Source: Haloarcula pelagica
GTDB taxonomy: Archaea > Halobacteriota > Halobacteria > Halobacteriales > Haloarculaceae
Reading direction: 5' to 3'
Length of the DNA: 64,000 bases
Assembly: GCF_030127105.1 (NCBI RefSeq)
Contig: NZ_CP126162.1
Location: 1-64,000, forward strand
Part shown: positions 1-64,000 of the stretch, one piece after another
How positions within the stretch are numbered: the first letter of the stretch is position 1
Layout of the letters: every line of letters begins with the position of its first letter
The notes under the pieces: generated by a model
Database searches by the model: none
Seen by the model: the letters and a program-made list of their open reading frames with translations, nothing else
Told to the model about the DNA's origin: nothing
Translations under genes and position numbers: made by a program

Positions 1-168
1 CGGATGGCCGCCGTCGTGCCGGGCCGTCGCAGCACCGGTCCCAGCGGCCGCCATCGCGCCGAAGCCGAGTGCCCGCAACACGGTCCGGCGGTCGAATCCG
101 CGGGCCAGTAGCCGCTTCAGTAATTCCCGGTCTCCGAGGTCTGTACTGGGTGAATTGGTATCTGTCAT
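1..168 (-). CDS. N-terminus of Tat-exported protein (partial)
   Basis: Reading from the ATG at 168 gives 56 codons that run off the window edge. The N-terminus is polar. From about residue 30 a twin-arginine leader appears: FDRRTVLRALGFGAM, followed by a small-residue hydrophobic stretch and an Ala-rich region that would suit cleavage. Proteins with such leaders are folded in the cytoplasm and exported by the Tat pathway, the main export route in haloarchaea. The mature domain lies outside the window, so no function can be given. The leader call is seen directly; export is inferred from it. Confidence 0.75.
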   Translation of the reverse strand, partial: MTDTNSPSTDLGDRELLKRLLARGFDRRTVLRALGFGAMAAAGTGAATARHDGGHP

Positions 169-489
169 GACGTTGAACACCGCACTGGCCGTCTCGGCCG
201 GGCCAATTCCGTGTTCTCGACGGCGACTGAATAGTATACACAGGCATCGCAACGATAGGCTCGACGTACCGAACCGGCCGGTAGAAACGGGTCGATTACT
301 CCCCGGAAAGCCCGGAATACCGTCGGCAAGGTGATGCCCCCGAGAAACGGGGGGCCAGTCGACGACCCGCTGGCGAAAACGACGACTCGGTGTGAACAGC
401 ATGACACTACCGTCGTCGTCTCGAGGGGACAGCCGCCGCCCGCAGGTAGCCGTCGGGTGTCGTCGCTCGGGTGGAGACCGCCGGAGTAA
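169..489. other. Intergenic stretch, no convincing gene
   Basis: Open frames here have Arg/Pro/Ser-rich translations typical of antisense shadows. The minus-strand promoter of the Tat-exported gene must lie just above 168; an AT-rich patch at about 230-242 is a candidate. Confidence 0.4.
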
Positions 490-991
490 AGAGTTCGAAC
501 GACCAACTGCGACGGTATCTCCCGGACAACCGACCAACCGACGCTCGGGCCGGGCTACGAGGACCACGGCCCGGTCCTGCTGTTCGACGGGGTCTGTAAC
601 CTCTGTCACGGGCTGGTCCAGACCATCGTCCCGCGGGACCCCGAAGGGCGGCTTGTTCGCGTCGCTGCAGTCCGACTACGGACAGCGGGTGCGAGCGGCA
701 CACGGTCTCCCGACGGAGTCCCTGGGGTCGGTGGTGCTGGTCGATGGTCCCGACGTGTACACCAAGTCACGCGCCGTCATCAGAGTCGCCGAACTGCTCG
801 GGTGGCCGTACCGACTCGCTGCCGTCGGTCGGCTCGTCCCCGCCTCGATCAGCGACACCGTCTACGACTTCGTCGCGGCCCATCGCTACCAGTGGTTCGG
901 CCGAAAAGACCAGTGTATGATCCCTGACACCGACATCAGTGATCGCTTCGTCGACGACGGGATCACTGCCGAGTCGTCGGGTGGGACGTGA
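490..991 (+). pseudogene. DCC-family thiol oxidoreductase (DUF393), frameshifted
   Basis: Two frames together make one DCC (DUF393) protein. From about 568 one frame reads GPVLLFDGVCNLCHGLVQ, with the family CxxC motif, then a RDPEGR segment. At about 650-660 the match moves to the next frame and continues through SLQSDYGQRVRAAHGL to the stop at 991. The C-terminal part has the usual W-P-Y and FGRK segments. No ATG or GTG is visible in the first frame between its upstream stop (487-489) and the motif, so the start is also unclear. The family is predicted to be thiol-disulfide oxidoreductases. It is either a decayed gene or the site of a sequencing error. Confidence 0.65.
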
Positions 992-1036
992 GGCGGTACC
1001 GGAACACCTAAGCAGGATTGACTTATGGCCTGAAAC

Positions 1037-2107
1037 ATGTCTTCCAGCGGCGTCCGATCGCACTCCCCGACCCTCATTACTGGGGTCGGAACGCTGCTGT
1101 TCGTCGCCGCGATCGTCCACCACATCACGGAACTGCTCGTCGTCGATTCGGTTCTCGCTCCGATCGCCGCGCTGATGCTGGACGTTCCCGCGGCCGTCGG
1201 GTTGATGTACGCCGGCCACTGGCTGTCGACGACCGATCTCGACCACCAGGAGCGCTGGACGGTGTGTGTCTGGTGTTTCGCCAGCCTCGTGCTGTTCGTG
1301 GCCGTCATCGCGGCGACGTTCGGCATCAGGCTCGCCGAGGGACGGCCCGTCTCCGAACCCGGCTTCTCGCTGCTGATCGCGGCCGAGGCCGGCGGCGTCG
1401 CCGGCTTCGTCGGCGGGTACTACAACGCCCGTGCCCGGGCGAGCGCTCGGCGCGCCACCACCGCCAGAAACGCGCTGGGCTTCGTCAACGAACTCATCCG
1501 ACACGATCTCCGGAACGATCTGAACGTGATCCACGGGCACGCCGACCTGCTGGCCCAGCGGGAAACCGGGCCGGACCCGGGCGACCCGACGGTCGTCCGT
1601 GAGAAATCGATGGAGGCGCTGACACGCATCGAGACGAGCCGTGCGATCGCCGACACGCTCCTCAGCGACCCCGACCTCGACGCCGTCGATGTCGTCCCGA
1701 TCGTCCACGAGATCACCGAGCAGTTCGACGAGGCCTTCCGGGCGACGGTCACGTCCGACCTCCCGGAGCGCGCGGTCGTCACCGCCAACGCCGGCGTCCG
1801 GTCGGTGATCGACAACCTCGTCGAGAACGCGATCGAACACAACGACACGGCCGAGCCACGCGTCGACGTGACGGTCGTGAGCGGCCCGAACACCGTCAGG
1901 ATCGCGGTCGCCGACAACGGATCAGGTATCCCACCGGACCGGCGAGCGGACCTGTTACACCCCGAGACGACCGACGAGGGCGGTGGCCTCTCGCTCGTCT
2001 CGACGCTCGTCGACAACTTCGGTGGGGAGATCAGCCTCGGGGAGTCGGCGTGGGGCGGGGCCGCCGTCGAAGTGACGCTCCCGGCCGCCGACTCGGACCC
2101 CGAATGA
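1037..2107 (+). CDS. Membrane-bound sensor histidine kinase
   Basis: The protein has 356 residues. About residues 12-130 form four or so membrane segments with no recognisable extracellular sensor domain. The phospho-acceptor region is FVNELIRHDLRNDL, with His156 as the expected phosphorylation site. The C-terminal ATPase domain shows the N box (NLVENAIEHND), G1 box (VADNGSGIP) and a GGGLSL G2-like segment. It would autophosphorylate and pass phosphate to a receiver protein. No cognate receiver is adjacent; a receiver-PAS protein lies near 10 kb. The 7-TM-like N-terminus followed by HisKA is common in haloarchaeal orphan kinases. The signal is unknown. Confidence 0.88.
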   Translation: MSSSGVRSHSPTLITGVGTLLFVAAIVHHITELLVVDSVLAPIAALMLDVPAAVGLMYAGHWLSTTDLDHQERWTVCVWCFASLVLFVAVIAATFGIRLAEGRPVSEPGFSLLIAAEAGGVAGFVGGYYNARARASARRATTARNALGFVNELIRHDLRNDLNVIHGHADLLAQRETGPDPGDPTVVREKSMEALTRIETSRAIADTLLSDPDLDAVDVVPIVHEITEQFDEAFRATVTSDLPERAVVTANAGVRSVIDNLVENAIEHNDTAEPRVDVTVVSGPNTVRIAVADNGSGIPPDRRADLLHPETTDEGGGLSLVSTLVDNFGGEISLGESAWGGAAVEVTLPAADSDPE

Positions 2108-2113
2108 GGCCGG

Positions 2114-2881
2114 CTACCGCCAGCTTGTCCAGCCGCCGTCGACGACCAGCGACTCGCCGGTGACGTAGCTGGCGAGATCGCTCGCCAGGAACACGGCCGC
2201 CCGCCCGATGTCCTCGGGCTGTCCGTACCGGCCCAGCGGTACCTGCTGGGTGAACGCCTCGGCCTGGTCCGGATCGCCGCCGCTGTCGCCGCCGATCATC
2301 GTCTCGATCCCGCCGGGATGGATCGCGTTGACCCGGATGCCCTCGCTCCCGAACCGGTGGGCGAGCGAGTAGGTCAGCATCGTCAGACCGCCCTTCGAGG
2401 CCGAATAGGTCGGCCAGTTCCCGTTGCCGAACAGCCCCGCGATGCTGGAGATGTTGATGATGGAGCCACCGTCGCCGTCGAGCATCCGTTCGGCGGCCAG
2501 TTGGGCGCCGACGTACGCCCCTTTGAGGTTGATATCCATCGTCCGTTCGTAGTCGTCGTCGCTCACGTCGAGGAACTCCTCGGGCTGCCAGATCCCGGCG
2601 TTGTTGACCATCACCGAGACGCCGCCGAACTCGTCGGCCGCGTCCATCGCCGCGGCCAGGTCGGCCCGATCCGTCACGTCACAGTCGACGAAGGTGGCGT
2701 CGGCGTCGGTCTCCGCTCGGATCAACTCGTGGGTCGGGGTCCCGTCTTCTTTTGGCCCCTCCCGGATGTCGGCGACCACGACGGCGTCGGCCCCGTAGTC
2801 GGCGAATTCGCGTGCGATTCCACGTCCGATACCGGAGCTACCGCCGGTTACGACCGCGACGCGGCCGTCCAGTAGTGTCAT
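2114..2881 (-). CDS. Short-chain dehydrogenase/reductase (SDR)
   Basis: The chosen start at 2881 gives 255 residues, a normal classical SDR length; the frame stays open upstream but that part is not SDR-like. The cofactor loop TGGSSGIGRG lies near residue 14, then the NNAG motif, the catalytic Ser in NISSIAG, and the YSASK catalytic pair. The C-terminus ends VTGESLVVDGGW, as in glucose dehydrogenase and FabG-like enzymes. It would oxidise or reduce an alcohol/ketone using NAD(P). The substrate cannot be told from sequence. It converges on the histidine kinase gene with a 6-base gap. Confidence 0.9.
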   Translation of the reverse strand: MTLLDGRVAVVTGGSSGIGRGIAREFADYGADAVVVADIREGPKEDGTPTHELIRAETDADATFVDCDVTDRADLAAAMDAADEFGGVSVMVNNAGIWQPEEFLDVSDDDYERTMDINLKGAYVGAQLAAERMLDGDGGSIINISSIAGLFGNGNWPTYSASKGGLTMLTYSLAHRFGSEGIRVNAIHPGGIETMIGGDSGGDPDQAEAFTQQVPLGRYGQPEDIGRAAVFLASDLASYVTGESLVVDGGWTSWR

Positions 2882-3076
2882 TTGGGAACACCACGTTCGT
2901 GTAGAATCAGCTGGTATTGAATAGTTGGGTGAGTGTCTCGTCCAGCCCGCCCCGTGCCGAGTCGTTCGCACGGCGGCGCTGGCCCCACGGTCGTCCGTAC
3001 CGTCGTCTCTGCCGTGGATGGAACGGCCGTTTGACTCACCAGAGCATCTAAGTTTCTCCTGTCGCGACACGTCTAC

Positions 3077-3526
3077 ATGTCCACTCCCCTCCGGCGGGTC
3101 CTTCTCGGGACTCCACAGCCAGTCACGCCCAGGCTGTTGTGGCCGCTGGTCGGTCTCACCGCGCTCGCTGTCTCGGCTGTCGGCTACGCCTCCGGCCTCG
3201 TGACCGTCTCGGGCGGCGTCGTCTGGCTCCCGGCGTTCGCCGCGTGGATCGGCGCGCTCGGGGCCGCCGTCGTCGGCTACTGTCGGGGCGGCGCCCTCGC
3301 CGGCTGGGCCGTCACCGCCGCGGCGCTCGTCGGTCATCACGTCTCCCGTGCTGTCTCCGTGGACTCACTGGGCGAGCGCGTGGCTTTCCTCTTCCGTCCC
3401 GACGCACTCGGGTGGTACGCTGCGATGGCACTGCTCGTCGGGGTCGGTCCGTTCGTCCTCGGAAGCGCCCTGCGGTGGGGTGCAGACGCCCTTCGCGGGG
3501 CGCCTGGACACACCGCCCGCGAGTAG
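3077..3526 (+). CDS. Small four-helix membrane protein
   Basis: The 149 residues contain about four hydrophobic segments (near residues 20-42, 48-65, 72-85 and 113-132) separated by short loops. A short polar N-terminus follows the start ATG. No catalytic motif or known family could be recognised. It is divergent from the SDR gene and convergent with the PAS kinase gene. The translation has normal haloarchaeal composition and hydrophobic periodicity, so it is very probably a real gene of unknown function. Confidence 0.7.
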   Translation: MSTPLRRVLLGTPQPVTPRLLWPLVGLTALAVSAVGYASGLVTVSGGVVWLPAFAAWIGALGAAVVGYCRGGALAGWAVTAAALVGHHVSRAVSVDSLGERVAFLFRPDALGWYAAMALLVGVGPFVLGSALRWGADALRGAPGHTARE

Positions 3527-3536
3527 CGCCGGCGAC

Positions 3537-5036
3537 TCACTGCTCGTCGGCTGTGATGTCCGTCGCCAGCGGGAGTTCGACGACGAACTCCGCACCCTCG
3601 TCGCCGTCGACGACCCGGACCTCGCCGCCGTACTTCTCGACCAGGTTGTCGACCAGATACAGCCCCAGGCCAGTGCCGGAACTCTCCAGCCCCTTCTCGC
3701 CGCGACCGAAGATTTCCTGCTTGCGCTCGTCGGGGACGCCAGGGCCGTTGTCGGCGATCCGCACCTCGGCGACCTCTTCGCCCGTCGACGCGGAGACGGT
3801 CACTCTGGGGACCTCGGAGTCGTTGTGCTGGATCCCGTTGGCGATGATGTTCCGGAAGACAGAGGAGAGGAGTTCGTCCGCGACCACCGCGGTATCCGGG
3901 AGCGTCTCCTCGACGGTGACGACCGCTCTGTCGTAGGCCGACCCGACCTCGTCGACCTGCGCTTCCAGCACGGGCCGCAGTGAGACCGTCGTCAGTTCCT
4001 CGTGGCCCGACAGCATCGTCTCTGTCAGGTCCCGTGCCTGCCGGGTGAGGTCGACGACGTGCTGGCCGCTCTCTGCGAGTCGGTCCAGATACTGCATCCC
4101 CTCGTCGTCGACGTACCCGTGCAACACGTCGGCCATGCCGAGGATGACCTGCATGTCGTTTCGGATGTCGTGGCGGGTGACCTGGTTCAGGATCTCCAGG
4201 TTCCGGGTCTGTTCGCGGAGTTCGGCCTCGCGGCGCTGCTGGACCGTCACGTCCTGGATCGCGCCGACGATCCCGCTGTTGCCGTCCCGGCTGTAGCCGT
4301 GTCGTTCCACGACAACGTCGCGCTGTTCGCCGCCGAGTTCGACGGTCAGTTCCAGTCGTTCGCTGCCCCCGCCGTCGAGCAGTTCTGCCTCCGCCGCGTC
4401 ACAGACCTCGGCGAGTTCCGGCTGGAACTCCGCGGTCCGACTGCCGATGATCGCGTCCCGGTCCCGGTCGACGAAGGACGCGAACGCGTCGTTACAGGCG
4501 ACGTACCGACCCGTCTCGTCTTTGAGAAACGCGGGGATCGGAACACAGTCGAGGACCGCAGACAGCCGCGCGTCCGCGTGTCGGCGGGCACTCAGTGCGT
4601 CCCGGAAGCGGTCGGCAAACGACGGCGGTTGAGTCTCGGTCGCGCCGGCCGTGTGCTCGATCGCCGACGCGACACGCGGCGGTCCGCCCTGTGGCGGCGC
4701 GCGTTCCACGTAGTCGGTGGCACCGGCTTCGAGGCCGTCGACGACGGTCTCGGGTGCCGTCTCGGTAGCAGCGATCAGCAATACCGCCCCGATACCGTCG
4801 AGCGCATCGACGCCGACCGACGGTTCGAGGTCGAGCGTCGCGAGGTCCAGCGCGACGACATCCACGGCGGCGCCGACGGCGTCGACCGTCTCGACCCGCC
4901 CGAGTTCGGTTTCTCCGAGGTGAGAACGGGTCCGGTCGACGTAGTGCTCGTCACGACTCAGAACGACCGCCTGACGCGCGTCCATGGTCCGTTCGGAATC
5001 CAGCACTGCAGCACCGTCAATGTGTCTGTCAGCCAT
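3537..5036 (-). CDS. PAS-domain histidine kinase with receiver-like N-terminus
   Basis: The ATG at 5036 overlaps the end of the upstream kinase gene by 8 bases, which supports this start (GTG at 5048 and ATG at 4985 are alternatives). Residues 15-115 resemble a degenerate receiver or Rossmann fold (ALDLATLDLEP, GATDYVERAPP) without a convincing phospho-Asp pocket. A PAS domain follows (FLKDETGRYVACNDAF). The phospho-acceptor is LNQVTRHDIRNDMQV. The ATPase domain shows NIIANGIQHND, IADNGPGVP and GTGLGLYLV. This is the third gene of an operon with the KaiC-like ATPase and the LOV kinase, so it probably acts in the same signalling chain. Confidence 0.88.
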   Translation of the reverse strand: MADRHIDGAAVLDSERTMDARQAVVLSRDEHYVDRTRSHLGETELGRVETVDAVGAAVDVVALDLATLDLEPSVGVDALDGIGAVLLIAATETAPETVVDGLEAGATDYVERAPPQGGPPRVASAIEHTAGATETQPPSFADRFRDALSARRHADARLSAVLDCVPIPAFLKDETGRYVACNDAFASFVDRDRDAIIGSRTAEFQPELAEVCDAAEAELLDGGGSERLELTVELGGEQRDVVVERHGYSRDGNSGIVGAIQDVTVQQRREAELREQTRNLEILNQVTRHDIRNDMQVILGMADVLHGYVDDEGMQYLDRLAESGQHVVDLTRQARDLTETMLSGHEELTTVSLRPVLEAQVDEVGSAYDRAVVTVEETLPDTAVVADELLSSVFRNIIANGIQHNDSEVPRVTVSASTGEEVAEVRIADNGPGVPDERKQEIFGRGEKGLESSGTGLGLYLVDNLVEKYGGEVRVVDGDEGAEFVVELPLATDITADEQ

Positions 5037-6891
5037 CCGTTTCGACACTGCGCCGGAGGTACAACGTCACGACCCCACCGTCGTCGGTGTTCTCGACAGA
5101 GAGCCCGCCGCCGGCGTTCTCGACGGCCCACTTGACGAGCCAGAGCCGGATGCCCTGCGTGTGTTCCAGGGGGGACTCGCTGCCGGCGTCCAGTGCCGAG
5201 CGCTCGATCTCCGAGAACGCCATCCCAGGGAACCGCACGGCCAGTTCGACGGAGGGGCTCGGCGGCTCGTCGGTGACCTGCAACGAGACCTGCCCGGCCG
5301 GGGCACCCCACTTCCCGACGGCGTGTTCGACGAGTTGTTCGAGACACAGTTCCAGTTGTGCGGGACAGATCGCGCTCGCGGCGGGCGCGCCCGCCACGGT
5401 GAACTCGACGCCAGGGTACACCGCCCGGAGGTCCCCGACTGCCGACCGAACGAGGGTCGGCACGTCGAGTGGGACACTCGACTGGTCCGGATCACTGCCC
5501 AGATGGAACTGTCTCACCGCGTCGGCGGTGTCGAGCAGTTCGTCGGAGGCGGTCTGGATCGCTTCCGCGGCCTCGCTGATCGACGCCGGGTCCATCTCCT
5601 CGGCGTTGGCCGCGACGTGTTCGGCACGGCCGGAGACCACGGTCAGCTTGTTCCGGAAGTTGTGCCGGAGCACTCGATCCAGCACCGTCAGGCGTCCCTG
5701 CTGTGCGCGGATCGCGGAGATGTCGCGAGCGATCGCGATCACCCGGTCGCCCGCCGAGTCCGAGACCGACTCGTGTTCGAACTTCACCTGGAAGGTCCGG
5801 GACTGTCCGGTCGGGAGCGTGAGCGTGAGTTCCCGTTCCTGTGTCCGCCCCGTCTCGACGACGACCCGGCAGGCACGCCGGACGACCGACGCCTGCTCCG
5901 ACGGGAGGATATCGGTCAACGCGGTCGTCGGCGTCGCACGAAAGTCCACCTCGAACACGTCTGTCGCCGCGGCGTTCGCGTGGACCACGGTCGTGTCGGC
6001 ACGGAGCACGACGACCGGGTCGCTGACCGACTCGAAGACGTGTTCGTACTGTTCGAGCAGGCGTTTCCGCTCGATCTGCTCGGTCACGTCCTGCTGGAAC
6101 CCCAGGAAGTGCGTCACCGTCCCTGCGTCGTCGTAGACGGGCACGATATCCAGTTGGTTCCAGAACGCCTCGCCGTCGCGCCGGTAGTTGCGGATGACGA
6201 CCGACACCGATTCCCTGGCGTCGATTGCCGTCCGGATCTCGGCCACCGTCGATTCGTCGGTCCCCTCCCCCTGGAGGAACCGACAGTTCCGACCCAGGGC
6301 GTCGGGCAGCGAGTAGCCGGTTATGTCGACGAACCCCTGGTTGACGTATATCAGGTGTTCGTCCTCGGCCTGTGCGTCGGCGATGCTGATACCGATGTCG
6401 GCGTTGTCCATCGCCCGGCCGTACAGTTCGAGGCGCTTCCAGCGCTGTGACGCGATGAGCGAGTACTGACGGATCGCGACGAGGCCGTCGACGCGGGCCC
6501 GGATGGCGCGTTTCGACGACGGAATCGTCAGGATCCCGTCCAGCGCCCGCCCCAGCGAGTCACCGTATCGGGACCAGGGATCGGGGACGCTCTCGGGGAC
6601 CAACAGCAAGACCGGCGCCATCGTCGGCCGCTGCTCGCGTTTCCACTCGCGGAGGCGGTCGCGACACTCCGGGAACGCCTCGGCGCTGACCACGCAGATG
6701 TCGGTCGCGTCCGGAACGGCACCCTCTAGATGTCGGACCTCGTACGCCGACAGCGTCGTGGTCAAAAGGTCCCGGTCTCGTCCCGCCGGAGCGGCGAGGG
6801 TGACCGTTGTCGCCGCCGTCTCCGGAAGGGGGACTGCGCCGCCCGCGCTATCACCGCTCGTGATCCAGTTTGGCGAGCGGTCACCGGACAT
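5029..6891 (-). CDS. LOV-PAS histidine kinase (blue-light-sensor type)
   Basis: The protein has 620 residues. Residues 30-140 look like a degenerate receiver. Residues about 155-275 form a PAS domain of the LOV class: the flavin-binding motif GRNCRFLQGEGTD is complete, with Cys203 placed to form the photo-adduct, and FWNQLDIVPVYDD matches the second flavin-contact strand. A second PAS domain (about 285-395) follows. The phospho-acceptor is VLRHNFRNKLTVV. The C-terminal ATPase domain is weak: its G boxes are poorly conserved. The start codon ATG shares one base with the TGA of the KaiC-like gene, and its own end overlaps the next kinase. LOV chemistry is known for the family; light sensing here is inferred. 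Confidence 0.88.
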   Translation of the reverse strand: MSGDRSPNWITSGDSAGGAVPLPETAATTVTLAAPAGRDRDLLTTTLSAYEVRHLEGAVPDATDICVVSAEAFPECRDRLREWKREQRPTMAPVLLLVPESVPDPWSRYGDSLGRALDGILTIPSSKRAIRARVDGLVAIRQYSLIASQRWKRLELYGRAMDNADIGISIADAQAEDEHLIYVNQGFVDITGYSLPDALGRNCRFLQGEGTDESTVAEIRTAIDARESVSVVIRNYRRDGEAFWNQLDIVPVYDDAGTVTHFLGFQQDVTEQIERKRLLEQYEHVFESVSDPVVVLRADTTVVHANAAATDVFEVDFRATPTTALTDILPSEQASVVRRACRVVVETGRTQERELTLTLPTGQSRTFQVKFEHESVSDSAGDRVIAIARDISAIRAQQGRLTVLDRVLRHNFRNKLTVVSGRAEHVAANAEEMDPASISEAAEAIQTASDELLDTADAVRQFHLGSDPDQSSVPLDVPTLVRSAVGDLRAVYPGVEFTVAGAPAASAICPAQLELCLEQLVEHAVGKWGAPAGQVSLQVTDEPPSPSVELAVRFPGMAFSEIERSALDAGSESPLEHTQGIRLWLVKWAVENAGGGLSVENTDDGGVVTLYLRRSVETDG

Positions 6892-8348
6892 CAGTCTCCC
6901 TCGTCGACTCGTTCGGGCACGCCGGTCAGCACGCCGCGATACCCCTCCAGCGGCGGTCCAACGTCGATGCCGTCGGGGCCGAGATCGAACGCCCTGATCG
7001 TCTGCTCGAACGCCCCGTAGCGCTTTTTCAGGACCCCGACGACCTTCCGGACCTCGCCGTCCAGTTCCACGTACCGGAGAAACACGATGTTGTCCGCGAG
7101 GTAACTGATCGCCTCGTCCGATGCCATCAGGTCGCCCGTGACGGTTCCGATCTCGTCGAGCAGGAACGTCGTCACGCCCATCCGCTTGAGATACCGACAG
7201 AGTGCGTGGAGTTCCCTGGTGAGTTGGTCCTGTGAATCGCCGCCGCGGAGCCCCAGTCGGTAGCCGGAGATGCCGTCGATCACTACCATCCTCGCGCCGT
7301 CCTCCTCGACGGCTGTCCTGACCGTGTCGGCGAACTCGTCCGGGCTCCGGGTCAGCGACTCGACCTCTGTCAGCAGCAACTCGCCCGACTCGACCAGTTC
7401 ATCGATCCCGATGCCCAGTTGCTCGGTCCGATAGCGAAAGTCCGACGCGAGTTCCTCGAACAGGAACCCGTGTGGTGTCTCTCCCCGCTGGGCGGCCGCC
7501 CGCAGGAACACCGTCGCCAGCGTCGTCTTCCCGACCCCAGACGGGCCGGAGATCAACGTCACCGAACCGCGCTGTACCCCGCCACCGAGCAGGCTGTCGA
7601 GCGCGTCGATCCCCGACCCGATCTGCTCGCGGGGGACCTCCCGCTGGTGATCGCCGGGGACCAGTTTCGGGTACACCCGACCGCCCGTCTCCGACCGGAT
7701 CCGGTACGTGTGCCTGCCCCCGGCGTAGCCCGAGCCACGGAACTTCGTCACTTCCAGGCTCCGGTGGTCCGTGGTCCGGCGAATCTCGATCGCCGCGTCG
7801 CCGAGAAACTGCACGTCCCGCTCTTCGGCCTCGCTGGTCACCTGTGCGGTACAGACCGTGGTGATCGACCGCTCTTTGAGCGCGTTGGCGAGCGAGGAGA
7901 TGTGCCGGCGGAACTGATAGTCGTCGGGCAACAGCGCGCGCAGTTCGGTCAGCGGGTCGATCACCAGTCGGTCGGGCGACTCCTGGTCGATCGCGTCCGC
8001 GATCTGCCCGATGAGTTCGTCGCCCTCCGCCTGGCCGGGCGACAGGACGGAGTAACTCTGATCGCTGAAAAACCGCGATCCCTGCTCGCTGAGATCCAGG
8101 ATGACGACGCCCGAGAGATCGATCCCGAGCGCGGCGGCGTTCCTGCGGAGGTCGTCCGCCCGCTCTTCGAATCCGACGTACAGGCCCGTCTCGCCGGCGG
8201 CCAGAAACTGCAACGCGAGAATCGTCTTGCCGGTCCCCGGGCCACCGTTGACGATCGCTGTCTGTCCGCGGAGGAAGCCACCCTGCAACACGGTATCGAG
8301 GCCGGATGTCCCCGACGGGACTCGCTCGACATCGACGGAATCTGCCAT
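6891..8348 (-). CDS. KaiC-like double RecA-domain ATPase
   Basis: The 485 residues hold two KaiC/RecA domains. The first has Walker A GGPGTGKT (35-42), a catalytic Glu pair in GFEERADDL and Walker B RLVIDPLTE. The second has Walker A SGPSGVGKTT (268-277), FEELASDF and Walker B MVVIDGISG. The C-terminus aligns by eye with the end of cyanobacterial KaiC CII: S415-Y416 falls where KaiC has phosphosites S431-T432. The start at 8348 follows an AT-rich patch; the frame continues upstream only as the shifted frame of the reductase gene. It leads a three-gene operon with two histidine kinases. No KaiB is nearby, so a clock role is not implied. Confidence 0.9.
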   Translation of the reverse strand: MADSVDVERVPSGTSGLDTVLQGGFLRGQTAIVNGGPGTGKTILALQFLAAGETGLYVGFEERADDLRRNAAALGIDLSGVVILDLSEQGSRFFSDQSYSVLSPGQAEGDELIGQIADAIDQESPDRLVIDPLTELRALLPDDYQFRRHISSLANALKERSITTVCTAQVTSEAEERDVQFLGDAAIEIRRTTDHRSLEVTKFRGSGYAGGRHTYRIRSETGGRVYPKLVPGDHQREVPREQIGSGIDALDSLLGGGVQRGSVTLISGPSGVGKTTLATVFLRAAAQRGETPHGFLFEELASDFRYRTEQLGIGIDELVESGELLLTEVESLTRSPDEFADTVRTAVEEDGARMVVIDGISGYRLGLRGGDSQDQLTRELHALCRYLKRMGVTTFLLDEIGTVTGDLMASDEAISYLADNIVFLRYVELDGEVRKVVGVLKKRYGAFEQTIRAFDLGPDGIDVGPPLEGYRGVLTGVPERVDEGD

Positions 8349-8404
8349 ACGTACACAAGGAGGGGTGACCAGTGATAAAACCTCTCGCCGTCCGGCGACC
8401 GCCA

Positions 8405-9239
8405 CTACAGCGGGAACGACCGAACGATGCCCGTGAGGCGGTTCCGGAGGCGACGGCCCAGGCTGCCGGTCAGTTCGTGGATTCGATCCATCTCCGCGGG
8501 GGACAGTTCGAAGTCGAAGACGGCGAGGTTCGTTTCGAGGTGGTCGCGGCCCCGGGCTTTCGGAATCGCGACGACCTGTTCCTGCTGGACGAGCCACCTG
8601 AGTGCGACCTGCGCCGGGTGCTTGTCGTACCGGTCGCCGATCGACGCGAGCACCTCGTCGTCGAGCACGTCGCCCTGTGCCAGCGGGCTGTACGCCGTCA
8701 GCGCCAACCCGTTTTCCGTACAATACTGCTGGAGTTCGCGCTGGTCCTTGTAGGGGTGGTACTCCACCTGATCGGTGACGATCGGTACGTCGACGGCGGT
8801 GCGTGCGTCGGCGAAGCTGTCTGCGGGTGAAGTTGCTGACACCGAGGTGCCTGACCAGGCCGTCGGCACGGAGGTCGGCCATCGCACCGAGCGTCTCCTC
8901 GACCGGGACTCGTGGGTGGGGCCAGTGGATCAGCAACAGGTCGACGGTGTCGAACCCCAGGCGGTCCAGACCCGCCCGGGCCGCGCGCCGGACATCGTCG
9001 GCGCGGAGGTTCGACCGCCACACCTTGGTCGTCACGAACACGTCGTCCCTGTCGACCGGCGACGCCGCGATGGCGTCCCCGACGGCTGCCTCGTTCTCGT
9101 AGTACTCGGCCGTGTCGACGTGGCGATACCCCAGGTCCAGTGCCGTCCGAACGGCCTCACGGCATTCCCGCTCGTCCATCTGAAACGTTCCCAACCCGAG
9201 CGCCGGAACCGTGGCGTCGCCGGCGGAGACGTGTTCCAT
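8405..9239 (-). pseudogene. Aldo/keto reductase, single frameshift
   Basis: The first frame begins at ATG 9239 with GLGTFQMDE, the catalytic HVDTAEYYENE (Asp and Tyr) and LLLIHWPHP. The match breaks after GVSNFTRRQL at about 8810-8819. It resumes one frame over with ARTAVDVPIVTDQVEYHPY and runs through AVFDFELSPAEMDRI to the stop at 8405. Removing one base would give a normal 277-residue reductase. The family reduces aldehydes and ketones with NADPH. All other motifs are intact, so the break may be a recent mutation or a sequence error. It lies just upstream of the KaiC operon on the same strand. Confidence 0.85.
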
Positions 9240-9365
9240 ACGCCTGCTACGGCGGGCAGCGAAGAGTATGTGACGCCCTCTCCCGAGAGTGGCTCACAGG
9301 GTCGCTCAGTCACGGTTTGAGCGACAGCCGCCTTTAGGTGTGTGGTGTGAGTAGGCCGAACTACG

Positions 9366-9572
9366 ATGACAACCGTCCTCCACGCCCTCCGTGCCGTCGG
9401 CCTCGCTGCGGTCGATCTCGCCGTCGGTGCCCTCCTCTTTGGCGTCACGACCTCCCCGATCGGTCTCCTGGTGATCGCCGTCGGCCTGCTCGTCTTGCTC
9501 CACGTCACGTACACCGGCGCTGTCCACGCCCGCACGGCCCTCACCGAACGCAGGCGGCCGGAAGGGGTCTGA
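9366..9572 (+). CDS. Small membrane protein, 68 residues
   Basis: The protein starts MTTVLHALRAVGL and has two hydrophobic segments (about residues 5-26 and 30-50) with an Arg-rich tail. Two-helix proteins of this size next to unrelated genes are frequent in haloarchaea. No family assigned. It is divergent from the reductase gene and convergent with the receiver-PAS gene. Confidence 0.65.
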   Translation: MTTVLHALRAVGLAAVDLAVGALLFGVTTSPIGLLVIAVGLLVLLHVTYTGAVHARTALTERRRPEGV

Positions 9573-9610
9573 CCGGTCGGCGGTGCAACCCCGCGGTGTG
9601 TCCCACTCGG

Positions 9611-10372
9611 TCAGGGTAACCGATCCTCGTCGAGCGGCCGCAGGATACCGACCGATCCCCTGAACTCCTCGCCCTCGTACGGGAGGACGGCCATGTGGTC
9701 GCGGAACTCGATCTCCTCGCCGTCGGCAGTCACCAGCGTCGCCGGGAACCGCGACGTGTCCGGTCCCGCCGAGGAGAGCAGGTCACCGAGCTCGTCTTCG
9801 GCCCGCTCAACGACCTCCGGCGGCTTGATGTAGTCGGTCGGTTCCCCGACGATGTCCTCGCGGTCGCGATCCAGCGTCTCCGCAAGCTCGTCGTTGACCC
9901 ACCTGAACCGTCCCGTCTCGTCGACGACGTAGATCGGATACCCGAGCGCTTTCAGCACGGTGTCGTAACGGTCGGCGCGGCGGGTGGCACGGTAGCGCTG
10001 GACGCCCTCCCGAATGCGGTTTTGTAGTCGGTCCCACTGTTCGGTGCCGCCCTTCTGGAGGTAGCCGGTCAGGCCGGCGTTGAGCGCCGTGCTCGCGACC
10101 TCCTCGCCGCCGCGACCGGTGAACAGAATATAGGGGAAGTCCGGATGAGGGAACTGCTCTGTGAGTTCCTCGTACAGCTCTAGTCCGTCCAGCCGGGGCA
10201 TATCGTAGTCACTGACGACACAGTCGAACTCCGTGGGGTCGAACACCGCCAGGATATCCTCGGGGTCGGTCCGCGTCGTCACCTGGAGGTCGTCCGCACG
10301 CCCGAGCATCAGCTCGGCGAGCTCGGTCATGGAGCTGTCGTCGTCGACGTGGAGTACTTGAATACCTGACAC
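9611..10372 (-). CDS. Receiver-PAS response regulator
   Basis: Residues 1-125 are a receiver domain: acidic pocket VDDDSS, the phospho-acceptor Asp in CVVSDYDMP, the Thr in ILFTGRGG and the Lys in LQKGG. Residues about 135-250 are a PAS domain (YPIYVVDETGRFRWVNDE). No DNA-binding or kinase domain is present in the 253 residues, so the output is probably through protein contact. This layout is common in haloarchaea and often works with orphan histidine kinases such as those at 1 kb and 3.5-6.9 kb; that pairing is inferred only. Confidence 0.88.
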   Translation of the reverse strand: MSGIQVLHVDDDSSMTELAELMLGRADDLQVTTRTDPEDILAVFDPTEFDCVVSDYDMPRLDGLELYEELTEQFPHPDFPYILFTGRGGEEVASTALNAGLTGYLQKGGTEQWDRLQNRIREGVQRYRATRRADRYDTVLKALGYPIYVVDETGRFRWVNDELAETLDRDREDIVGEPTDYIKPPEVVERAEDELGDLLSSAGPDTSRFPATLVTADGEEIEFRDHMAVLPYEGEEFRGSVGILRPLDEDRLP

Positions 10373-10453
10373 TGCGATCTGTCTTGGTATCGTCCATCGA
10401 TGTATAAAAATGCAAGCTCCGACGGGGTCGTCCGACCGTCTTTGCGCCCCCGG

Positions 10454-11346
10454 TTATCGGCACCACGCGGCGAGCACGCGCTCCCGCGACCGAGTCAGCG
10501 TCGTGAGGTGGTCGGTGTCCGTGACGTGGAGTTCGGCGTCGGGCAGTCGGTCGGCCAGTTCCCTGGCCCCGGCCAGCGGGACGTTCGTGTCCCGGCTTCC
10601 GTGCCAGAGCCTGACCGGCGTATCGGCGGCCGCCACGTCGAACCCCCACGGGTCGGCCAGCAGTCGCGCTTCGGTCACGACGCCGCTTCGGGTCCGCTCG
10701 ACGGCCGTGAGGAACTCCTCGCGGACGATCCGTGCGTCGGCGTCGTCCATCGCCGCCCGCCCGTCCGCGGTCGTGTACTGCGAGACGACGAACGACGGGG
10801 GAGCCGGCGGGCCAGCGCACCGGTCGCGGCGAACAGCCCGCCCAGGAGCCAGCCGGCGTGGGTCCCGAGGCTCCCGAAGAGGCGCTGCACCGGCGGTGTC
10901 CGGTCCTCGAACTGCGGCGGCACTGCGCCCGAGACGACTGCGACGCCCTCGATCCGATCGGGGCGCGTCGCTGCAAGCGCGAGCGCGTGCGGGCCGCCGC
11001 CGGAGAAGCCCAGGACGGATGTCGAATCGATCCCGGCTTCGTCGAGCACCGGAACGGCGAACGCCGCGGTGTCCCGGAGGCGGCGACCGGGCCACGCGCT
11101 CGACCGACCGTATCCGGGCCGGTCGATGGCGACGACCCGAACCGAGTGGCTCCGCCCCAGTTCGTCGAACAGCGCGCCGACCCGCCGCGATCCCGGCGTC
11201 CCGTGGAACACGAGCAGCGGCGTGCCTCCCGGGTCGCCGTACTCGGCGTAGGTCACGTGCCGGTCGTCGCCGACGGGAACGCTGGATCTACGTGTCCCCT
11301 CGCCACCCTCGCCGTCGGGGTCCGGCGCCACAGTGGTCGCGTTCAT
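10454..11346 (-). pseudogene. Alpha/beta hydrolase, frameshift in a G run
   Basis: The first frame starts at ATG 11346 and shows VFHGTPGSRR (oxyanion loop), AIDRPGYGRS and the nucleophile elbow LGFSGGGPHAL. After ALARRLP the match moves frame at the five-G run 10797-10801 and continues FVVSQYTTADGR to the cap and the final ASP/HIS part (GSRDTNVP, TDTDHLTTL). One more G in that run would restore a 297-residue hydrolase. A homopolymer length error is therefore the simplest cause. It is divergent from an HTH_10 regulator across about 80 bases. Confidence 0.85.
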
Positions 11347-11428
11347 CGACCGAATAGTCGGTATCCGGACGGGAAGGGTCGATGCCGGATTGGTCCGGTT
11401 TTTAACTATTCTCGGTGTACGCACGGGT

Positions 11429-12070
11429 GTGCAACGCGTCGAGTTCGCCGTCACCTACCCCGAGGACCGAGCCCACCCGATCCACGGAGCGGTCCAGACG
11501 ACAGCGGGCGTCTCGCGCGCCGAGTTGCTGATCTGGGGGCCGACCGGCCGGGTCACGTCGCTGCTCTGGTTCGACTGTCCGGTCGACACCGCCCGCAGGC
11601 TACTCGGAGCGGTCGAGGCCAGGACGACGGAGTTGATCGGCGAGGACGGCGGCACCTACGCCTTCCTCGAACAGGAGACGTACGAACTTGACGCCGCGGT
11701 GCTGGGCGTCGTGGCCGACGCACACGTCGTCTTCCTCCCACCGGTCGTCTTCGAGGAGTCGGGCAACGCGACGGTCGAAGCCGTCGGGAGCAGGGAGGCC
11801 TTGGGGGCGTGCTACGAGGCGCTGCGCGAGCGCGTCCCCACGACCATCAAGCGGGTCCGCCCCTTCCGGCGGGGTGGGGAGAGCGGAGCGCTGACCGACC
11901 GCCAGCGGGCGGCCGTCGAAGCGGCGTCCGCGGTCGGCTACTACGACGTGCCCCGGACGGGCAGCGTCGCCGACGTGGCGGCCGAACTCGACTGTGCCCA
12001 CAGCACCGCGGGCGAACTCCTCCGGAAAGCGGAGGCGGCGCTGGTCGACGCGGCCGTCGACGCCGGCTAG
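11429..12070 (+). CDS. HTH_10 (bacterio-opsin-activator family) regulator
   Basis: The GTG at 11429 is chosen because a TATA-like run (TTTTTAAC, about 11399-11406) lies about 25 bases before it, as in leaderless haloarchaeal genes; the frame is open further upstream. The 213 residues have a sensing N-terminal half of the type seen in HTH_10 proteins (LIWGPTGRVTSLLWF). The C-terminal helix-turn-helix is LTDRQRAAVEAASAVGYYDVP, then an SVADVAAELDCAHSTAGELLRKAE recognition region. It probably activates nearby genes, perhaps the divergent hydrolase. Confidence 0.85.
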   Translation: MQRVEFAVTYPEDRAHPIHGAVQTTAGVSRAELLIWGPTGRVTSLLWFDCPVDTARRLLGAVEARTTELIGEDGGTYAFLEQETYELDAAVLGVVADAHVVFLPPVVFEESGNATVEAVGSREALGACYEALRERVPTTIKRVRPFRRGGESGALTDRQRAAVEAASAVGYYDVPRTGSVADVAAELDCAHSTAGELLRKAEAALVDAAVDAG

Positions 12071-12089
12071 ACAACGCGACACACCCCAC

Positions 12090-12731
12090 TCAGCCCGCAC
12101 AGCCGGTGCTCGGCCCGACGACCCCCTCGTCGATGATCGCCGTCTCTTCGTCGCCGCGCCAGATGACTCTGATCCGGTCACACGGCTGGAGCACGTCGGC
12201 GGACTGTCCGGCGTTGCGCTCCTGGACGACAAGCCGCTGGCCGGCGGTGACGTTCTCCTCCCACTCGTTGACGACACCGGGGTCAGAGCCGTCGCTGTCA
12301 CCCGGTGGTCCGTCCCGGGTCCCGGCAGGCGAGAGAGCCGGTGGCTTGTTGAGGTCGTTGAACTGATCGCCGTCTATCTCGACGACGAGCCCCTTCACGT
12401 CCGTCGGCGGCGAGGCGTTGTTGCTCTCGCTGTCGTCGGTCTCGTTGAACACCGTCGTGCCACCGACGACCACCTCCAGTTGCGTTCGGCGCAAGCGGTC
12501 CCCGCCGTCGTGTGTGACGACGACCGAGTCGTTCTTCGCGACGCCGTCGCCGAAGTACCGGGACTCGAACTCGATGTCGGCCGTCGGGGCGACCGACGAG
12601 ACGCTGTCGCCAAAGGAGAACGCGAACACCGTCAGTGTCGATCCGACGATAACGACCACTGCGACCATCAGTACGACGCCGAGCAACGACGAGACGCTTC
12701 GCTCCCCCGACAGCACGGAAATATCACCCAT
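12090..12731 (-). CDS. Archaeal type IV pilin-like protein
   Basis: The ATG at 12731 gives 213 residues. The N-terminus is a class III signal: polar residues, GERSVSS, then the hydrophobic helix LLGVVLMVAVVVIVGS. PibD-type peptidase would cleave just before the helix. The rest is a soluble beta-rich acidic domain with N-glycosylation sequons (NET, NVT) and two Cys residues. Such proteins assemble into adhesion pili or sit in the cell surface. The frame is open upstream but that part lacks pilin features. Confidence 0.8.
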   Translation of the reverse strand: MGDISVLSGERSVSSLLGVVLMVAVVVIVGSTLTVFAFSFGDSVSSVAPTADIEFESRYFGDGVAKNDSVVVTHDGGDRLRRTQLEVVVGGTTVFNETDDSESNNASPPTDVKGLVVEIDGDQFNDLNKPPALSPAGTRDGPPGDSDGSDPGVVNEWEENVTAGQRLVVQERNAGQSADVLQPCDRIRVIWRGDEETAIIDEGVVGPSTGCAG

Positions 12732-12893
12732 AGAGCACGTGGCTGTACTGTTGGGACGATACCATATAACAGTTCTTGAGACGACATTTCCGGGCGTCAC
12801 GGTGCACACGGGGACGAACATGTTCGCACCCCCATCCGGCCACTGGGAACCCGCTTTCCCCTTTTGATGGTCGGGCCGTCAAGCCCCGACTGT

Positions 12894-15178
12894 ATGGAAG
12901 TACAACGCAAGACGATCGCGAAGTTCATCGCTGCGGCCTTCGTGATCAACCTCGTCGTCATGGGTGCGGGCGCCTGGTTCGCCTACCAGGAGGCCCCGCC
13001 GATCCCCGACGAGATCACCGGACCGGAGGGACAGACCGTCGTCACGGACGAACAGATCAGGGACGGGAAGAAGGCTTTCCAGCGGGACGGCCTGATGAAC
13101 CACGGGTCGATCCTGGGCAACGGCGCCTACTACGGCCCCGACTACACGGCCGATACGCTCGATCTGAAGACCGAGCACATGCGCCAATACTACGCGCGGG
13201 AGCGGTACGACGCCGACTACGGCGCGCTCGGGAGCGGCGAGCGTGCGGCGATCGACGAGGTCGTTAAGCAGGACTTGGACGACCAGTACGACGGCGGTGA
13301 CATCCAGTACACCGCCGCGGAGCTGTACGCACACGAGCAGGTCCGCGAGGAGTACGTCGAGCGGTACCACGAGGGGAGCCACGAGCGGGGCGTCCCCGTG
13401 GAGATGATCGACTCCGAGGCCGACGCCCGGAAGTTCGCCGACTTCGCGCTCTGGACGGCCTGGTTCTCCCACACCGACCGGCCCGACGGTGACCACTCCT
13501 ACACGAACGAGTGGCCCTACGCGCCGGGCGCCGGCAACGACGCCACCGCCGCCGCGATGACTTGGAGCGTCATCGCGATGATCCTGCTCGTCGGCGCGGC
13601 CGGCTTCGGCATCTGGCTCTACCGGTCGATCGAACTCCCGGAGCCCTCGGCCGACGGCCTTTCCGTGCCCGAACCCGCGGACGTGGAGATATTCCCGAGC
13701 CAGCGAGCAGCGTTGCGGTTCATCCCCGTCGCGGCCGGCCTGTTCCTCTCGCAGGTGTTGCTCGGCGGCCTGCTCGCGCACTTCTACATCGAGCGGGCCG
13801 GCTTCTTCGGGATCGAGGAGCTCTTCGGCGTTCACATCCTCCAACTGCTCCCCTTCGCCATCGCGAAGACCTGGCACATCGACCTGGGGATCCTCTGGAT
13901 CGCCGCGACGTGGCTGGGGGCAGGCCTCTTCCTCCCACCGCTGCTGACCGGCCACGAGCCCAAGCGGCAGTCGACGTACATCGACGGCCTACTGGGCGCC
14001 ATCGTCGTCGTGACCGTCGGCGGCCTGGCCGGCATCTGGCTCGGTTCGAAAGGGTACCTCGACGGCCAACTGTGGTGGCTCGTCGGCAACGAAGGGCTCG
14101 AATATCTCGAAGTCGGGAAGCTCTGGCAGGTCGGCCTGCTGGCCGGCTTCGGTACCTGGGCGCTGCTGTCGATCCGCGGGCTCAAGCCGCTGCTCGACGA
14201 GGAGCCCGTCTTCGGCCTCGGGCACATGATCCTCTACGCCGGCGGCTCCATCGCCCTGCTGTTTACCGCCGGCTTCCTCTTCACGCCGGACACCAACATC
14301 GCCGTCACGGAGTTCTGGCGCTGGTGGGTCGTCCACATGTGGGTCGAGGGCGCCTTCGAGTTCTTCATCGTCGCCATCGTCGGACTGACGCTGGTGTCGA
14401 TGAACCTCCTCTCGCGGCGCAGCGCCGAGAAGGCGGTCATGCTCCAGGCCCTGCTCGTGATGAGTACCGGCGTCATCGGCGTCTCGCACCACTACTGGTG
14501 GGTCGGGATGCCCGACATGTGGATCCCCATCGGGAGCGCCTTCTCCACGCTGGAACTGATCCCGCTCGTGTTCATCCTCTACGAGGCGCTGGGTCAGTAC
14601 CGGGCGATGTCCGAGAGCGGCGGGTTCCCCTACAAGCTCCGTTCATGTTCATCATCGCCAGCGGCGTCTGGAACTTCGTCGGCGCCGGCGTGCTGGGCTT
14701 TTTCATCAATCTCCCGCTGATCAACTACTACGAGCACGGCACTTACCTCACGGTCGGGCACGCCCACGCCGCGATGTTCGGCGCCTTCGGCTTCCTCGCG
14801 CTGGGGATGGTCAGCTACATGCTCCAGTTGTCGATCCAGCCCAGTCGGTGGGACGGCTCCTGGCTCCGGGCCGCGTTCTGGTGCTGGAACGTCGGCCTGG
14901 CGCTGATGGTGTTCGTCTCGGTGCTGCCGGTCGGGTTCCTCCAACTGGAGGTGGTGTTCACCCAGAGCTACGACGCCGCGCGGAGCCTCGCGTTCTACAA
15001 CCAACCGATCATCCAGACGCTGTTCTGGGCGCGGCTCCCAGGTGACACGCTGATCATCCTGGGGACGGTCATCTACGCCGCCGACCTCGTCCGCAAGCGG
15101 TTCGTCCTCAGGCAGTCGGCCGACGACCCGAGCGTCGACGATGTCGCCGTCGCGGACGGCGTCCTCAACGACGACTGA
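12894..15178 (+). pseudogene. norB: Quinol-type nitric oxide reductase, one-base frameshift
   Basis: The two frames join into a 761-residue qNOR. The N-terminus has one membrane helix and the extracytoplasmic qNOR extension (DGKKAFQRDGLMNHGSILG). About twelve more helices carry the family His ligands and Glu: HMWVEGAFEFF, GVSHHYWWVGMP and VGHAHAAMFGAFGF. The reading frame breaks after GGFPYKL at 14637-14640, where CTCCG replaces the expected CTCCCG; one more C restores LPFMFIIASG. The enzyme reduces NO to N2O with quinol electrons in the membrane. ATG 12894 is preferred; an in-frame ATG lies 27-30 bases upstream. No other denitrification gene is in view. Confidence 0.9.
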
Positions 15179-15205
15179 GCCCGGCAGCGATCTCCCCGGT
15201 CGATC

Positions 15206-16664
15206 TCAGTCCCGGTAGACCCCGCGGCCGACCTCCAACTCGCCGTCGGTGACCTGCCAGCCCGACTGTGGGCCGGCGAACTGGACCCGCGACCACTCGC
15301 GGTACTCGTTGCCACGCCAGCCGCCGGCGAACCACTCGTTGCGGCCGCTGACCTCGGCGGAGACGGACACCACGGTGTCGTCGTCGGTGTCGTAGTCGGC
15401 GTACACCCGCCCGTCGTACTCGTAACAGTGGTTCGTCTCGGTGGACCGGCCGAAACAGTCGACTTCGGTCCGGTTGTACCGGGTCGGGAACAGCGGTTCG
15501 TCGCCGATCGGCGTCGCCGTATCGATCGTCTCGTTGGCCCCGAGCGTCACCGTGAACTCGAAGCTCCCGTCGTTCTGGACACCCATCTCGGGGTTGCCGG
15601 GATCGTACTCCTCGGGACTGATCCGCTCGTAGTAGCCGGTGTCGCCCTGTTCGACGTTCCGGTAGTAGACCGTCTCGACCGCGATCCGGTCGGCCGTGAT
15701 CGAAAGCATCGGCCCCTCCGCCGTGCTGACGACCGCGTAGGTGAAGTTCACCGGGGCCGGATCGCCGTCGTACCCGCGGACCGGCGGCGTGTATCGGGAG
15801 TACTCGACGGTCCGGACGAACTCTTCGCCCAGCCGTGAGCTGTTGCCCTCGACCGGCACCGGGACGTAGAACGTGGCGTCTTCCAGCGTCCCGTCGGCGG
15901 AGATGCCGACGCGGTACTCGTAGGTGCTGGTCGTGCTCTCGCCGATCCGTTGCTCCCCGAGCACCGAGAGCCCGGCCAGGACGAGTCCGAACACCAGGAC
16001 GACGACCACTGCGCCGATGCCGACGGTGCGCCAGCCGACACGGTCGCCCGGCGGTCTGGTGAGCATGTGATGGAGCAGGACCGCGACCGCCGTGCCGGCG
16101 ACGAATCCCGCCGGGAGGCCGACGAGGATCGAGAGCCAGATCACCGGCTCGCAGCACCACGGTCAGGGCGATCCCGACGGCGAGAAACACGACGAGGCCG
16201 GCGAGCAGACTCAGTCCGATCGGAGCAAGCCGACGGCCGCCGCCGAGGTCGTCGATCGACTCCGCGGCGCCGGTGTCGGTTACCTTGTGCCGGTCGGCTT
16301 CGAGGAGACCGGCCAGCCCTCCGCCGATCGCGGCGACCGCGACCTGTGCGACCGTGGCGAACAGCGAGAGGACAGCACCGACGAGTAGCCCACCCAGCGG
16401 GACACCGAGGCCGTCGAAAGGGAGGGACCCGAACCGGAGAAACAGGATCGTTCCGGTGATAACGGTGCTGAGGGCAGCCATGATCGCGCCCGCGATAGCG
16501 CCGGTGACGGCGCCCCGACGCGGCCCCGCTCGTTCCAGGTAGCCGGCGACGCCGCCGCCGATCAGCGGCGCGACGAGCAAGACGATGGGGACGAAGCCCA
16601 GAAGGACACCGACGACTGCGCCGACCGCGCCGTTGCGGAGCGTTTGGCGTTCGGGAAGCTGCAT
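15206..16664 (-). pseudogene. Polytopic membrane protein with secreted domain, frameshifted
   Basis: From ATG 16664 the first frame gives about 170 residues with five hydrophobic Gly/Ala-rich segments (DUF5518-like in style). After ALTVVLRA the match moves one frame at 16144-16147 (one extra base in the CCGG stretch) and continues with WLSILVGLPAGFVAG, one more helix, then a beta-rich domain of about 240 residues ending WQVTDGELEVGRGVY. Together they make 485 residues. The alternative is two genes, the second starting at GTG 16144, but then the first would lack a stop for a further kilobase. Function unknown. Confidence 0.6.
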
Positions 16665-16769
16665 GACTGAAATGACACTCGGAGGATACTTATTGCTATG
16701 CCAGGCGAGTCAGCGGCGACGCTCACGGTTCGGCGACCCCAGAAAACCCCGCGAGACCGCGACGGCGGC

Positions 16770-16868
16770 TCAGTCAGTCGGCTGTTCGTCGTCCCCGCCA
16801 CGGCGGCGGAGACCGATGACGACGATCGCGACGATTGCGACGATAGCGATGAGTTTTGTCCGGTTCAT
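16770..16868 (-). CDS. Small single-helix membrane protein, 32 residues
   Basis: The frame starts MNRTKLIAIVAIVAIVVIG and ends with an Arg-rich and acidic tail (RRRGGDDEQPTD) before TGA. This order (short positive start, one helix, positive stop-transfer, acidic tail) matches small haloarchaeal membrane proteins and is unlikely by chance. Partner and role are unknown. Confidence 0.6.
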   Translation of the reverse strand: MNRTKLIAIVAIVAIVVIGLRRRGGDDEQPTD

Positions 16869-17056
16869 CCTAGACTGTACTTCTCACCTATCAGATATAA
16901 AGATTAGCGTGACGGGACGCCGTTGCGGGCCGGTCAGCGCCCGGCTCTCGGTCCGGAACCTGTTCGTATCTCCTGACCGGCGCCGGCGCGGACCACACAC
17001 CCCTATCGATGTGTTCGGCCAAGCGTTATCGTGTCGGCGCGACAACTGAAAACGGC

Positions 17057-17629
17057 ATGGTAACGTTCGCGATCGTCTACGGGACCGGCGAAGGACAGAC
17101 AGCGAAAGTCGCGACGCGGATCGGGACCGCGCTCAGGGACCGGGGCCACGAGGCGGTGGTCACCGACATCACCGACGCCGACCCGGCCACAGTGCTCGAC
17201 GGCGTCGACGCGGCGCTGGTCGGGTCCTCGATCCACGTCGGCAAGCACGCCGGGGCGATCAGGTCGTTCGTCGAAGCCAACCGCGACAGGCTTCGGTCGC
17301 TCCCCACGGCGTTCTTCCAGGTGTCGCTCACCTCGGCGGTCGACGACGAACAGCACCGGGCCGAGGCCGCACGGTACGTCACGGAGTTCACCGACGGGAC
17401 CGGCTGGCATCCCGACCGAGTGGGGCTGTTCGGCGGTGCCCTCCGCTATTCGGAGTACGGCTTCCTGAAGCGGTTACTGATGAAACGCATCGCGGCGGAC
17501 GCGACAGGCGACACCGACACCGCACAGGATTACGAGTACACGGACTGGGACGAGGTCGAGCAGTTCGCGGCCGATGTCGCGGCGTTCGTCGAGGGGCGAC
17601 TCGGCACGACGCCACCGGCCGACGAGTGA
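17057..17629 (+). CDS. Flavodoxin-domain protein (HemG-like)
   Basis: The ATG at 17057 follows an upstream in-frame extension that lacks flavodoxin features. The 190 residues start FAIVYGTGEGQTAKVA, the FMN phosphate-binding loop, then LVGSSIHVGKHAGAI and LFGGALRYSEYGFLKRLLMKRI. The last two segments resemble protoporphyrinogen oxidase HemG-type flavodoxins. It would bind FMN and carry electrons in the cytoplasm. A heme-synthesis role is possible but not shown by neighbours, which are a pilin/NO-reductase region and a bactofilin-like gene. Confidence 0.85.
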   Translation: MVTFAIVYGTGEGQTAKVATRIGTALRDRGHEAVVTDITDADPATVLDGVDAALVGSSIHVGKHAGAIRSFVEANRDRLRSLPTAFFQVSLTSAVDDEQHRAEAARYVTEFTDGTGWHPDRVGLFGGALRYSEYGFLKRLLMKRIAADATGDTDTAQDYEYTDWDEVEQFAADVAAFVEGRLGTTPPADE

Positions 17630-17641
17630 TCGTTCACACAC

Positions 17642-18763
17642 TCAGGCGGGTGAGCCCTCGCCGGTCGATTCGTCGAGTGTCGTCTGTCGGCCCCCAGGGG
17701 ACTCCTCCTGACCGCGCGCGGCGTAGGCGTCCCGGAGTCCCAGCACCAGCGCCCCCATCCCGAGCAGGAAGGCAAGCAACTCGAAGAGGCCGCCGATCAC
17801 GGGGACGGCACCGAGGACGGCGAACCCGACCAGCCCGACGACCAGCGCGAGCCACCGGTTCTCGGTGTCTGCTAACCCGAGCGCCCACCAACCGACGGCG
17901 AACTGGCCGTAGACGACGCTGACCCAGACCGCGATCCCGAAGGCGATCGCGCCGACGACCGATAGCGGAAGCCCGACGATCGTTATCGCCAGGACGAGCA
18001 AGGCGATGGGGACGGCGACGAGGACGAGGAACCCGACCCCGCCGGTCCAGACCGGCCGGTTCGAGACTCGGTCTGCCACACCGGCGGAGAACTGCGGGAA
18101 GACGGCGAGCAACACCACACCGAGCAGGAGGTTCGCCACGAGACCGTAGACGACGCCGAGCCAGGACGGGATATCGAGCGTCCCGAACTCCGGTCCGGCG
18201 GACTGGCCGATCGAGCGGTCCCTGACGACCGCCCCCTGGATCGTCGCGTCCGGGTCGCGGTTGAACGTCTCCGCGTCGTAGCGGAACTCACCACCGACTA
18301 CCGCCGACGGGCCGACTGTTATCGTCTCCGCGCCCGCGCGAACGTCGCCGTCGATCTGCCCGTCGACGATGAGATAGTTCGCACCGGCCTCGACGTTGCC
18401 CCCGATCTGTGCGGACTCGCCGATCTCCACCGTCCCGCTGGCGACGTTGACGTTCCCGCCGACCGTCCCGTCGATCCGGACGGTTCCAGCGGCGGCACTG
18501 ATGTCGCCGCCGACGGTGCCGCCGTCGGTCACGAGGATCGTTCCCGCCGCACCGGAGATATCGCCGGTGACGGTTCCGCGGACGATGATCGTCCCCGCGA
18601 AGCCGGAGACGCTGTCGTAGGTCTCGCCCTCCCCGACGACGATCGTGTCGGACGCGCCCTCGAAGGACTGCCCGGCGACGACTCCCGAACCGACGGAGAG
18701 CAAGAGGAGTGCACCGACGAGAACGATAGCGATACGACGGGACCACGACGGATCGGTTGACAT
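17642..18763 (-). CDS. Bactofilin-like beta-repeat protein with membrane domain
   Basis: The 373 residues open with a signal-like helix (IAIVLVGALLLLSVGSG). Residues about 40-185 are a regular beta-solenoid of short repeats (GTVTGDISGAAGTI, GTVGGDISAAAGTV, GTVGGNVNVASGTV), typical of polymer-forming bactofilin folds. Residues about 205-345 hold five or six membrane helices. The tail is soluble and acidic. Fusion of a secreted bactofilin-type repeat to a membrane domain is known in haloarchaea. It may help shape the envelope; this is inferred. Confidence 0.82.
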   Translation of the reverse strand: MSTDPSWSRRIAIVLVGALLLLSVGSGVVAGQSFEGASDTIVVGEGETYDSVSGFAGTIIVRGTVTGDISGAAGTILVTDGGTVGGDISAAAGTVRIDGTVGGNVNVASGTVEIGESAQIGGNVEAGANYLIVDGQIDGDVRAGAETITVGPSAVVGGEFRYDAETFNRDPDATIQGAVVRDRSIGQSAGPEFGTLDIPSWLGVVYGLVANLLLGVVLLAVFPQFSAGVADRVSNRPVWTGGVGFLVLVAVPIALLVLAITIVGLPLSVVGAIAFGIAVWVSVVYGQFAVGWWALGLADTENRWLALVVGLVGFAVLGAVPVIGGLFELLAFLLGMGALVLGLRDAYAARGQEESPGGRQTTLDESTGEGSPA

Positions 18764-18986
18764 GCCCCTCTGTTCTCAACCAACCAATATAAATATTCAC
18801 TGACACGTATTCTCAGCCGGTCGAGACTGAGAAAATAGCGTTTAGAGGAGCTCTGTACCTCTCTGAACGATCTTGGGGAGCCATTCGTTACCTTCGTGAA
18901 AATTACCATATTCAGAACAATAACGTTCCGATCGTTTACTGGATAGTCACGGTGGAAGTCGTCCGGACAGTACTGTTTTTACGGCG

Positions 18987-19748
18987 GTGCGCGTAGCTCG
19001 GTCTGTGTGCGAAACGACAGATACGCTGTCCGGTCCGCGGGCCGACAGCGATGCGGGGAGCGGTCGGCTGAGGGCGGTTCTGGTCGCGCTCGGACTGCTG
19101 GTGGTGGGGCTGGGCGCGAGCATCGTGGTCGGTATCGTGTTCACCGTCCCGTTGCTCCTGTTCGGGGCCGACGTACAGAGCCCCACGGTGTTTCTCTTGC
19201 TCGCCGCGGTGGGCCAACTCGCCTTTCTCGTCGTCGGGCTCTCGTATGTCGGGCGGTACGGTGGGGTGACCGTTCGGCGCCCGAGCAGACGCGACACCGG
19301 TTATCTCGTCGGTGGTCTCGTTGCCGCGCTGATCGCCGCCACGGGCCTGAGCGTCGTTGTCACCGTCCTCGGGATCGGCCCGTCCGGGAGTGTCTTCGAC
19401 GACCCGATCACCACGGCGCCGTGGGTCGCGCTCGCACTGGCGGGCCTCTCTATCGTCCTCGTCGCGCCTGCGGAGGAACTGCTCTTTCGGGGTGCCATCC
19501 AGGGCCGACTCCGCAAATCGTTCGGCCCGGTCGGTGCTGTCGGGGGTGCGAGTGTCATCTTCGGGTCGATTCACTTGCTCAACTACACCGGGTCGATCGT
19601 CGGTGCGCTCAGCGGCGTCGTCATCGTTACTGTCGGCGGTGCCATCTTCGGGACGATCTACGAGCGGACGGGGAACTTGCTCGTTCCGATCGGTGCCCAC
19701 GGCGGCTACAACGCGGTGTTGTTGACCGTGGCGTTTCTCGCGAGTTGA
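18987..19748 (+). CDS. CPBP-family intramembrane glutamic protease
   Basis: The protein has about seven membrane helices. The Abi/CPBP motifs are present in order: EELLFRGAIQGRL (EExxxR), FGSIHLLNY (FxxxH) and PIGAHGGYN. The family includes Rce1-type CAAX proteases and bacteriocin-related processing or immunity proteins. GTG 18987 gives 253 residues; GTG 19005 sits about 25-30 bases after a TTTTTA box and may be the true leaderless start. Neighbours do not point to a substrate. Confidence 0.85.
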   Translation: MRVARSVCETTDTLSGPRADSDAGSGRLRAVLVALGLLVVGLGASIVVGIVFTVPLLLFGADVQSPTVFLLLAAVGQLAFLVVGLSYVGRYGGVTVRRPSRRDTGYLVGGLVAALIAATGLSVVVTVLGIGPSGSVFDDPITTAPWVALALAGLSIVLVAPAEELLFRGAIQGRLRKSFGPVGAVGGASVIFGSIHLLNYTGSIVGALSGVVIVTVGGAIFGTIYERTGNLLVPIGAHGGYNAVLLTVAFLAS

Positions 19749-19755
19749 GCGCCGG

Positions 19756-19911
19756 TCAGGCCGGCCGGTCCGACTGTCGCCACCGGTAGGCAAGAACCGG
19801 ATACAGCGGCGCCAGCGGCAGCAACAGCAGCAGTATCGGGACTAGCATCACCATCCCGATGACGCCCATTCCTGCCTTCGGTTCGTACGGAGTCGCGTTC
19901 GGAACTACCAT
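19756..19911 (-). CDS. Small membrane protein, 51 residues
   Basis: Starting at ATG 19911, the protein reads MVVPNATPYEPKAGMG, then a strongly hydrophobic helix pair (IGMVMLVPILLLLLPLAPLYPVL) and a basic tail. It converges on the CPBP gene with a 7-base gap. The frame is open upstream, but that extension looks like noise. No family recognised. Confidence 0.55.
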   Translation of the reverse strand: MVVPNATPYEPKAGMGVIGMVMLVPILLLLLPLAPLYPVLAYRWRQSDRPA

Positions 19912-19981
19912 ACTCCAGTGTACGACGCCACACCTCACCAGCTTCCTGCGCCACCGGTGTGGGGGATTCAAGTCGCCGCCC

Positions 19982-20278
19982 TCAGGTCGGCGTCGACGCG
20001 CCGGTAACCGAGAGCTCCCGTGTGGTCGTCACGTGACCGTCGATGCACAGTGGCATCGGACCGGCTTCGGTCGCCGTGTACTCCGTATCGATTGTGACCG
20101 TCGCAGTCGTCTGCGCTCCTCCGGCCACCCGCCGCTCGACGATGGTGGACTCGTCGTCGTCGGCGATGAGTTCCGTCGGCCAGTAGAGCGCGGCCAGGAA
20201 CCGCCCGTCGACAGCAGCGGTGTTGGTGACAGTGATCGTCGCTTCGAGCGGTTCGCCCTGCTCGGTCGGACCGGCGTG
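19982..20278 (-). pseudogene. C-terminal fragment of a CARDB-like secreted domain
   Basis: One frame reads as a clear beta-sandwich segment (GEPLEATITVTNTAAVDGRF, then LAALYWPTELIADDDE) and ends ELSVTGASTPT. It is cut at its 5' side by an in-frame TGA (20279-20281), and no start codon lies between that stop and the conserved part. The style matches CARDB/Ig-like domains of haloarchaeal secreted proteins. The first half of the gene is missing, so this is a remnant. It abuts the end of the PH-domain gene. Confidence 0.55.
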
Positions 20279-20310
20279 TCAGCGCGGCCGCTCTGCGGGA
20301 CGATGCTGGC

Positions 20311-20907
20311 TCACATCGTCCGGTGCTGTTCGAGCAGTTCACGGATCCGGCGGAGTTCCGAGACGACCTCGTCGGTACTGGTCGTGGTCCCGACGATTGC
20401 CGGTTCGTCCTCGCTCTCCGTTGCTTTCGCCGGGCGTTCTCGCACACGGTCGAGGATCTGTTCTTTGATCGCTTCGTAGTCACTGACACCGCTGATCGTC
20501 AGTTCGGCACCCATCTGTCCACCGTACCCCGCGGTGTGTATACCGACCGATCCCGCGCTGACGAGACGCTGAATCGGCCCCTGTGAGGTCCCGACGTTCG
20601 TGATCCGGTTGTAGGGGACGGTGGTCTTCTGCCGAAAGAAGACGCCCCGTCGGTATTCGATCTCGTCGTCGGTGAACCGATACCCCGTCGTCCGGTAGAA
20701 GGCGGGAATCCACCACGTCACGTAGCCGAACGCGATCAGGAGTCCCGCGCCCCCGACCAGGACTACCCAGTCTGCCAACTGCGTGAGGATACCGGTACCC
20801 GCGAGGACGCCGATCACGCACAGCACCACCAACAGGGCTCCCGCCTCGTAGACGAAGTAGTACCGACGCAACTGTTCGGGTTTGAACCACTTGTTTCGGG
20901 GCCGCAT
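20311..20907 (-). CDS. PH-domain membrane protein (YdbS-like)
   Basis: The 198 residues have two membrane helices (about 22-42 and 47-68). A bPH2 domain follows, with the usual YRFTDDEIEYRRGVFFRQKTT and VPYNRITNVGTSQGPIQRL segments and GSVGIHTAG. The tail is a charged helix (ELRRIRELLEQHR), perhaps a coiled coil. Proteins of this family often come in pairs; here the downstream partner region is a truncated unrelated fragment. Function is not established for the family. Confidence 0.85.
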   Translation of the reverse strand: MRPRNKWFKPEQLRRYYFVYEAGALLVVLCVIGVLAGTGILTQLADWVVLVGGAGLLIAFGYVTWWIPAFYRTTGYRFTDDEIEYRRGVFFRQKTTVPYNRITNVGTSQGPIQRLVSAGSVGIHTAGYGGQMGAELTISGVSDYEAIKEQILDRVRERPAKATESEDEPAIVGTTTSTDEVVSELRRIRELLEQHRTM

Positions 20908-21057
20908 ACGTGGACGGACGGCTGCCGAGAACTTGAAGATAATCTAACACCAGACTGTGGGAGGCGGCCACCGCTGAGACTTGGACCCCGCTGGGCAGGG
21001 TGCGCTGGAGTCGATATAGCGGTATGAGATATACCATACGCGTCCAACTCTAAAATC

Positions 21058-21077
21058 AGCTATACGACATAGCTATA
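21058..21077. repeat. Paired AGCTATA sites before parA
   Basis: Two copies of AGCTATA lie 13 bases apart (21058-21064 and 21071-21077), ending 44 bases before the parA start. An ATATA-rich element and an inverted GGTAT/ATACC lie just upstream (21021-21035). The same pair with the same spacing recurs after the partner gene at 22409-22428. They are probably binding sites of a partition protein, acting as operator and/or centromere. Confidence 0.6.
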
Positions 21078-21121
21078 TTGTCTGACTTATCTTTAAGTCG
21101 CCGACTTCCGATTGGGCTCGT

Positions 21122-21965
21122 ATGCTCACGTACACAGTCTACAGTGAGGCCGGTGGTGTCGGAAAGACAACACTGGCGGGGAACCTTGCGGTCGCCGATG
21201 CCAGGGCCGGACACGATGTCCTCGCGATCGACATGGACCCACAGGAGGAGTCTCTCATACCTCTTCGACGTGGCGGACAACCGGACGGATTCGGAGGCCG
21301 ATAGTCTCGTCAGACACCTCGTCGAACGCCCGCGCGGCGAGTTCGGCGACCTCGTTCAAGAGTCTGAAGGCGTCGATATCGTTCCCGCCCACAACTCCCT
21401 TGAAGTCCTCTCGAAACACCTTCGGCGGAGAGAGGAGGAAGCCGCTGATTTCGGCGAGAACTGGAACCCTAACGTCCAGTTGCTCCGGGTGTTGAAATCT
21501 GCAGGTGTTCCAGCCGAGTACGACACCGTCGTCATCGACCCACCGGCGACTGCGGACGTGAAACTGTACAACGCGATCCACGCGACGCGAAACCTCGTGA
21601 TCCCCTTCGAACCGAGCGGGAAAGGTCAGCAGTCGGTGACCGGCCTGGCCGACCTCGTCGGCGGACTGGAGACGACACTCGACATCAACGTCGGCGTCCT
21701 CGCTGCCGTCCCGAACCGGTTCAAAGGCACTAACGACCAGGAGGAGGTCCTCGACGACCTCCGGTCACAGGACTACGACGTTCCCGTCGTCTTCCGGGAG
21801 CGGACCTCACTTCTCGAAGGCTGTTGGCGCAAGCAGTGTTCCGCGTTCGAATACGTGAACACGCACCGTTCTCGCGAACGTGACTACGAGTTAGAAACGC
21901 TGGAGCAGTTCGAGACCCTGGCACGCCGGCTGCGATCGCCGCGGGAACAGGAGGCAACAGCATGA
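21122..21965 (+). pseudogene. parA: ParA-family partition ATPase, frameshifted
   Basis: The start reads MLTYTVYSEAGGVGKTTLAG, a deviant Walker A of ParA/Soj type, then VLAIDMDPQE (Walker A' Asp). At about 21247-21255 the match moves frame and goes on YLFDVADNR, TVVIDPPAT (Walker B) and LVIPFEPSGKGQQS. The end overlaps the next start by ATGA. Two missing bases (a TC or GG unit) or one extra base explain the break. The ATPase would move or position plasmid DNA together with the downstream partner. If the break is a sequence error the protein has about 280 residues. Confidence 0.85.
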
Positions 21966-22330
21966 AGTCGGGATCGGGCGACGACCCGTTTGCCGAGACG
22001 GGCACGACCGAGTCAAGCTCGGAACCACAGTCGTCGACCCCCGATCACTCACCTGAGTCGGAAGTTTCGGACTCCGATTCTGACGCCGAAACTCCCGAGA
22101 TCCCGTACAAGTTCCGTCGCTCGTCGGTCAAAGCCGACAGGAAGCAGCGCCCGATCTTTCTCAGACCCCACATCGAGGACCGAGAGTCGTCGTTCGTGCG
22201 AACGCTCGAAGACGCGCTCGGCGAAGACGTTTATAAAACCGATGCCCTCGAAGCAGCGATCGTCGTGGCGATGGACAATCCGGATCTGGTCGCCGAAGAA
22301 CTTCGAGAGTGGGGCTACGACTGGGACTGA
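21962..22330 (+). CDS. Acidic partner of ParA (non-ParB)
   Basis: The 122-residue protein overlaps parA by four bases. Residues 1-45 are a Ser/Asp/Glu-rich disordered stretch. Then come a basic patch (KFRRSSVKADRKQRP), the segment IFLRPHIEDRESSFVRTLED, and a helical acidic end. It lacks a ParB nuclease or HTH fold. The second ParA cassette has a partner with the same plan (acidic linker, xxIxxRP, helices). It probably links ParA to the AGCTATA sites or to a further DNA-binding protein; this is inferred from position and shared layout. Confidence 0.7.
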   Translation: MKSGSGDDPFAETGTTESSSEPQSSTPDHSPESEVSDSDSDAETPEIPYKFRRSSVKADRKQRPIFLRPHIEDRESSFVRTLEDALGEDVYKTDALEAAIVVAMDNPDLVAEELREWGYDWD

Positions 22331-22408
22331 GGCGAGTCCCGCCGTGTGAGGGGCGAAGACTTTCTGCTGACCACTATTACGAGACTTTCCCAAGTAGCGA
22401 TCAAACAC

Positions 22409-22428
22409 AGCTATACTAAATAGCTATA
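22409..22428. repeat. Second AGCTATA pair, downstream of ParA partner
   Basis: AGCTATA occurs at 22409-22415 and 22422-22428, spaced 13 bases as in the pair before parA. Degenerate copies follow at 22525 (AGCTATG) and near 22609 (AGCTCTA). The whole stretch 22400-22640 is AT-rich and gene-free. It looks like a centromere-like array. Confidence 0.6.
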
Positions 22429-22576
22429 ATAAATAACTGTTCGGATTAGACATAAATAATAGTCAAGGGGAGCAGTCAAAGATATAGTTAAAAAGACACA
22501 CTATCTTGTATATTCGAGCCGACTAGCTATGCTGATATTCGAACCGATTTTCTATCTGGGTATGAAAAACAGCTGT

Positions 22577-22594
22577 TAAGTATAGCTATACTTA
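22577..22594. repeat. 18-base perfect palindrome around AGCTATA core
   Basis: TAAGTATAGCTATACTTA reads the same on both strands and contains the AGCTATA core in both directions. It is the most symmetric member of the 22400-22620 repeat group. It lies in the 635-base gene-free stretch 22331-22965; the rest of that stretch shows no supported gene. Confidence 0.7.
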
Positions 22595-22965
22595 CTAAAT
22601 ATTCCACCTAGCTCTATCAGCTAAATGGACAGGCTGACTGTGCGATCTGGCCAAATATGCTAGCGGGGCCGACTGGAGGGGCCGGCGGAACTGAGCCATC
22701 TGGTTATCGACCACTTTCGTCGTCCGTGTCGGCTCGTATCTTGCGCGTGGCCAGACTGTCGAGCTGCCGGGCGGAAGCAGATTCGAGGGTGGTCCGGCGG
22801 AGTTGATCGGACGGCAGGATCGCTCTCGGTAACCGTATCATCGACCAACGAACGGGGTGGGTGTCGGTTACTTAGTCGTCTGCCGGTAGGCCAAGATATT
22901 GGCTGACTCAAATCACGATTGAATCGATAGCTGGATACAATACCCGTCCACTCGGTAGTTCAAGT

Positions 22966-23322
22966 ATGCTGAGTGTGCCCTCCATCCACGTTTCGAGCGG
23001 CCGTCCTGTGTTCGGGATGACAGCCTGGCGACACTGTCGTGAGGACCTCTATATCCGCAACGAGAGTGCAGCGACGACCCACGAGATCCGGGTCGCTATC
23101 CTCGACGATGGGCGTGTCCGCCACGAGAAGACGTACCGACTTGCGCCCGGCCAGGACGGATGCTCGGTGAATCTGCTTCCTGCTGGTCGATACACGATCA
23201 CTGTGACGCTCGACGGTGGCCCCAGTTCGACTGCTACTGTGCGTGTCGGTGATACCCCCGAACGGACGATCGTCGCCGAGGTCGCCGACGAACGGGTAAC
23301 TATCACCGAGGGACACGAGTAG
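22966..23322 (+). CDS. Beta-rich protein of unknown function
   Basis: The 118 residues include ILDDGRVRHEKTYRLAPGQ, CSVNLLPAGRYTITVTLDGG and a repeated V-T-V strand pattern, which suggests a small Ig-like sandwich. No signal peptide is visible at the start; an internal Met (MTAWRHC) is a possible alternative start. It lies alone between the two ParA cassettes. No family name can be given. Confidence 0.6.
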   Translation: MLSVPSIHVSSGRPVFGMTAWRHCREDLYIRNESAATTHEIRVAILDDGRVRHEKTYRLAPGQDGCSVNLLPAGRYTITVTLDGGPSSTATVRVGDTPERTIVAEVADERVTITEGHE

Positions 23323-23337
23323 CCGGCTTCAAACGGC

Positions 23338-23589
23338 TTGGTAAGTCTACTCTGTCATACACCCAGTGCTCAGAGCGGTCAAACGGCGGACGACAGCCTG
23401 CCGGTCGGATTGACACACCAACTGCAAGCGCCAGTGGCAGTCTCGGGGAAACTGTCCGGATTCGACGCTGAAACTGGGGAGTTGGCCGTCACGAAACAGT
23501 CCCCTTCGGAAACGATCAACGTCTTCGAATCGGAAGGACGACTCCTCGTCGCGATGGATAATCAGGTAGCGGCAGCGGGACAGAGGTGA
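23338..23589 (+). CDS. Possible short protein or fragment
   Basis: An 83-residue frame with only a TTG start shows an ordered middle (VAVSGKLSGFDAETGELAV) that looks protein-like. It directly follows the beta-rich gene. It may be a fragment of a larger gene. The 270 bases after it show no supported gene. Confidence 0.3.
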   Translation: MVSLLCHTPSAQSGQTADDSLPVGLTHQLQAPVAVSGKLSGFDAETGELAVTKQSPSETINVFESEGRLLVAMDNQVAAAGQR

Positions 23590-23861
23590 CGTGATGCGGC
23601 CAGGGACTCCTCACCTTGACGGACGCGAGCCGAACTGCCGGTTCGTGAATCCACCTGTCCCAGCGACTTCACACAGGGTAACCGTGTCCTGAAACCGTCG
23701 GAGCTTTCGTACCTCACCGAGGGCGATGACTCGGTTGAAAACACAGCACATTATCGCTCTAATGTGCAGTGCAAATAGAATAGCCTGAATACGCCTGAAA
23801 GTACACAATACAAGCCCTCAGTCGACAGTTTCCGGTTTGATAAACTATATATCGCGATATG

Positions 23862-24215
23862 TTATCGCTCCCCCTCGATCAGGTCAGCAAGCTCCTCAAT
23901 ATGATTTCCAGCTAACCGCGCGAGGGCGTCGTGTTTCTCCCGCTTTGGGACATCTCTCAAGCCCCGGTTTCGGAGCTCTAGATCCAGTTCCGCCAGTGCA
24001 TCGCCCAACTCATCGAGAGAGGACGGTCGAGCGTATATCGCATCTTGCTTTGTATCGTCAAAGCTGAACGCTGGGCCACCTGATGGCTCTGTCTCGGTGC
24101 TCGTTGCTGTCGAGGTAGTTGTCTCGGTTGTGTCGCTCTGGGTAGAGTCAGAGCTTGAATCAGTATCGTCGTTATCCTGCTCATCCAGAGCATCGTTGAG
24201 GTCGTCGAAGGCCAT
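23862..24215 (-). CDS. Acidic partner of second ParA
   Basis: The ATG at 24215 overlaps the end of the second parA by four bases. The 117 residues begin MAFDDLNDALDEQD, then a Thr/Ser/Glu-rich disordered linker (residues 20-45), then AIYARPSSLDELGDALAELD and a helical end (NHIEELADLIEGER). The plan matches the partner at 21962: acidic linker, short strand with RP, helices. It is probably the adaptor of this partition system, now left with a broken ParA. Confidence 0.7.
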   Translation of the reverse strand: MAFDDLNDALDEQDNDDTDSSSDSTQSDTTETTTSTATSTETEPSGGPAFSFDDTKQDAIYARPSSLDELGDALAELDLELRNRGLRDVPKREKHDALARLAGNHIEELADLIEGER

Positions 24216-24897
24216 CAGCGCTGCACCTCCCCAGCCTCCACGATCTGAGCGAGTTCATCATAACACGTCAGTTGATCACACGTCGAGTCGTGGTCACGCA
24301 GCGGGAGTCCTGCATCGTTCGCATTATCGATTGCTCCTCGATGTCGGATTCCTGGGAGAGCACCGTCATAGTCGCCGCTGTCAACAGCATCCCAGTCATC
24401 CTCAGAGAGATACGCATAGTTCGGAACATGACGAGCGACTGCATCGCGTGTAGTCAGCTCGCGCAGGAGACGTCGGTCCCGAGTATCCTGGTCGATACGG
24501 TCCGAGAGATCTGTTGGTGTAACAGCCAGAATATTCAGGTCGAAGTACTCTCGTGCCTCCATTACGAGCCGCTGAATCGTGTTCGTCAATCCGCTCTCGT
24601 AGCCGTTTTCTGGCCGAAGCGGAATGATGATGTTCCCGGTTGCGTACATCGCATTATCGTTGAGTTTCCCTCGGTTCGCTGGACAGTCGATGATGATGTA
24701 CTCGTAGTCTGAATCGAGGACCTCGTCGACCAGATTTTCTTTCAATCGCGTTGTGCCCATGGTGGCCTCTTTGAGACCCGACTGGACATCCTCCAGCGCG
24801 ACGTGTGCTGGGAACAGATCCAGGCCATCGACGACGTCAACGGTGTACTGACGTGGATCAGCCCCATCAAGTAGTACCTCGGCCGCGTGGCATCCGT
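24215..24897 (-). pseudogene. parA: Second ParA-family ATPase, N-terminus removed by IS
   Basis: The frame carries the ParA C-terminal two thirds: IIIDCPANRGKLNDNAM (Walker B region), IIIPLRPENGYESGL and FDLNILAVTPTDLSDRI. The expected Walker A N-terminus is absent. Homology begins at AAEVLLDGADPRQ, right at the end of the insertion sequence (24897). The missing 5' part was not found on the other side of the element, so a deletion or recombination went with the insertion. The gene is almost certainly inactive as an ATPase. Confidence 0.82.
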
Positions 24898-26285
24898 CTT
24901 TAGTTAGTCGAGAAACCGCGTGACAGCGACGGCTTATCGAGGCTTCTTTTCGAGAGGAATGAGGAGGCAACGGCTGTGCACACCAAAGCCTCCTCATCGA
25001 GAATCATGCGTCGGCTCACTACACTGTTTCCCTCCGAGTTCCTCGAAGAGCACGCCGAGGAACTCGGCGTAGTCGAACGAAACAGAAAGGCGCAGATGCC
25101 CGCCCTCGTGTGGTCATTCGTGTTCGGCTTCGCCGCAGGCGAGAGCCGAACACTTGCTGGCTTCCGGCGTAGCTACAACGCCACTGCCGATGAGACGCTC
25201 TCTCCCGGCGGATTCCATCAGCGGTTGACGCCAGCTTTTGCGGAGTACCTCCGCGACCTCGTCGAGCACGGCATCGACGAGGTCGCTGTTCCTGACGCTG
25301 TTGACATCGATATCGACCGATTCAAAGACGTGATGATCGCCGATGGAACCGTGCTGCGGTTGCATCGGCTTCTCTCAGATGAGTTCGAACCACGGCGAGG
25401 GGAGCAGGGTGGAGCGCGGCTCCACCTGCTCCACAACGTCACCGACCAGACAATTAATCGGTTCAGCGTCACTGACGAGAAAACACACGACAGCACCGAG
25501 TTTTCCACAGGATCGTGGCTGGAAGACCGGTTGGTGCTGTTCGATCAGGCATACTTCAAGTACCGCCGCTTTGCGCTGATTGACGAGAACGACGGCTACT
25601 TCGTGAGTCGGCTGAAACCGAACGCAAACCCGGAGATAACGGCGGAATTGCGGGAATGGCGTGGCGACGCCATTCCCTTGGAAGGAGAAGATCCAGAATG
25701 TCGTAGACGATCTCTACCGCGAGTACATTGATGTCGAGGTCGAAGCGACGTTTCAGCGACGCGAGTACGCGGGCACGCAATCATACGATAGCAAGACATT
25801 CCGTGTCGTCGGCGTCCGTGACGAGGACGCCGACGACTACCATCTCTACATTACGAATCTCCCGAGAGAGGAGTTTCTGCCGGCAGATCTAGCGACGATC
25901 TATCGCTGTCGGTGGGAGGTAGAACTGCTGTTTCGTGAGCTGAAGACGCAATATGAACTGGATGAGTTCGACACAAGCAAGACGTATATCGTGGAAATTC
26001 TGCTGTACGCGGCGTTGCTGTCGCTGTTAGTGAGCCGTGATCTGTTGGATCTGGTTACCGAGCAAGCCGACGACGAGATCGTGTTTCCGCCGGAACGCTG
26101 GGCGGCGACCTTCCGGTCGCACGCCCAGGTTATCCTCCATGAACTCGGTGAGTTTCTCGGCTACTCACCACCGCCACTGCTGGAGCGACTGATCGAAGAT
26201 GCCCAGAAGATCCATCAGCAACGACCGATCTTACAAGAGACGCTCGCTACCGCTACGCAACCGAGGTGTGAGGCCTAACTAAAGA
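24897..26285 (+). mobile_element. IS4-family insertion sequence (ISH8-like)
   Basis: The element is about 1.39 kb. Its ends carry the inverted repeat TCTTTAGTTAG (24897-24907) and CTAACTAAAGA (26275-26285). It encodes one DDE transposase. Size and protein resemble the haloarchaeal ISH8 group. No target duplication is evident: the bases next to the two ends differ. It interrupts the second parA. Confidence 0.75.
25006..26278 (+). pseudogene. IS4-family transposase, frameshifted
   Basis: From ATG 25006 (MRRLTTLFPSEFLEEHA) the first frame runs through the first catalytic Asp region (FKDVMIADGTVLRLHRL) and the second Asp (LVLFDQAYFKYRRF). At about 25680-25690 it moves to another frame, which carries KIQNVVDDLY, then YRCRWEVELLFRELKTQYEL with the catalytic Glu of the YREK-type signature. 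The stop lies inside the right inverted repeat. Intact, it would have about 424 residues. The break probably stops autonomous transposition, unless it is a sequence error. Confidence 0.85.
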
Positions 26286-26361
26286 CCAATGTTGTGCGGA
26301 TTTTGGCGCTCTTCCAGAGCGTTGCCACTCCCAATCGGCGGACCCAGTGAGGACTTGTTGC

Positions 26362-27978
26362 TCAGTCAGGTGGTATCAATGCCGAGGCGACGATCTCGAC
26401 ACTCTCACCCGCGGTCAGCACGGGTGTGTAGTCCATCTCGCCCTTAACACTCGCTTTCAACAGGAAATCGGTCAGCCGCCAGATGTTGTAGAGCAAAACC
26501 GCGAACACGAAGTAGAACAGCCTCATTCTGTAATCCTTCGAGGAGGTCTTTGCAAGGAAGTCGCTCTTGATACTCTTGTACTCGTTTTCGATCTGCCAGC
26601 GACGGCTGTACCGCCGACAGAACGACTCGGCTTCCTCTGGGCCGACGCGGAGGTTCGTGGCGAAGACAGTCGTTCCCTCAACACTCGTCGACGGGACGTA
26701 CAGGAACTGCATCGAGTGACTGCCCGATTCGACGTGAACGGACGCCGATTCAACCGCCACTCCTTGCCCATCGGCATCCATCGTTTCGATGACCTCGCGC
26801 TCAGTGCTGTTGATCCGCTTCGGGATGAGATAGTTAACTCCGAGATTCGAGAGCGTCTGGTAGACGTTCTTGGAATCGAACTCACGATCACACAGCACTG
26901 TCTCCACAGGGACGTGTTCTTTCGCTCGTTGAACGAGTCGCCGGACGACACGATGAACCTGATTTGGCGGATTCCTGTCCCACGCTGAGCTTTCCCGAAC
27001 CGGCTCCACAGCGAGCACGAGCGGGATGTTCGCGCCGACAATCGAGAGTGTCGCGAATTTGAATGCCCGCTCTTCTTCCTCCTTCGTCCCACTGACCATC
27101 GACATCCCTTCTACGTCGCCGTAGTACGGGATTGTCGTGATGTCGATTGCCGCAGTCACCGGCCGCCGCAACGATGTCTCCGAGGCAATAGCCGAGAGCA
27201 ATCGGTCGCTGGCCTGATCGAACCCCTCGATAAGCGCTTCCGACTCGAATTGCTTGACTGCCCGCAGATGCGTGTCCCCATGCGGGCCATATTCCTCGCC
27301 ACGACGATACTGAAACCGTGCGGCACCCTGAGCGGTGCCACAGCGGACCATCCCCATGAACGCCTGGAGTTCGAAGAACTGCGTATCCTCGTAGGAGGCA
27401 TTCTGCGCTCGACCGGAGTCAAATCCGCCGAAACCGTGCTCCCGTGCGAGGCGTGTCGTCCGGTGAATTTGCTCGTCTGAAAACTCAGCGCCCACAGACT
27501 CGTCCTGCTCATCGTCGTCGGCCGACTCCGGGGTTGTGTCGGTAACCTCCTCTTTCGGGCGCACTGCGGTGACTGAGGGACCGTAGTCGTGGATTTCTTT
27601 GACCACGTAGTGAGCAGCGACGGTCACGTACTCCCGAACCCCGTCGTCGAATCGGTTCCGCCAAGCGCGAGAGAGTACGGCCTCGTCGGGAACGTGGTCT
27701 AGCCCGAATGGTTCAGCGAGTTCCTGGTACGTTTCGAGGGTTCGGTAACTGTCGCCCGTTATTTCCCGGTATATGAACAGCCGGAGCACCCCCTGGAACG
27801 AATCTGGTGCTGGGTGCCAGTCTGGATATCGGTCTACTAGCTCATCCGTGAGTAGTGTAACTTCGCTTAGTGAGGTCTGAAGTGACGCTCCCTTGCGCAA
27901 TGTTTCTACGATTTCGATACCAGTTTTGTACGCGTCCGTCTTTCTGCTGGCTTGGTCCGAGATTAAAACGTTCTCCAT
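26362..27978 (-). CDS. DDE transposase of a haloarchaeal IS (ISH6-like)
   Basis: The 538 residues look complete. The DDE core is visible: TAAIDITTIPYYGD (first Asp), ETVLCDREFDSKNVYQ (second Asp) and RRWQIENEYKSIKSDFLA (Glu, YREK-type). The N-terminal 190 residues are helical with an acidic low-complexity insert. No clear terminal inverted repeats were found by eye, so element borders are not given. It lies immediately beside the ISH8-like element, in the remains of the parA region. The ISH6 group label is tentative. Confidence 0.82.
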   Translation of the reverse strand: MENVLISDQASRKTDAYKTGIEIVETLRKGASLQTSLSEVTLLTDELVDRYPDWHPAPDSFQGVLRLFIYREITGDSYRTLETYQELAEPFGLDHVPDEAVLSRAWRNRFDDGVREYVTVAAHYVVKEIHDYGPSVTAVRPKEEVTDTTPESADDDEQDESVGAEFSDEQIHRTTRLAREHGFGGFDSGRAQNASYEDTQFFELQAFMGMVRCGTAQGAARFQYRRGEEYGPHGDTHLRAVKQFESEALIEGFDQASDRLLSAIASETSLRRPVTAAIDITTIPYYGDVEGMSMVSGTKEEEERAFKFATLSIVGANIPLVLAVEPVRESSAWDRNPPNQVHRVVRRLVQRAKEHVPVETVLCDREFDSKNVYQTLSNLGVNYLIPKRINSTEREVIETMDADGQGVAVESASVHVESGSHSMQFLYVPSTSVEGTTVFATNLRVGPEEAESFCRRYSRRWQIENEYKSIKSDFLAKTSSKDYRMRLFYFVFAVLLYNIWRLTDFLLKASVKGEMDYTPVLTAGESVEIVASALIPPD

Positions 27979-28042
27979 GGCGGATCAATTCGAGCAGTAG
28001 TGTCTCAATCACACTCCTCGGGATTTCCCAGATGTTCACTGC

Positions 28043-29977
28043 TCATGGTGAATGAACCTCGGCATTTGTGCCAGTGAATGCATCGTCTTTCGGTTGTAGA
28101 TTCCCGAGTTGGATCTGCCAGAGTGTCGAGTAGAGACCATCTGCGTCCAGAAGTTCTTCGTGGGTACCCTGTTCAACGAGTTCACCTTCGTCCAGTACGA
28201 GGATACGGTCGGCATTGCGGACCGTCGACAGTTGATGCGCAACAGCGAACGTAGTCTTGCCTTCCGTGTGGAGTGTGAGATTCTGCTGAATTGCCGCTTC
28301 AGTCTCGTTGTCCACGTGGCTCGTTGCTTCATCAAGAATCAAGATATCGTGATCGTGGAGGAGCGCACGTGCGATGGCGATTCGCTGGCGCTGACCGCCG
28401 GATAACTTAACCCCGCGTTCGCCGACCATCGTGTCGTAGCCGTCCTCAAGATCTCGAACGAACGAGTCGGCACCGGCTGCCGATGCCGCTGCACGGATGT
28501 CGTCCTTATCGGCTTCTGGCCGACCGTACCCGATGTTCTCGGCCACAGTTCCGTAGAAAATATACGGTTCTTGAGAGACGTATCCGATGGACTTTCGCAA
28601 CGAACCAAGGGAGATATCCTGAACGTCACGTCCATCGACACGGACCGTGCCGCTGTCCGGGTCGTAGAAGCGCAGCAGGAGTTTCAGGAGCGTCGACTTC
28701 CCCGCACCTGTCCGTCCGACGACGCCGACGTACTCGCCCGGTTCGACATCGAACGAGACATCCTCGAGAACTCGCTCGGTATCTTGCTTGGAGTCATTCC
28801 CGTAACTGAAGCTGACGTTTTCGTAGTCAATGTCACCCTCGATGTCGTCGCTGGCCGACGATCCGTCCGTGGTCTCTGAGCCGGAATCGGCGTCCATGAG
28901 GCCGAATATACGTTCGCCAGCGGCCTGTGCGTACTGATAGCCGTTGATGATCTGGCCCATGCGACGCATCGGATAGATGAATCTCTGTGAGTAATTGAGA
29001 AAGAGCACCAGTGTACCGGCAGTGAGTGTCGTCCCTTCGTAGAAGGCCATGGGCGGTGAGCCTGTGACGACCCACCACCCGCCGATGCCGAACACCGAGA
29101 TGTACCCGGCCGCCGTCATCAGCTGCATCGTCGGGAAGTAGAGAATTCGTGTCGTGATCGCGTTCCACTGTGTATCGAGATATTCAGCCGACGCCTCGGT
29201 GACCCGGTTTCGTTCGAACGGTTCCCTGGCGAAGGCTTTGACTGTAGTGATACCACTGACATTATTTTCGAGACGGCTGTTGAGTTTCCCGACACTCTTC
29301 CTGACCCTGCGGTATTTCGGACCGATCGACTGGACGAACCAGTGACTAAGAAAGCCAAGGAGTGGGATGGTCAGTACGGGGATGAGCGCGAGCTTCCAAT
29401 TGATCAACAACATAATCACGCCCATTCCTCCCACACGAACGACGATCACAACGAGATTATTGAGGTGCGTCGTGAGAAATTCCTCGAGCTGATTGACGTC
29501 GTTGTTTAGAATACTCATAATGTCACCAGTCTGATGCTCGTCGAAGAACGTCACCGGACGACCTTGTACCGCCTCGTACGTATCGACGCGAAGCGAGTGC
29601 TGGACGTGCTGGGCGAAGCTGTTCCACATGTAGCTGTTGAGCCAGCCGAGCGCCGAGTTGAGAGCGTAGACGACAGCCATGATACCCAGCACCAGCAGGA
29701 ACTGTTCGCCAGTGCTCTCTGGGAGCCACCGCGTGGGGACCAGTGGGAGAGCGAACGGCGTGGTGTCGAAAAACAGTGAATCGATCGCGACCGCCAACAC
29801 GACGGTCGGTATCAGTTCCATCACCATCCGGAGGACGCTCGCGATCGTTCCGACGACGAATTTCGGAAGTTCCGCCTGACCGTAGGTCGTGAACAGTTTC
29901 CAGAAGGGACGAGTGTCCCGATCTCGGACGTTCGAGAGCCCGTCCGCCTCCGAATCCGGCATTCCAGGCTTTGACAT
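28043..29977 (-). CDS. ABC exporter half-transporter (MsbA/ABCB type)
   Basis: The 644 residues join a six-helix membrane domain (about 40-340) to an ATPase domain. Motifs: GRTGAGKS (Walker A), QEPYIFYGTVAENIG (Q loop), LSGGQRQR (signature), ILILDEATSHVD (Walker B) and VAHQLST (switch His). Two copies would form one exporter for lipids, drugs or siderophores. The promoter at 29998-30010 (TATATAAAAAA seen from the plus strand) and an ACTAACA operator lie between it and a divergent TetR gene, so it is probably repressed by that TetR. Confidence 0.92.
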   Translation of the reverse strand: MSKPGMPDSEADGLSNVRDRDTRPFWKLFTTYGQAELPKFVVGTIASVLRMVMELIPTVVLAVAIDSLFFDTTPFALPLVPTRWLPESTGEQFLLVLGIMAVVYALNSALGWLNSYMWNSFAQHVQHSLRVDTYEAVQGRPVTFFDEHQTGDIMSILNNDVNQLEEFLTTHLNNLVVIVVRVGGMGVIMLLINWKLALIPVLTIPLLGFLSHWFVQSIGPKYRRVRKSVGKLNSRLENNVSGITTVKAFAREPFERNRVTEASAEYLDTQWNAITTRILYFPTMQLMTAAGYISVFGIGGWWVVTGSPPMAFYEGTTLTAGTLVLFLNYSQRFIYPMRRMGQIINGYQYAQAAGERIFGLMDADSGSETTDGSSASDDIEGDIDYENVSFSYGNDSKQDTERVLEDVSFDVEPGEYVGVVGRTGAGKSTLLKLLLRFYDPDSGTVRVDGRDVQDISLGSLRKSIGYVSQEPYIFYGTVAENIGYGRPEADKDDIRAAASAAGADSFVRDLEDGYDTMVGERGVKLSGGQRQRIAIARALLHDHDILILDEATSHVDNETEAAIQQNLTLHTEGKTTFAVAHQLSTVRNADRILVLDEGELVEQGTHEELLDADGLYSTLWQIQLGNLQPKDDAFTGTNAEVHSP

Positions 29978-29980
29978 TAG

Positions 29981-29998
29981 ACTAACAGTGCTGACAGC
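29981..29998 (-). promoter_or_regulatory. TetR-type operator of the exporter
   Basis: ACTAACA-GTGC-TGACAGC is an imperfect copy of the inverted repeat at 30075-30092. It lies between the exporter's TATA box and its ATG. Confidence 0.65.
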
Positions 29999-30074
29999 AT
30001 ATATAAAAAAGAGTTGGTCTATTCTCGCGTGATTGCCGGTCTAGGGCCAGTCGAACGACAAATATAAGTCGTTG

Positions 30075-30092
30075 ACTAACAGCTATGTTAGT
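30075..30092 (+). promoter_or_regulatory. TetR-type operator of the regulator gene
   Basis: ACTAACA-GCTA-TGTTAGT is a perfect inverted repeat with 7-base arms. It ends at the base before the TetR start codon. A TATA-like AAATATAAG lies at 30060-30068. Binding here would block a leaderless transcript, which suggests autorepression. Confidence 0.72.
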
Positions 30093-30740
30093 ATGGGTGC
30101 TCGCGACCAGTCCGGTGATAACCAGCCCGAGTCCAAGGACGCCATCATGGAGGCGACGTTCAAAGCACTGTCCAAGCACGGGTATGCGGATCTCTCGATG
30201 CAGGATATCGCTGACGAGTTCGACAAGAGCCGGTCGCTGCTGCACTACCATTACGATACCCGCGAAGACCTCATTCTCGCCTTCGTGGACGACCTCATCG
30301 GGCACAAGGAATCACAACTGGCGCGCACGGAAGCAGAGGAGCCACCGGAACGCCTCCTCGAATATCTCGACCAATTCACGCTCAGGGCCGACCACCATCA
30401 CGGGTTCGCGGTCGCGTTGTTCGAACTTCGTCTGCAGGCACTCCGCGACGACCGGCTCAGGGAGAAGCTGGCCAAGCACTATCAGCGCAACATCGAGACG
30501 GCGGCGGATATCATCTCTGACGGTGTCGAGACCGGTGTCTTTCGCTCCGTCGATCCCTCCCAGGTGGCGGAGACGATCTACAACGCCATCCAGGGGGCGG
30601 CCTTCTGCGAGGTGGTCCTCGGTTTCGAGGGGGCGATCCAGCGGATGCGAGACAGCATCGTCGAATTCGTGGTCGGTGATCTGGTTTCCACCGCAACGCT
30701 GCTGGCAGAGAACACCGAGTCGGCCACACATCCTCGGTAA
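30093..30740 (+). CDS. TetR-family regulator
   Basis: The ATG at 30093 follows the operator directly; an in-frame start at 30072 would overlap it. The 215 residues begin with a TetR helix-turn-helix: AIMEATFKALSKHGYADLSMQ, then DIADEFDKSRSLLHYHYDTRE. The C-terminal domain is a helical ligand pocket of the type HHHGFAVALFELRLQ. It is divergent from the ABC exporter and shares its operator motif, so it probably represses both until a transported compound binds. The iron-transport operon starts 70 bases downstream. Confidence 0.9.
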   Translation: MGARDQSGDNQPESKDAIMEATFKALSKHGYADLSMQDIADEFDKSRSLLHYHYDTREDLILAFVDDLIGHKESQLARTEAEEPPERLLEYLDQFTLRADHHHGFAVALFELRLQALRDDRLREKLAKHYQRNIETAADIISDGVETGVFRSVDPSQVAETIYNAIQGAAFCEVVLGFEGAIQRMRDSIVEFVVGDLVSTATLLAENTESATHPR

Positions 30741-30756
30741 AACCGCTGACAAGTAG

Positions 30757-30772
30757 TTTAAGTCGACCTAAA
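30757..30772 (+). promoter_or_regulatory. Upstream DtxR/Idr-like iron box
   Basis: TTTAAGTCGACCTAAA is a near palindrome with the TTTA.../...TAAA arms of the second box at 30790. Confidence 0.55.
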
Positions 30773-30789
30773 CCATAGCAGTTATAAAC

Positions 30790-30807
30790 TTTTAGGCTAG
30801 CCTAAAA
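30790..30807 (+). promoter_or_regulatory. DtxR/Idr-like iron box, perfect palindrome
   Basis: TTTTAGGCTAGCCTAAAA is an 18-base perfect palindrome three bases before the start codon of the binding protein. Its TTAGG...CCTAA core matches the DtxR-family recognition style. A TATA-like TTATAAAC (30782-30789) lies immediately upstream. Iron-bound repressor would block initiation. Confidence 0.75.
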
Positions 30808-30810
30808 CGT

Positions 30811-32123
30811 ATGAGTGGCCAAGATCACTCTCGTCAGTCGCGTCGAGACATCCTGATGAAAGGAAGCAGTGCACTCGCGGGAACCGTCTTGCTCGCGGGC
30901 TGTAGTGGAACCGAAGGTGCCGGAGGGCAAGCAGAAACGGAAACGGAGACGCCGACGGACACGGCGACGAGCACTCCCGGCGACGACTCGGACGGTACCG
31001 AAACCACTACCGAGAACCGCTACACAGCGGCGATGGAGCCCGTCGGCGAACTGACGCTCGACGAACCACCGGAGTTCGTTATCGGTGGCTGGGGGTTCGT
31101 CGCGGACGTCCTCACCGCCCTGGGCCACGGCGACAAGATCAAAGCCATGCGACGTGCGAACGGCGCGTTCTGGTTCACGAGGTTCTACGAGGAACTCCCC
31201 GGCGTTCCAGTTCGGGATCTCGTGGGGATGCCAGCGATCCAAACGAGGAGCCGCGATCTCAAGCGGGAGTATCTCTTCGGGCTTGACGCAGACCTGTTCG
31301 CGATCGACCCCAACACACTGATCGCTTCGCACGGTCTCAGCCACCAAGATATCAGTACCCTCGAAGATCGGGTCGCTCCGTTCTTTGGAAACGACAGCCG
31401 CGACAAACGAGGGACTGGATGGCCGAACTATCCGGACGAGGAGTCCTATCCGTACTATACGATTCCCGAATTCGTCGAGAAGTACGGGAGCTGTTCGGCG
31501 AGCGCGAGAAGGCGGCGGAGCTCAACGAGTTCTACGAGAACGCGATCGATCGCATCCTCTCCGACGTGCCCGACGAGAAGCGCAACGTCGCCCACATGAG
31601 TGCCATGCGAAACCCGGAAGACGCGGGATTCTACGCCGTGAGCCAGCCAACGCCGGACCACGACCTCCCGACGTACGCCCGGAAACAGTACCGTGAGATC
31701 GGGGTGGAAGACGCCTTCGCGGGTGAGTACGAAGGCGGGACCCTCTCTCGTCACGGGAATCTCCAGATCGACTCCGAGAAGCTCGCCGCTATCGACCCCG
31801 AAGTCATCATCTTCTCCGAGGGGGTCCGGTTCAAATACGGCGACGAGGACCGGATGAACTACGGCAACCTCTACGGCGCGACGCTCGAGGTGATCAAGTC
31901 CGACCCCGTCACGAAGGGGATAACCGCCGTCAAGGAAGGTAATCTATACGCCGGTGGAACGGGGACCCAGGGGCCGATAATCAACCTCTTCCAGACGGAA
32001 ATGCTCGCGAAACAGCTCTACCCCGAGACGTTCGGAGAGTGGCACGGAATCGGTGAGACGCCGACCGACGAACAGCTGTTCGACCGAGAGCGCCTCGCAG
32101 AGATCATCACGGGCACCGCGTAA
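30811..32123 (+). pseudogene. Iron-siderophore/cobalamin-type binding lipoprotein, frameshifted
   Basis: The N-terminus has a Tat-like SRRDILMKG leader and a lipobox (VLLAGCSG), so the protein would be anchored outside the membrane. A Thr/Asp-rich linker follows, then a FecB/BtuF-type domain (GELTLDEPPEFVIGGWG, LSRHGNLQIDSEKLAAIDPE). After VEKYG the match moves frame at the GGG run 31486-31488; one more G restores VEKYGELFGEREKAAEL and a 437-residue protein. It is first gene of an operon with permease (2-base gap) and ATPase, behind two iron boxes. Confidence 0.88.
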
Positions 32124-32125
32124 CG

Positions 32126-33241
32126 ATGGCGACGCACGAACAATCTACGTCCGACTCGAGGTGGTTCGATCCCCGGATGTTCGACTGGATCGATCGGTCG
32201 CTGCTCACGCTCATCGGCGCCAGCTTCGCGTTGACCGTCGCCGCCGGCCTCGTCCAGATCAGTCTCGGTGCCTACGGGATGTCCGTCCTGGAGGCCTGGC
32301 GACTTGTGTTCGCTCCCGCGATACTGTTCAATCCAAAGACGTGGGAGGCGTTCCTCCTCGGGGGGGCAGTCCCAGAGCTGTCACAGGAGGCCTTTATCGT
32401 CTGGACGATCCGCATCCCGCGCGTCCTCGTCGCGTTCCTCGTCGGGATGAACCTCGCCGTCTCCGGCGGGATCTTTCAGGCAGTCACGCGAAACGAACTG
32501 GCGAGTCCGTACATCCTCGGCGTCTCCTCCGGGGCTGGACTGGCAATCATGATCACGCTCATCTTCTTCACCGGACTGACGCCGCTGATCCCGCTATTCG
32601 CCTCCATCGGTGGTATCGTCGCCTTCATTATCGTCTACGTAATCTCCTGGAAGAACGGCACGTCGCCGGTTCGGCTCGTCCTCGCGGGCGTCATCGTCGG
32701 AACCGTGGCCGGCTCCTTTCAGCAGGGAATGTTTTTCATGATCGAGGACATCGACGTCGCTCTCAGCGCGATGGCCTGGATGACTGGCTCCTTGACCGGG
32801 ATCGATTGGGAGCAGGTGCGGATGATCCTCCCATGGACCGTCGTCTCGATGGGTCTCGCGCTCGTCGCCTCTCGACAGCTAAACGTACTCCTGCTGGGAG
32901 AGGATACTGCCGAATCGCTCGGGATGCCAGTCGAGACGATGCGGTTCGCACTCTCAGTAATCGCGGTCGTCGCCGCTGCGGCGAGCGTTGCGGCCGCGGG
33001 ACTCATCGGGTTCGTCGGTCTAATCGTTCCCCACATGGTCCGCAACATCGTCGGGAGCGATTACAAACGTCTCACGCTCGGCTGTTTGTTCGTCGGGCCG
33101 GCGCTCATCGTCGTTGCAGACACAGTTGCTCGCCTGCTCGTGAGTCCAAATCAGATCCCGGTCGGTATCATTACCGGCCTCATCGGCGGGCCGTACTTCC
33201 TCTACCTGATGCGGAAGAAACAGAACTTGGGTGAGATCTGA
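32126..33241 (+). CDS. FecCD/BtuC-type ABC permease
   Basis: The 371 residues have about nine or ten membrane helices. Family segments are clear: RIPRVLVAFLVGMNLAVSGG, NELASPYILGVSSGAGL, and GLIGFVGLIVPHMVRNIVG (cytoplasmic coupling region). It forms the channel for siderophore-bound iron or cobalamin-like compounds. It lies between the binding protein and the ATPase; its stop codon shares bases with the ATPase start. Fe boxes upstream of the operon favour iron. Confidence 0.92.
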   Translation: MATHEQSTSDSRWFDPRMFDWIDRSLLTLIGASFALTVAAGLVQISLGAYGMSVLEAWRLVFAPAILFNPKTWEAFLLGGAVPELSQEAFIVWTIRIPRVLVAFLVGMNLAVSGGIFQAVTRNELASPYILGVSSGAGLAIMITLIFFTGLTPLIPLFASIGGIVAFIIVYVISWKNGTSPVRLVLAGVIVGTVAGSFQQGMFFMIEDIDVALSAMAWMTGSLTGIDWEQVRMILPWTVVSMGLALVASRQLNVLLLGEDTAESLGMPVETMRFALSVIAVVAAAASVAAAGLIGFVGLIVPHMVRNIVGSDYKRLTLGCLFVGPALIVVADTVARLLVSPNQIPVGIITGLIGGPYFLYLMRKKQNLGEI

Positions 33242-34185
33242 TGTCGAAACAGACACACACCGAGCCTCACGCGGACGATACTGACACACCGGAGATCGGA
33301 GATCCGTTGCTGGGGGTCGACAGAGAGAGTGGAGGCGAGAGTCCCCTGGTGGCTGAGGAGTTGGTGCTCTCGTACCCCAGTAGCGACGAGCCGGTGATTG
33401 ACGGCGAGGCGATGACGGCCCGATCGGGGGCCGTGACCGCACTCGTCGGCCCGAACGGGTCGGGAAAGAGCACGTTCTTGAAAGGGATCGCAGACAAACT
33501 CGGGGAGAGAGAAGGCACGGTGCTTCTCAAAGGGCGCGACATCCAGTCGTACGGGACGAAAGAACTGGCCCGACAGCTTGGGTTACTGTCTCAAGAGAGT
33601 ACAGCACCGGACAGTATCACCGTCGAAGACCTCGTCCATCACGGTCGGTATCCACACCGTGGCTTCTTCGACCGCGTCTCGGACGAAGACGAGCGAGCGG
33701 TCGATCGGGCGATCGAACTCGCCGGCTGTGAGCACCTCCGGGATCGCGAGGTCGGCCAACTGAGCGGTGGTCAGAAGCAGCTGGCGTGGATCGCGATGGC
33801 GCTCGCACAGGACACCGATGTCTTGCTCCTCGACGAACCGACGACGTTTCTCGACCTCCGGCATCAGCTCGAAGTAATGGAGATCATCGAGACGTTACGC
33901 GACGAGAGCGACATCACCGTCGTCATCGTGCTCCACGACATTCAGCAAGCAGCTCGGATCGCCGACGAAATGGTCGCGCTGAAAGACGGCGAGGTCCGTG
34001 CACGTGGCTCCCCGGAAGCGGTCGTGACGGAAGAGCTTCTCGCAGACGTATTCGGAATCGAAGGGGAAGTCGACCAGACGGTCCACGGACCACGGATCGA
34101 ACCCATCCGCCCCCGTCCGGATGAATCGGATGAAGGGGACACAGACCAAGCGGTTACCGAAGAGGGAGAATCAGAAGCACCGTAA
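33241..34185 (+). CDS. FecE/BtuD-type ABC ATPase
   Basis: The 314-residue protein starts with an acidic tail of about 35 residues and then a standard importer ATPase: GPNGSGKST (Walker A), LSQESTAPDSITVEDLV (Q loop), LSGGQKQLAWIAMAL (signature), VLLLDEPTTFLDLRHQ (Walker B) and VLHDIQQA (switch His). The C-terminus is again acidic and probably disordered. It powers uptake through the permease in the preceding gene. The start codon overlaps the permease stop. Confidence 0.93.
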   Translation: MSKQTHTEPHADDTDTPEIGDPLLGVDRESGGESPLVAEELVLSYPSSDEPVIDGEAMTARSGAVTALVGPNGSGKSTFLKGIADKLGEREGTVLLKGRDIQSYGTKELARQLGLLSQESTAPDSITVEDLVHHGRYPHRGFFDRVSDEDERAVDRAIELAGCEHLRDREVGQLSGGQKQLAWIAMALAQDTDVLLLDEPTTFLDLRHQLEVMEIIETLRDESDITVVIVLHDIQQAARIADEMVALKDGEVRARGSPEAVVTEELLADVFGIEGEVDQTVHGPRIEPIRPRPDESDEGDTDQAVTEEGESEAP

Positions 34186-34534
34186 CCATCTTCTGTTCCG
34201 AAAAATTTGACATGAATTGTATTTAATCTCATATATCGAATTCTTGGAGTTCAGACGGATGGGGCGAAAAAGCACATGATACTACACGTTTAACATATGC
34301 CTGACTCGTTATTCGTTCGAATTGATCCCAGAATAACGCTCTAAGTCGGAGGCGATGTAGGTAGTACTACAGTTGTCTGAGGCGTGGGGACTGATAGTAG
34401 ATGTCGCTACTATCGCACGAGCTGGTTGAGTGAACGCGTAGCGCGATTTAATCTATTGTTTCTGATTTGAATAGAAGCCACACATCAAAACCCATCCTCC
34501 GAGGTTGTGACAGTAAGATACCATTCTATACCCA
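34186..34534. other. AT-rich gap without a gene
   Basis: About 350 bases of lower GC content follow the iron operon. No open frame with a protein-like translation was seen on either strand. It probably holds the operon terminator and the promoter of the next regulator. Confidence 0.5.
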
Positions 34535-35227
34535 ATGACCGATATTGAGGCCGTTATTCAGGTCGAACATCCCGATATAGTGTGCACGGAGTCAGTCGCG
34601 CACGACCAAAGTTCGAAAGTAATGTCGGTGTCGGAGGCGGGAACTGACCCAACGTCTAGAACCTTCTATTATTACATCGAATCATCTGACTTCAATCGGT
34701 TCGAAGACGGACTACGGAACGATAATACCATCGCTGAATTCGAACGGATCATCGAAACCAGAGATCAGGAGGCGATATATTGCGTCGAATACAGTGGCGA
34801 AGGGATACTTCTCTCACCGGTGATTTCGGCCGCGAATGGTGTTATCCTCGATAAGGAAAACGATGGAAGCTCTTGGCTGTTCAGAATCTGGATGACCGAA
34901 CGAGAAGACCTGCGGTATATCTGGGACTACGCCCAACAGAATGATATTGAAATCGAACTACAGCGTGTGAATGAATACGCGAGTTTAGGAAATACAGACG
35001 CTGGATTGACCGATAGCCAAAGGGAAGCACTTCTCGTCGCACTCGAAACAGGGTATTTCGAAGAACCACGGAACGCAACTCTCGGCGAGGTCGCCGCTGC
35101 TCTGGATATCTCACAACCTGCAGCTGGTGGTCTCCTTCGACGTGGAGTCAGGCGGCTCATCATATCGTCCCTGCTAGATGAAAGCAAAACCCAAAGTAAC
35201 TACAAACCCGACGCCGATATACTGTAG
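34535..35227 (+). CDS. HTH_10 (bacterio-opsin-activator family) regulator
   Basis: The 230 residues have the usual N-terminal sensing half (FYYYIESSDFNRFEDGLR, LFRIWMTERED). The C-terminal helix-turn-helix reads GLTDSQREALLVALETGYFEEP, then TLGEVAAALDISQPAAGGLLRRG. Codon use is less GC-rich than in the first 20 kb, fitting an accessory origin. It stands alone, and its target is not shown. Confidence 0.87.
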   Translation: MTDIEAVIQVEHPDIVCTESVAHDQSSKVMSVSEAGTDPTSRTFYYYIESSDFNRFEDGLRNDNTIAEFERIIETRDQEAIYCVEYSGEGILLSPVISAANGVILDKENDGSSWLFRIWMTEREDLRYIWDYAQQNDIEIELQRVNEYASLGNTDAGLTDSQREALLVALETGYFEEPRNATLGEVAAALDISQPAAGGLLRRGVRRLIISSLLDESKTQSNYKPDADIL

Positions 35228-35257
35228 GCCCATTGCTGGGTTCTTCAACGCTGACTA

Positions 35258-35620
35258 TTGAGCGGCCATCCCTCCACAGAAAAGTACTACAAATCGAATG
35301 GTGGCGACGAGGAGCTGTGGGTGATGCCCACGCCCGCCCACGCGGAAGCACTCGTCGGTGTCGGAAACCTTCCATCTGGCAATCTCGATCAGGCAATCGA
35401 GGCGTTGCCTTGGGGTGAAGTCTACGATATTACCGAACCCCTGTCGGTGGAAGCGGCCCGGATCGCCGACGAAATCGGGCCGGAGAGGCCGTATCTCGAC
35501 GGCGTTGATGCGCTCGTGGCTGCTGTCGGTCGAGAACTCGACGCACCAGTTGTCTCGGCGGATGGCGACCTCACCCACGACGAAACAAAACAAGTCATCG
35601 ACGTCGAGGAGTATCGATGA
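35258..35620 (+). pseudogene. PIN-domain (VapC-like) toxin, 5'-truncated
   Basis: The frame reads MPTPAHAEALVGVGNLP, then an acidic middle and YLDGVDALVAAVGRELDAPVVSADGDL, the second half of a PIN nuclease with its later Asp residues. The first strand with the first catalytic Asp is absent, and only a TTG start is available in an unrelated leader. No VapB antitoxin is next to it. It is therefore a remnant of a toxin-antitoxin locus. Confidence 0.65.
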
Positions 35621-35718
35621 GTGCGACACGTAGTCACCGATTCTACTGATTCTGGCTCGGAGGTGCCTGCCCGCCGAAACACTCCAGGAGAATCGCACGT
35701 CAGTCCATACCAGGACCG

Positions 35719-35926
35719 ATGACCGACTGGACCGAAGCCGTCCACAGCGTCGAGGTCCTCATCCGGCAGGTTCCGTGGGTCGTCGTCAGCCGGATCGAGG
35801 GGCCAGGCCTACCACTTCCCGGCGCCGGGGGCGGCTGCCCACGGCGAGGCCGTTCCAACCCGTGGCGCGGAGAACAATGACACCAAGTTCCGGATCGTCC
35901 GGATCACCGCCGTCGTCCCGATGTAT
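35719..35926 (+). pseudogene. N-terminal fragment of a zinc-ribbon protein, duplicate of 57 kb gene
   Basis: Starting MTDWTEAVHSVEVLIRQ, the segment matches the gene at 56922-57302: VPWVVVSRIEG, then (after one extra C in the GGGGCC stretch) QAYHFP, and FRIVRITAVVPMY. It stops just where the zinc-binding Cys region should begin. It keeps the true N-terminus that the 57 kb copy has lost. Confidence 0.7.
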
Positions 35927-35970
35927 AGGTTTCAATATCAGCGCTGAACTAAGAGTAAATACGAACGACG

Positions 35971-36894
35971 ATGACAGAGAACCGTTTGGCGACGGACATT
36001 TTTCGTCTCCTCGCTGACGACACACGGGTCGATATTCTTCGTGCTCTTGCTGTTGCGCAGTACGAGCGCGCACAAGTCGGCTCAGGGGCTGCCGAACTCG
36101 GGTTTTCCGAGATCTACGATCTCGTCGATGTGGAGAACACGTCGAAGCTGTCATATCACCTCGGAGAACTCACCGAGACCTATCTGCGGAAAAGCAACGA
36201 CGGCTACTCGTTGTCACACGCTGGTGAGCGTATCGTTCGATTCATACTGTCGGGGAATTACAAGCAACCGGAGTCATTCGGGCCTGAAACGGTCGATGGC
36301 GTGTGCGTCTTCTGCGGCGAGGAAGCGCTGGAAGCAAAACTCTCGCATCAATTCCTCCGTATCGACTGTACGGCCTGTGAGCAACAGGTGACGGGACAGC
36401 CGATCACCCCCGCACAGGTCAGGACGCGAGACGGCGAGTCGTTCGTGCAGAGTGTCAAGTTGCGCAGTGCGGAGGATGCTAGGCAGATACGGCGGGAGAT
36501 GTGTCCAGAGTGCGGGGCGCGTTTGTCCGCCGAGGTGGTTTCGGTGCCCGAAACTCCATTACCCGATGCTGATTCGCTCGTGGTGACCAGTTCCTGTGAG
36601 GAGTGTCTCCGGGAGTATAACAGTCCGTTGACCTACAGTGTTGTCTACCATCCGGCGTCGATTGCGTTTCACTGGGATCGTGGCGTCGATGTGGCGGCAC
36701 GAGGTCTCTGGGAGTTTCACCAATACGTCTACGAGGGGCGCTGGACGTCCGAACAAACGGCGTCTGATCCCAACGAATACGAGGTCGTATTACGTCACAG
36801 TGGCGATGCAGTTCGACTCTATCTCGATTCGACTGCGACGGTGGTGGGGACGGAGCGCGTGCGAGGCGCGAGTGGTGAATTTTCGCGATCCTGA
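35971..36894 (+). CDS. Winged-helix regulator with zinc-ribbon segment
   Basis: The 307 residues start with an ArsR-like winged helix (FRLLADDTRVDILRALAVA, then FSEIYDLVDVENTSKLSYHL). Two Cys motifs follow, CVFCGEEAL with IDCTACEQQV, and MCPECGARL with SCEECLREY, which suggests a metal-bound ribbon. The rest resembles haloarchaeal DUF7351-type regulators. It is probably a transcription factor; the CCGATA motifs just downstream of it are candidate sites for this or the next gene's regulator. Confidence 0.82.
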   Translation: MTENRLATDIFRLLADDTRVDILRALAVAQYERAQVGSGAAELGFSEIYDLVDVENTSKLSYHLGELTETYLRKSNDGYSLSHAGERIVRFILSGNYKQPESFGPETVDGVCVFCGEEALEAKLSHQFLRIDCTACEQQVTGQPITPAQVRTRDGESFVQSVKLRSAEDARQIRREMCPECGARLSAEVVSVPETPLPDADSLVVTSSCEECLREYNSPLTYSVVYHPASIAFHWDRGVDVAARGLWEFHQYVYEGRWTSEQTASDPNEYEVVLRHSGDAVRLYLDSTATVVGTERVRGASGEFSRS

Positions 36895-36954
36895 CAGAAT
36901 TATTACGAAATTAGCGTTGACCAGACGATGTCGCTAGTCGGCCCGCTTCGATAT

Positions 36955-37048
36955 TATCGGTCTTAGAAGCGGAGAATCGCTGCAGTCTCCTCAACTCGAG
37001 TTTTGAAGGAGATCCGATAAATTATAAAATATCCGATATATTTATCGG
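36955..37048 (+). promoter_or_regulatory. CCGATA operator cluster before methyltransferase cassette
   Basis: CCGATA or its complement occurs four times: 36955-36960, 37014-37019, 37033-37038 and 37043-37048. The last two form an inverted repeat CCGATA-TATT-TATCGG. An AATTATAAAATAT TATA-like region lies between the second and third copies. It probably regulates the cassette starting at 37088. Confidence 0.6.
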
Positions 37049-37087
37049 TGTCGCTGACTCGACGCCTAATCGCGGTCAACGCAACTC

Positions 37088-37789
37088 ATGCAATCGAGCA
37101 ACTCCCACGACGCGACAGGCCCACAGTATCGAACACACAGCACGGAGACCGATCGACACAAGTCGGCACAACGGGGCTCGAAATCGGCCGACGAGATCGC
37201 CGACGCGTATGCAGACGTGGCGGATAAACTCGCCCGGTGGCGACAGCTCGACCAGTTCTTCGCCGGTCGGTATCGTCGACGGCAATTTACGCACGCGAGG
37301 GGGCGAGTCCTCGACGTTGCCTGCGGTACCGGACGGAACTTCCGCTCCCTCACATCGGCGAGCGAAGTCGTCGGTATCGACATCAGCGAGGAGATGCTCG
37401 TCCACGCCCGGAATGAACTCGGCAGGCTCGATTTGGAAGGCACCGTCCAGCAGATGGACGCCCAGGCACTCGACTTCCCTGACGACAGCTTCGACACCGT
37501 CATCTCGTCGTTTTCCACGTGCACGTTCCCCGATCCGATTGCCGCCCTCCACGAGATGGATCGGGTCTGCACACCTGACGGGGAAATCCTGCTCCTCGAA
37601 CACAGACGCAGTGACGCCGCCCCACTTGCACGGTTCCAGGACTGGCGCGCCGAATCCCACTACGAGAAGACCGGCTGTCGATTGACTCACGATCCGCTGT
37701 CGACCGTCGAGCAGGCGGGCCTTCCAGTCGAGGACGTGTCGACTGCGTTCTTCGGTCTCGTCACCACCATCGACGTTATTCCGAGGTAA
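37088..37789 (+). CDS. Class I SAM-dependent methyltransferase
   Basis: The 233 residues contain motif I VLDVACGTGRNF (SAM-binding loop), the acidic VVGIDISEEML, FPDDSFDTVISSFS and a motif IV-like end. They belong to the UbiE/Methyltransf_11 group, which methylates small molecules, quinones or lipids. It is the first gene of a tight row with a 54-residue peptide, a CPBP protease and a serine hydrolase. The substrate is not apparent. Confidence 0.9.
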   Translation: MQSSNSHDATGPQYRTHSTETDRHKSAQRGSKSADEIADAYADVADKLARWRQLDQFFAGRYRRRQFTHARGRVLDVACGTGRNFRSLTSASEVVGIDISEEMLVHARNELGRLDLEGTVQQMDAQALDFPDDSFDTVISSFSTCTFPDPIAALHEMDRVCTPDGEILLLEHRRSDAAPLARFQDWRAESHYEKTGCRLTHDPLSTVEQAGLPVEDVSTAFFGLVTTIDVIPR

Positions 37790-37795
37790 TCATCC

Positions 37796-37960
37796 ATGAA
37801 CACGCAACCGACCGACCCGTCGCTCAGGCACCGACGCAACCACGACCCGCTCACAACGTACGAAGCCAGCATGTACGGTCTCCAACAGACGCATCGATAC
37901 GACGCGGCCGAGACAGTGTCTCCGAATTCGGCCGCCACGCCGGAGGTGGCGGATGGCTAA
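37796..37960 (+). CDS. 54-residue peptide coupled to CPBP protease
   Basis: The frame starts 6 bases after the methyltransferase stop and overlaps the protease start by 8 bases. It reads MNTQPTDPSLRHRRNHDPLT, TYEASMYGLQQTHRYDAAE and a Pro/Ala-rich acidic end. There is no hydrophobic segment and no Cys. The tight spacing on both sides supports translation. It could be a substrate of its neighbours, an adaptor, or a fossil; nothing in the sequence decides this. Confidence 0.5.
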   Translation: MNTQPTDPSLRHRRNHDPLTTYEASMYGLQQTHRYDAAETVSPNSAATPEVADG

Positions 37961-38900
37961 GACGGACTCCCGGCTTTACTCGCTCGTCTGGAGCCAACAG
38001 CGCAGCCGCGTGCGCCCCATCTGGAGCATCCTCGTCCCTATCGTCGTTGGCTTCCTGGCGTTGCGCCTCGTAGGTGTAGCCGCGCTCTCGTTCGACCTGC
38101 ATCGCGGTGGGATGATGGTGGCCGCCTTCGGCGGGACGACCCTCGTGATGCTGGGTGTCATCGGTATCTCCGCGCGGTATCTCGACCAGCGACCAGTGCA
38201 CGAGTATGGGTACCGCGTATCCCGCGACTGGTGGCAAGATCTCGTCGTCGGCACTGTGTTCGGCGTTCTCATCGTTGCGCTGGCTGTCGTCATCGCTCAA
38301 ACCACCGGTTCCTTGCGAGTGACCAGCAGCACACTCGTCCCAGACCCAGGACTACTCGGGTGGCTACTCGTCTTCTTCGCTGCGTTCGTCGGCGTCGCGT
38401 TCTACGAGGAGTTCATCTACCGTGGCTCGTTCATCACGAACGCCGTCGAGGGGCTCACAGCTCGCGGTATCAGCCGCCCTGTGGCAATCGGCATTGCAGT
38501 GGTCGCAAGCACACTCGTGTTCGCACTCGTCCACCTCCCGGGGGCAATCCTCGCGGACGCCAACGTCGGCCTCGTCTTCGTGAAGACCGGGTTACTCGGC
38601 GGCTTATTCGGCGTCGCATACCTCCGTACCGAGGAACTTGCACTCCCGATGGGCCTGCACTTTGGCGTGAACTACGCGCTCATGAACATCTTCGGCATCG
38701 GTGCCGCAGAAGCCCCCGGTGTCCCGAGTCTACTGACTGTCGAACAGACTGCGACAGGCCTATGGAGTCCATCTCGCGGTGTTCCGCTCATAGTTGCAGT
38801 CCTTGCCGGGTACGTCGTCGTGTTTCTGTGGACACGCTGGCGAAACCGCGACCGCACTGCCAAGCAAGACACCCACCTCACCCACACCGGTTCCGATTAA
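37953..38900 (+). CDS. CPBP-family intramembrane protease
   Basis: The 315 residues have about eight membrane helices. The glutamic protease motifs are in order: FYEEFIYRGSFITN (EExxxR), FALVHLPGAI (FxxxH) and GLHFGVNYALMN. Its start overlaps the 54-residue peptide gene, and its stop overlaps the start of the serine hydrolase. Family members cleave prenylated proteins or peptides inside the membrane, and some take part in bacteriocin maturation or immunity. The neighbours suggest it works on a small exported or membrane product. Confidence 0.88.
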   Translation: MAKTDSRLYSLVWSQQRSRVRPIWSILVPIVVGFLALRLVGVAALSFDLHRGGMMVAAFGGTTLVMLGVIGISARYLDQRPVHEYGYRVSRDWWQDLVVGTVFGVLIVALAVVIAQTTGSLRVTSSTLVPDPGLLGWLLVFFAAFVGVAFYEEFIYRGSFITNAVEGLTARGISRPVAIGIAVVASTLVFALVHLPGAILADANVGLVFVKTGLLGGLFGVAYLRTEELALPMGLHFGVNYALMNIFGIGAAEAPGVPSLLTVEQTATGLWSPSRGVPLIVAVLAGYVVVFLWTRWRNRDRTAKQDTHLTHTGSD

Positions 38901-40600
38901 TGACACAACCACGATTCTCGACAGCAGACGAAAGCAGGGACAAGAGTACGAGACGGTCGTTCCTCGCCGGCGTCGGTGGCCTCGGGCTCGTTGTCACCGG
39001 GACCACTACCAGTCGAACGAGCGCCACGACAGCCTCGAAGAGTGCCGACGCACAGCCAGGCGAGGCCCCGTTCACGAACTCAGAAGAACTCGAAGCGTTC
39101 GTCGACGACGTGATGGCTGACCGGATCGGGACGACGACGCCCGGAGCTACTGTCGCCATCGTCTCGGGAGACGCACCTGTCCTCACCAAGGGATACGGCG
39201 CTGCCGACGTCGAGACTGCTGTTCCAGTTCGAGCCGCCGAGACAGTGTTCAGAGTCGGGTCAGTCGGCAAACTCCTGACCTATACCGCCGTCATGAAAGG
39301 CGTCGAAGACGGTGTACTCGACCTCGATACCGACGTCAACACGTATCTCAGCGACTCACGAGTTACGATCCCGGACACGTACGACGATTCCGTGACACTC
39401 CGACATCTCGGCACGCACACCGCCGGGTTCGAATCCACGCTCGATCCCGACATCGTCGCAGACCCGGATACTCTCGACTCGCTGGAGACGTTACTCACGA
39501 ACCAGCAGCCCTCGCGTATCCGCCCGCCTGGGGAGCTCGTCGGGTACTCGAACTACGGCGCGGCGCTCGCTGGCCACGTCGTCGCCGAAGCCTACGACAC
39601 GACGTTCGAGGAGTACGTTCAGTCGCGAATTTTCGATCCGCTCGGGATGACCCACAGCACGTTCCTCCAGCCGGTTCCGTCTGACCAGCCCGGCGACCTC
39701 GCTGCGCCACACATCCGCGATACCGACTCGTTTCTGGCAGCTGACGATGTCTACATCAATATGCGTCCCGCGGGCTCGCTGAGCGCGACGGCCACGGACA
39801 TGGCCGCGTTCATGCAGGCCCACCTCGGTGACGGCGCAGTCGATGACGCTCGGATTCTCGACGCTGAGACCGCCGAGACGATGCACAGCCGTCACCACGT
39901 CCGTCACCCGGCAGTGACGAATTGGCGGTACGGGTTCCACGAGTATGGGACGCCCGACGCCAACCTCATCGGCCACTCTGGTGCGACGATCAACTACACG
40001 AGCTACCTGTTGCTCGCCCCAGACCACGACGTCGGGATCTTCGTCGCCTACAACAGCAACCCGGACGAACTGCCGAAAGCCGTCGTTGACGAGATCGTCG
40101 CGGAGTACGAGCTCCAACAGGCACCGACCACACCGACTCCGACATCGAGACCGGGCGGTCAGGAGCGCGCCGAAACCGTTGCCGGCGAGTACAGCCTCAC
40201 CTCCCTCCCACAGAGGGGGCCACTCCAGGTCGTTGATTTTCTCGAACAGTTGACTGTTGAGCCAGCGGCCAATGGCCGCCTGCGCACAACGACTCTCGAA
40301 GGTGATGGCCGAGAGTGGGTGGAGACAGACCCGTACGTGTACGAGGAGGTCGGCGGCCACGACGTGTTAGCCTTCGAGGTCACAGATCACGAAGTAGACG
40401 TGCTGAATATGAATCGCGAACCCACTGGCGTCTACCAGCCTGTTCCGTTCCACGGACGCCAACTCGTCACAGGTGGTGTACTCGGGACCGCAGTATCCGG
40501 GTTCGGCCTCTCGCTCGCTGGCTGGGGCGGACATACTGCTTGGAAACAGTGGACACAGCAGCGGTCAGACGACGAAACAGATAAGGGGGACTCCGAATGA
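38900..40600 (+). CDS. Tat-exported serine hydrolase (class C beta-lactamase fold)
   Basis: The ATG at 38900 overlaps the protease stop. The 566 residues begin with a Tat leader (TRRSFLAGVGGLGLVVTG). The catalytic motifs are FRVGSVGKLLT (SxxK), YSNYG (YxN) and GHSGATINY (HxG-like). After residue 420 comes a beta-rich C-terminal domain and one membrane helix near the end. Archaea lack peptidoglycan, so it probably acts on esters or D-amino-acid peptides outside the cell. The small membrane protein gene overlaps its end. Confidence 0.9.
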   Translation: MTQPRFSTADESRDKSTRRSFLAGVGGLGLVVTGTTTSRTSATTASKSADAQPGEAPFTNSEELEAFVDDVMADRIGTTTPGATVAIVSGDAPVLTKGYGAADVETAVPVRAAETVFRVGSVGKLLTYTAVMKGVEDGVLDLDTDVNTYLSDSRVTIPDTYDDSVTLRHLGTHTAGFESTLDPDIVADPDTLDSLETLLTNQQPSRIRPPGELVGYSNYGAALAGHVVAEAYDTTFEEYVQSRIFDPLGMTHSTFLQPVPSDQPGDLAAPHIRDTDSFLAADDVYINMRPAGSLSATATDMAAFMQAHLGDGAVDDARILDAETAETMHSRHHVRHPAVTNWRYGFHEYGTPDANLIGHSGATINYTSYLLLAPDHDVGIFVAYNSNPDELPKAVVDEIVAEYELQQAPTTPTPTSRPGGQERAETVAGEYSLTSLPQRGPLQVVDFLEQLTVEPAANGRLRTTTLEGDGREWVETDPYVYEEVGGHDVLAFEVTDHEVDVLNMNREPTGVYQPVPFHGRQLVTGGVLGTAVSGFGLSLAGWGGHTAWKQWTQQRSDDETDKGDSE

Positions 40601-41004
40601 CAGACCAGCACAGCGCTCACCAACGAACCGGACAGCAACACGGACAGCCAAACCGAAGTGGAGTCACCAACGGTGTCAATCGCCGGCTGACGAGTGCCTC
40701 GTGGCTTGCCCGCGCAGCGAGTGTCGGTTTGAGTAGTGTCTCTCTCGGTTTCGTCGTGCTCTTCATGGTTGTCTTGCAGACCGGCGGGAATCTCACACTG
40801 TTCACGCGACCGCTGCCGATGCAGATCGCACTCTTCCTCCCGTCTCTCATCGTGATGTTGACACTCGGGACGACTGCCGGTGCCTTGTTGGCATGGTGGT
40901 ACCGCTACTGGTCACTGGCTGCACGTATCCACCAGACGGTACTTGCGGGGCTGGGGTTGGTGTACTGCTGGCAACTCTCAACCTTGGGGTTCCTGGCGGT
41001 GTAG
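40597..41004 (+). CDS. Membrane partner of serine hydrolase
   Basis: The 135 residues overlap the hydrolase gene by four bases. After a polar 35-residue start there are three hydrophobic segments (VGLSSVSLGFVVLFMVVLQ, IALFLPSLIVMLTLGTTAG, QTVLAGLGLVYCWQL). Bacterial enzymes of this hydrolase group often carry such helices at the C-terminus in one chain, so it may be a split membrane domain. No catalytic motif. Confidence 0.72.
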   Translation: MTDQHSAHQRTGQQHGQPNRSGVTNGVNRRLTSASWLARAASVGLSSVSLGFVVLFMVVLQTGGNLTLFTRPLPMQIALFLPSLIVMLTLGTTAGALLAWWYRYWSLAARIHQTVLAGLGLVYCWQLSTLGFLAV

Positions 41005-41073
41005 GCCGATGGACCACTCTATTCCACCGGAAGCGTTCGACATCACCAATACTATCGACGGACATCAGCGCGC

Positions 41074-41760
41074 ATGAGGCTCCTCGCTGAATTCGAAATC
41101 TACTGCGACGCGCTCCCGCTTGTCGAAGTCGCCGCAACAGTACCTGCGGCAACGATACTCCTCGAACTGCAATTCAACCATGGGGAACGTCCGCTGTTTC
41201 TCGTGACCGTGACGAACGAGTCACATCAACCGGTTGCGAAGGCTCTTACCGACGCCTATGATGTCGGTGAATGGACGCTCATTGGACAGGCGGGTGATAC
41301 GCGTCGGTATCAGGTTGTCCCGGCGCTCAGTTTCGAGGACCAACTCGGCGAGCAGATTGATGACCTTGCTGGTCTCGAAGCGCTTGCCAGGGCAGACGCG
41401 ATCATCGAACGGATTGAGGTATTCCCGGAGGGATGGCGACAGACAGGTTGGTTTGCCACCCGGGACGCGTTCAGTGAATTCTCGGCGTTCTGGCAACAGA
41501 ACGCCGATTTTCAGTTATCACGCCTTACTCGTGATGGAGAGTCCGAAGCGCCTGGGAATGGGTTGACCGACCACCAGCAAGAGGCGCTCCGGACGGCCTA
41601 CGAACTGGGCCATTTCGACATCCCCCGGCGGGCATCGCTTGAACAGATCGCAGACGAGTTGGACATCTCCGCATCATCGGCCTCCGAACGCTTGCGTCGT
41701 GCCCAGGCCCAACTCATCGAGGAGACAGTAGCGACAACGTGGCCGCCACTTCCAGAGTGA
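41074..41760 (+). CDS. HTH_10 (bacterio-opsin-activator family) regulator
   Basis: The 228 residues show the HTH_10 N-terminal half (TILLELQFNHGERPLFLV) and the C-terminal helix-turn-helix GLTDHQQEALRTAYELGHFDIP with SLEQIADELDISASSASERLRRA. It follows the hydrolase cassette on the same strand by 70 bases and may be its regulator. About 200 bases without a gene follow it. Confidence 0.87.
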   Translation: MRLLAEFEIYCDALPLVEVAATVPAATILLELQFNHGERPLFLVTVTNESHQPVAKALTDAYDVGEWTLIGQAGDTRRYQVVPALSFEDQLGEQIDDLAGLEALARADAIIERIEVFPEGWRQTGWFATRDAFSEFSAFWQQNADFQLSRLTRDGESEAPGNGLTDHQQEALRTAYELGHFDIPRRASLEQIADELDISASSASERLRRAQAQLIEETVATTWPPLPE

Positions 41761-41960
41761 ACCGCCTTACTGAGACTGGCTCAAACTATCCCGATCACAC
41801 TCAGAGGTTGGCCGGCAGGTGACTGGGAGACTCCCGTCGGCTCATCGAGGTTGTTGGGAACATAGCAAACCCTGAGCCCCTCCAATATCACCCTCACTTA
41901 AACTGCCGGATAACTGAGAGACAGGCCTTCGCCGTTCACGCCTGAATCAAGAGACGTACA

Positions 41961-42767
41961 ATGCAGACTGTCACGTCAGCAGATGGAACGCGTATCGCGT
42001 TTGAACGACACGGAGAGGGACCGCCGCTAATCCTCCTGCATGGTGGATCTGCCCCTCAGTACTGGAAGCCTGTGGTTCCTCGGTTCGCCGAAGACTATAC
42101 TGTCATTGTCCCCCATCGACGGGGCGTCGGGGAAAGTGACGACTCTGCAGAATATAGCCTTGAACGTGGAGTTGCGGACGTTCGTGCAGTCATCGATGCA
42201 GTCGATGGAACACCGGTCTTATTCGGCCACTCGTTCGGTGGTCTGTTGGCGATCGAGGCCGCCCGAACTGCATCCGTCGCAAAACTCGTCGCATACGAAC
42301 CGGCAGTCCTCGTCGGTGAGTACAGACAACAGGCCGGCCTCGCATCACAGATGCAGAAGCGAATCGATGACGGGGACCGCCGCGAGGCCATGAAATTCTA
42401 CGTTCGCGAGGTCATGCATGGTGGCGACATCGATGACCTCGACGGGTGGCTCGCCGAGTGGCCACCATGGCCGGACATCGTTGCTCTCACCGAAAATATC
42501 GCGCGCATCAACCGCGCCATCGAACAGTACCGCCTCCCCGAATCACTGGAGATCGACGCGCCAACACTCCTGCTGACCGGTACTGAGGGACCACCCCACC
42601 TTCGAGACGGCGTCCGTGCGGTTGGCGAAGCGCTCCCGGACAACCAGTTCGTCGAGTTCGGGGGCATCGGCCACGGTGGTCCAACAGAAGCACCGGACCG
42701 CATCACAGCCGAGGTACGCGCCTTCATCGACGGGGAGAAAACTGCAGTAGCGGAGGGGAGCGACTGA
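41961..42767 (+). CDS. Alpha/beta-fold hydrolase
   Basis: The 268-residue protein has the full fold markers: LILLHGGSAPQYW (oxyanion), VIVPHRRGVGESDD, the nucleophile elbow FGHSFGGLLAIEAA (Ser), and the late acid and His parts (LLLTGTEGPPHLRD, GIGHGGPTEAPD). It belongs to the broad esterase/epoxide-hydrolase/haloperoxidase group. The substrate is open. It stands alone after the HTH_10 gene. Confidence 0.9.
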   Translation: MQTVTSADGTRIAFERHGEGPPLILLHGGSAPQYWKPVVPRFAEDYTVIVPHRRGVGESDDSAEYSLERGVADVRAVIDAVDGTPVLFGHSFGGLLAIEAARTASVAKLVAYEPAVLVGEYRQQAGLASQMQKRIDDGDRREAMKFYVREVMHGGDIDDLDGWLAEWPPWPDIVALTENIARINRAIEQYRLPESLEIDAPTLLLTGTEGPPHLRDGVRAVGEALPDNQFVEFGGIGHGGPTEAPDRITAEVRAFIDGEKTAVAEGSD

Positions 42768-42899
42768 CCAGGCTCCATCGTCCACGTCCGCCATCTACTA
42801 TCTGCAGTGATTCTCAAATAATACTACATTTTTACATTTATGCCGACATCTCCAACACGCCAACAGTCACGTACGGGCGAATTAGCGATCTGACGGTCA

Positions 42900-43442
42900 T
42901 CACGTGAGAAACACTACGTTGCCCATCCCTCTGCGTTTGCGCTCGACGAGCTCTCTTGCCTCTAGGCTATCGAGTGTGCGACTGACGGTTGCTTTCGAGA
43001 GATCGGTCTGCTCGACAACCTCGCTCTGTGGACGGACACCATCCGCATCGAGCACCGTTTGATATACCACCGCCTCGTTGTCCGCGAGTCGCTCCGAGAC
43101 GGACTCCCACTCGTTCCGACGGGCCTGTAGTAGCTCGTCGCTGGAGCCTCCGGTAGACCGCTCAACAGACGAGTCTCCTGGGTTCGTCTCTGCTGTGGGT
43201 GCTGGTGTCGAGTCCTCGTAGAGCAGTGTCGTCACACTGGCTCCGGCGCCGGCGGCTGCAAGGGTGATCGCAACGGTATCACGGAGCGAGAACTGCCAGC
43301 CAGCAGCCCCAAGCCGTGTGCTTCCGTCGGCGCCTGCAACTACGGTTGGTGTCGCAGTCAGAAACTGTGCGACGAGAACCGCTGTCGCGGTTACGAGAAT
43401 CGCAGCCGCGAGCAGTTCGGAACGCGGGCCGAACTGTGTCAT
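42900..43442 (-). CDS. Membrane-anchored winged-helix regulator
   Basis: From ATG 43442 the 180 residues start with two hydrophobic segments (LLAAAILVTATAVLVAQFL, and another around residue 50). After a Ser/Thr linker there is a winged helix: NEAVVYQTVLDADGVRPQSE, VVEQTDLSKATVSRTLDSLE and the wing KRRGMGNVV. This layout, two helices plus a C-terminal MarR-like domain, is frequent in haloarchaea (DUF7343-like). It may sense the envelope. The exported-protein gene upstream on the same strand is a possible partner. Confidence 0.78.
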   Translation of the reverse strand: MTQFGPRSELLAAAILVTATAVLVAQFLTATPTVVAGADGSTRLGAAGWQFSLRDTVAITLAAAGAGASVTTLLYEDSTPAPTAETNPGDSSVERSTGGSSDELLQARRNEWESVSERLADNEAVVYQTVLDADGVRPQSEVVEQTDLSKATVSRTLDSLEARELVERKRRGMGNVVFLT

Positions 43443-43578
43443 CGGTATGCACCCATACTCGCCGAAAATGACTCCCACTGCGGTCGTATCCGTGTTACGG
43501 GACGGCCGGCAGCACGCGAGAGCGCCTGCTGAACGTACCCCTGTACAGCAGGCTGCCGCCCGAGTGCTCGGTCCGGGT

Positions 43579-44220
43579 TCATCGGTCACCCCTGTCGAGT
43601 CGAACGAGCGATTCGACGGTCGTTGTCGGGAGGTCGACCACGACACTGTACTGCGCTTTGGAGTCGGCCGGTGTCACGACGACGAGTACGCGGTCGGGAC
43701 TCCACCAAGACTCGTGTCGTTCGAAGACGATCGTGTCGTCTTGCTGCCGGACGGTGAACGCGGATGCGTTAGCGGCCAGTGCTGTCCGTAGTGAGGCGTT
43801 CGGTGTCGCACCGACGACCGCCGCGCGGTCACTGGAGAGGCCTGCAGGAATCGGACGGACAGCGTATGTAGCGGTATTCGGTGGCGGGATGTCCGCCCCG
43901 ACAGTTTCGGCAGACGAGACGATCTGCTGCGCTTGCAGACGGGTTTCCCTCGGCACGGCTGGCGGCTCACGGTCGATCGCTCGAACGACGTGGTAGCCGT
44001 TTGTTCGGCGGACCTCGATCCGAGAGACCGTGCGAACGTCCTCGACTAACACCTGTGGTTGTCCGCCACCAGCTGAGGTGACGAGGGCACCGTCCTCGAT
44101 CGTCAGCCGATGTGACTCGTCGGGTACGAGTCCGGTGACACTGCCGAACACGCCTATGCTGCTGCCGAGGACGACCAGTGACAGGACGAGCACTAGTCGG
44201 GAGGAGGGGACCACGGGCAT
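43579..44220 (-). CDS. Exported protein of unknown function
   Basis: The 213 residues begin with a hydrophobic signal or anchor (LVLVLSLVVLGSSIGVFG). The rest is soluble with alternating strands (HRLTIEDGALVTSAGGG, RIEVRRTNGYHVVRA). It ends with a basic RLDRGDR. No known domain. It is 137 bases upstream of the membrane-anchored regulator on the same strand and divergent from another exported protein. Confidence 0.65.
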   Translation of the reverse strand: MPVVPSSRLVLVLSLVVLGSSIGVFGSVTGLVPDESHRLTIEDGALVTSAGGGQPQVLVEDVRTVSRIEVRRTNGYHVVRAIDREPPAVPRETRLQAQQIVSSAETVGADIPPPNTATYAVRPIPAGLSSDRAAVVGATPNASLRTALAANASAFTVRQQDDTIVFERHESWWSPDRVLVVVTPADSKAQYSVVVDLPTTTVESLVRLDRGDR

Positions 44221-44473
44221 GGTTGAGACTGGTAATATCGGCAGTAAGAATCTGATGGTTTCCAGGGCGTGAAACAGCGGTGAAACGCGTTTCAGACGTG
44301 TTTCACGGCCGTTTCCAACGGTGAATTACAAGGGTTTTCGTATAACCCACAAGCACAGCAGTCGGGACGACCAGTTGCAGAGGGCTGCGGGTCCGTTTGC
44401 GAGGGACCCGCGGCCGCCAGATCGGTCCCCGCCCGGCTGGTGCCGGAGAACACAATGATACAACACGATCGAC

Positions 44474-45478
44474 ATGAACGGAGTGAGCAGGATGCAACGT
44501 GATTACAGACTCGCGGCGTACGCGTTCGGTATCGCGATGGTTCTGTTTGCGGCCAGTGGTGCTGCTGTCATCGCAGGTGCCAGTTCCTCCGCTGGCCCCG
44601 CTGACGGCCCTGATAACGACACGACAACCGTCCAGCTGGACACGGACCAGCAACAGGCCACCGAAACGGTTCGCGTAGCCAACAACAGCGAGTTCACCCT
44701 CCAGCGGGCACAGCGCACGTGCGGTGGGGGCCTCCGCCTCGATACCCCCAATCGCACGAGCACCACCCACCAGGTCGGAGACGTGACAGTGACGCTCGTC
44801 TCCCACCACGACGGCACGGTCGTCGAGAAAGTCGGCCGCCAGCGACTCGCTGAACGCGTCGTCGACGCGACCCACACTCGTGCAGGCCTCGACGAGTATA
44901 CTCACCTCGAAGTGCAGGTCAATCAGTACTACGAGACGACGGCACGCCAAGCGCCGCTCGATATCGCCGGCGTCCGTGTTCGACCCGCCGACGACTGTCT
45001 CCCGTTCGTCCGCGGAACGGTCAACGGCACCAACGAGACGATGACGGCACAGACCGCCCGACCGGACGTGGACGAGGTTCGGTTGAACTTCGCCGATGAA
45101 GCCGGGTCGCTAGAACGGGACGACCGGAAGTTGATCGAGCGTCTCGTCGTGAACGATCCACAGACGAGTTACAACGTCCGGGCACATCTGGATGCGACGA
45201 CGTTAGACGCGAGTGTCACGGAACCGACCGCCGACGGCTACGTCGATATCGAACTTCGGCGTCCCGACGGGAACGGCAGTTCGGTGATGGTAACCGTCGA
45301 CCTCGACGCAGAATCGATCGTCGATTCGTGGGTCGAAATCCAACTCGACCGATCGAATATCACGATGGCCGATGAAAATAGTTCACTCGACGTTCGGAAC
45401 GTGTCTGAGACCTCCGAATCTGTCGCTATCGAACGCAACGAATCCAATATCACGGTGGTGAACGAGACAGGCGACTGA
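44474..45478 (+). CDS. Exported Thr/Asn-rich surface protein, unknown
   Basis: The 334 residues start with a membrane helix (YAFGIAMVLFAASGAAVIAG). The outside part is acidic with many N-glycosylation sequons (NNS, NRTS, NGTNET, NESN, NVS). A Met at 44492 is an alternative start. The pattern fits a glycosylated surface or secreted protein. It is divergent from the exported protein at 43579. No family assigned. Confidence 0.68.
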   Translation: MNGVSRMQRDYRLAAYAFGIAMVLFAASGAAVIAGASSSAGPADGPDNDTTTVQLDTDQQQATETVRVANNSEFTLQRAQRTCGGGLRLDTPNRTSTTHQVGDVTVTLVSHHDGTVVEKVGRQRLAERVVDATHTRAGLDEYTHLEVQVNQYYETTARQAPLDIAGVRVRPADDCLPFVRGTVNGTNETMTAQTARPDVDEVRLNFADEAGSLERDDRKLIERLVVNDPQTSYNVRAHLDATTLDASVTEPTADGYVDIELRRPDGNGSSVMVTVDLDAESIVDSWVEIQLDRSNITMADENSSLDVRNVSETSESVAIERNESNITVVNETGD

Positions 45479-45625
45479 GAGCGGCCAGCGATCAGTTCGG
45501 ACGAAACCAGCCAACGGTCGTTCCAGTTATTACGTGAGTACGCACCCACTCGGATGCTGGGTAGGCTGGACGGCCTGCTGACATCATACCATCAATTTAC
45601 GGGGTTTGAACTTCAGATAGGAGCT

Positions 45626-48600
45626 ATGTTTGCAGGCAGCTCTCGCTCGTTTTCTTTCCTGCTTGTGGGGGAAGATCCAGACAACGAGCTTCGGTCGGCA
45701 CTGGTACGGGGGGCTGGGCTCTCACTCGAGACGGGGACTCCATCGGGAGGGTCAGCCTCGGAGACTGATTGCCTGGTCATAAGCAGTGACTTGGGAGAGA
45801 ACGAGATCGTCGATATCGTGCAGCAATGGAGAACTGACCAGCCGACTACGCCCGTCGTCGTCCTCGGAGAGAGCCACGACGAGAAGTTCATCGGAGACGT
45901 ATTGTCGGTCGGCGCAACAGAATGGCTTCCGCGCGGACTGGCCGAGACGGCTCCGAGTGTACTGCGAGACCGCCTGTGTACCGTGGTCGAACGTGAACAC
46001 GCACAGACGAGCGCACGAGAGATCTTCGATAACGTCGGGGGCGTCGCCATTCTCCACGATCCGGACACGGGTGAGATGCTCCACGCCAACGAAACACTCG
46101 TTGAACTACTTGGCCAGGACCGGGCGGAGATAGAGTCGAAGGGAATCGGTACGTTCACCGCTGATCTCCCCGGATACGACCACGAGTGGATAACGCAGGT
46201 TGTCTCGAGCGTTACGGAGCAGGACGAGGAAATCGAGATCGAGTGGCCAGTTCAAACCGCCGAGGGTGGGGTACGGTGGACAGAAGCGCGCGTGCGGACA
46301 GTCCACGTCGGTGGCCGTAAAGTAGTGCTAACCACGTCGGTGGATATCACTGAACGTCGCCGAGAGGAACGGAAGTACCAGCAGGTGTTTGACAACGTCA
46401 ACGACGTCATTACCGTCCACGACCCCTGGAACGAACGGATCGTTGACGTTAACCAGACGATGACCGAGCTGACGGGATACAGCCGTGCGACGCTGCTGGA
46501 GATGGGTATCAGCGGACTCAGCGTGTCCGATGCTGGCTTCGGGACGGGAACACCCTACGAACGCCAGCAACGTATCGCGGCGACCGGAGACGCCGAGACC
46601 GTCGAGTGGACGATCGAAACTGCTGCCGGGGAGCAGCGACGGTTAGAGACGAATCTGGCGCCAGCCACCATTGCGGGGGAGGACCGTGTCCTCGCCCTTT
46701 CACGGGACGTGACTGAACGCACTGAATACGAGCGGCGACTCGAACAGGAACGGGACCGCCGCTCGATACTGTTCGAGAACAATCCCGACCCAGTCGTCCG
46801 GGTTCGGTTCGACGAGGACGACGAACCGATCATCAGAGAGGTCAATCCCGCTTTCGAGGCGGTCTTCGGGTTCGCTGCCGAGGAGGTCGTCGGGTCGACT
46901 GTCGCCGAGAAGCTCGTTCCTGAAGACGTACACGACGACTTCGACCGCTTTCGACGGCAAGCAGCAAGCGGTGATCGTGTCGACGCGACCGCACCACGGC
47001 AGACAGCGAGTGGAATCCGCGAGTTTCTGTTCAACGTAATTCACTTCGACGCTGGCCAGGCCGAGAGCGGCGTCGCCGATGCGTACGTCTGGTACACCGA
47101 TGTCACGGAACGAAAACGGCGTGAGCGCATGGTCCGCTCCCTCCACGAGTCGACCGAAGCTGTCCAGACTGCCGAGACGACACAGGCCGTATACGAGGCC
47201 ACCACGGATGCCATCAGGGACGTTCTCGATCTGACGGCGCCGACCTGCTGGCGTGCGACGGAGGACGGCTCCGAACTGACCCCGGTCGTGCGTAGCGGTT
47301 CAGAGCGTGGTCTCACAGCAGGATTGGACCGGTCCGGTGTGATCGAGCCGGGTTCGGTTCCGTACGATGCGTATCAGGACGAAGCGCTACGCGTGATCGA
47401 ACCTGATACGGGTCCCAGCGAGGAGCAATCCGCAGAGACAGTTCTCATCCCGCTCGACGGTCACGGGCTCGTTGCCGCAGCAACGCCGGGACCCGACCAG
47501 ATCGACGCAGTCACGCTCGATGCCGCGCGGATTCTCGCCCGACACGCGACGACGGCACTCGATCGAGTTCAGCAGGCTCAGGAACGCCGCGAAAGTGAGC
47601 GTCGATTCCGTCTCATCGCCGAACATATCGACGAAATCGTCTATCTCACGACGGCTGATTTCTCCGAGATGCTGTACATCAACCCTGTGTACGAAGAGAT
47701 CTACGGACGGCCCGTCGAGGAGATCTACGAAGAGCCGACATCGTTCATCAACATCGCCCACCCGGACGACCGCGCGAGATACGAGGCCGATATCCAGCGA
47801 CTGATCGACGATGTGGCTGCCGGCGAGCCACAGGACACGTACGAAGGCCAGTACCGCATCGACCGGGACGGTGAGACGCGGTGGGTCACCGTCACCCGAT
47901 TCCCGATCACAAACGAGCGTGGCGATGTCGACCGCGTCGTCGGCCGAGTAGAGGACATTACCGAGCGAAAGCGTCGGGAGCGCGAGTACGAACAGATCTT
48001 CAACGGTGTCACCGATTCGATCACGGTCCACGATCCTGAAACGACAGAGCTCGTCGACGTCAACGAGACGTTCTGTGACATGCTGGGCTACGACCGCGAG
48101 GAGATACTGGAGATGGGAGTTACTGGATTCAGCCCGGCCGACCAGGGCTATACTATGGACCGCGCGAAGGAGTTCGTCGAGACGGTCCTCGACGCTGACG
48201 GGCCCAGACAGACCGAGTGGGCCGTCGAGACCAGCGAGGGGGAGCTCCGCTGGCTAGATGTGAAAGGGACGAGTATCGAACTTAGTGGGGAACAGCGGTA
48301 CGTTTCACTCAACCGGGACATCACGGGCCGACGCCGGAGCGAACGGCGACTCCGTGCGGTCCTCGATCGGATCGACGAAGCGACCCTCATCACGCGTGCC
48401 GAGGCGATCACCTCCGGATCACAGGCCCCTGAGTACGTGAGTTCCGGCTACGAGGATATTTGGGGACAGTCTCTCGAGGAACTCAGCGAGGCGTACGACG
48501 AGGGGTTTTTCAGCACGCTCCACCCACAGGACGCAGACGCCTACCGGCAGTTTGTCGAGGACATCGTCACGGATATTCGAGCGGGAACGGCGGCCGAGAG

Positions 48601-50464
48601 GTACTCCAGAGAGTATCGAATCAAGCGACACGATGGAGCGACCCGTTGGGTCAAGTCGGACTACTATCCGACCGAGTGGGATGATGGTCAGACACGGCTC
48701 GTAATCGTCAGCCGGGAGGTCACCGAGCGAAAACAGCGAGAGCGGCGTATCGCATCGTTCGATGATGCAACCGATGACCTCGCCACAGCGGACACACCCG
48801 AAGCGGCGACCCGGATAGCCGTCGAGGCGGCTGCCGAGACGCTCAATCTCCCTGCTGTTGGGGCCTTCCTGTACGACGACGATGAGGGGGTCCTCAGACC
48901 GGAGGTGCTGGCCGGTCAGTTCCCGTCGGACATGGAGAACGAGCCCATCGGTCCGGGCGAGAGCCCACTCTGGGAGGGGTTCGCGGCAGGCACCAGTGTC
49001 ACATCCGACGGGGGTGAACAGATACGGGACCCTCACAGCGGACAAGCCGAATCCGGACCCACGACAGGGCTGACGGATCTTTCGGCCTGGCGCGCGCTCT
49101 CGCTCGGAAGCCACGGCACCCTCCTCGTCGGAACTCTCGACGGGTCGTTAGGTTCGGAGTCGGTTCAGGCTGCCCACGTCCTCGCCGCGACGCTGGAGGC
49201 AGCACTCAATCATCTCGAAGGCCAGCGACGGCTCGCCGCTCGAGAGGAGGAACTGCAGACACAGACAGAGCGGGCCGAGCGGCTGGACCGCATCGCTCGC
49301 CTCACACAGCAGGTCGAAGCAGCAATCACCGAAGCGTCGAGCAGTGCCGACGTGGAACGGGCCGTCTGTGAGCGCCTCGCCGATACGGGTCCGTACGATC
49401 TGGCGTGGATCGGCGGCGTCGACGCCGGGTCCGATCGTCTCGCCCCCCGCGCTATCGTCGGGACGACGGCTCAATACGTCGAGTCAATGGATCTGACGAC
49501 GGCAGGAGAGACTGTGGACCCACATCCCGCAGTCGATACCTGGACGAGCGAACACCTGCATGTCGAGAACTCGCTCGTCGGCGACGGGCCAGCAGACGAC
49601 TGGCGACGGATCGGTCTCTCCGAGGGGTACCAGTCACTCTGTGCGGTCCCGCTGACCTACGACGACATCACCCGTGGCGTGTTGACTGTAGGCTCCGAGT
49701 CACCCAACGAGTTCGGCGAGCGCGAACGCGAGGTCCTCTCCCAACTCGGTGCCACCATCGGGAACGCGCTGGCAGCGATCGAGCGCCGCCGAGCCCTCGA
49801 GTCCGACGAGACCGTCGAACTGGAGTTCCGCGGTGAGGGCGGGACACTCCCGTTCGCGCAGGCGGCGGCTGAAGCGGACTGTCGCGTCAGGCTCGAACGG
49901 ACTGCTGCTGGGCAGGAGGGGTCCACGACCCTGTATTTCAGTTTTGAAGGCGATGTCCCGACCGATGTGGTCGATATCGCCGAACAGTTACTCCCGGGTG
50001 CAGTCGACGTCGTCACTGATGGGTCGGAATCGACCCTGGTCGAGGCGCAGACGACTGACTGGTTCGGCTCCCCGGTCGCCGAGTACGGGGGTATTCTCCG
50101 TGAGGCTGTCGCCGAGCCCGGTGAGACGACTATCCTCGTCGAGGTCCCACAGGAAGCAGGTGTCCGCTCGTTTGTCGAACGGATTCGGGACGTTGCCCCG
50201 TCGCTTGCACTCACTGCCCAGCGTCAGCACCAGCGCCGGGACCGGACACCGTCCGAACTGAACGAGCAGGTCCAAACAGCGCTCACCGACCGGCAACTCG
50301 AAGTGGTCCGAACAGCACTCTCTGCGGGGTACTTCGAGTGGCCCCGTGAACACGATGGGAGTGAGGTCGCTACCCGGCTGGATATCACACAGCCGACGTT
50401 CAACAAACACCTCCGACTCGCAGAGCAACAGACGTTCGAACTGCTATTTGACGAGAGCGACTGA
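45626..50464 (+). CDS. Giant multi-PAS/GAF sensor with HTH_10 output
   Basis: ATG 45626 has AGGAG six bases before it; the frame opens 72 bases earlier. The 1612 residues read in order: degenerate receiver (1-125), three PAS (about 140-515), GAF (520-660), three PAS (665-1040), two GAF (1050-1390), a Bat-type domain, and the helix-turn-helix LTDRQLEVVRTALSAGYFEWP with TRLDITQPTFNKHLRLAE. There is no kinase domain, so signals are turned directly into transcription. PAS 2 and PAS 5 are close copies (DVITVHDPW / DSITVHDPE; LLEMGISGLS / ILEMGVTGFS), pointing to internal duplication. It converges on an FAD enzyme with no gap. Confidence 0.9.
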   Translation: MFAGSSRSFSFLLVGEDPDNELRSALVRGAGLSLETGTPSGGSASETDCLVISSDLGENEIVDIVQQWRTDQPTTPVVVLGESHDEKFIGDVLSVGATEWLPRGLAETAPSVLRDRLCTVVEREHAQTSAREIFDNVGGVAILHDPDTGEMLHANETLVELLGQDRAEIESKGIGTFTADLPGYDHEWITQVVSSVTEQDEEIEIEWPVQTAEGGVRWTEARVRTVHVGGRKVVLTTSVDITERRREERKYQQVFDNVNDVITVHDPWNERIVDVNQTMTELTGYSRATLLEMGISGLSVSDAGFGTGTPYERQQRIAATGDAETVEWTIETAAGEQRRLETNLAPATIAGEDRVLALSRDVTERTEYERRLEQERDRRSILFENNPDPVVRVRFDEDDEPIIREVNPAFEAVFGFAAEEVVGSTVAEKLVPEDVHDDFDRFRRQAASGDRVDATAPRQTASGIREFLFNVIHFDAGQAESGVADAYVWYTDVTERKRRERMVRSLHESTEAVQTAETTQAVYEATTDAIRDVLDLTAPTCWRATEDGSELTPVVRSGSERGLTAGLDRSGVIEPGSVPYDAYQDEALRVIEPDTGPSEEQSAETVLIPLDGHGLVAAATPGPDQIDAVTLDAARILARHATTALDRVQQAQERRESERRFRLIAEHIDEIVYLTTADFSEMLYINPVYEEIYGRPVEEIYEEPTSFINIAHPDDRARYEADIQRLIDDVAAGEPQDTYEGQYRIDRDGETRWVTVTRFPITNERGDVDRVVGRVEDITERKRREREYEQIFNGVTDSITVHDPETTELVDVNETFCDMLGYDREEILEMGVTGFSPADQGYTMDRAKEFVETVLDADGPRQTEWAVETSEGELRWLDVKGTSIELSGEQRYVSLNRDITGRRRSERRLRAVLDRIDEATLITRAEAITSGSQAPEYVSSGYEDIWGQSLEELSEAYDEGFFSTLHPQDADAYRQFVEDIVTDIRAGTAAERYSREYRIKRHDGATRWVKSDYYPTEWDDGQTRLVIVSREVTERKQRERRIASFDDATDDLATADTPEAATRIAVEAAAETLNLPAVGAFLYDDDEGVLRPEVLAGQFPSDMENEPIGPGESPLWEGFAAGTSVTSDGGEQIRDPHSGQAESGPTTGLTDLSAWRALSLGSHGTLLVGTLDGSLGSESVQAAHVLAATLEAALNHLEGQRRLAAREEELQTQTERAERLDRIARLTQQVEAAITEASSSADVERAVCERLADTGPYDLAWIGGVDAGSDRLAPRAIVGTTAQYVESMDLTTAGETVDPHPAVDTWTSEHLHVENSLVGDGPADDWRRIGLSEGYQSLCAVPLTYDDITRGVLTVGSESPNEFGEREREVLSQLGATIGNALAAIERRRALESDETVELEFRGEGGTLPFAQAAAEADCRVRLERTAAGQEGSTTLYFSFEGDVPTDVVDIAEQLLPGAVDVVTDGSESTLVEAQTTDWFGSPVAEYGGILREAVAEPGETTILVEVPQEAGVRSFVERIRDVAPSLALTAQRQHQRRDRTPSELNEQVQTALTDRQLEVVRTALSAGYFEWPREHDGSEVATRLDITQPTFNKHLRLAEQQTFELLFDESD

Positions 50465-51781
50465 CTACCGGGACCGGTCAGCGGGGATGGCTCCTTCCGA
50501 CTGGATCGCCTGTAGCCGACTATCGAGGAACGAACCCAGGGTCAGCTGTCGGAGTTCAGCCACCCGCTCCAGTACCTTCGGCGCCGATTCCAGAGTAGGG
50601 TACGCGTGGTCGTCCCTCTCTTCCCGGACTGTCCGTCGAAGCGCCCCAAGCCGCTGGTGACGCTGGCGCGTGTACGCATCGATCACAGCCGACACTGAAC
50701 GGTTCTCGCGCGTCAGTTCGGAGAGAAATCTGAGACCCCCCTCGATGCCGAACCAAAGTGAAAACCCGGTCGCTGGCGCCGCTGGATAGGCAGCTGTACC
50801 ACAAGACACTATTCGATCGGCGCCCCACCTTGTCCGGCCGCTCTCTCCACAGTCGACACATTGTCGAACCTTCGTCGACTCCCACGCATCCTCTGGGGGC
50901 ATGTCGATCCCGATGCCAGAGACGCCCGCGTCAGTCAGGGTGTGGAAAACTTCAGTATGCGAAGTCGAATCGACCGTTGTCCGGGGGATCGTGAGACGGA
51001 CGAGTGTTTCTTCGCCGCCAGCGACGGGGAGTCGTTGTGCGACCGAGTTCGAAGCCCAGACCTCCCGAATCTGTGGCGAGTCGACTGTCTGCGTGTCGAT
51101 CACCGCTTCGTACTGTGCCAGCGTCGCTGGGTCTGGCTTCTCCGTGCATACCAGACGATTCGCCACACCATCCAGAGTGGTATCGACGAGCACGTCGAAC
51201 CACTCGGTGATACCGTCCTCGAACGCGACTTCCAATCCATCGTCTCGTGGCGAAAGCGTGGCCAGAGCGCGATCCGTGCTTCGCTGTCGCTCCGGAAGCG
51301 TTGCTTCGAGGGCGTCTGTGAGCCACTGCGTATCCACGACAACTGCACCCGGATCGCTTCGACCGTTGGGCACCGAGCCGACAGACGACGGTTCCGCAGA
51401 GGTGCTAGCCTGTTCGAACGAGACACGCTTGACTGGCAGCCCCTGTTCAGACGCGGCTGTGTCGATTGCGAGCGAGTCCAGTACCTGGCACGCTGGGTGT
51501 GAGAGAAACGTCGCCCGCGACCTGATGGATCCGCTAGACTGGCGCACGAGTAGTGGATCATAGCCTCGCCGTCGAAGCAACCGGGTGAGTGTGAGCCCAA
51601 CAACAGTGTCTCCCACGACGAGTACCTGTCTATCGTGATGGGAGTCGCTGGTGTCGGTTTCGAGTAACCAGTTCTGCTTCGAGAGGCTGTCGGTAGTGTG
51701 TGCCTCCCGCTGGGTAGCCGGTTCGGCTCCCCCGTCAGGTGCGGGAGTAGCCGCCGAGTCCGGACACTGGCCGCCGGTCAT
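50465..51781 (-). CDS. FAD-dependent oxidoreductase (UbiH/PheA-like)
   Basis: The 438 residues have a 50-residue disordered start, then the dinucleotide fold VLVVGDTVVGLTLTRLLRRRG, with the first Gly of GxGxxG replaced (GDTVVG). The second FAD motif is near FDVLVDTTLDGVA, and the third near RIVSCGTAAYPAAPATGFSL. The changed first motif makes flavin binding less sure. It resembles aromatic-ring monooxygenases. It ends against the giant sensor gene on the other strand. Confidence 0.75.
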   Translation of the reverse strand: MTGGQCPDSAATPAPDGGAEPATQREAHTTDSLSKQNWLLETDTSDSHHDRQVLVVGDTVVGLTLTRLLRRRGYDPLLVRQSSGSIRSRATFLSHPACQVLDSLAIDTAASEQGLPVKRVSFEQASTSAEPSSVGSVPNGRSDPGAVVVDTQWLTDALEATLPERQRSTDRALATLSPRDDGLEVAFEDGITEWFDVLVDTTLDGVANRLVCTEKPDPATLAQYEAVIDTQTVDSPQIREVWASNSVAQRLPVAGGEETLVRLTIPRTTVDSTSHTEVFHTLTDAGVSGIGIDMPPEDAWESTKVRQCVDCGESGRTRWGADRIVSCGTAAYPAAPATGFSLWFGIEGGLRFLSELTRENRSVSAVIDAYTRQRHQRLGALRRTVREERDDHAYPTLESAPKVLERVAELRQLTLGSFLDSRLQAIQSEGAIPADRSR

Positions 51782-52108
51782 CTCGCTGGACTCCTTTTTT
51801 TACTCGACCGGTGATGGTGACTCACGCTGTCGGAAGTCGATACTCGCAGCGGACTTGTGAGGTGGCGACTCCGGTCGGAGGGGCGACGAATCCGCATACA
51901 GTTGTTCTGATCGGTTCGCCCCGCATCTAAGTCCCCACTCCGTGTTTCACTGACCGCAACACCGGACAGTGGCAGTGACAGCTACCCGGCAACACGTGTC
52001 AATAGGTCCCAACACAATACTACTAGCCAGCGGATCCGTTACGAGACAACGTCAGTTGACAGCAGATTTGGGATGGTGCCGTGAGACGGTCATATCCAGA
52101 GCACGGCA
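51782..52108. other. Gap without a supported gene
   Basis: About 325 bases between divergent genes. A CTTTTTTTACTC run at 51795-51807 may be part of the FAD gene promoter. Other frames are short and Arg/Ser-rich. Confidence 0.4.
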
Positions 52109-52498
52109 ATGTCAGCCACACATACGACAACCACCGAGGATTCGGCGGGGGAAACCGACACGCTTCCATCGGGCGAGATCCTCACACGACTCAACGCAGC
52201 ATACGCACAGCAAATCCTGGAAACGATCAGTACAGAGGCCAAGCCCGCACGTGACATCGCAGTCGAGTGTGGTGCCTCTCGGGCGACGGTGTATCGACGG
52301 TTGAATTCCCTCCAAGAGGCAGGCCTCGTCGAGACGGAGATGCAGTACGATGGCGATGGTCATCATCGGACCGTCTTCAAAACGAACTTTGAATCGCTTG
52401 CTCTAGAGATGACAGTCGATGGACTCACGGTAACTTTTGACGGTGCCGGTACAGGCCACTCCTCGATCGGGGCGCGGCCATCGGCTTCTGGTGACTGA
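52109..52498 (+). CDS. Winged-helix regulator (ArsR-like)
   Basis: The 129 residues contain a helix-turn-helix with wing: AQQILETISTEAKPARDIA, VECGASRATVYRRLNSLQE and GLVETEMQYDG. The end is a beta pair plus a Ser/Gly tail. The family regulates transcription as dimers. It is short and stands alone. Confidence 0.8.
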   Translation: MSATHTTTTEDSAGETDTLPSGEILTRLNAAYAQQILETISTEAKPARDIAVECGASRATVYRRLNSLQEAGLVETEMQYDGDGHHRTVFKTNFESLALEMTVDGLTVTFDGAGTGHSSIGARPSASGD

Positions 52499-52626
52499 GT
52501 TAGATCCCAAACGCGGTCGGGATTCCTCCACCTGAGGACGGAAGAAGATATCAATACTGCTCCTTGCAGGCGTTCGAGAGCCTGGGGCGGGCTTGGAGTC
52601 CTGCTCTTTCACTACGAGAGCCGGCC

Positions 52627-53034
52627 TCAGTCGTCGCCGTTTGCCAAGCCGTCTACCTTGGAAGAAGAGGTGTTGTTCTGGACAGTGACGGTCCGTTCGT
52701 GACCGCCGGCGACCAGGACCAGCGGGACCTCAGCAGGAGCGAAGACGTCCATCTCGACCCCCTTTTGCGAGTACCACTGATCGACGACTGTTACGAGGCC
52801 CGCCCCGAGAAGTTGCTCGACGTGATAGCCGACGTTCTGGATGGAGGTGTCGACACGTTCCGCAAGTTCCGATTGCGTCGCTGGGTTTCGATGCAGTTCT
52901 GCCAGCACGGCTCGGCTGATATCTGATCCCAGCGTGGCAAATATTTCGTCGGCATCCTCGTCATCGAGAGTGACGACCCGGGAGTCCGGATCTGGGCGGT
53001 CAACGTGTGGTTTCTGTGGGAGCAGGTGACTCAT
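52627..53034 (-). CDS. Winged-helix regulator (ArsR-like)
   Basis: From ATG 53034, the 135 residues hold ATLGSDISRAVLAELHRNPAT, the recognition part RVDTSIQNVGYHVEQLLG and the wing QWYSQKGVEMDVFAPAE. The frame is open a little further upstream. It lies next to a decayed nuoD fragment and may be part of the same imported piece. Confidence 0.8.
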   Translation of the reverse strand: MSHLLPQKPHVDRPDPDSRVVTLDDEDADEIFATLGSDISRAVLAELHRNPATQSELAERVDTSIQNVGYHVEQLLGAGLVTVVDQWYSQKGVEMDVFAPAEVPLVLVAGGHERTVTVQNNTSSSKVDGLANGDD

Positions 53035-53128
53035 ACTCCCGTGTTGGGTACCACCCCACTGAAACGATTCCACTACATCTGTCGATACCGCTGACGGGGG
53101 CTGGCTATACTACTAGCCTCTCCCATCG

Positions 53129-53530
53129 TCACCGATCGACCTCACCCATGATGGTATCGAGACTCCCCAGCGTCGCGACGAGGTCAGCGACGGACTCGCC
53201 GGTGGCCATCGCGGAGAGCGCCGACAGGTTCGAGAACGACGGCCTCCGGATCTTGAACCGTGCGGGAGTGTCGGTCCCGTCTGCGCGGATATAGATCCCG
53301 AGTTCACCCTTCGTACCCTCGACAGCCCTGTAGCATTCACCCGAGGGCTTCAGTGTCCGTGGGACGTTGGCCTGGAGGGTACGATCATCCTCGGGCCAGT
53401 CTTCGAGGAGGTGAGACCCGACACGGACTCGGAGACCGTCATGTTCGCGTGGGGCCTCAACGAAGACGAAGCGACGAACGCGTGAATCACCGCGGACGCG
53501 GATCTCCTCGCCGACGGGTCAGACATGCGG
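53129..53530 (-). pseudogene. nuoD: Orphan 3' fragment of nuoD (complex I subunit)
   Basis: The minus strand reads HLLEDWPEDDRTLQANVPR, LKPSGECYRAVEGTKGELG, TPARFKIRRPSFSNLSAL and ends TLGSLDTIMGEVDR before TGA at 53129-53131. This is the conserved C-terminus of the NADH/F420H2-quinone oxidoreductase D subunit, which lines the quinone site. Upstream of VGSHLL the match decays, and no start or N-terminal half is present. No other nuo gene is near. It is a translocated remnant. Confidence 0.75.
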
Positions 53531-53689
53531 TACTGGCAGGAATAAGACACCGCCGAGGAAATTTTCCGGTCGTCGAGTGAGTCACTGGAACGACCAGTGC
53601 CGCCGAGGTCGAATGTGAGAGCAGAGTTTCAGACCCGGAGACACTAATTCTCGGTTTAACATGTTCCCTATTGTCGGTAACACTGTACG

Positions 53690-54640
53690 ATGACAGACCC
53701 GGCGATCGAATTGAACGGATTGACCAGACGCTTCGGTGACGTGACCGCTGTCGATACTGTCGACCTGACCGTCGAATCGGGCGAGATTTTCGGCTTTTTG
53801 GGCCCGAACGGGGCCGGAAAGTCTACGACCATCAACGTGCTTTTGGACTTCGTGAAACCGACGAGTGGATCGGCCTCGATGTTCGGACTGGATGTCGCCG
53901 ACGACCGCGAGACGCTCCACAACCGGATTGGGGTCGTGCCCGAGAACTACGGACTGTACGACAGACTCAGCGGTCGGCGACATGTGAAACTCGCGGCAGA
54001 ACTGAAAGACGCTGACGACGACCCTGGCGCCCTACTCGACCGGGTCGGACTCTCCCGGGAAGACGCGAACCGGCCGGCTGGGGAATACTCGACAGGGATG
54101 AGCCAGCGACTCGCCCTGGCGATGGCGCTGGTCGGGGCACCTGACCTGCTCATCCTCGACGAACCGACCAGTGGTCTCGACCCCAATGGCGCACGGGAAC
54201 TCAGAGAGCTCATCCGCGCGGAAAACGAGCGCGGCGCGACCGTGTTTTTTTCGAGTCATATCCTCGAACAGGTCGAAGCCGTCGCCGATCGGGTCGGGAT
54301 CATGAACAAGGGAGCGCTCGTCGCAGTCGACAGTATCGACCGGCTCAGACAGCAACTCGACACCGGAGCACAGGTGACGCTCTGGGTGGACCGCGAGCCC
54401 GAGTGCAATCTGGACAACCTCCCGGAGGTCCGCGACGTCGACGTGGTCGACGGCACTGTTCGGGGAACCTGTCTCGAACCGGCGGCCAAACTCCGGTTCA
54501 TCGACCGGGTCCGTGAGGTAGCGACGGTCACCGACGTGCGCATCGAGGAGTCCTCGCTCGAGGAGATGTTCGCCAGCTACACTGGTGAAGACACCACGGA
54601 CAGTCACGCCGAGCCGGGCGTCCCCGAAGGTGTCGCGTGA
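53690..54640 (+). CDS. ABC-2 type transporter ATPase
   Basis: The 316 residues have GPNGAGKST (Walker A), VVPENYGLYDRLSG (Q loop), YSTGMSQRLALAMAL (signature variant), LLILDEPTSGLD (Walker B) and FFSSHILEQ (switch His). The C-terminal DUF4162-like part (EVATVTDVRIEESSLEEMF) is typical of NosF/CcmA/DrrA ATPases. It overlaps the permease start. The pair exports or assembles an unknown substrate. Confidence 0.92.
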   Translation: MTDPAIELNGLTRRFGDVTAVDTVDLTVESGEIFGFLGPNGAGKSTTINVLLDFVKPTSGSASMFGLDVADDRETLHNRIGVVPENYGLYDRLSGRRHVKLAAELKDADDDPGALLDRVGLSREDANRPAGEYSTGMSQRLALAMALVGAPDLLILDEPTSGLDPNGARELRELIRAENERGATVFFSSHILEQVEAVADRVGIMNKGALVAVDSIDRLRQQLDTGAQVTLWVDREPECNLDNLPEVRDVDVVDGTVRGTCLEPAAKLRFIDRVREVATVTDVRIEESSLEEMFASYTGEDTTDSHAEPGVPEGVA

Positions 54641-55440
54641 TGAGCGTCCGCGCCATCGCTCGGAAGGACCTGGCCGACGCCGGCCGATCGAAGATGCTGT
54701 GGACTGTCACCGCGGTCGTTCTGCTGTCGACGGCCGGGATCACGGGACTCCTCGCAACGACTAGCGACATGACGGCCAGTGAGGTCTTCGGCCTTTCGTT
54801 CCAGCTCGCCGTGACGGTGCTTCCCATCGTCGCGCTCATCCTCGCCAAGGGAGCAGTCACCGCCGAGCGGGAGTCGGGCTCGCTCCGGGTACTGTTGAGC
54901 TTGCCGCCGTCGCGCCGGGACGTTCTCGTCGGGAAGCTCCTCGGCCGGACGGCCCTGATGCTCGGCGCGACGCTCGTCGGCGGGCTCGCGACGGGTCTGG
55001 TTGTCCTCACGACTCTGGGCGGCACTGTCGGCTCGGTAGCAGTATTTATCGGTTTTCTCGGGCTGATGAGCGTGGCGTTCGTCGCTGTCGGCGTCGGTAT
55101 CTCCGCCGGCAGTACGAGCGACAGTCGTGCTACCGCCGTCGCCGTCGGTGCCTACATGATCCTGGTCGCGCTGTGGAACCTCATCCAGGGCGCTGTCCAG
55201 TACGGCGCCGTCGAACTGGGTCTGATGGCCGCTGGCAGCGAGCCGGCGTGGATACAGCTGATCGGACTATTCCCGCCCAACCGTGCCGCGAACGCCGCCT
55301 ACCGGGCTACCGTTGAGGGCCAGTTCTTCGGTACCGATCCGTTTGCGTCCGTCTGGCTCCCGATTCTCGTCCTGCTAGCCTGGCTCTTCATCCCCGTCAC
55401 GGCCGGGTACCTCCGTTTCCGCGACGCCCAGATCGGGTGA
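54640..55440 (+). CDS. ABC-2 type permease (NosY-like)
   Basis: The 266-residue protein begins MSVRAIARKDLADAGRSKML, the usual amphipathic start of NosY/ABC-2 permeases. Six membrane helices follow, with an AVTAERESGSLRVLLSLPPSRR loop after the second. It forms one transporter with the ATPase encoded just upstream (one-base overlap). No Nos system genes are near, so copper-site assembly is only a possibility. Confidence 0.9.
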   Translation: MSVRAIARKDLADAGRSKMLWTVTAVVLLSTAGITGLLATTSDMTASEVFGLSFQLAVTVLPIVALILAKGAVTAERESGSLRVLLSLPPSRRDVLVGKLLGRTALMLGATLVGGLATGLVVLTTLGGTVGSVAVFIGFLGLMSVAFVAVGVGISAGSTSDSRATAVAVGAYMILVALWNLIQGAVQYGAVELGLMAAGSEPAWIQLIGLFPPNRAANAAYRATVEGQFFGTDPFASVWLPILVLLAWLFIPVTAGYLRFRDAQIG

Positions 55441-55907
55441 TTCCCGCTCGTCCGCTCTACGACGGCTTCGCCCCGAGAGTCCGTTTCCTGCTCCGCCTTC
55501 GAACGACAGCAAGCTCACGACGGTGTGAGGACGGCACCGGCATAGGCGTGTGAGGAGCGCCACGATCCCGCCAGGACCCTGGCCAGGCCAACACGTGTCT
55601 CCCCGGCTGCGTTGCCGTATTGCATCGCGTATTTGATCCCTGCTGGGTAACGGTCCTCCAACAGCTTAACCAAAAGCCACGGATACGAATGCTGTTAATT
55701 AACATATTCGGCCTGCCGACACCGACGGGTTGACTACCTCACGACGAAACATACCACACTCCCATTCTATCGGTTTTCTCGCGGTTCTAAAATCTCTCGT
55801 GCATTTTTAATCGGTTTTAGATCGGTTTCTCCACTCGATAAAAGATCGTAAAACCACCGGGTAAACAGTAAAGCGAGCCGAATCCACACTGATAGTCTGC
55901 GCTTTAT
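55441..55907. other. Gene-free stretch, AT-rich second half
   Basis: About 470 bases follow the permease. The half from 55680 on is AT-rich (AATTAACATATT, TTTTTAATCGG) and likely holds promoter elements of the next small genes. No protein-like frame seen. Confidence 0.45.
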
Positions 55908-56201
55908 ATGGGGGTGCCAGTGCATGGATCAAGTACGCGACCCAGTCATGTCCACTGCCGATCCCTCCATCCCACGCCCGCCGTCGCATCGAACCTCCAG
56001 GCACTCCTGGCGACGATCGTCGAGACGATCGTCTCGGTCTGCCAGGGCATCGCTTTCTGGGCGACGATCCCACTCCCACTGATCATCGCAGGCACGCTCG
56101 CGACGAACGTCGTCACGAGCCAGCCGCTCCTGGTTGGTGGCCTGGTCGTCCTGAACATCGTCTGTGCCGCGCTCGGGCACAACCACTCCCCCGACGCATG
56201 A
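55908..56201 (+). CDS. Small two-helix membrane protein
   Basis: Of the 97 residues, the first 25 look non-conserved, so the real start may be later. The rest has two hydrophobic segments (LLATIVETIVSVCQGIAFW and LLVGGLVVLNIVCAAL) and a His-rich end (LGHNHSPDA). Its stop overlaps the start of a zinc-ribbon gene (ATGA), which supports co-translation. No family assigned. Confidence 0.55.
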   Translation: MGVPVHGSSTRPSHVHCRSLHPTPAVASNLQALLATIVETIVSVCQGIAFWATIPLPLIIAGTLATNVVTSQPLLVGGLVVLNIVCAALGHNHSPDA

Positions 56202-56383
56202 GCCTCGCGATGTCTACCACACGAGATCCCGACGAGCAGTTCAGCAAGACCACGCTGTTCTGTCCGACCTGTGAGCACGCCAGCCCCATCGACGGGGACT
56301 GGATCATGGACGATGCCGTCCATCGCGAGCGCCTGCTCTGTCCTCGCTGTGGCGAGGTCGTCGTCGATCAGCCGGAGCTATAG
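56198..56383 (+). CDS. Small zinc-ribbon protein
   Basis: The 61 residues contain two Cys pairs, FCPTCEHASPIDGDW and LCPRCGEVVVD, spaced as in a single zinc ribbon (DUF8106-like haloarchaeal proteins). ATG 56210 (MSTTRDPDEQF) is an alternative start. Such proteins are often found in accessory regions. Role unknown, possibly nucleic-acid binding. Confidence 0.7.
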   Translation: MSLAMSTTRDPDEQFSKTTLFCPTCEHASPIDGDWIMDDAVHRERLLCPRCGEVVVDQPEL

Positions 56384-56543
56384 ACCAGCTATCGCACTTG
56401 CTTCGTGGCAGACTCCGACATCCGTCTATACTGGGACGCTCAGGAACTGATAGAAACATCATGCTGAATAGAGAGCTCATGTCGGTCACGTCGTCACCGT
56501 TGAAACTGCTGACGGGGAATCGTCAAGGACAGAAGGTCGCTTA

Positions 56544-56891
56544 TCAGATTACGACCCTGGCATCGGTGAGAAACTCCTGCTTAGCTCGTTTAGCCTCTGG
56601 TCCCTCCGCAACGAGGCCAGGTGTCGATGGTTCGTTATCGAATCGGCCTGAATCCGGAGAGAGGGATTCCAGTATCTCGTTGAACGTCGACCCTTTTCTC
56701 CCGGTGATATGTACAAACCCTCCGTAGTGGCGTTGTTCGAACGGGGTCGTATCCGGGTCCGGGACGGCCTCTAGAATACAATCGCTCTTCTCTCGAAGGT
56801 ATTCTGCGGCTTCGTGCTGTGAGTACTGACAGTCGGCGTAGAGCTGTTCTCGATCATGCTCGTCGAGATCGGCTTTAACTTGCTTGGTGGA
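56544..56891 (-). pseudogene. 5'-truncated ORF of unknown family
   Basis: The minus strand from 56891 reads a protein-like 115 codons: KADLDEHDREQLYADCQYSQ, HEAAEYLREKSDCILEA, PFEQRHYGGFVHITGRKGS, EFLTDARVVI. No start codon follows the upstream stop (56892-56894). It therefore lost its 5' end, at a breakpoint shared with the zinc-ribbon gene on the plus strand. No family recognised. It was likely brought next to that gene by recombination. Confidence 0.5.
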
Positions 56892-57302
56892 CTAGTATCT
56901 GACTGCATCGGAGCTAAAATCGTCGAGGTCCTCACCCAGCAGGTGCCCTGGGTCGTCGTCAGCCGGAGCGAGGGGCAGGCCTACCACTTCCCGGATCCAC
57001 AGGCGACCGCCTACGGTGAGGCAGCGCCAGCCTGTGGCGCGGGGAACGAGGACTCCGAGTTCCGGATCGTCCGGATCACCGCCGTCGTTCCGATGTACGG
57101 GGGCTGCAAGGAGTGCCTTCGCGAAGACCGACCGGTCACACTCGAGGCCGTTCGGTGTCCGGACTGTGAGCGGCCGATCTGTACGGGCATCCTGCGCGGC
57201 CAGCGAGTCGGCGCCGTCGAGGGCCTCGCGATCACCTGTCCCGCCCAGACGTGTGGGTTCGAAGGCGTCGTCGACGCATACGTTTCGACCGGGTTCGCGT
57301 GA
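56856..57302 (+). CDS. Zinc-ribbon protein, N-terminus replaced
   Basis: The region VEVLTQQVPWVVVSRSEGQ to the end is real: it matches the fragment at 35719, then carries Cys motifs YGGCKECLRED, RCPDCERPI and CPAQTCGF, which should bind zinc. The first 20 or so residues (MLVEIGFNLLGG) differ from the MTDWTEAVHS start kept in the other copy and overlap an unrelated minus-strand fragment. The present start may therefore be an accident of recombination. Function unknown. Confidence 0.65.
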   Translation: MLVEIGFNLLGGLVSDCIGAKIVEVLTQQVPWVVVSRSEGQAYHFPDPQATAYGEAAPACGAGNEDSEFRIVRITAVVPMYGGCKECLREDRPVTLEAVRCPDCERPICTGILRGQRVGAVEGLAITCPAQTCGFEGVVDAYVSTGFA

Positions 57303-57424
57303 GTGCGGACGGTAGCCTCGATTTTGATTGGCGGTATCGGGCCAAGGTGAAAGGCCGCAGGCAGATTCCGACGACACCAACTGTTATGACACTCTCAGAC
57401 AAATACTGACATAGACAGACATCA

Positions 57425-57781
57425 ATGCCGATCAGAATCGATTCGAGCGGCGGGGAGACGCCGCCGATCAAACCCGGCACGAACGCTCACGAACTGCTCA
57501 CCGTGTTGCTTGATCATCCCGACATGGGGTTCAGTCCGAAGGAACTGACCGAACTAACCGATGTCCCGCATTCCAGCGTCCACAAGACCCTCTCCCGACT
57601 CCAAGAGAAGGGCCTCGTTCGGAAGGTCGATTCTTACTGGGCGGTCGCCGAGGATGTCGCAGCGTCGGAGATAGCAAACGTGGTGAGCCTCCAGCAGATC
57701 GAGGCCGAATACGGCGATGACGCCTACGGTGACGATGAGGAGTGGGTCGACGACGCGCCGGATCTGGGAGAGAACGCGTAG
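57425..57781 (+). CDS. Winged-helix antitoxin of PemK pair
   Basis: The 118 residues have a MarR/TrmB-like winged helix: ELLTVLLDHPDMGFSPKEL, TDVPHSSVHKTLSRLQEKGL and VRKVDSYWAVAED. The C-terminal 45 residues are very acidic (YGDDAYGDDEEWVDDAPD), like flexible antitoxin tails that wrap the toxin. The toxin gene starts one base after its stop. It would neutralise the toxin and autorepress the operon. Confidence 0.8.
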   Translation: MPIRIDSSGGETPPIKPGTNAHELLTVLLDHPDMGFSPKELTELTDVPHSSVHKTLSRLQEKGLVRKVDSYWAVAEDVAASEIANVVSLQQIEAEYGDDAYGDDEEWVDDAPDLGENA

Positions 57782-57782
57782 G

Positions 57783-58112
57783 ATGGCCTACGCACAGGGC
57801 AGTGTCGTCCTCGCGCCAGCGACGTTCAAAAGCGGAGTCCGACCGTATCTCGTCGTCTCGAACCGAAACCGACCGTTCTTCGGCGACCGGTATACAGTTG
57901 CGGTCATCACGTCGACAAAGCGGGCGCAGGCGGTCGAACTGACTGTCGAATCACTCATTGACGGTGAGCTGAAAACGTACCCGAGTTACGTGAGTCCGTG
58001 GTCGTTGCACGTCTTTCCACAGCAAGAAATCACCAAGCGCGTAGCGCAGGTGGATGACGCAACCATGACTGCGGTCGCAGACGGGGTTCACGAACTGACC
58101 CGGGTGCTTTGA
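57783..58112 (+). CDS. PemK/MazF-like toxin
   Basis: The ATG at 57783 directly follows the antitoxin stop. The 109 residues show the MazF/PemK fold: QGSVVLAPATFKSGVRPYLV, VVSNRNRPFFGDRYTVAVIT and SYVSPWSLHVFPQQEITK. The family cuts mRNA at short motifs. Here the usual GEV start is GSV, and the R-P-x-L-V segment is kept. Pairing with a winged-helix rather than AbrB/RHH antitoxin is found in haloarchaea. Confidence 0.8.
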   Translation: MAYAQGSVVLAPATFKSGVRPYLVVSNRNRPFFGDRYTVAVITSTKRAQAVELTVESLIDGELKTYPSYVSPWSLHVFPQQEITKRVAQVDDATMTAVADGVHELTRVL

Positions 58113-58438
58113 TCAAGCACTACGCTGTCTCGGTCACCGTTCTGAGTGGGCTCTCTCGATGAAGTGAGGAACTCGTGCGAAGAGGTTTGCAGCAGGACTG
58201 ACGAACAGTTCGTGGACCGGCTACTCAGCGCCGGCTCTGGGCGCCAGAGCCGACCCCGAACCGGCGCATCGTCGAGGTTCGCCTGGAAGGCGGTCCTGAC
58301 GCGATTCTGATCAATGACCTGTACGGTCCAGGTACCGGGTGCCTCCATCGTAATCAGGAACTGGATGTCGGTGTCTGGGTCGCCGTTCTCGTCGACGAGG
58401 CTACACAGTTCGATTTTGTCCTTTGGGAGCGTGATCAT
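58088..58438 (-). CDS. Possible small protein, end uncertain
   Basis: From ATG 58438 the first 70 residues look ordered (MITLPKDKIELCSLVDENGD, IQFLITMEAPGTWTVQVIDQ). The last 45 are Ser/Arg-rich and antisense to the toxin end, so a frameshift or truncation near 58225 is likely. No family recognised. Confidence 0.35.
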   Translation of the reverse strand: MITLPKDKIELCSLVDENGDPDTDIQFLITMEAPGTWTVQVIDQNRVRTAFQANLDDAPVRGRLWRPEPALSSRSTNCSSVLLQTSSHEFLTSSREPTQNGDRDSVVLDQSTRVSS

Positions 58439-58554
58439 CCCGCCGCCGTTGCGGTTGATAAGTGAGTTGATATGGGGTATCGAATATCATTAGATTAACA
58501 TTAGGTGTTCGGCGAGGAAGACGCCCGCCTCTGGCACTGTCGAGCATGTACGAG

Positions 58555-59010
58555 CTAGCGGGCCGTCGTTGGAACGTCGTCCTGCGGTCCGCCGGCAATC
58601 AGGTTCGGGCTGGACTATCCCGACAGGACTCACGGCCTGGTACTGATCGGCTCCGCCGTACCGAGCGAACATCCTGTCGAGGGTCCGTCGGGACCACCGC
58701 ACGCGATTCTGCGAGACCCCGTATTCTGGGCCCTGATAAACCATGCGCCGTGGGTTCTGTACAGACTGTTCGGGATCGACCGTACCGAATACGACACAGC
58801 CCCACCTGTGGCACGGCGGCGCGTCACGGAACTACTCGAGACGCTCCTCCCCGTCGAACCTCGTGTCCCTGGGCTTCTCGCCGACGAGTCCGTGACGAAC
58901 AGATCGATGATCGACCGCTACGACGAGTACCCGCTCGAAACGCTCGCCGTCCCCACAATCGTCGTCCACGCGGAAGACGATCCGCTGGCGTCGTTCGAGG
59001 ACGCCAGGCA
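58555..59010 (+). pseudogene. Alpha/beta hydrolase middle fragment
   Basis: One frame reads FGLDYPDRTHGLVLIGSAVP, then PPHAILRDPVFWALINHAPW and ETLAVPTIVVHAEDDPLASF, the core between the nucleophile elbow and the acid residue. The N-terminal half, a frame break before FGLDYP and the final His part are missing or degraded. After GRLRR the sequence becomes meaningless. It is a remnant. Confidence 0.7.
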
Positions 59011-59690
59011 TGGCCGACTCCGTAGGAGGAGGGATGGGAGGGAGATGAACGTCGAGTCGGCCCAGCAGTCTTCGAAATCCCCCGTCCGCTCGCGGTCGCT
59101 CGCCGACATCCCTCACTCCGTTCGGGAGGGGTCGCCGAGGCGACGGCCGACAGCACACGAGCGGACTCGCCCTTTCTGTCCAACAGGACGTGGCCTGGGC
59201 AGCCGGCCGGATCAACGGTGGAAACGAGGCAGACGCCGGACGGTGTCGGCTAGATGGACCGCAAGGGATGGAAAGAACACCAGCGCTGGACAAGGCCGAA
59301 TGGATAGACTGCGACGGGTGGAGACAACACAGACGCCGACGGCCGTCGGCTCACCGGTGGTTTGTCCCGCTTCGATTGTTGCTCCTGTCCGAAGATGAGG
59401 TCTTTCAGGATCTCAGAACCACCCTGTCTGACGACACGACGCAGACCGACGACAGACTGCACGGTATCGACAGCGAACACTCCCGACTCTGGGCAGAGGG
59501 AATCCGGCTTTCAGCAGCCGGAGTCATCGAGGCACAGGCCGCGGCCGAACGGCGGCTCCGGGTGGGTGATACCGCCTGTTGTGACGATCCGCAAGTCAGC
59601 AAGGTCCCGTCGCGACGATCACCCACGCGTATCGCAACCGCGACGGTCTCAAGCTGCCGGGGAAGCGGCGCGAGGTACCGAGGAAGGTAG
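59011..59690. other. Decayed stretch, no confident gene
   Basis: Frames here are mostly Arg/Ser-rich. One plus-strand segment (about 59395-59560) has a helical look (VFQDLRTTLSDDTTQTDDRL) but no clear start or end. It probably contains remnants of more than one gene. Confidence 0.45.
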
Positions 59691-60566
59691 TCAGTCGTTT
59701 CCGCTGCCATCAGGTGACGCTGTCTGTACGGTTTCCGGATCGTTGGCTTCCCTGAGGAGCGACACGAGGTCCGCTTCAGTCACTGGTTGTGTAGTCGTCC
59801 CCAGTCCGGCGTCGCGAGCCACACGAACTGGGCTCGGTGGGTGAAGGTTCGCGTCCGCCAACAGCGCGTCGTCGTAGAACACCTCTCGGGGCGTCCCGTT
59901 CCCGACGACGTTGCCGTCGGCCATCACACAGACTCGGTCTGCAACTTCGGCGGCGAATTCGAGGTCGTGCGTCGACAGGACGACGCTGATACCGTCCTCG
60001 TGAATCTGCTCGATCCGGTCGGCGACCAGTTGGGACCGTTCGGGGTCGAGCCCGGCGAGTGGTTCGTCCAGCACGACGACGCTCGGTTCGAGGACGAGCA
60101 CGCCGGCGAGGCCGACGAGGCGTTTCTCGCCGCCGCTCAGGTAGTGGGGGATTCGGTCTTCGAGGTGGCTCGCGTCCACTGTCGCAAGCGCCTCGCGAGC
60201 CCGCTCTCTCGCTTCGTCACCGGGGACGCCGTAGTTCTGGAGGCCGAACATCACGTCGTCGAGGACCGTGGGTGCGACGAGTTGCGTATCGGCGTCCTGG
60301 AAGACGAAGCCGACTTCCTTCCGTGCGTGTGCTTTGTTGTCTTCGGTGATCGGCGTGCCGTCGACGACGAGACCGCCGTCGTCGGGGACGAGCGTGGCAT
60401 TGAGGTGCTCCAGTAACGTCGACTTCCCGGCGCCGTTGCCACCGACAAGCGCGACGACTTCCTCGGGGTACACCGAGAAGTCGACATCGTGCATGCCGAC
60501 CGTCCCGTCGGGGTAGGTGTGGGCCTCACACTGGAGGTCGACCAGCGGCGAGTCGTCTCGACTCAT
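59691..60566 (-). CDS. cbiO: Cobalt/nickel ECF transporter ATPase
   Basis: From ATG 60566 the 291 residues show GGNGAGKST (Walker A), VFQDADTQLVAPTV (Q loop), LSGGEKRLVGLAGVL (signature), VVVLDEPLAGLD (Walker B) and STHDLEFA (switch His). It powers uptake of Co2+ or Ni2+ with CbiM, CbiN and CbiQ. The start overlaps the cbiQ stop by four bases. The last 40 residues are an acidic extension. Confidence 0.92.
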   Translation of the reverse strand: MSRDDSPLVDLQCEAHTYPDGTVGMHDVDFSVYPEEVVALVGGNGAGKSTLLEHLNATLVPDDGGLVVDGTPITEDNKAHARKEVGFVFQDADTQLVAPTVLDDVMFGLQNYGVPGDEARERAREALATVDASHLEDRIPHYLSGGEKRLVGLAGVLVLEPSVVVLDEPLAGLDPERSQLVADRIEQIHEDGISVVLSTHDLEFAAEVADRVCVMADGNVVGNGTPREVFYDDALLADANLHPPSPVRVARDAGLGTTTQPVTEADLVSLLREANDPETVQTASPDGSGND

Positions 60567-61375
60567 AGGCCCACCCCGTAGACCGCGACCGCCGCATAGC
60601 CGACGACCGCGACGTACGAACCGACTACGATGCATAGCTCGTGGATCGGTGGCCGCGAAACGTCGCCGTACAGTGTGATATCGCCGTTGTAGCCACGGGC
60701 TTCCATGGACTTGACGAGCCGTTCTGACTGCTCGATCGCGGATAACATCGTCATGCCAAGGATTCTGGCGTACAGCCGTTTGTTCGACCAGAACTCCGAG
60801 AAGTTCGCGCCGCGGGAGAGTGCGGCTTTCACGAGGTCCTCGAGCGTCTCGATCATGACGAACGTGAACCGGTAGGTGAGCAGCGCGATCTGGTCGATCG
60901 GCCGTGGGAGCAACCGCCCGAGCATGTACGCGACATCGGTGTATTTGGTCGTCATCGAGGCCGTCAGCGTGAACGTGACGACTGTGAGTGATCGACAGCT
61001 GAGCTCCCCGAAGAGGACGAGTCCGGCCCACGTGACAGAAAGTTCACCGAGCGGTGTCGAGAGCGCGCCACCGACTGGCGTTCCCGGTTCGAGAAACGCC
61101 AGCGGGCCGGCGACCGAGACGATGAACAGCATCGGGAGCGTGTACCAGCCAGCGAGCCGTCGGAAGGGCAGCCCCGCGAGTCCATAGACGACGAGGACGG
61201 TCCCGTAGAGGCCGGCGAGGAGTGCGAGCCGGTCGAACACCGTCACGGCGAGGACGAGTGCGCCGACGACGCCGACCTTCGTCCAGGGATTGACGCGGTG
61301 CAACGGTCCGTCTCGCCGTTCGGAGAACGCCGTGATGAGCCGCGGGTCGGGAACGTGGTTCGAGAGTGTCGTCAC
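60563..61375 (-). CDS. cbiQ: Cobalt/nickel ECF transmembrane protein
   Basis: GTG 61375 is chosen because it follows the cbiN-like stop closely; the frame is open upstream in shadow sequence. The 270 residues have about six helices and the coupling motifs: SRGANFSEF (first Ala-Arg-Gly-like) and SMEARGYNGD (second ARG), which bind the ATPase. It is the T-component of the ECF transporter. Confidence 0.9.
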   Translation of the reverse strand: MTTLSNHVPDPRLITAFSERRDGPLHRVNPWTKVGVVGALVLAVTVFDRLALLAGLYGTVLVVYGLAGLPFRRLAGWYTLPMLFIVSVAGPLAFLEPGTPVGGALSTPLGELSVTWAGLVLFGELSCRSLTVVTFTLTASMTTKYTDVAYMLGRLLPRPIDQIALLTYRFTFVMIETLEDLVKAALSRGANFSEFWSNKRLYARILGMTMLSAIEQSERLVKSMEARGYNGDITLYGDVSRPPIHELCIVVGSYVAVVGYAAVAVYGVGL

Positions 61376-61377
61376 GG

Positions 61378-61701
61378 TTACCGGGCCGGGCGTTCTCCGT
61401 CCTCGAAGCCGCCGTAGCGGTCGACGTAGACGTACATGCCGATCCCGATAACGGCGAGCAGGAGGACGAGCGCGCCAAATTCGAGCATCATCCCGCCCTT
61501 CCGGATGGGGCCGGCGACGACGATGCCGCGACCGAAGTCGACGAGCGCACCGCCGCCCTCCTGCACACCGCGCTGGAGGGCTTTCGCAGAGCGTTTGGCC
61601 CACGGCAGTGCACCGCCGGTCGTGGTGAAGCCCCAGTACCCAGCAGCGAGAAAGGCAGCGAAGAGGCCAGCAAGGCCGCCGTACTGCTTCCAGCGCTGCA
61701 T
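61378..61701 (-). CDS. CbiN/PDGLE-like membrane protein
   Basis: The 107 residues have an N-terminal helix (GLAGLFAAFLAAGYWGF), a polar middle with GGG, and a C-terminal helix (LEFGALVLLLAVIGIGMYVYV). This two-helix layout is that of CbiN or its PDGLE replacement. It lies between cbiM and cbiQ with a stop/start overlap. Its role is to complete the metal-specific module. Confidence 0.75.
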   Translation of the reverse strand: MQRWKQYGGLAGLFAAFLAAGYWGFTTTGGALPWAKRSAKALQRGVQEGGGALVDFGRGIVVAGPIRKGGMMLEFGALVLLLAVIGIGMYVYVDRYGGFEDGERPAR

Positions 61702-62381
61702 CAGGCCGTCACCCCGGTCGGCTCCTCTTGCGTGTCACGGTCGACGAGGCCGACGAGGTCGGGGCGCACGGAGGCGAGGAACTGCACGATAAAGCCCGTC
61801 AGGAGGCCCTCGATGACGGCGACGCCGAGGTTGAGTCCGACGAGTCCGGCGACGGCGATCGTCAGGTCACCACGCGGCAGCGCGCTTCCGTTCACACCGC
61901 TGATGACGATGATCACGCCCATCAGGAACGCGCCTGCCGAGAGGCCGAGCGTCGCCGCGCTCGCACCGGCGGGGAAGACATCCCAGTCCATCCCCATCAG
62001 GGTCTTGAACGCGTAGTAGGCGACGATGGCTTCGCTCGCGTTGACGAGCGTGTTCGCACCGAGCAGGCCGACGGCACCGTGACCGAGTGCGGCCGAGAAG
62101 ATGTTGACGACCAGTGCGATGAGCGCCCCGAGCAGCGGCCCTGCGAGAATCCCCACGAGGCCGGTGAGGTTCATATGGATACCGCCCCACACGGGGATGT
62201 TCAACTGGAAGATCGCGAAGCTCGCGGCTGCGCCGATACCTGCGAGCGCTATCTGGTGTGTCTCGATACCGCCTTTCCGGATTCTGTAGACCACGGCACT
62301 GATCAGTCCGGTACCAAGTAGCGTCCAGAGCACCAGTGCCCATAGTGGGAACGAGCCTTCGCCGAGGTGAATGTGTGCCAT
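61701..62381 (-). CDS. cbiM: Cobalt/nickel ECF substrate-binding membrane protein
   Basis: The 226 residues begin MAHIHLGEG; in CbiM/NikM the N-terminal amine and His at positions 3 and 5 hold the metal, and both His residues are present (MAHIH; note one residue later than MHI types). Further helices include IHMNLTGLVGILAGP, also a family segment. It selects Co2+ or Ni2+. It leads the cbiMNQO operon. The repressor gene nikR lies upstream on the same strand. Confidence 0.9.
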   Translation of the reverse strand: MAHIHLGEGSFPLWALVLWTLLGTGLISAVVYRIRKGGIETHQIALAGIGAAASFAIFQLNIPVWGGIHMNLTGLVGILAGPLLGALIALVVNIFSAALGHGAVGLLGANTLVNASEAIVAYYAFKTLMGMDWDVFPAGASAATLGLSAGAFLMGVIIVISGVNGSALPRGDLTIAVAGLVGLNLGVAVIEGLLTGFIVQFLASVRPDLVGLVDRDTQEEPTGVTA

Positions 62382-62521
62382 CTCTGTTTTACCAATTTCT
62401 TCGGCAGTTATAATAATGTTACTGTACTAGATCGAAGTAGATAACAACTATAGTGTAGGATTGGGGCATGTCTTGATAGCAGGGATGGAGTCAACTCCCG
62501 TCGATGCAAGTAATTTCGAAC

Positions 62522-62953
62522 CTATTGCTCGCTGATCTCCGCGCTCATGATCTCGACAGGGACGACCGTGTATTCGACCGAAACTGACTCGTCTGCTCCA
62601 CGAACAGTCCCGATAAATCGTAGAGCGTCGTCATACGTGGCTTCGATGACGAACGTCTCGACACAGCCGGCGTTGCCTTCGAGACAGTTGTGGGAGTTCG
62701 ACCGGATCGACGCTTCGAATTCGTGGCGGATGTCCATCATCCGGCGTTCGATCTCCGGTTCGTCGTATCCGAAAACCGCAGTTACTGTCGCCAGTACCCG
62801 CCGATCCTCGTCCTCTGTCCCCTGGTACTCTTCGAGTAGTGACTGGCACGCTTCCCGGATGACTTCACTCCGTCCGCTGTAGCCGTGTTCTTCCGCAAAC
62901 GTATCGAGATCGTCCCGGAGTCGCTCCGTCATCGAAGAGCTCACGATGGGCAT
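62522..62953 (-). CDS. nikR: NikR-like metal-responsive repressor
   Basis: The 143 residues have a ribbon-helix-helix N-terminus (MPIVSSSMTERLRDDLDTFA, GYSGRSEVIREA) and an ACT-like metal domain. NikR binds Ni2+ by three His and one Cys. Here, aligned by eye, the ligands are His77, His88, Cys90 and Cys97, so one His is changed to Cys and the loop is one residue longer. It probably represses the adjacent cbiM operon. An inverted repeat lies just above its own start. Confidence 0.85.
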   Translation of the reverse strand: MPIVSSSMTERLRDDLDTFAEEHGYSGRSEVIREACQSLLEEYQGTEDEDRRVLATVTAVFGYDEPEIERRMMDIRHEFEASIRSNSHNCLEGNAGCVETFVIEATYDDALRFIGTVRGADESVSVEYTVVPVEIMSAEISEQ

Positions 62954-62962
62954 ATATTAAAA

Positions 62963-62988
62963 ACTATCTCGATGATAGTAGAGATAGT
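62963..62988 (-). promoter_or_regulatory. Inverted repeat before nikR
   Basis: ACTATCTC and GAGATAGT form a perfect inverted repeat with a 10-base spacer, ending 10 bases above the nikR start. It is a candidate NikR operator for autoregulation. A similar but weaker AT-rich patch lies before cbiM. Confidence 0.6.
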
Positions 62989-63030
62989 GTTTTGAAAAGA
63001 TTATATTAATAAAAACAATCGAAGGGGGTG

Positions 63031-63819
63031 TCAGATACTAGTGTCAACAGGACTCCCGAGTTCGTCCCTGATTCGCGCGACGTGGTCCACGAAGTCACGA
63101 GAGGTCCGTTCACGGGGGCGCTCTAAGTCGATGGAGAACGTCGACTGTACGGTTCCGGGGTCGGCGTCCATGACGATTACGCGATCAGCGAGCGTCACCG
63201 CCTCGTCAATGTCGTGCGTGACAAACACGACGGTCTGTCCGGTCTGCGTCCAGATGTCGAGCAACTCGGCGTGCAAGCGGTCGCGCGTCCGAGCGTCGAC
63301 ACTCCCGAACGGTTCGTCCATCAGGAGGATCTCCGGATCGGGGGCGAGTGCGCGAGCGATCCCGACGCGCTGTTTCATGCCGCCGGACAGCTCCTTCGGG
63401 TACGCGTCCTCGAAGCCGTCGAGCCCGACAAGGTTGATCAACTCCCGGACCCGTGCCTCGCAGTCGGGGCAGTCACACGCGGGCCGGTCGAGGCCGAACC
63501 GGATGTTCCCGCGGACGGTTCGCCAGGGGAACAGTGCATACTCCTGAAAGACCATTCCACGGTCCAGCCCCGGGCCACTAACCGGCTCCCGGTCGATCAG
63601 AACCGAACCACTGTCCGGGTCGTCGAGTCCCGCGATCGCCCGCAACAGCGTCGTCTTCCCACACCCCGAGGGACCGACGACACAGCAGAACTCGCCCGCC
63701 GACACCGAGAACGAGACGTCCGCGAGCGCTTGTGTCGACTCGTAGGACCTGCTGACGTTCTGGATCGTGATCTTCTCGTTCGACTCTCGCCCGGTCGACG
63801 AGTTTGAGCTCAGCGCCAC
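63031..63819 (-). CDS. ABC ATPase, nitrate/sulfonate/taurine type
   Basis: The GTG at 63819 overlaps the stop of the permease gene. The 262 residues show GPSGCGKTT (Walker A), [13 protein letters not shown] (Q loop), [15 protein letters not shown] (signature), [12 protein letters not shown] (Walker B) and VTHDIDEAV (switch His), all typical of the SsuB/TauB/NrtD group. A Cys-rich insert ([11 protein letters not shown]) sits in the helical domain. The substrate cannot be told without the binding protein. Confidence 0.9.
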
Positions 63820-64000
63820 GCGAGAACCCTCTGTTCGAGTAGGCGGAACCCGACGTCCATACAGAGGAACGCCAGGCTAATCAGGAACATGTAGGCGACG
63901 CTGGTCGCCATCGCGAGGTTGTTCGAGGCGTTGATAATCTCGTAGCCGACGCCGGGCGCACCGAACAGTTCGGCACCGACGACGATCATCCAGCAGCGAC
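63810..64000 (-). CDS. ABC permease C-terminus (partial)
   Basis: The last 62 codons of the gene are present: [20 protein letters not shown], then [19 protein letters not shown] and [10 protein letters not shown] before TGA. The AE-x-x-G-x-x-x-G-x-G-Y part is the coupling loop region of SsuC/TauC/NrtB permeases. The stop overlaps the ATPase start. The rest lies beyond the window. Confidence 0.85.

Follow-up and report, generated by a model that had tools for sequence, protein, structure and literature searches.

The window analysed here is a 64,000-nucleotide stretch of Haloarcula pelagica DNA (positions 1 to 64,000 of contig NZ_CP126162.1) in which three consecutive minus-strand genes occupy positions 3537-8348: a KaiC-like gene, a LOV gene and a second kinase gene, in that order. 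The original prediction, which was made from the DNA letters alone, was right that these are three real genes in series. The contig is 478,761 bp long and its first ~44.8 kb occurs again at its end, from which we infer that the host is a circular, secondary replicon of ~434 kb. In Haloarcula halophila (NZ_CP119560; 81% identity) and Haloarcula sp. GH36 (NZ_CP142028; 79%) the neighbourhood is arranged as it is here: an aldo/keto reductase gene, then KaiC, LOV and kinase, then a convergent kinase. A TATA-like box, TTTTATC, at 8374-8380 on the minus strand stops 25 nt short of the KaiC ATG (a consensus reading, not proof); the same box lies 24 nt before the KaiC ATG in H. halophila, and comparable A/T boxes are present upstream in many relatives. 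Its position fits a leaderless transcript that would begin at KaiC.

The genes had also been described as overlapping. At the first junction the KaiC stop (6893-6891) and the LOV ATG (6891-6889) share TGATG exactly as described. At almost every junction in the relatives the partner starts roughly -22 to +33 bases from the KaiC stop, often with a TGATG or ATGA-type overlap; this recurrence argues that the tight coupling of KaiC to its partner is not due to chance, and such spacing leaves the partner no space for a promoter of its own after KaiC. The second overlap, of 8 bases between the LOV gene and the third gene, is probably not real: the ATG that it needs, at 5036, exists, but in H. halophila and GH36 the corresponding extension is out of frame. 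Since in those two replicons the third-gene start (MEGCQAVVFS...) follows the LOV stop at a distance of 32 nt, the equivalent ATG of the window at 4985 (MDARQAVVLS...), with a 43-nt gap from the LOV stop, is better supported than the alternatives ATG 5036 and GTG 5048.

The KaiC-like gene (6891-8348, read from 8348 to 6891 on the minus strand) encodes 485 residues with two KaiC ATPase domains (Pfam KaiC twice, E 5.6e-69), in agreement with the prediction of a double-RecA ATPase. Two Walker A motifs and the catalytic Glu pairs E61/E62 and E298/E299 are kept in 18 relatives, and on domains, Walker A motifs and Glu pairs alike the product reads as a double-RecA member of the KaiC family. Full-length alignment to solved KaiC places Ser415 at the position of Ser431 and Tyr416 at that of Thr432, i.e. 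the clock phosphosite pair is not present in the window KaiC, the Ser being retained and the Thr replaced by a Tyr that is invariant across the 18 nearest relatives. The clock-KaiC equivalog profiles score far under their cut-offs (circ_KaiC 152 versus 546 bits; PRK09302 259 versus 408 bits), and KaiB (PF07689) was found in 0 of 32 genomes of the genus, with a positive Synechococcus control. When the KaiC alignment was used to search genome contigs, one locus was confirmed among the matches listed, on a Lyngbya contig.

The LOV gene (5029-6891, read from 6891 to 5029 on the minus strand) encodes a protein of 620 residues for which translation, Pfam, NCBIfam, AlphaFold2 and Foldseek together give the order pseudo-receiver (PsR), LOV, PAS, H-box and degenerate ATPase. 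The AlphaFold2 model has a mean pLDDT of 86.6, and its best Foldseek match in the PDB is NifL-NifA (9qq6, E 6e-28), followed by Brucella LOV-HK (6ph4). The LOV domain (6073-6444, minus strand) matches the YtvA, BluLightHisKinLov and NifL families, its Foldseek LOV matches are 45-50% identical, and it carries the motif GRNCRFLQ with Cys203; the presence of both the GXNCRFLQ motif and the LOV fold marks the protein as a putative photoreceptor, with flavin binding and a light adduct predicted. A second PAS domain follows (5713-6036, minus strand; Pfam PAS_4, residues 286-393). The NifL profile TIGR02938 scores 81 against a required 242 bits and covers the LOV/PAS part only, and the protein may work like NifL by analogy while not being a member of that family. 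The genome contains three LOV domains with the NCR motif, two of which lie beside a double KaiC.

The kinase core (5056-5664, minus strand) begins at His410 of the H-box, which is retained; alignments place a His at the N-box Asn and a Phe at the G1 Asp of its ATPase fold. The HATPase_c score of this domain, 13.0 bits, lies under the Pfam cut-off of 26.4, and the domain is missing from the genome-wide list of 65 HATPase_c matches. The H. halophila orthologue is likewise degenerate (N-box Asn to Arg, G1 Asp to Val), both residues are also lost in the GH36 orthologue, and NCBI names these two orthologues only 'PAS domain-containing protein'. The gene product had been called a LOV-PAS histidine kinase with the full flavin motif: the motif is intact and the PAS domain is there, but with a degenerate ATP site it is probably not an active kinase.

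The third gene (3537-4985, minus strand) encodes a PAS-HisKA-HATPase histidine kinase (HATPase_c 70.5 bits, HisKA 27.6 bits in Pfam) with intact H-box, N-box, G1 and G2 and with HATPase_c above its cut-off, as expected of an active kinase. It had been predicted to be a receiver-like PAS histidine kinase; the kinase part of that description holds, but its N-terminus matches no family, is modelled at pLDDT below 50 and is by profile not the PsR domain of the KaiC-linked proteins, so that a receiver-like domain there is no more than possible. The gene is syntenic in only three Haloarcula replicons, those of the window, H. halophila and sp. GH36.

No Pfam family, Response_reg included, recognises the N-terminal stretch of ~116 residues in the LOV protein, which is captured by a profile (A4, E 8.5e-43) built for a domain at approximately residues 28-142 (6466-6810, minus strand) that is linked to KaiC. 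Within the full-length AlphaFold2 model this region is predicted as an alternating alpha/beta, CheY-like domain of order b-a-b-b-a-b-a-b-a at pLDDT ~92, and the PsR profile has its best PDB match in part of the response regulator PleD, at residues 195-271 (E 1.5e-5). The phospho-Asp position holds an Asp in 104 of 120 sequences and a Ser in the window; across the 120 the acid pair is mostly lost and the Lys nearly always. The features of a true receiver (acid pair, phospho-Asp, Lys and a Response_reg match) are absent from the N-terminus of the LOV protein, and the loss of the acid pair and Lys makes the domain a probable pseudo-receiver. It is a small domain that has apparently not been described previously.

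KaiC is associated with kinase genes across the order. The window KaiC was searched in 392 genomes, 227 of which have a match at E <= 1e-60, and the neighbourhoods of 116 double KaiCs were read. A kinase gene adjoins 93 of the 116, plus one frameshifted case; 77 of these 93 kinases lie downstream on the same strand, 15 are divergent and 1 is upstream, and 55 of them contain a LOV or LOV-like domain. In the KaiC tree the window gene falls in a 13-row clade (SH-aLRT 100) nested within clades of 28 rows (99) and 41 rows (98), in both of which every linked kinase is LOV or LOV-like; the divergent arrangement corresponds to a second, separate LOV-rich KaiC clade. The KaiC-LOV pairing extends over many genera and several families, at KaiC identities down to ~46%. 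LOV, present in 55 of the 93, is a recurrent attachment to the KaiC module. KaiC distances are correlated with the distances of the linked domains (LOV, r 0.67; kinase, r 0.81), and 2000 permutations never reached such values, a pattern that species relatedness alone can produce. Conserved adjacency, which the original prediction had set as a test of itself, holds for KaiC and LOV across genera and families but not for the third gene, which is linked only in Haloarcula; a conserved three-gene unit was rejected.

The PsR domain follows KaiC more closely than LOV does. It stands at the N-terminus of 93/93 KaiC-linked kinases, with or without LOV (uniterated profile), and a PsR gene adjoins 112 of the 116 double-RecA KaiCs by an iterated profile that drifts slightly towards true receivers; because of this drift the iterated profile was used for that figure solely, and the uniterated profile or A4 elsewhere. 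Where a KaiC has no linked kinase, a PsR gene without a recognised kinase domain is usually still directly adjacent. Searching 11 genomes whole returned 20 PsR matches (18 places once redundant contig ends are removed), each of them next to a double KaiC; conversely, no double KaiC listed in those genomes is without an adjacent PsR. Over the 392 genomes of the order, 223 have both KaiC and PsR, 4 KaiC only, 15 PsR only and 150 neither (19 discordant; Fisher p 1.6e-84, kinship ignored). Among the PsR matches listed in genomes that have a listed KaiC, 102 of 115 adjoin KaiC (96 by coordinates and 6 beside an unlisted KaiC); the other 13 are orphan kinases with no adjacent KaiC, 7 of them from one lineage (genus code g41). 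Outside the order, a PsR gene is adjacent to or near three KaiCs, two of them single-domain and one double, and other PsR-like matches have no such neighbour. A generic receiver profile was rejected as the source of the co-occurrence: of the 47-83 first-look candidates that were scored in each genome, the KaiC-linked ones alone matched. The first PsR profile was built mainly from LOV-linked members; unlinked LOV kinases do not match it, except L140 and L141. From these comparisons PsR, and not LOV or the kinase, is the constant partner of KaiC.

Loss of catalytic residues is concentrated in the LOV-linked group. The N-box Asn is absent from 14 of 55 LOV-linked and 0 of 38 other KaiC-linked kinases (Fisher p 6e-4, kinship ignored), with at least 6 N-box changes on the KaiC tree, and the H-box His is retained in LOV-linked proteins wherever the region could be aligned. 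LOV kinases unlinked to KaiC keep the Asn in 17 of 18 cases, the exception, L140, being the closest KaiC-unlinked homologue of the window LOV protein. Since several close relatives (L080, L081 and L083) keep the Asn, the decay appears recurrent, neither ancestral nor universal; most KaiC-linked LOV kinases retain all catalytic motifs, and because most relatives' LOV kinases keep the N-box Asn, pseudokinase control cannot be a general rule. Nor does adduct-type light sensing hold for the KaiC module as a whole, as the LOV Cys is a Pro in a sister lineage of ten KaiC-linked proteins.

Archaeal KaiC-family ATPases have reportedly been proposed by Makarova, Galperin and Koonin in 2017 to be signalling hubs linked to two-component domains (cited in PMC5847659), a proposal that the present module fits. 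The original prediction drew its parallel with cyanobacterial SasA, which misses the constant element, the N-terminal PsR, a domain more like the pseudo-receivers of KaiA and CikA than the SasA domain. SasA has a thioredoxin-like domain; none was found in the domain scans here. In cyanobacteria both the pseudo-receivers of CikA and KaiA and the sensor kinases work on KaiC/KaiB or together with them (PMC12632262), whereas the haloarchaeal PsR is N-terminal and the genus has no KaiB. In Haloferax volcanii, cirC adjoins fixL (PMC3941300), likewise a double KaiC beside a gene annotated as a sensor; that report gives the adjacency alone, with no LOV, pseudo-receiver or comparative analysis. Double KaiCs of alphaproteobacteria (Agrobacterium, Azospirillum, Roseomonas and S. 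meliloti plasmids) also have a kinase gene directly downstream, but neither LOV nor KaiC-linked PsR was found there with the uniterated profile, and those KaiCs are 34-37% identical.

The LOV protein shares a GXNCRFLQ LOV domain upstream of a kinase core with LOV histidine kinases such as Brucella LOV-HK (6ph4) and the archaeal ALovD-1 (PMC12202551); those proteins are described as kinases, whereas the ATP site of the window protein is degenerate. PMC12202551 shows the photocycle of an archaeal LOV domain at salt concentrations of up to 3 M and does not mention KaiC. NifL consists of a flavin-PAS, PAS, H and GHKL series, the architecture of the LOV protein; it has no phosphotransferase activity, and its inhibition of the ATPase NifA is through direct contact (PMC12998174, PMC3466315). 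It differs in sensing redox with FAD, in having no pseudo-receiver and in its target, an AAA+ activator rather than a RecA/KaiC ATPase. NifL inhibition depends on nucleotide status, and the ATPase domain of the LOV protein may not bind nucleotide, a point that stands against a NifL-like model. A census of archaeal two-component systems does not mention LOV and treats KaiC as fusions, KaiC-REC and HalOD1-KaiC (PMC5847659), and the authors of a 2025 review know of no published work on archaeal pseudo-receiver function (PMC12632262). In the literature searched on KaiC with LOV, haloarchaea or pseudo-receivers we did not find the PsR/LOV-KaiC linkage described, which is weak evidence of novelty; Makarova et al. 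2017 may mention it earlier.

With confidence that is evenly balanced, we propose that the operon is a version of a widespread haloarchaeal module, a double KaiC with a dedicated PsR partner to which sensors are fused, and that here it would exert LOV-gated, NifL-like contact control of a KaiC-family ATPase. Contact is proposed because the top structural match, NifL, is a contact inhibitor without phosphotransfer and because KaiA and CikA use pseudo-receivers. Blue light would form the Cys203-flavin adduct in the LOV domain, the change would pass through the PAS domain to the dimeric H-box helices, and the PsR and/or the degenerate kinase core would then touch KaiC directly and so change its ATPase activity or oligomeric state, in the way that NifL acts on NifA; the intact third-gene kinase, here restricted to three Haloarcula replicons, would be an accessory or output kinase. 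The sequence itself shows the gene order, the coupling, the linkage of PsR to KaiC, the LOV motif and the lost catalytic residues; flavin binding, a response to light, contact between PsR and KaiC, and where the signal runs and what it puts out are inferred. We put forward more tentatively, at a little under even confidence, that PsR is a family new to science and the dedicated docking subunit of haloarchaeal double KaiCs, onto which swappable sensors are fused, the LOV-pseudokinase forms being kinase-free, NifL-like light switches that act directly on KaiC.

The original prediction envisaged a kinase relay through the LOV protein. Given the degenerate ATP site, this is unlikely in the window copy, where contact control or an acceptor-only phosphotransfer is the likelier mode. 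In the latter, the third-gene kinase would phosphorylate His410 in trans and the LOV protein would be a light-gated, Spo0B-like phosphotransfer protein that passes the phosphate to KaiC or another regulator. We consider this unlikely: His410 and its H-box have outlasted the ATP site and an intact kinase gene directly follows the LOV gene, but that gene is linked in the three Haloarcula replicons only, for eight other degenerate LOV proteins no second kinase gene lies closer than 2.5 kb to KaiC, the PsR lacks the acid pair and Lys, and the operon contains no response regulator. That the LOV protein is instead an ordinary light-regulated kinase, which still binds ATP at a divergent site and autophosphorylates, with KaiC as its regulator or target in the manner of SasA/CikA, is less probable again; the predicted overall fold is that of a LOV-PAS-HK and most KaiC-linked LOV kinases have every catalytic motif, yet the N-box Asn and G1 Asp are gone from the window, H. 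halophila and GH36 proteins and the NCBI naming of both orthologues stops at a PAS domain.

The locus lies on a ~434-kb secondary replicon and haloarchaeal plasmids are plastic, as would suit a LOV gene that had come by chance to lie next to a KaiC-like gene with which it has nothing to do. Yet the linkage persists from genus to genus and family to family and in both downstream and divergent layouts, and PsR goes with KaiC almost one to one, which makes this the least credible of the readings. A timekeeper set by light and akin to the cyanobacterial clock is scarcely more probable. It has in its favour a double KaiC that keeps the two catalytic Glu pairs and a Ser at the Ser431 position, the use of pseudo-receivers by CikA and KaiA (PMC12632262), and light-dependent cir expression and diurnal entrainment reported for haloarchaea (PMC3941300, PMC2675056). 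A clock of the cyanobacterial type was rejected because KaiB is absent from the 32 genomes of the genus and the Thr432 site is a Tyr, with PRK09302 and circ_KaiC far below cut-off; expression in Haloquadratum, moreover, does not differ between day and night (PMC5496347).

Contact control of KaiC by a PsR-bearing partner is our preferred reading. The near one-to-one linkage of KaiC and PsR points to a likely docking partner of archaeal KaiC-family ATPases, and since LOV proteins linked to KaiC have lost catalytic residues of the kinase repeatedly, they can probably do without phosphotransfer. The LOV versions offer a controllable input, blue light, for the ATPase or oligomer state of KaiC, and a PsR-LOV partner with a decayed kinase makes an archaeal light-to-KaiC switch directly testable.

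An aldo/keto reductase gene lies upstream of the KaiC-like ATPase gene on the minus strand (8405-9240), split by a frameshift, and a second, redundant copy at the contig end, with one A fewer, has the full open reading frame (8326-9210 of locus L031); the frameshift in the window is therefore a sequencing or assembly error. The first ~44.8 kb of the 478,761 bp contig C2 apparently recurs at its end with a few indels, as judged from a comparison over 10.5 kb, which pairs window positions 1 to ~44,840 with C2 433,918-478,761; counting this repeat once would give a circular replicon of ~434 kb. Contig C3 of the same genome has a similar redundancy, and such duplication may inflate the estimate of contamination. 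The operon sits in the high-GC part of the window, where GC content is ~0.65-0.70 over the first 20 kb, falling to 0.53-0.66 beyond (~20,000-64,000).

A fourth sensor kinase, with Pfam domains HisKA_4TM and HATPase_c, is encoded convergently to the operon on the plus strand (1037-2107), and its position is kept in H. halophila and Haloarcula sp. GH36. The orthologue of the third-gene kinase is a single ORF in sp. GH36 and is annotated as two overlapping ORFs in H. halophila (L193, 8865-10324), where it is apparently frameshifted in that record.

A second KaiC-LOV locus is found on a different replicon (L064, C3 32,000-46,000) and also in H. halophila (L063), with the order kinase, KaiC, PsR/LOV/PAS kinase, kinase on a single strand throughout; the catalytic motifs of its PsR/LOV/PAS kinase are intact. 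The photoactive Cys of LOV is replaced by Pro in the KaiC-linked loci L084, L090-L092, L094, L103, L109, L114, L120 and L133, most of which group together in the KaiC tree.

The pseudo-receiver domain (PsR) also occurs apart from its usual partner: seven genomes of one genus (g41; L205-L211) encode an orphan PsR kinase with no adjoining KaiC, and the double KaiCs examined in these genomes adjoin short PsR genes. A contig labelled as the cyanobacterium Lyngbya sp. CCAP 1446/10 (L192, GC 45.7%) carries genes for a double KaiC of haloarchaeal type (40% identity) and, close by, a PsR kinase, possibly through horizontal transfer or because the contig is mislabelled.
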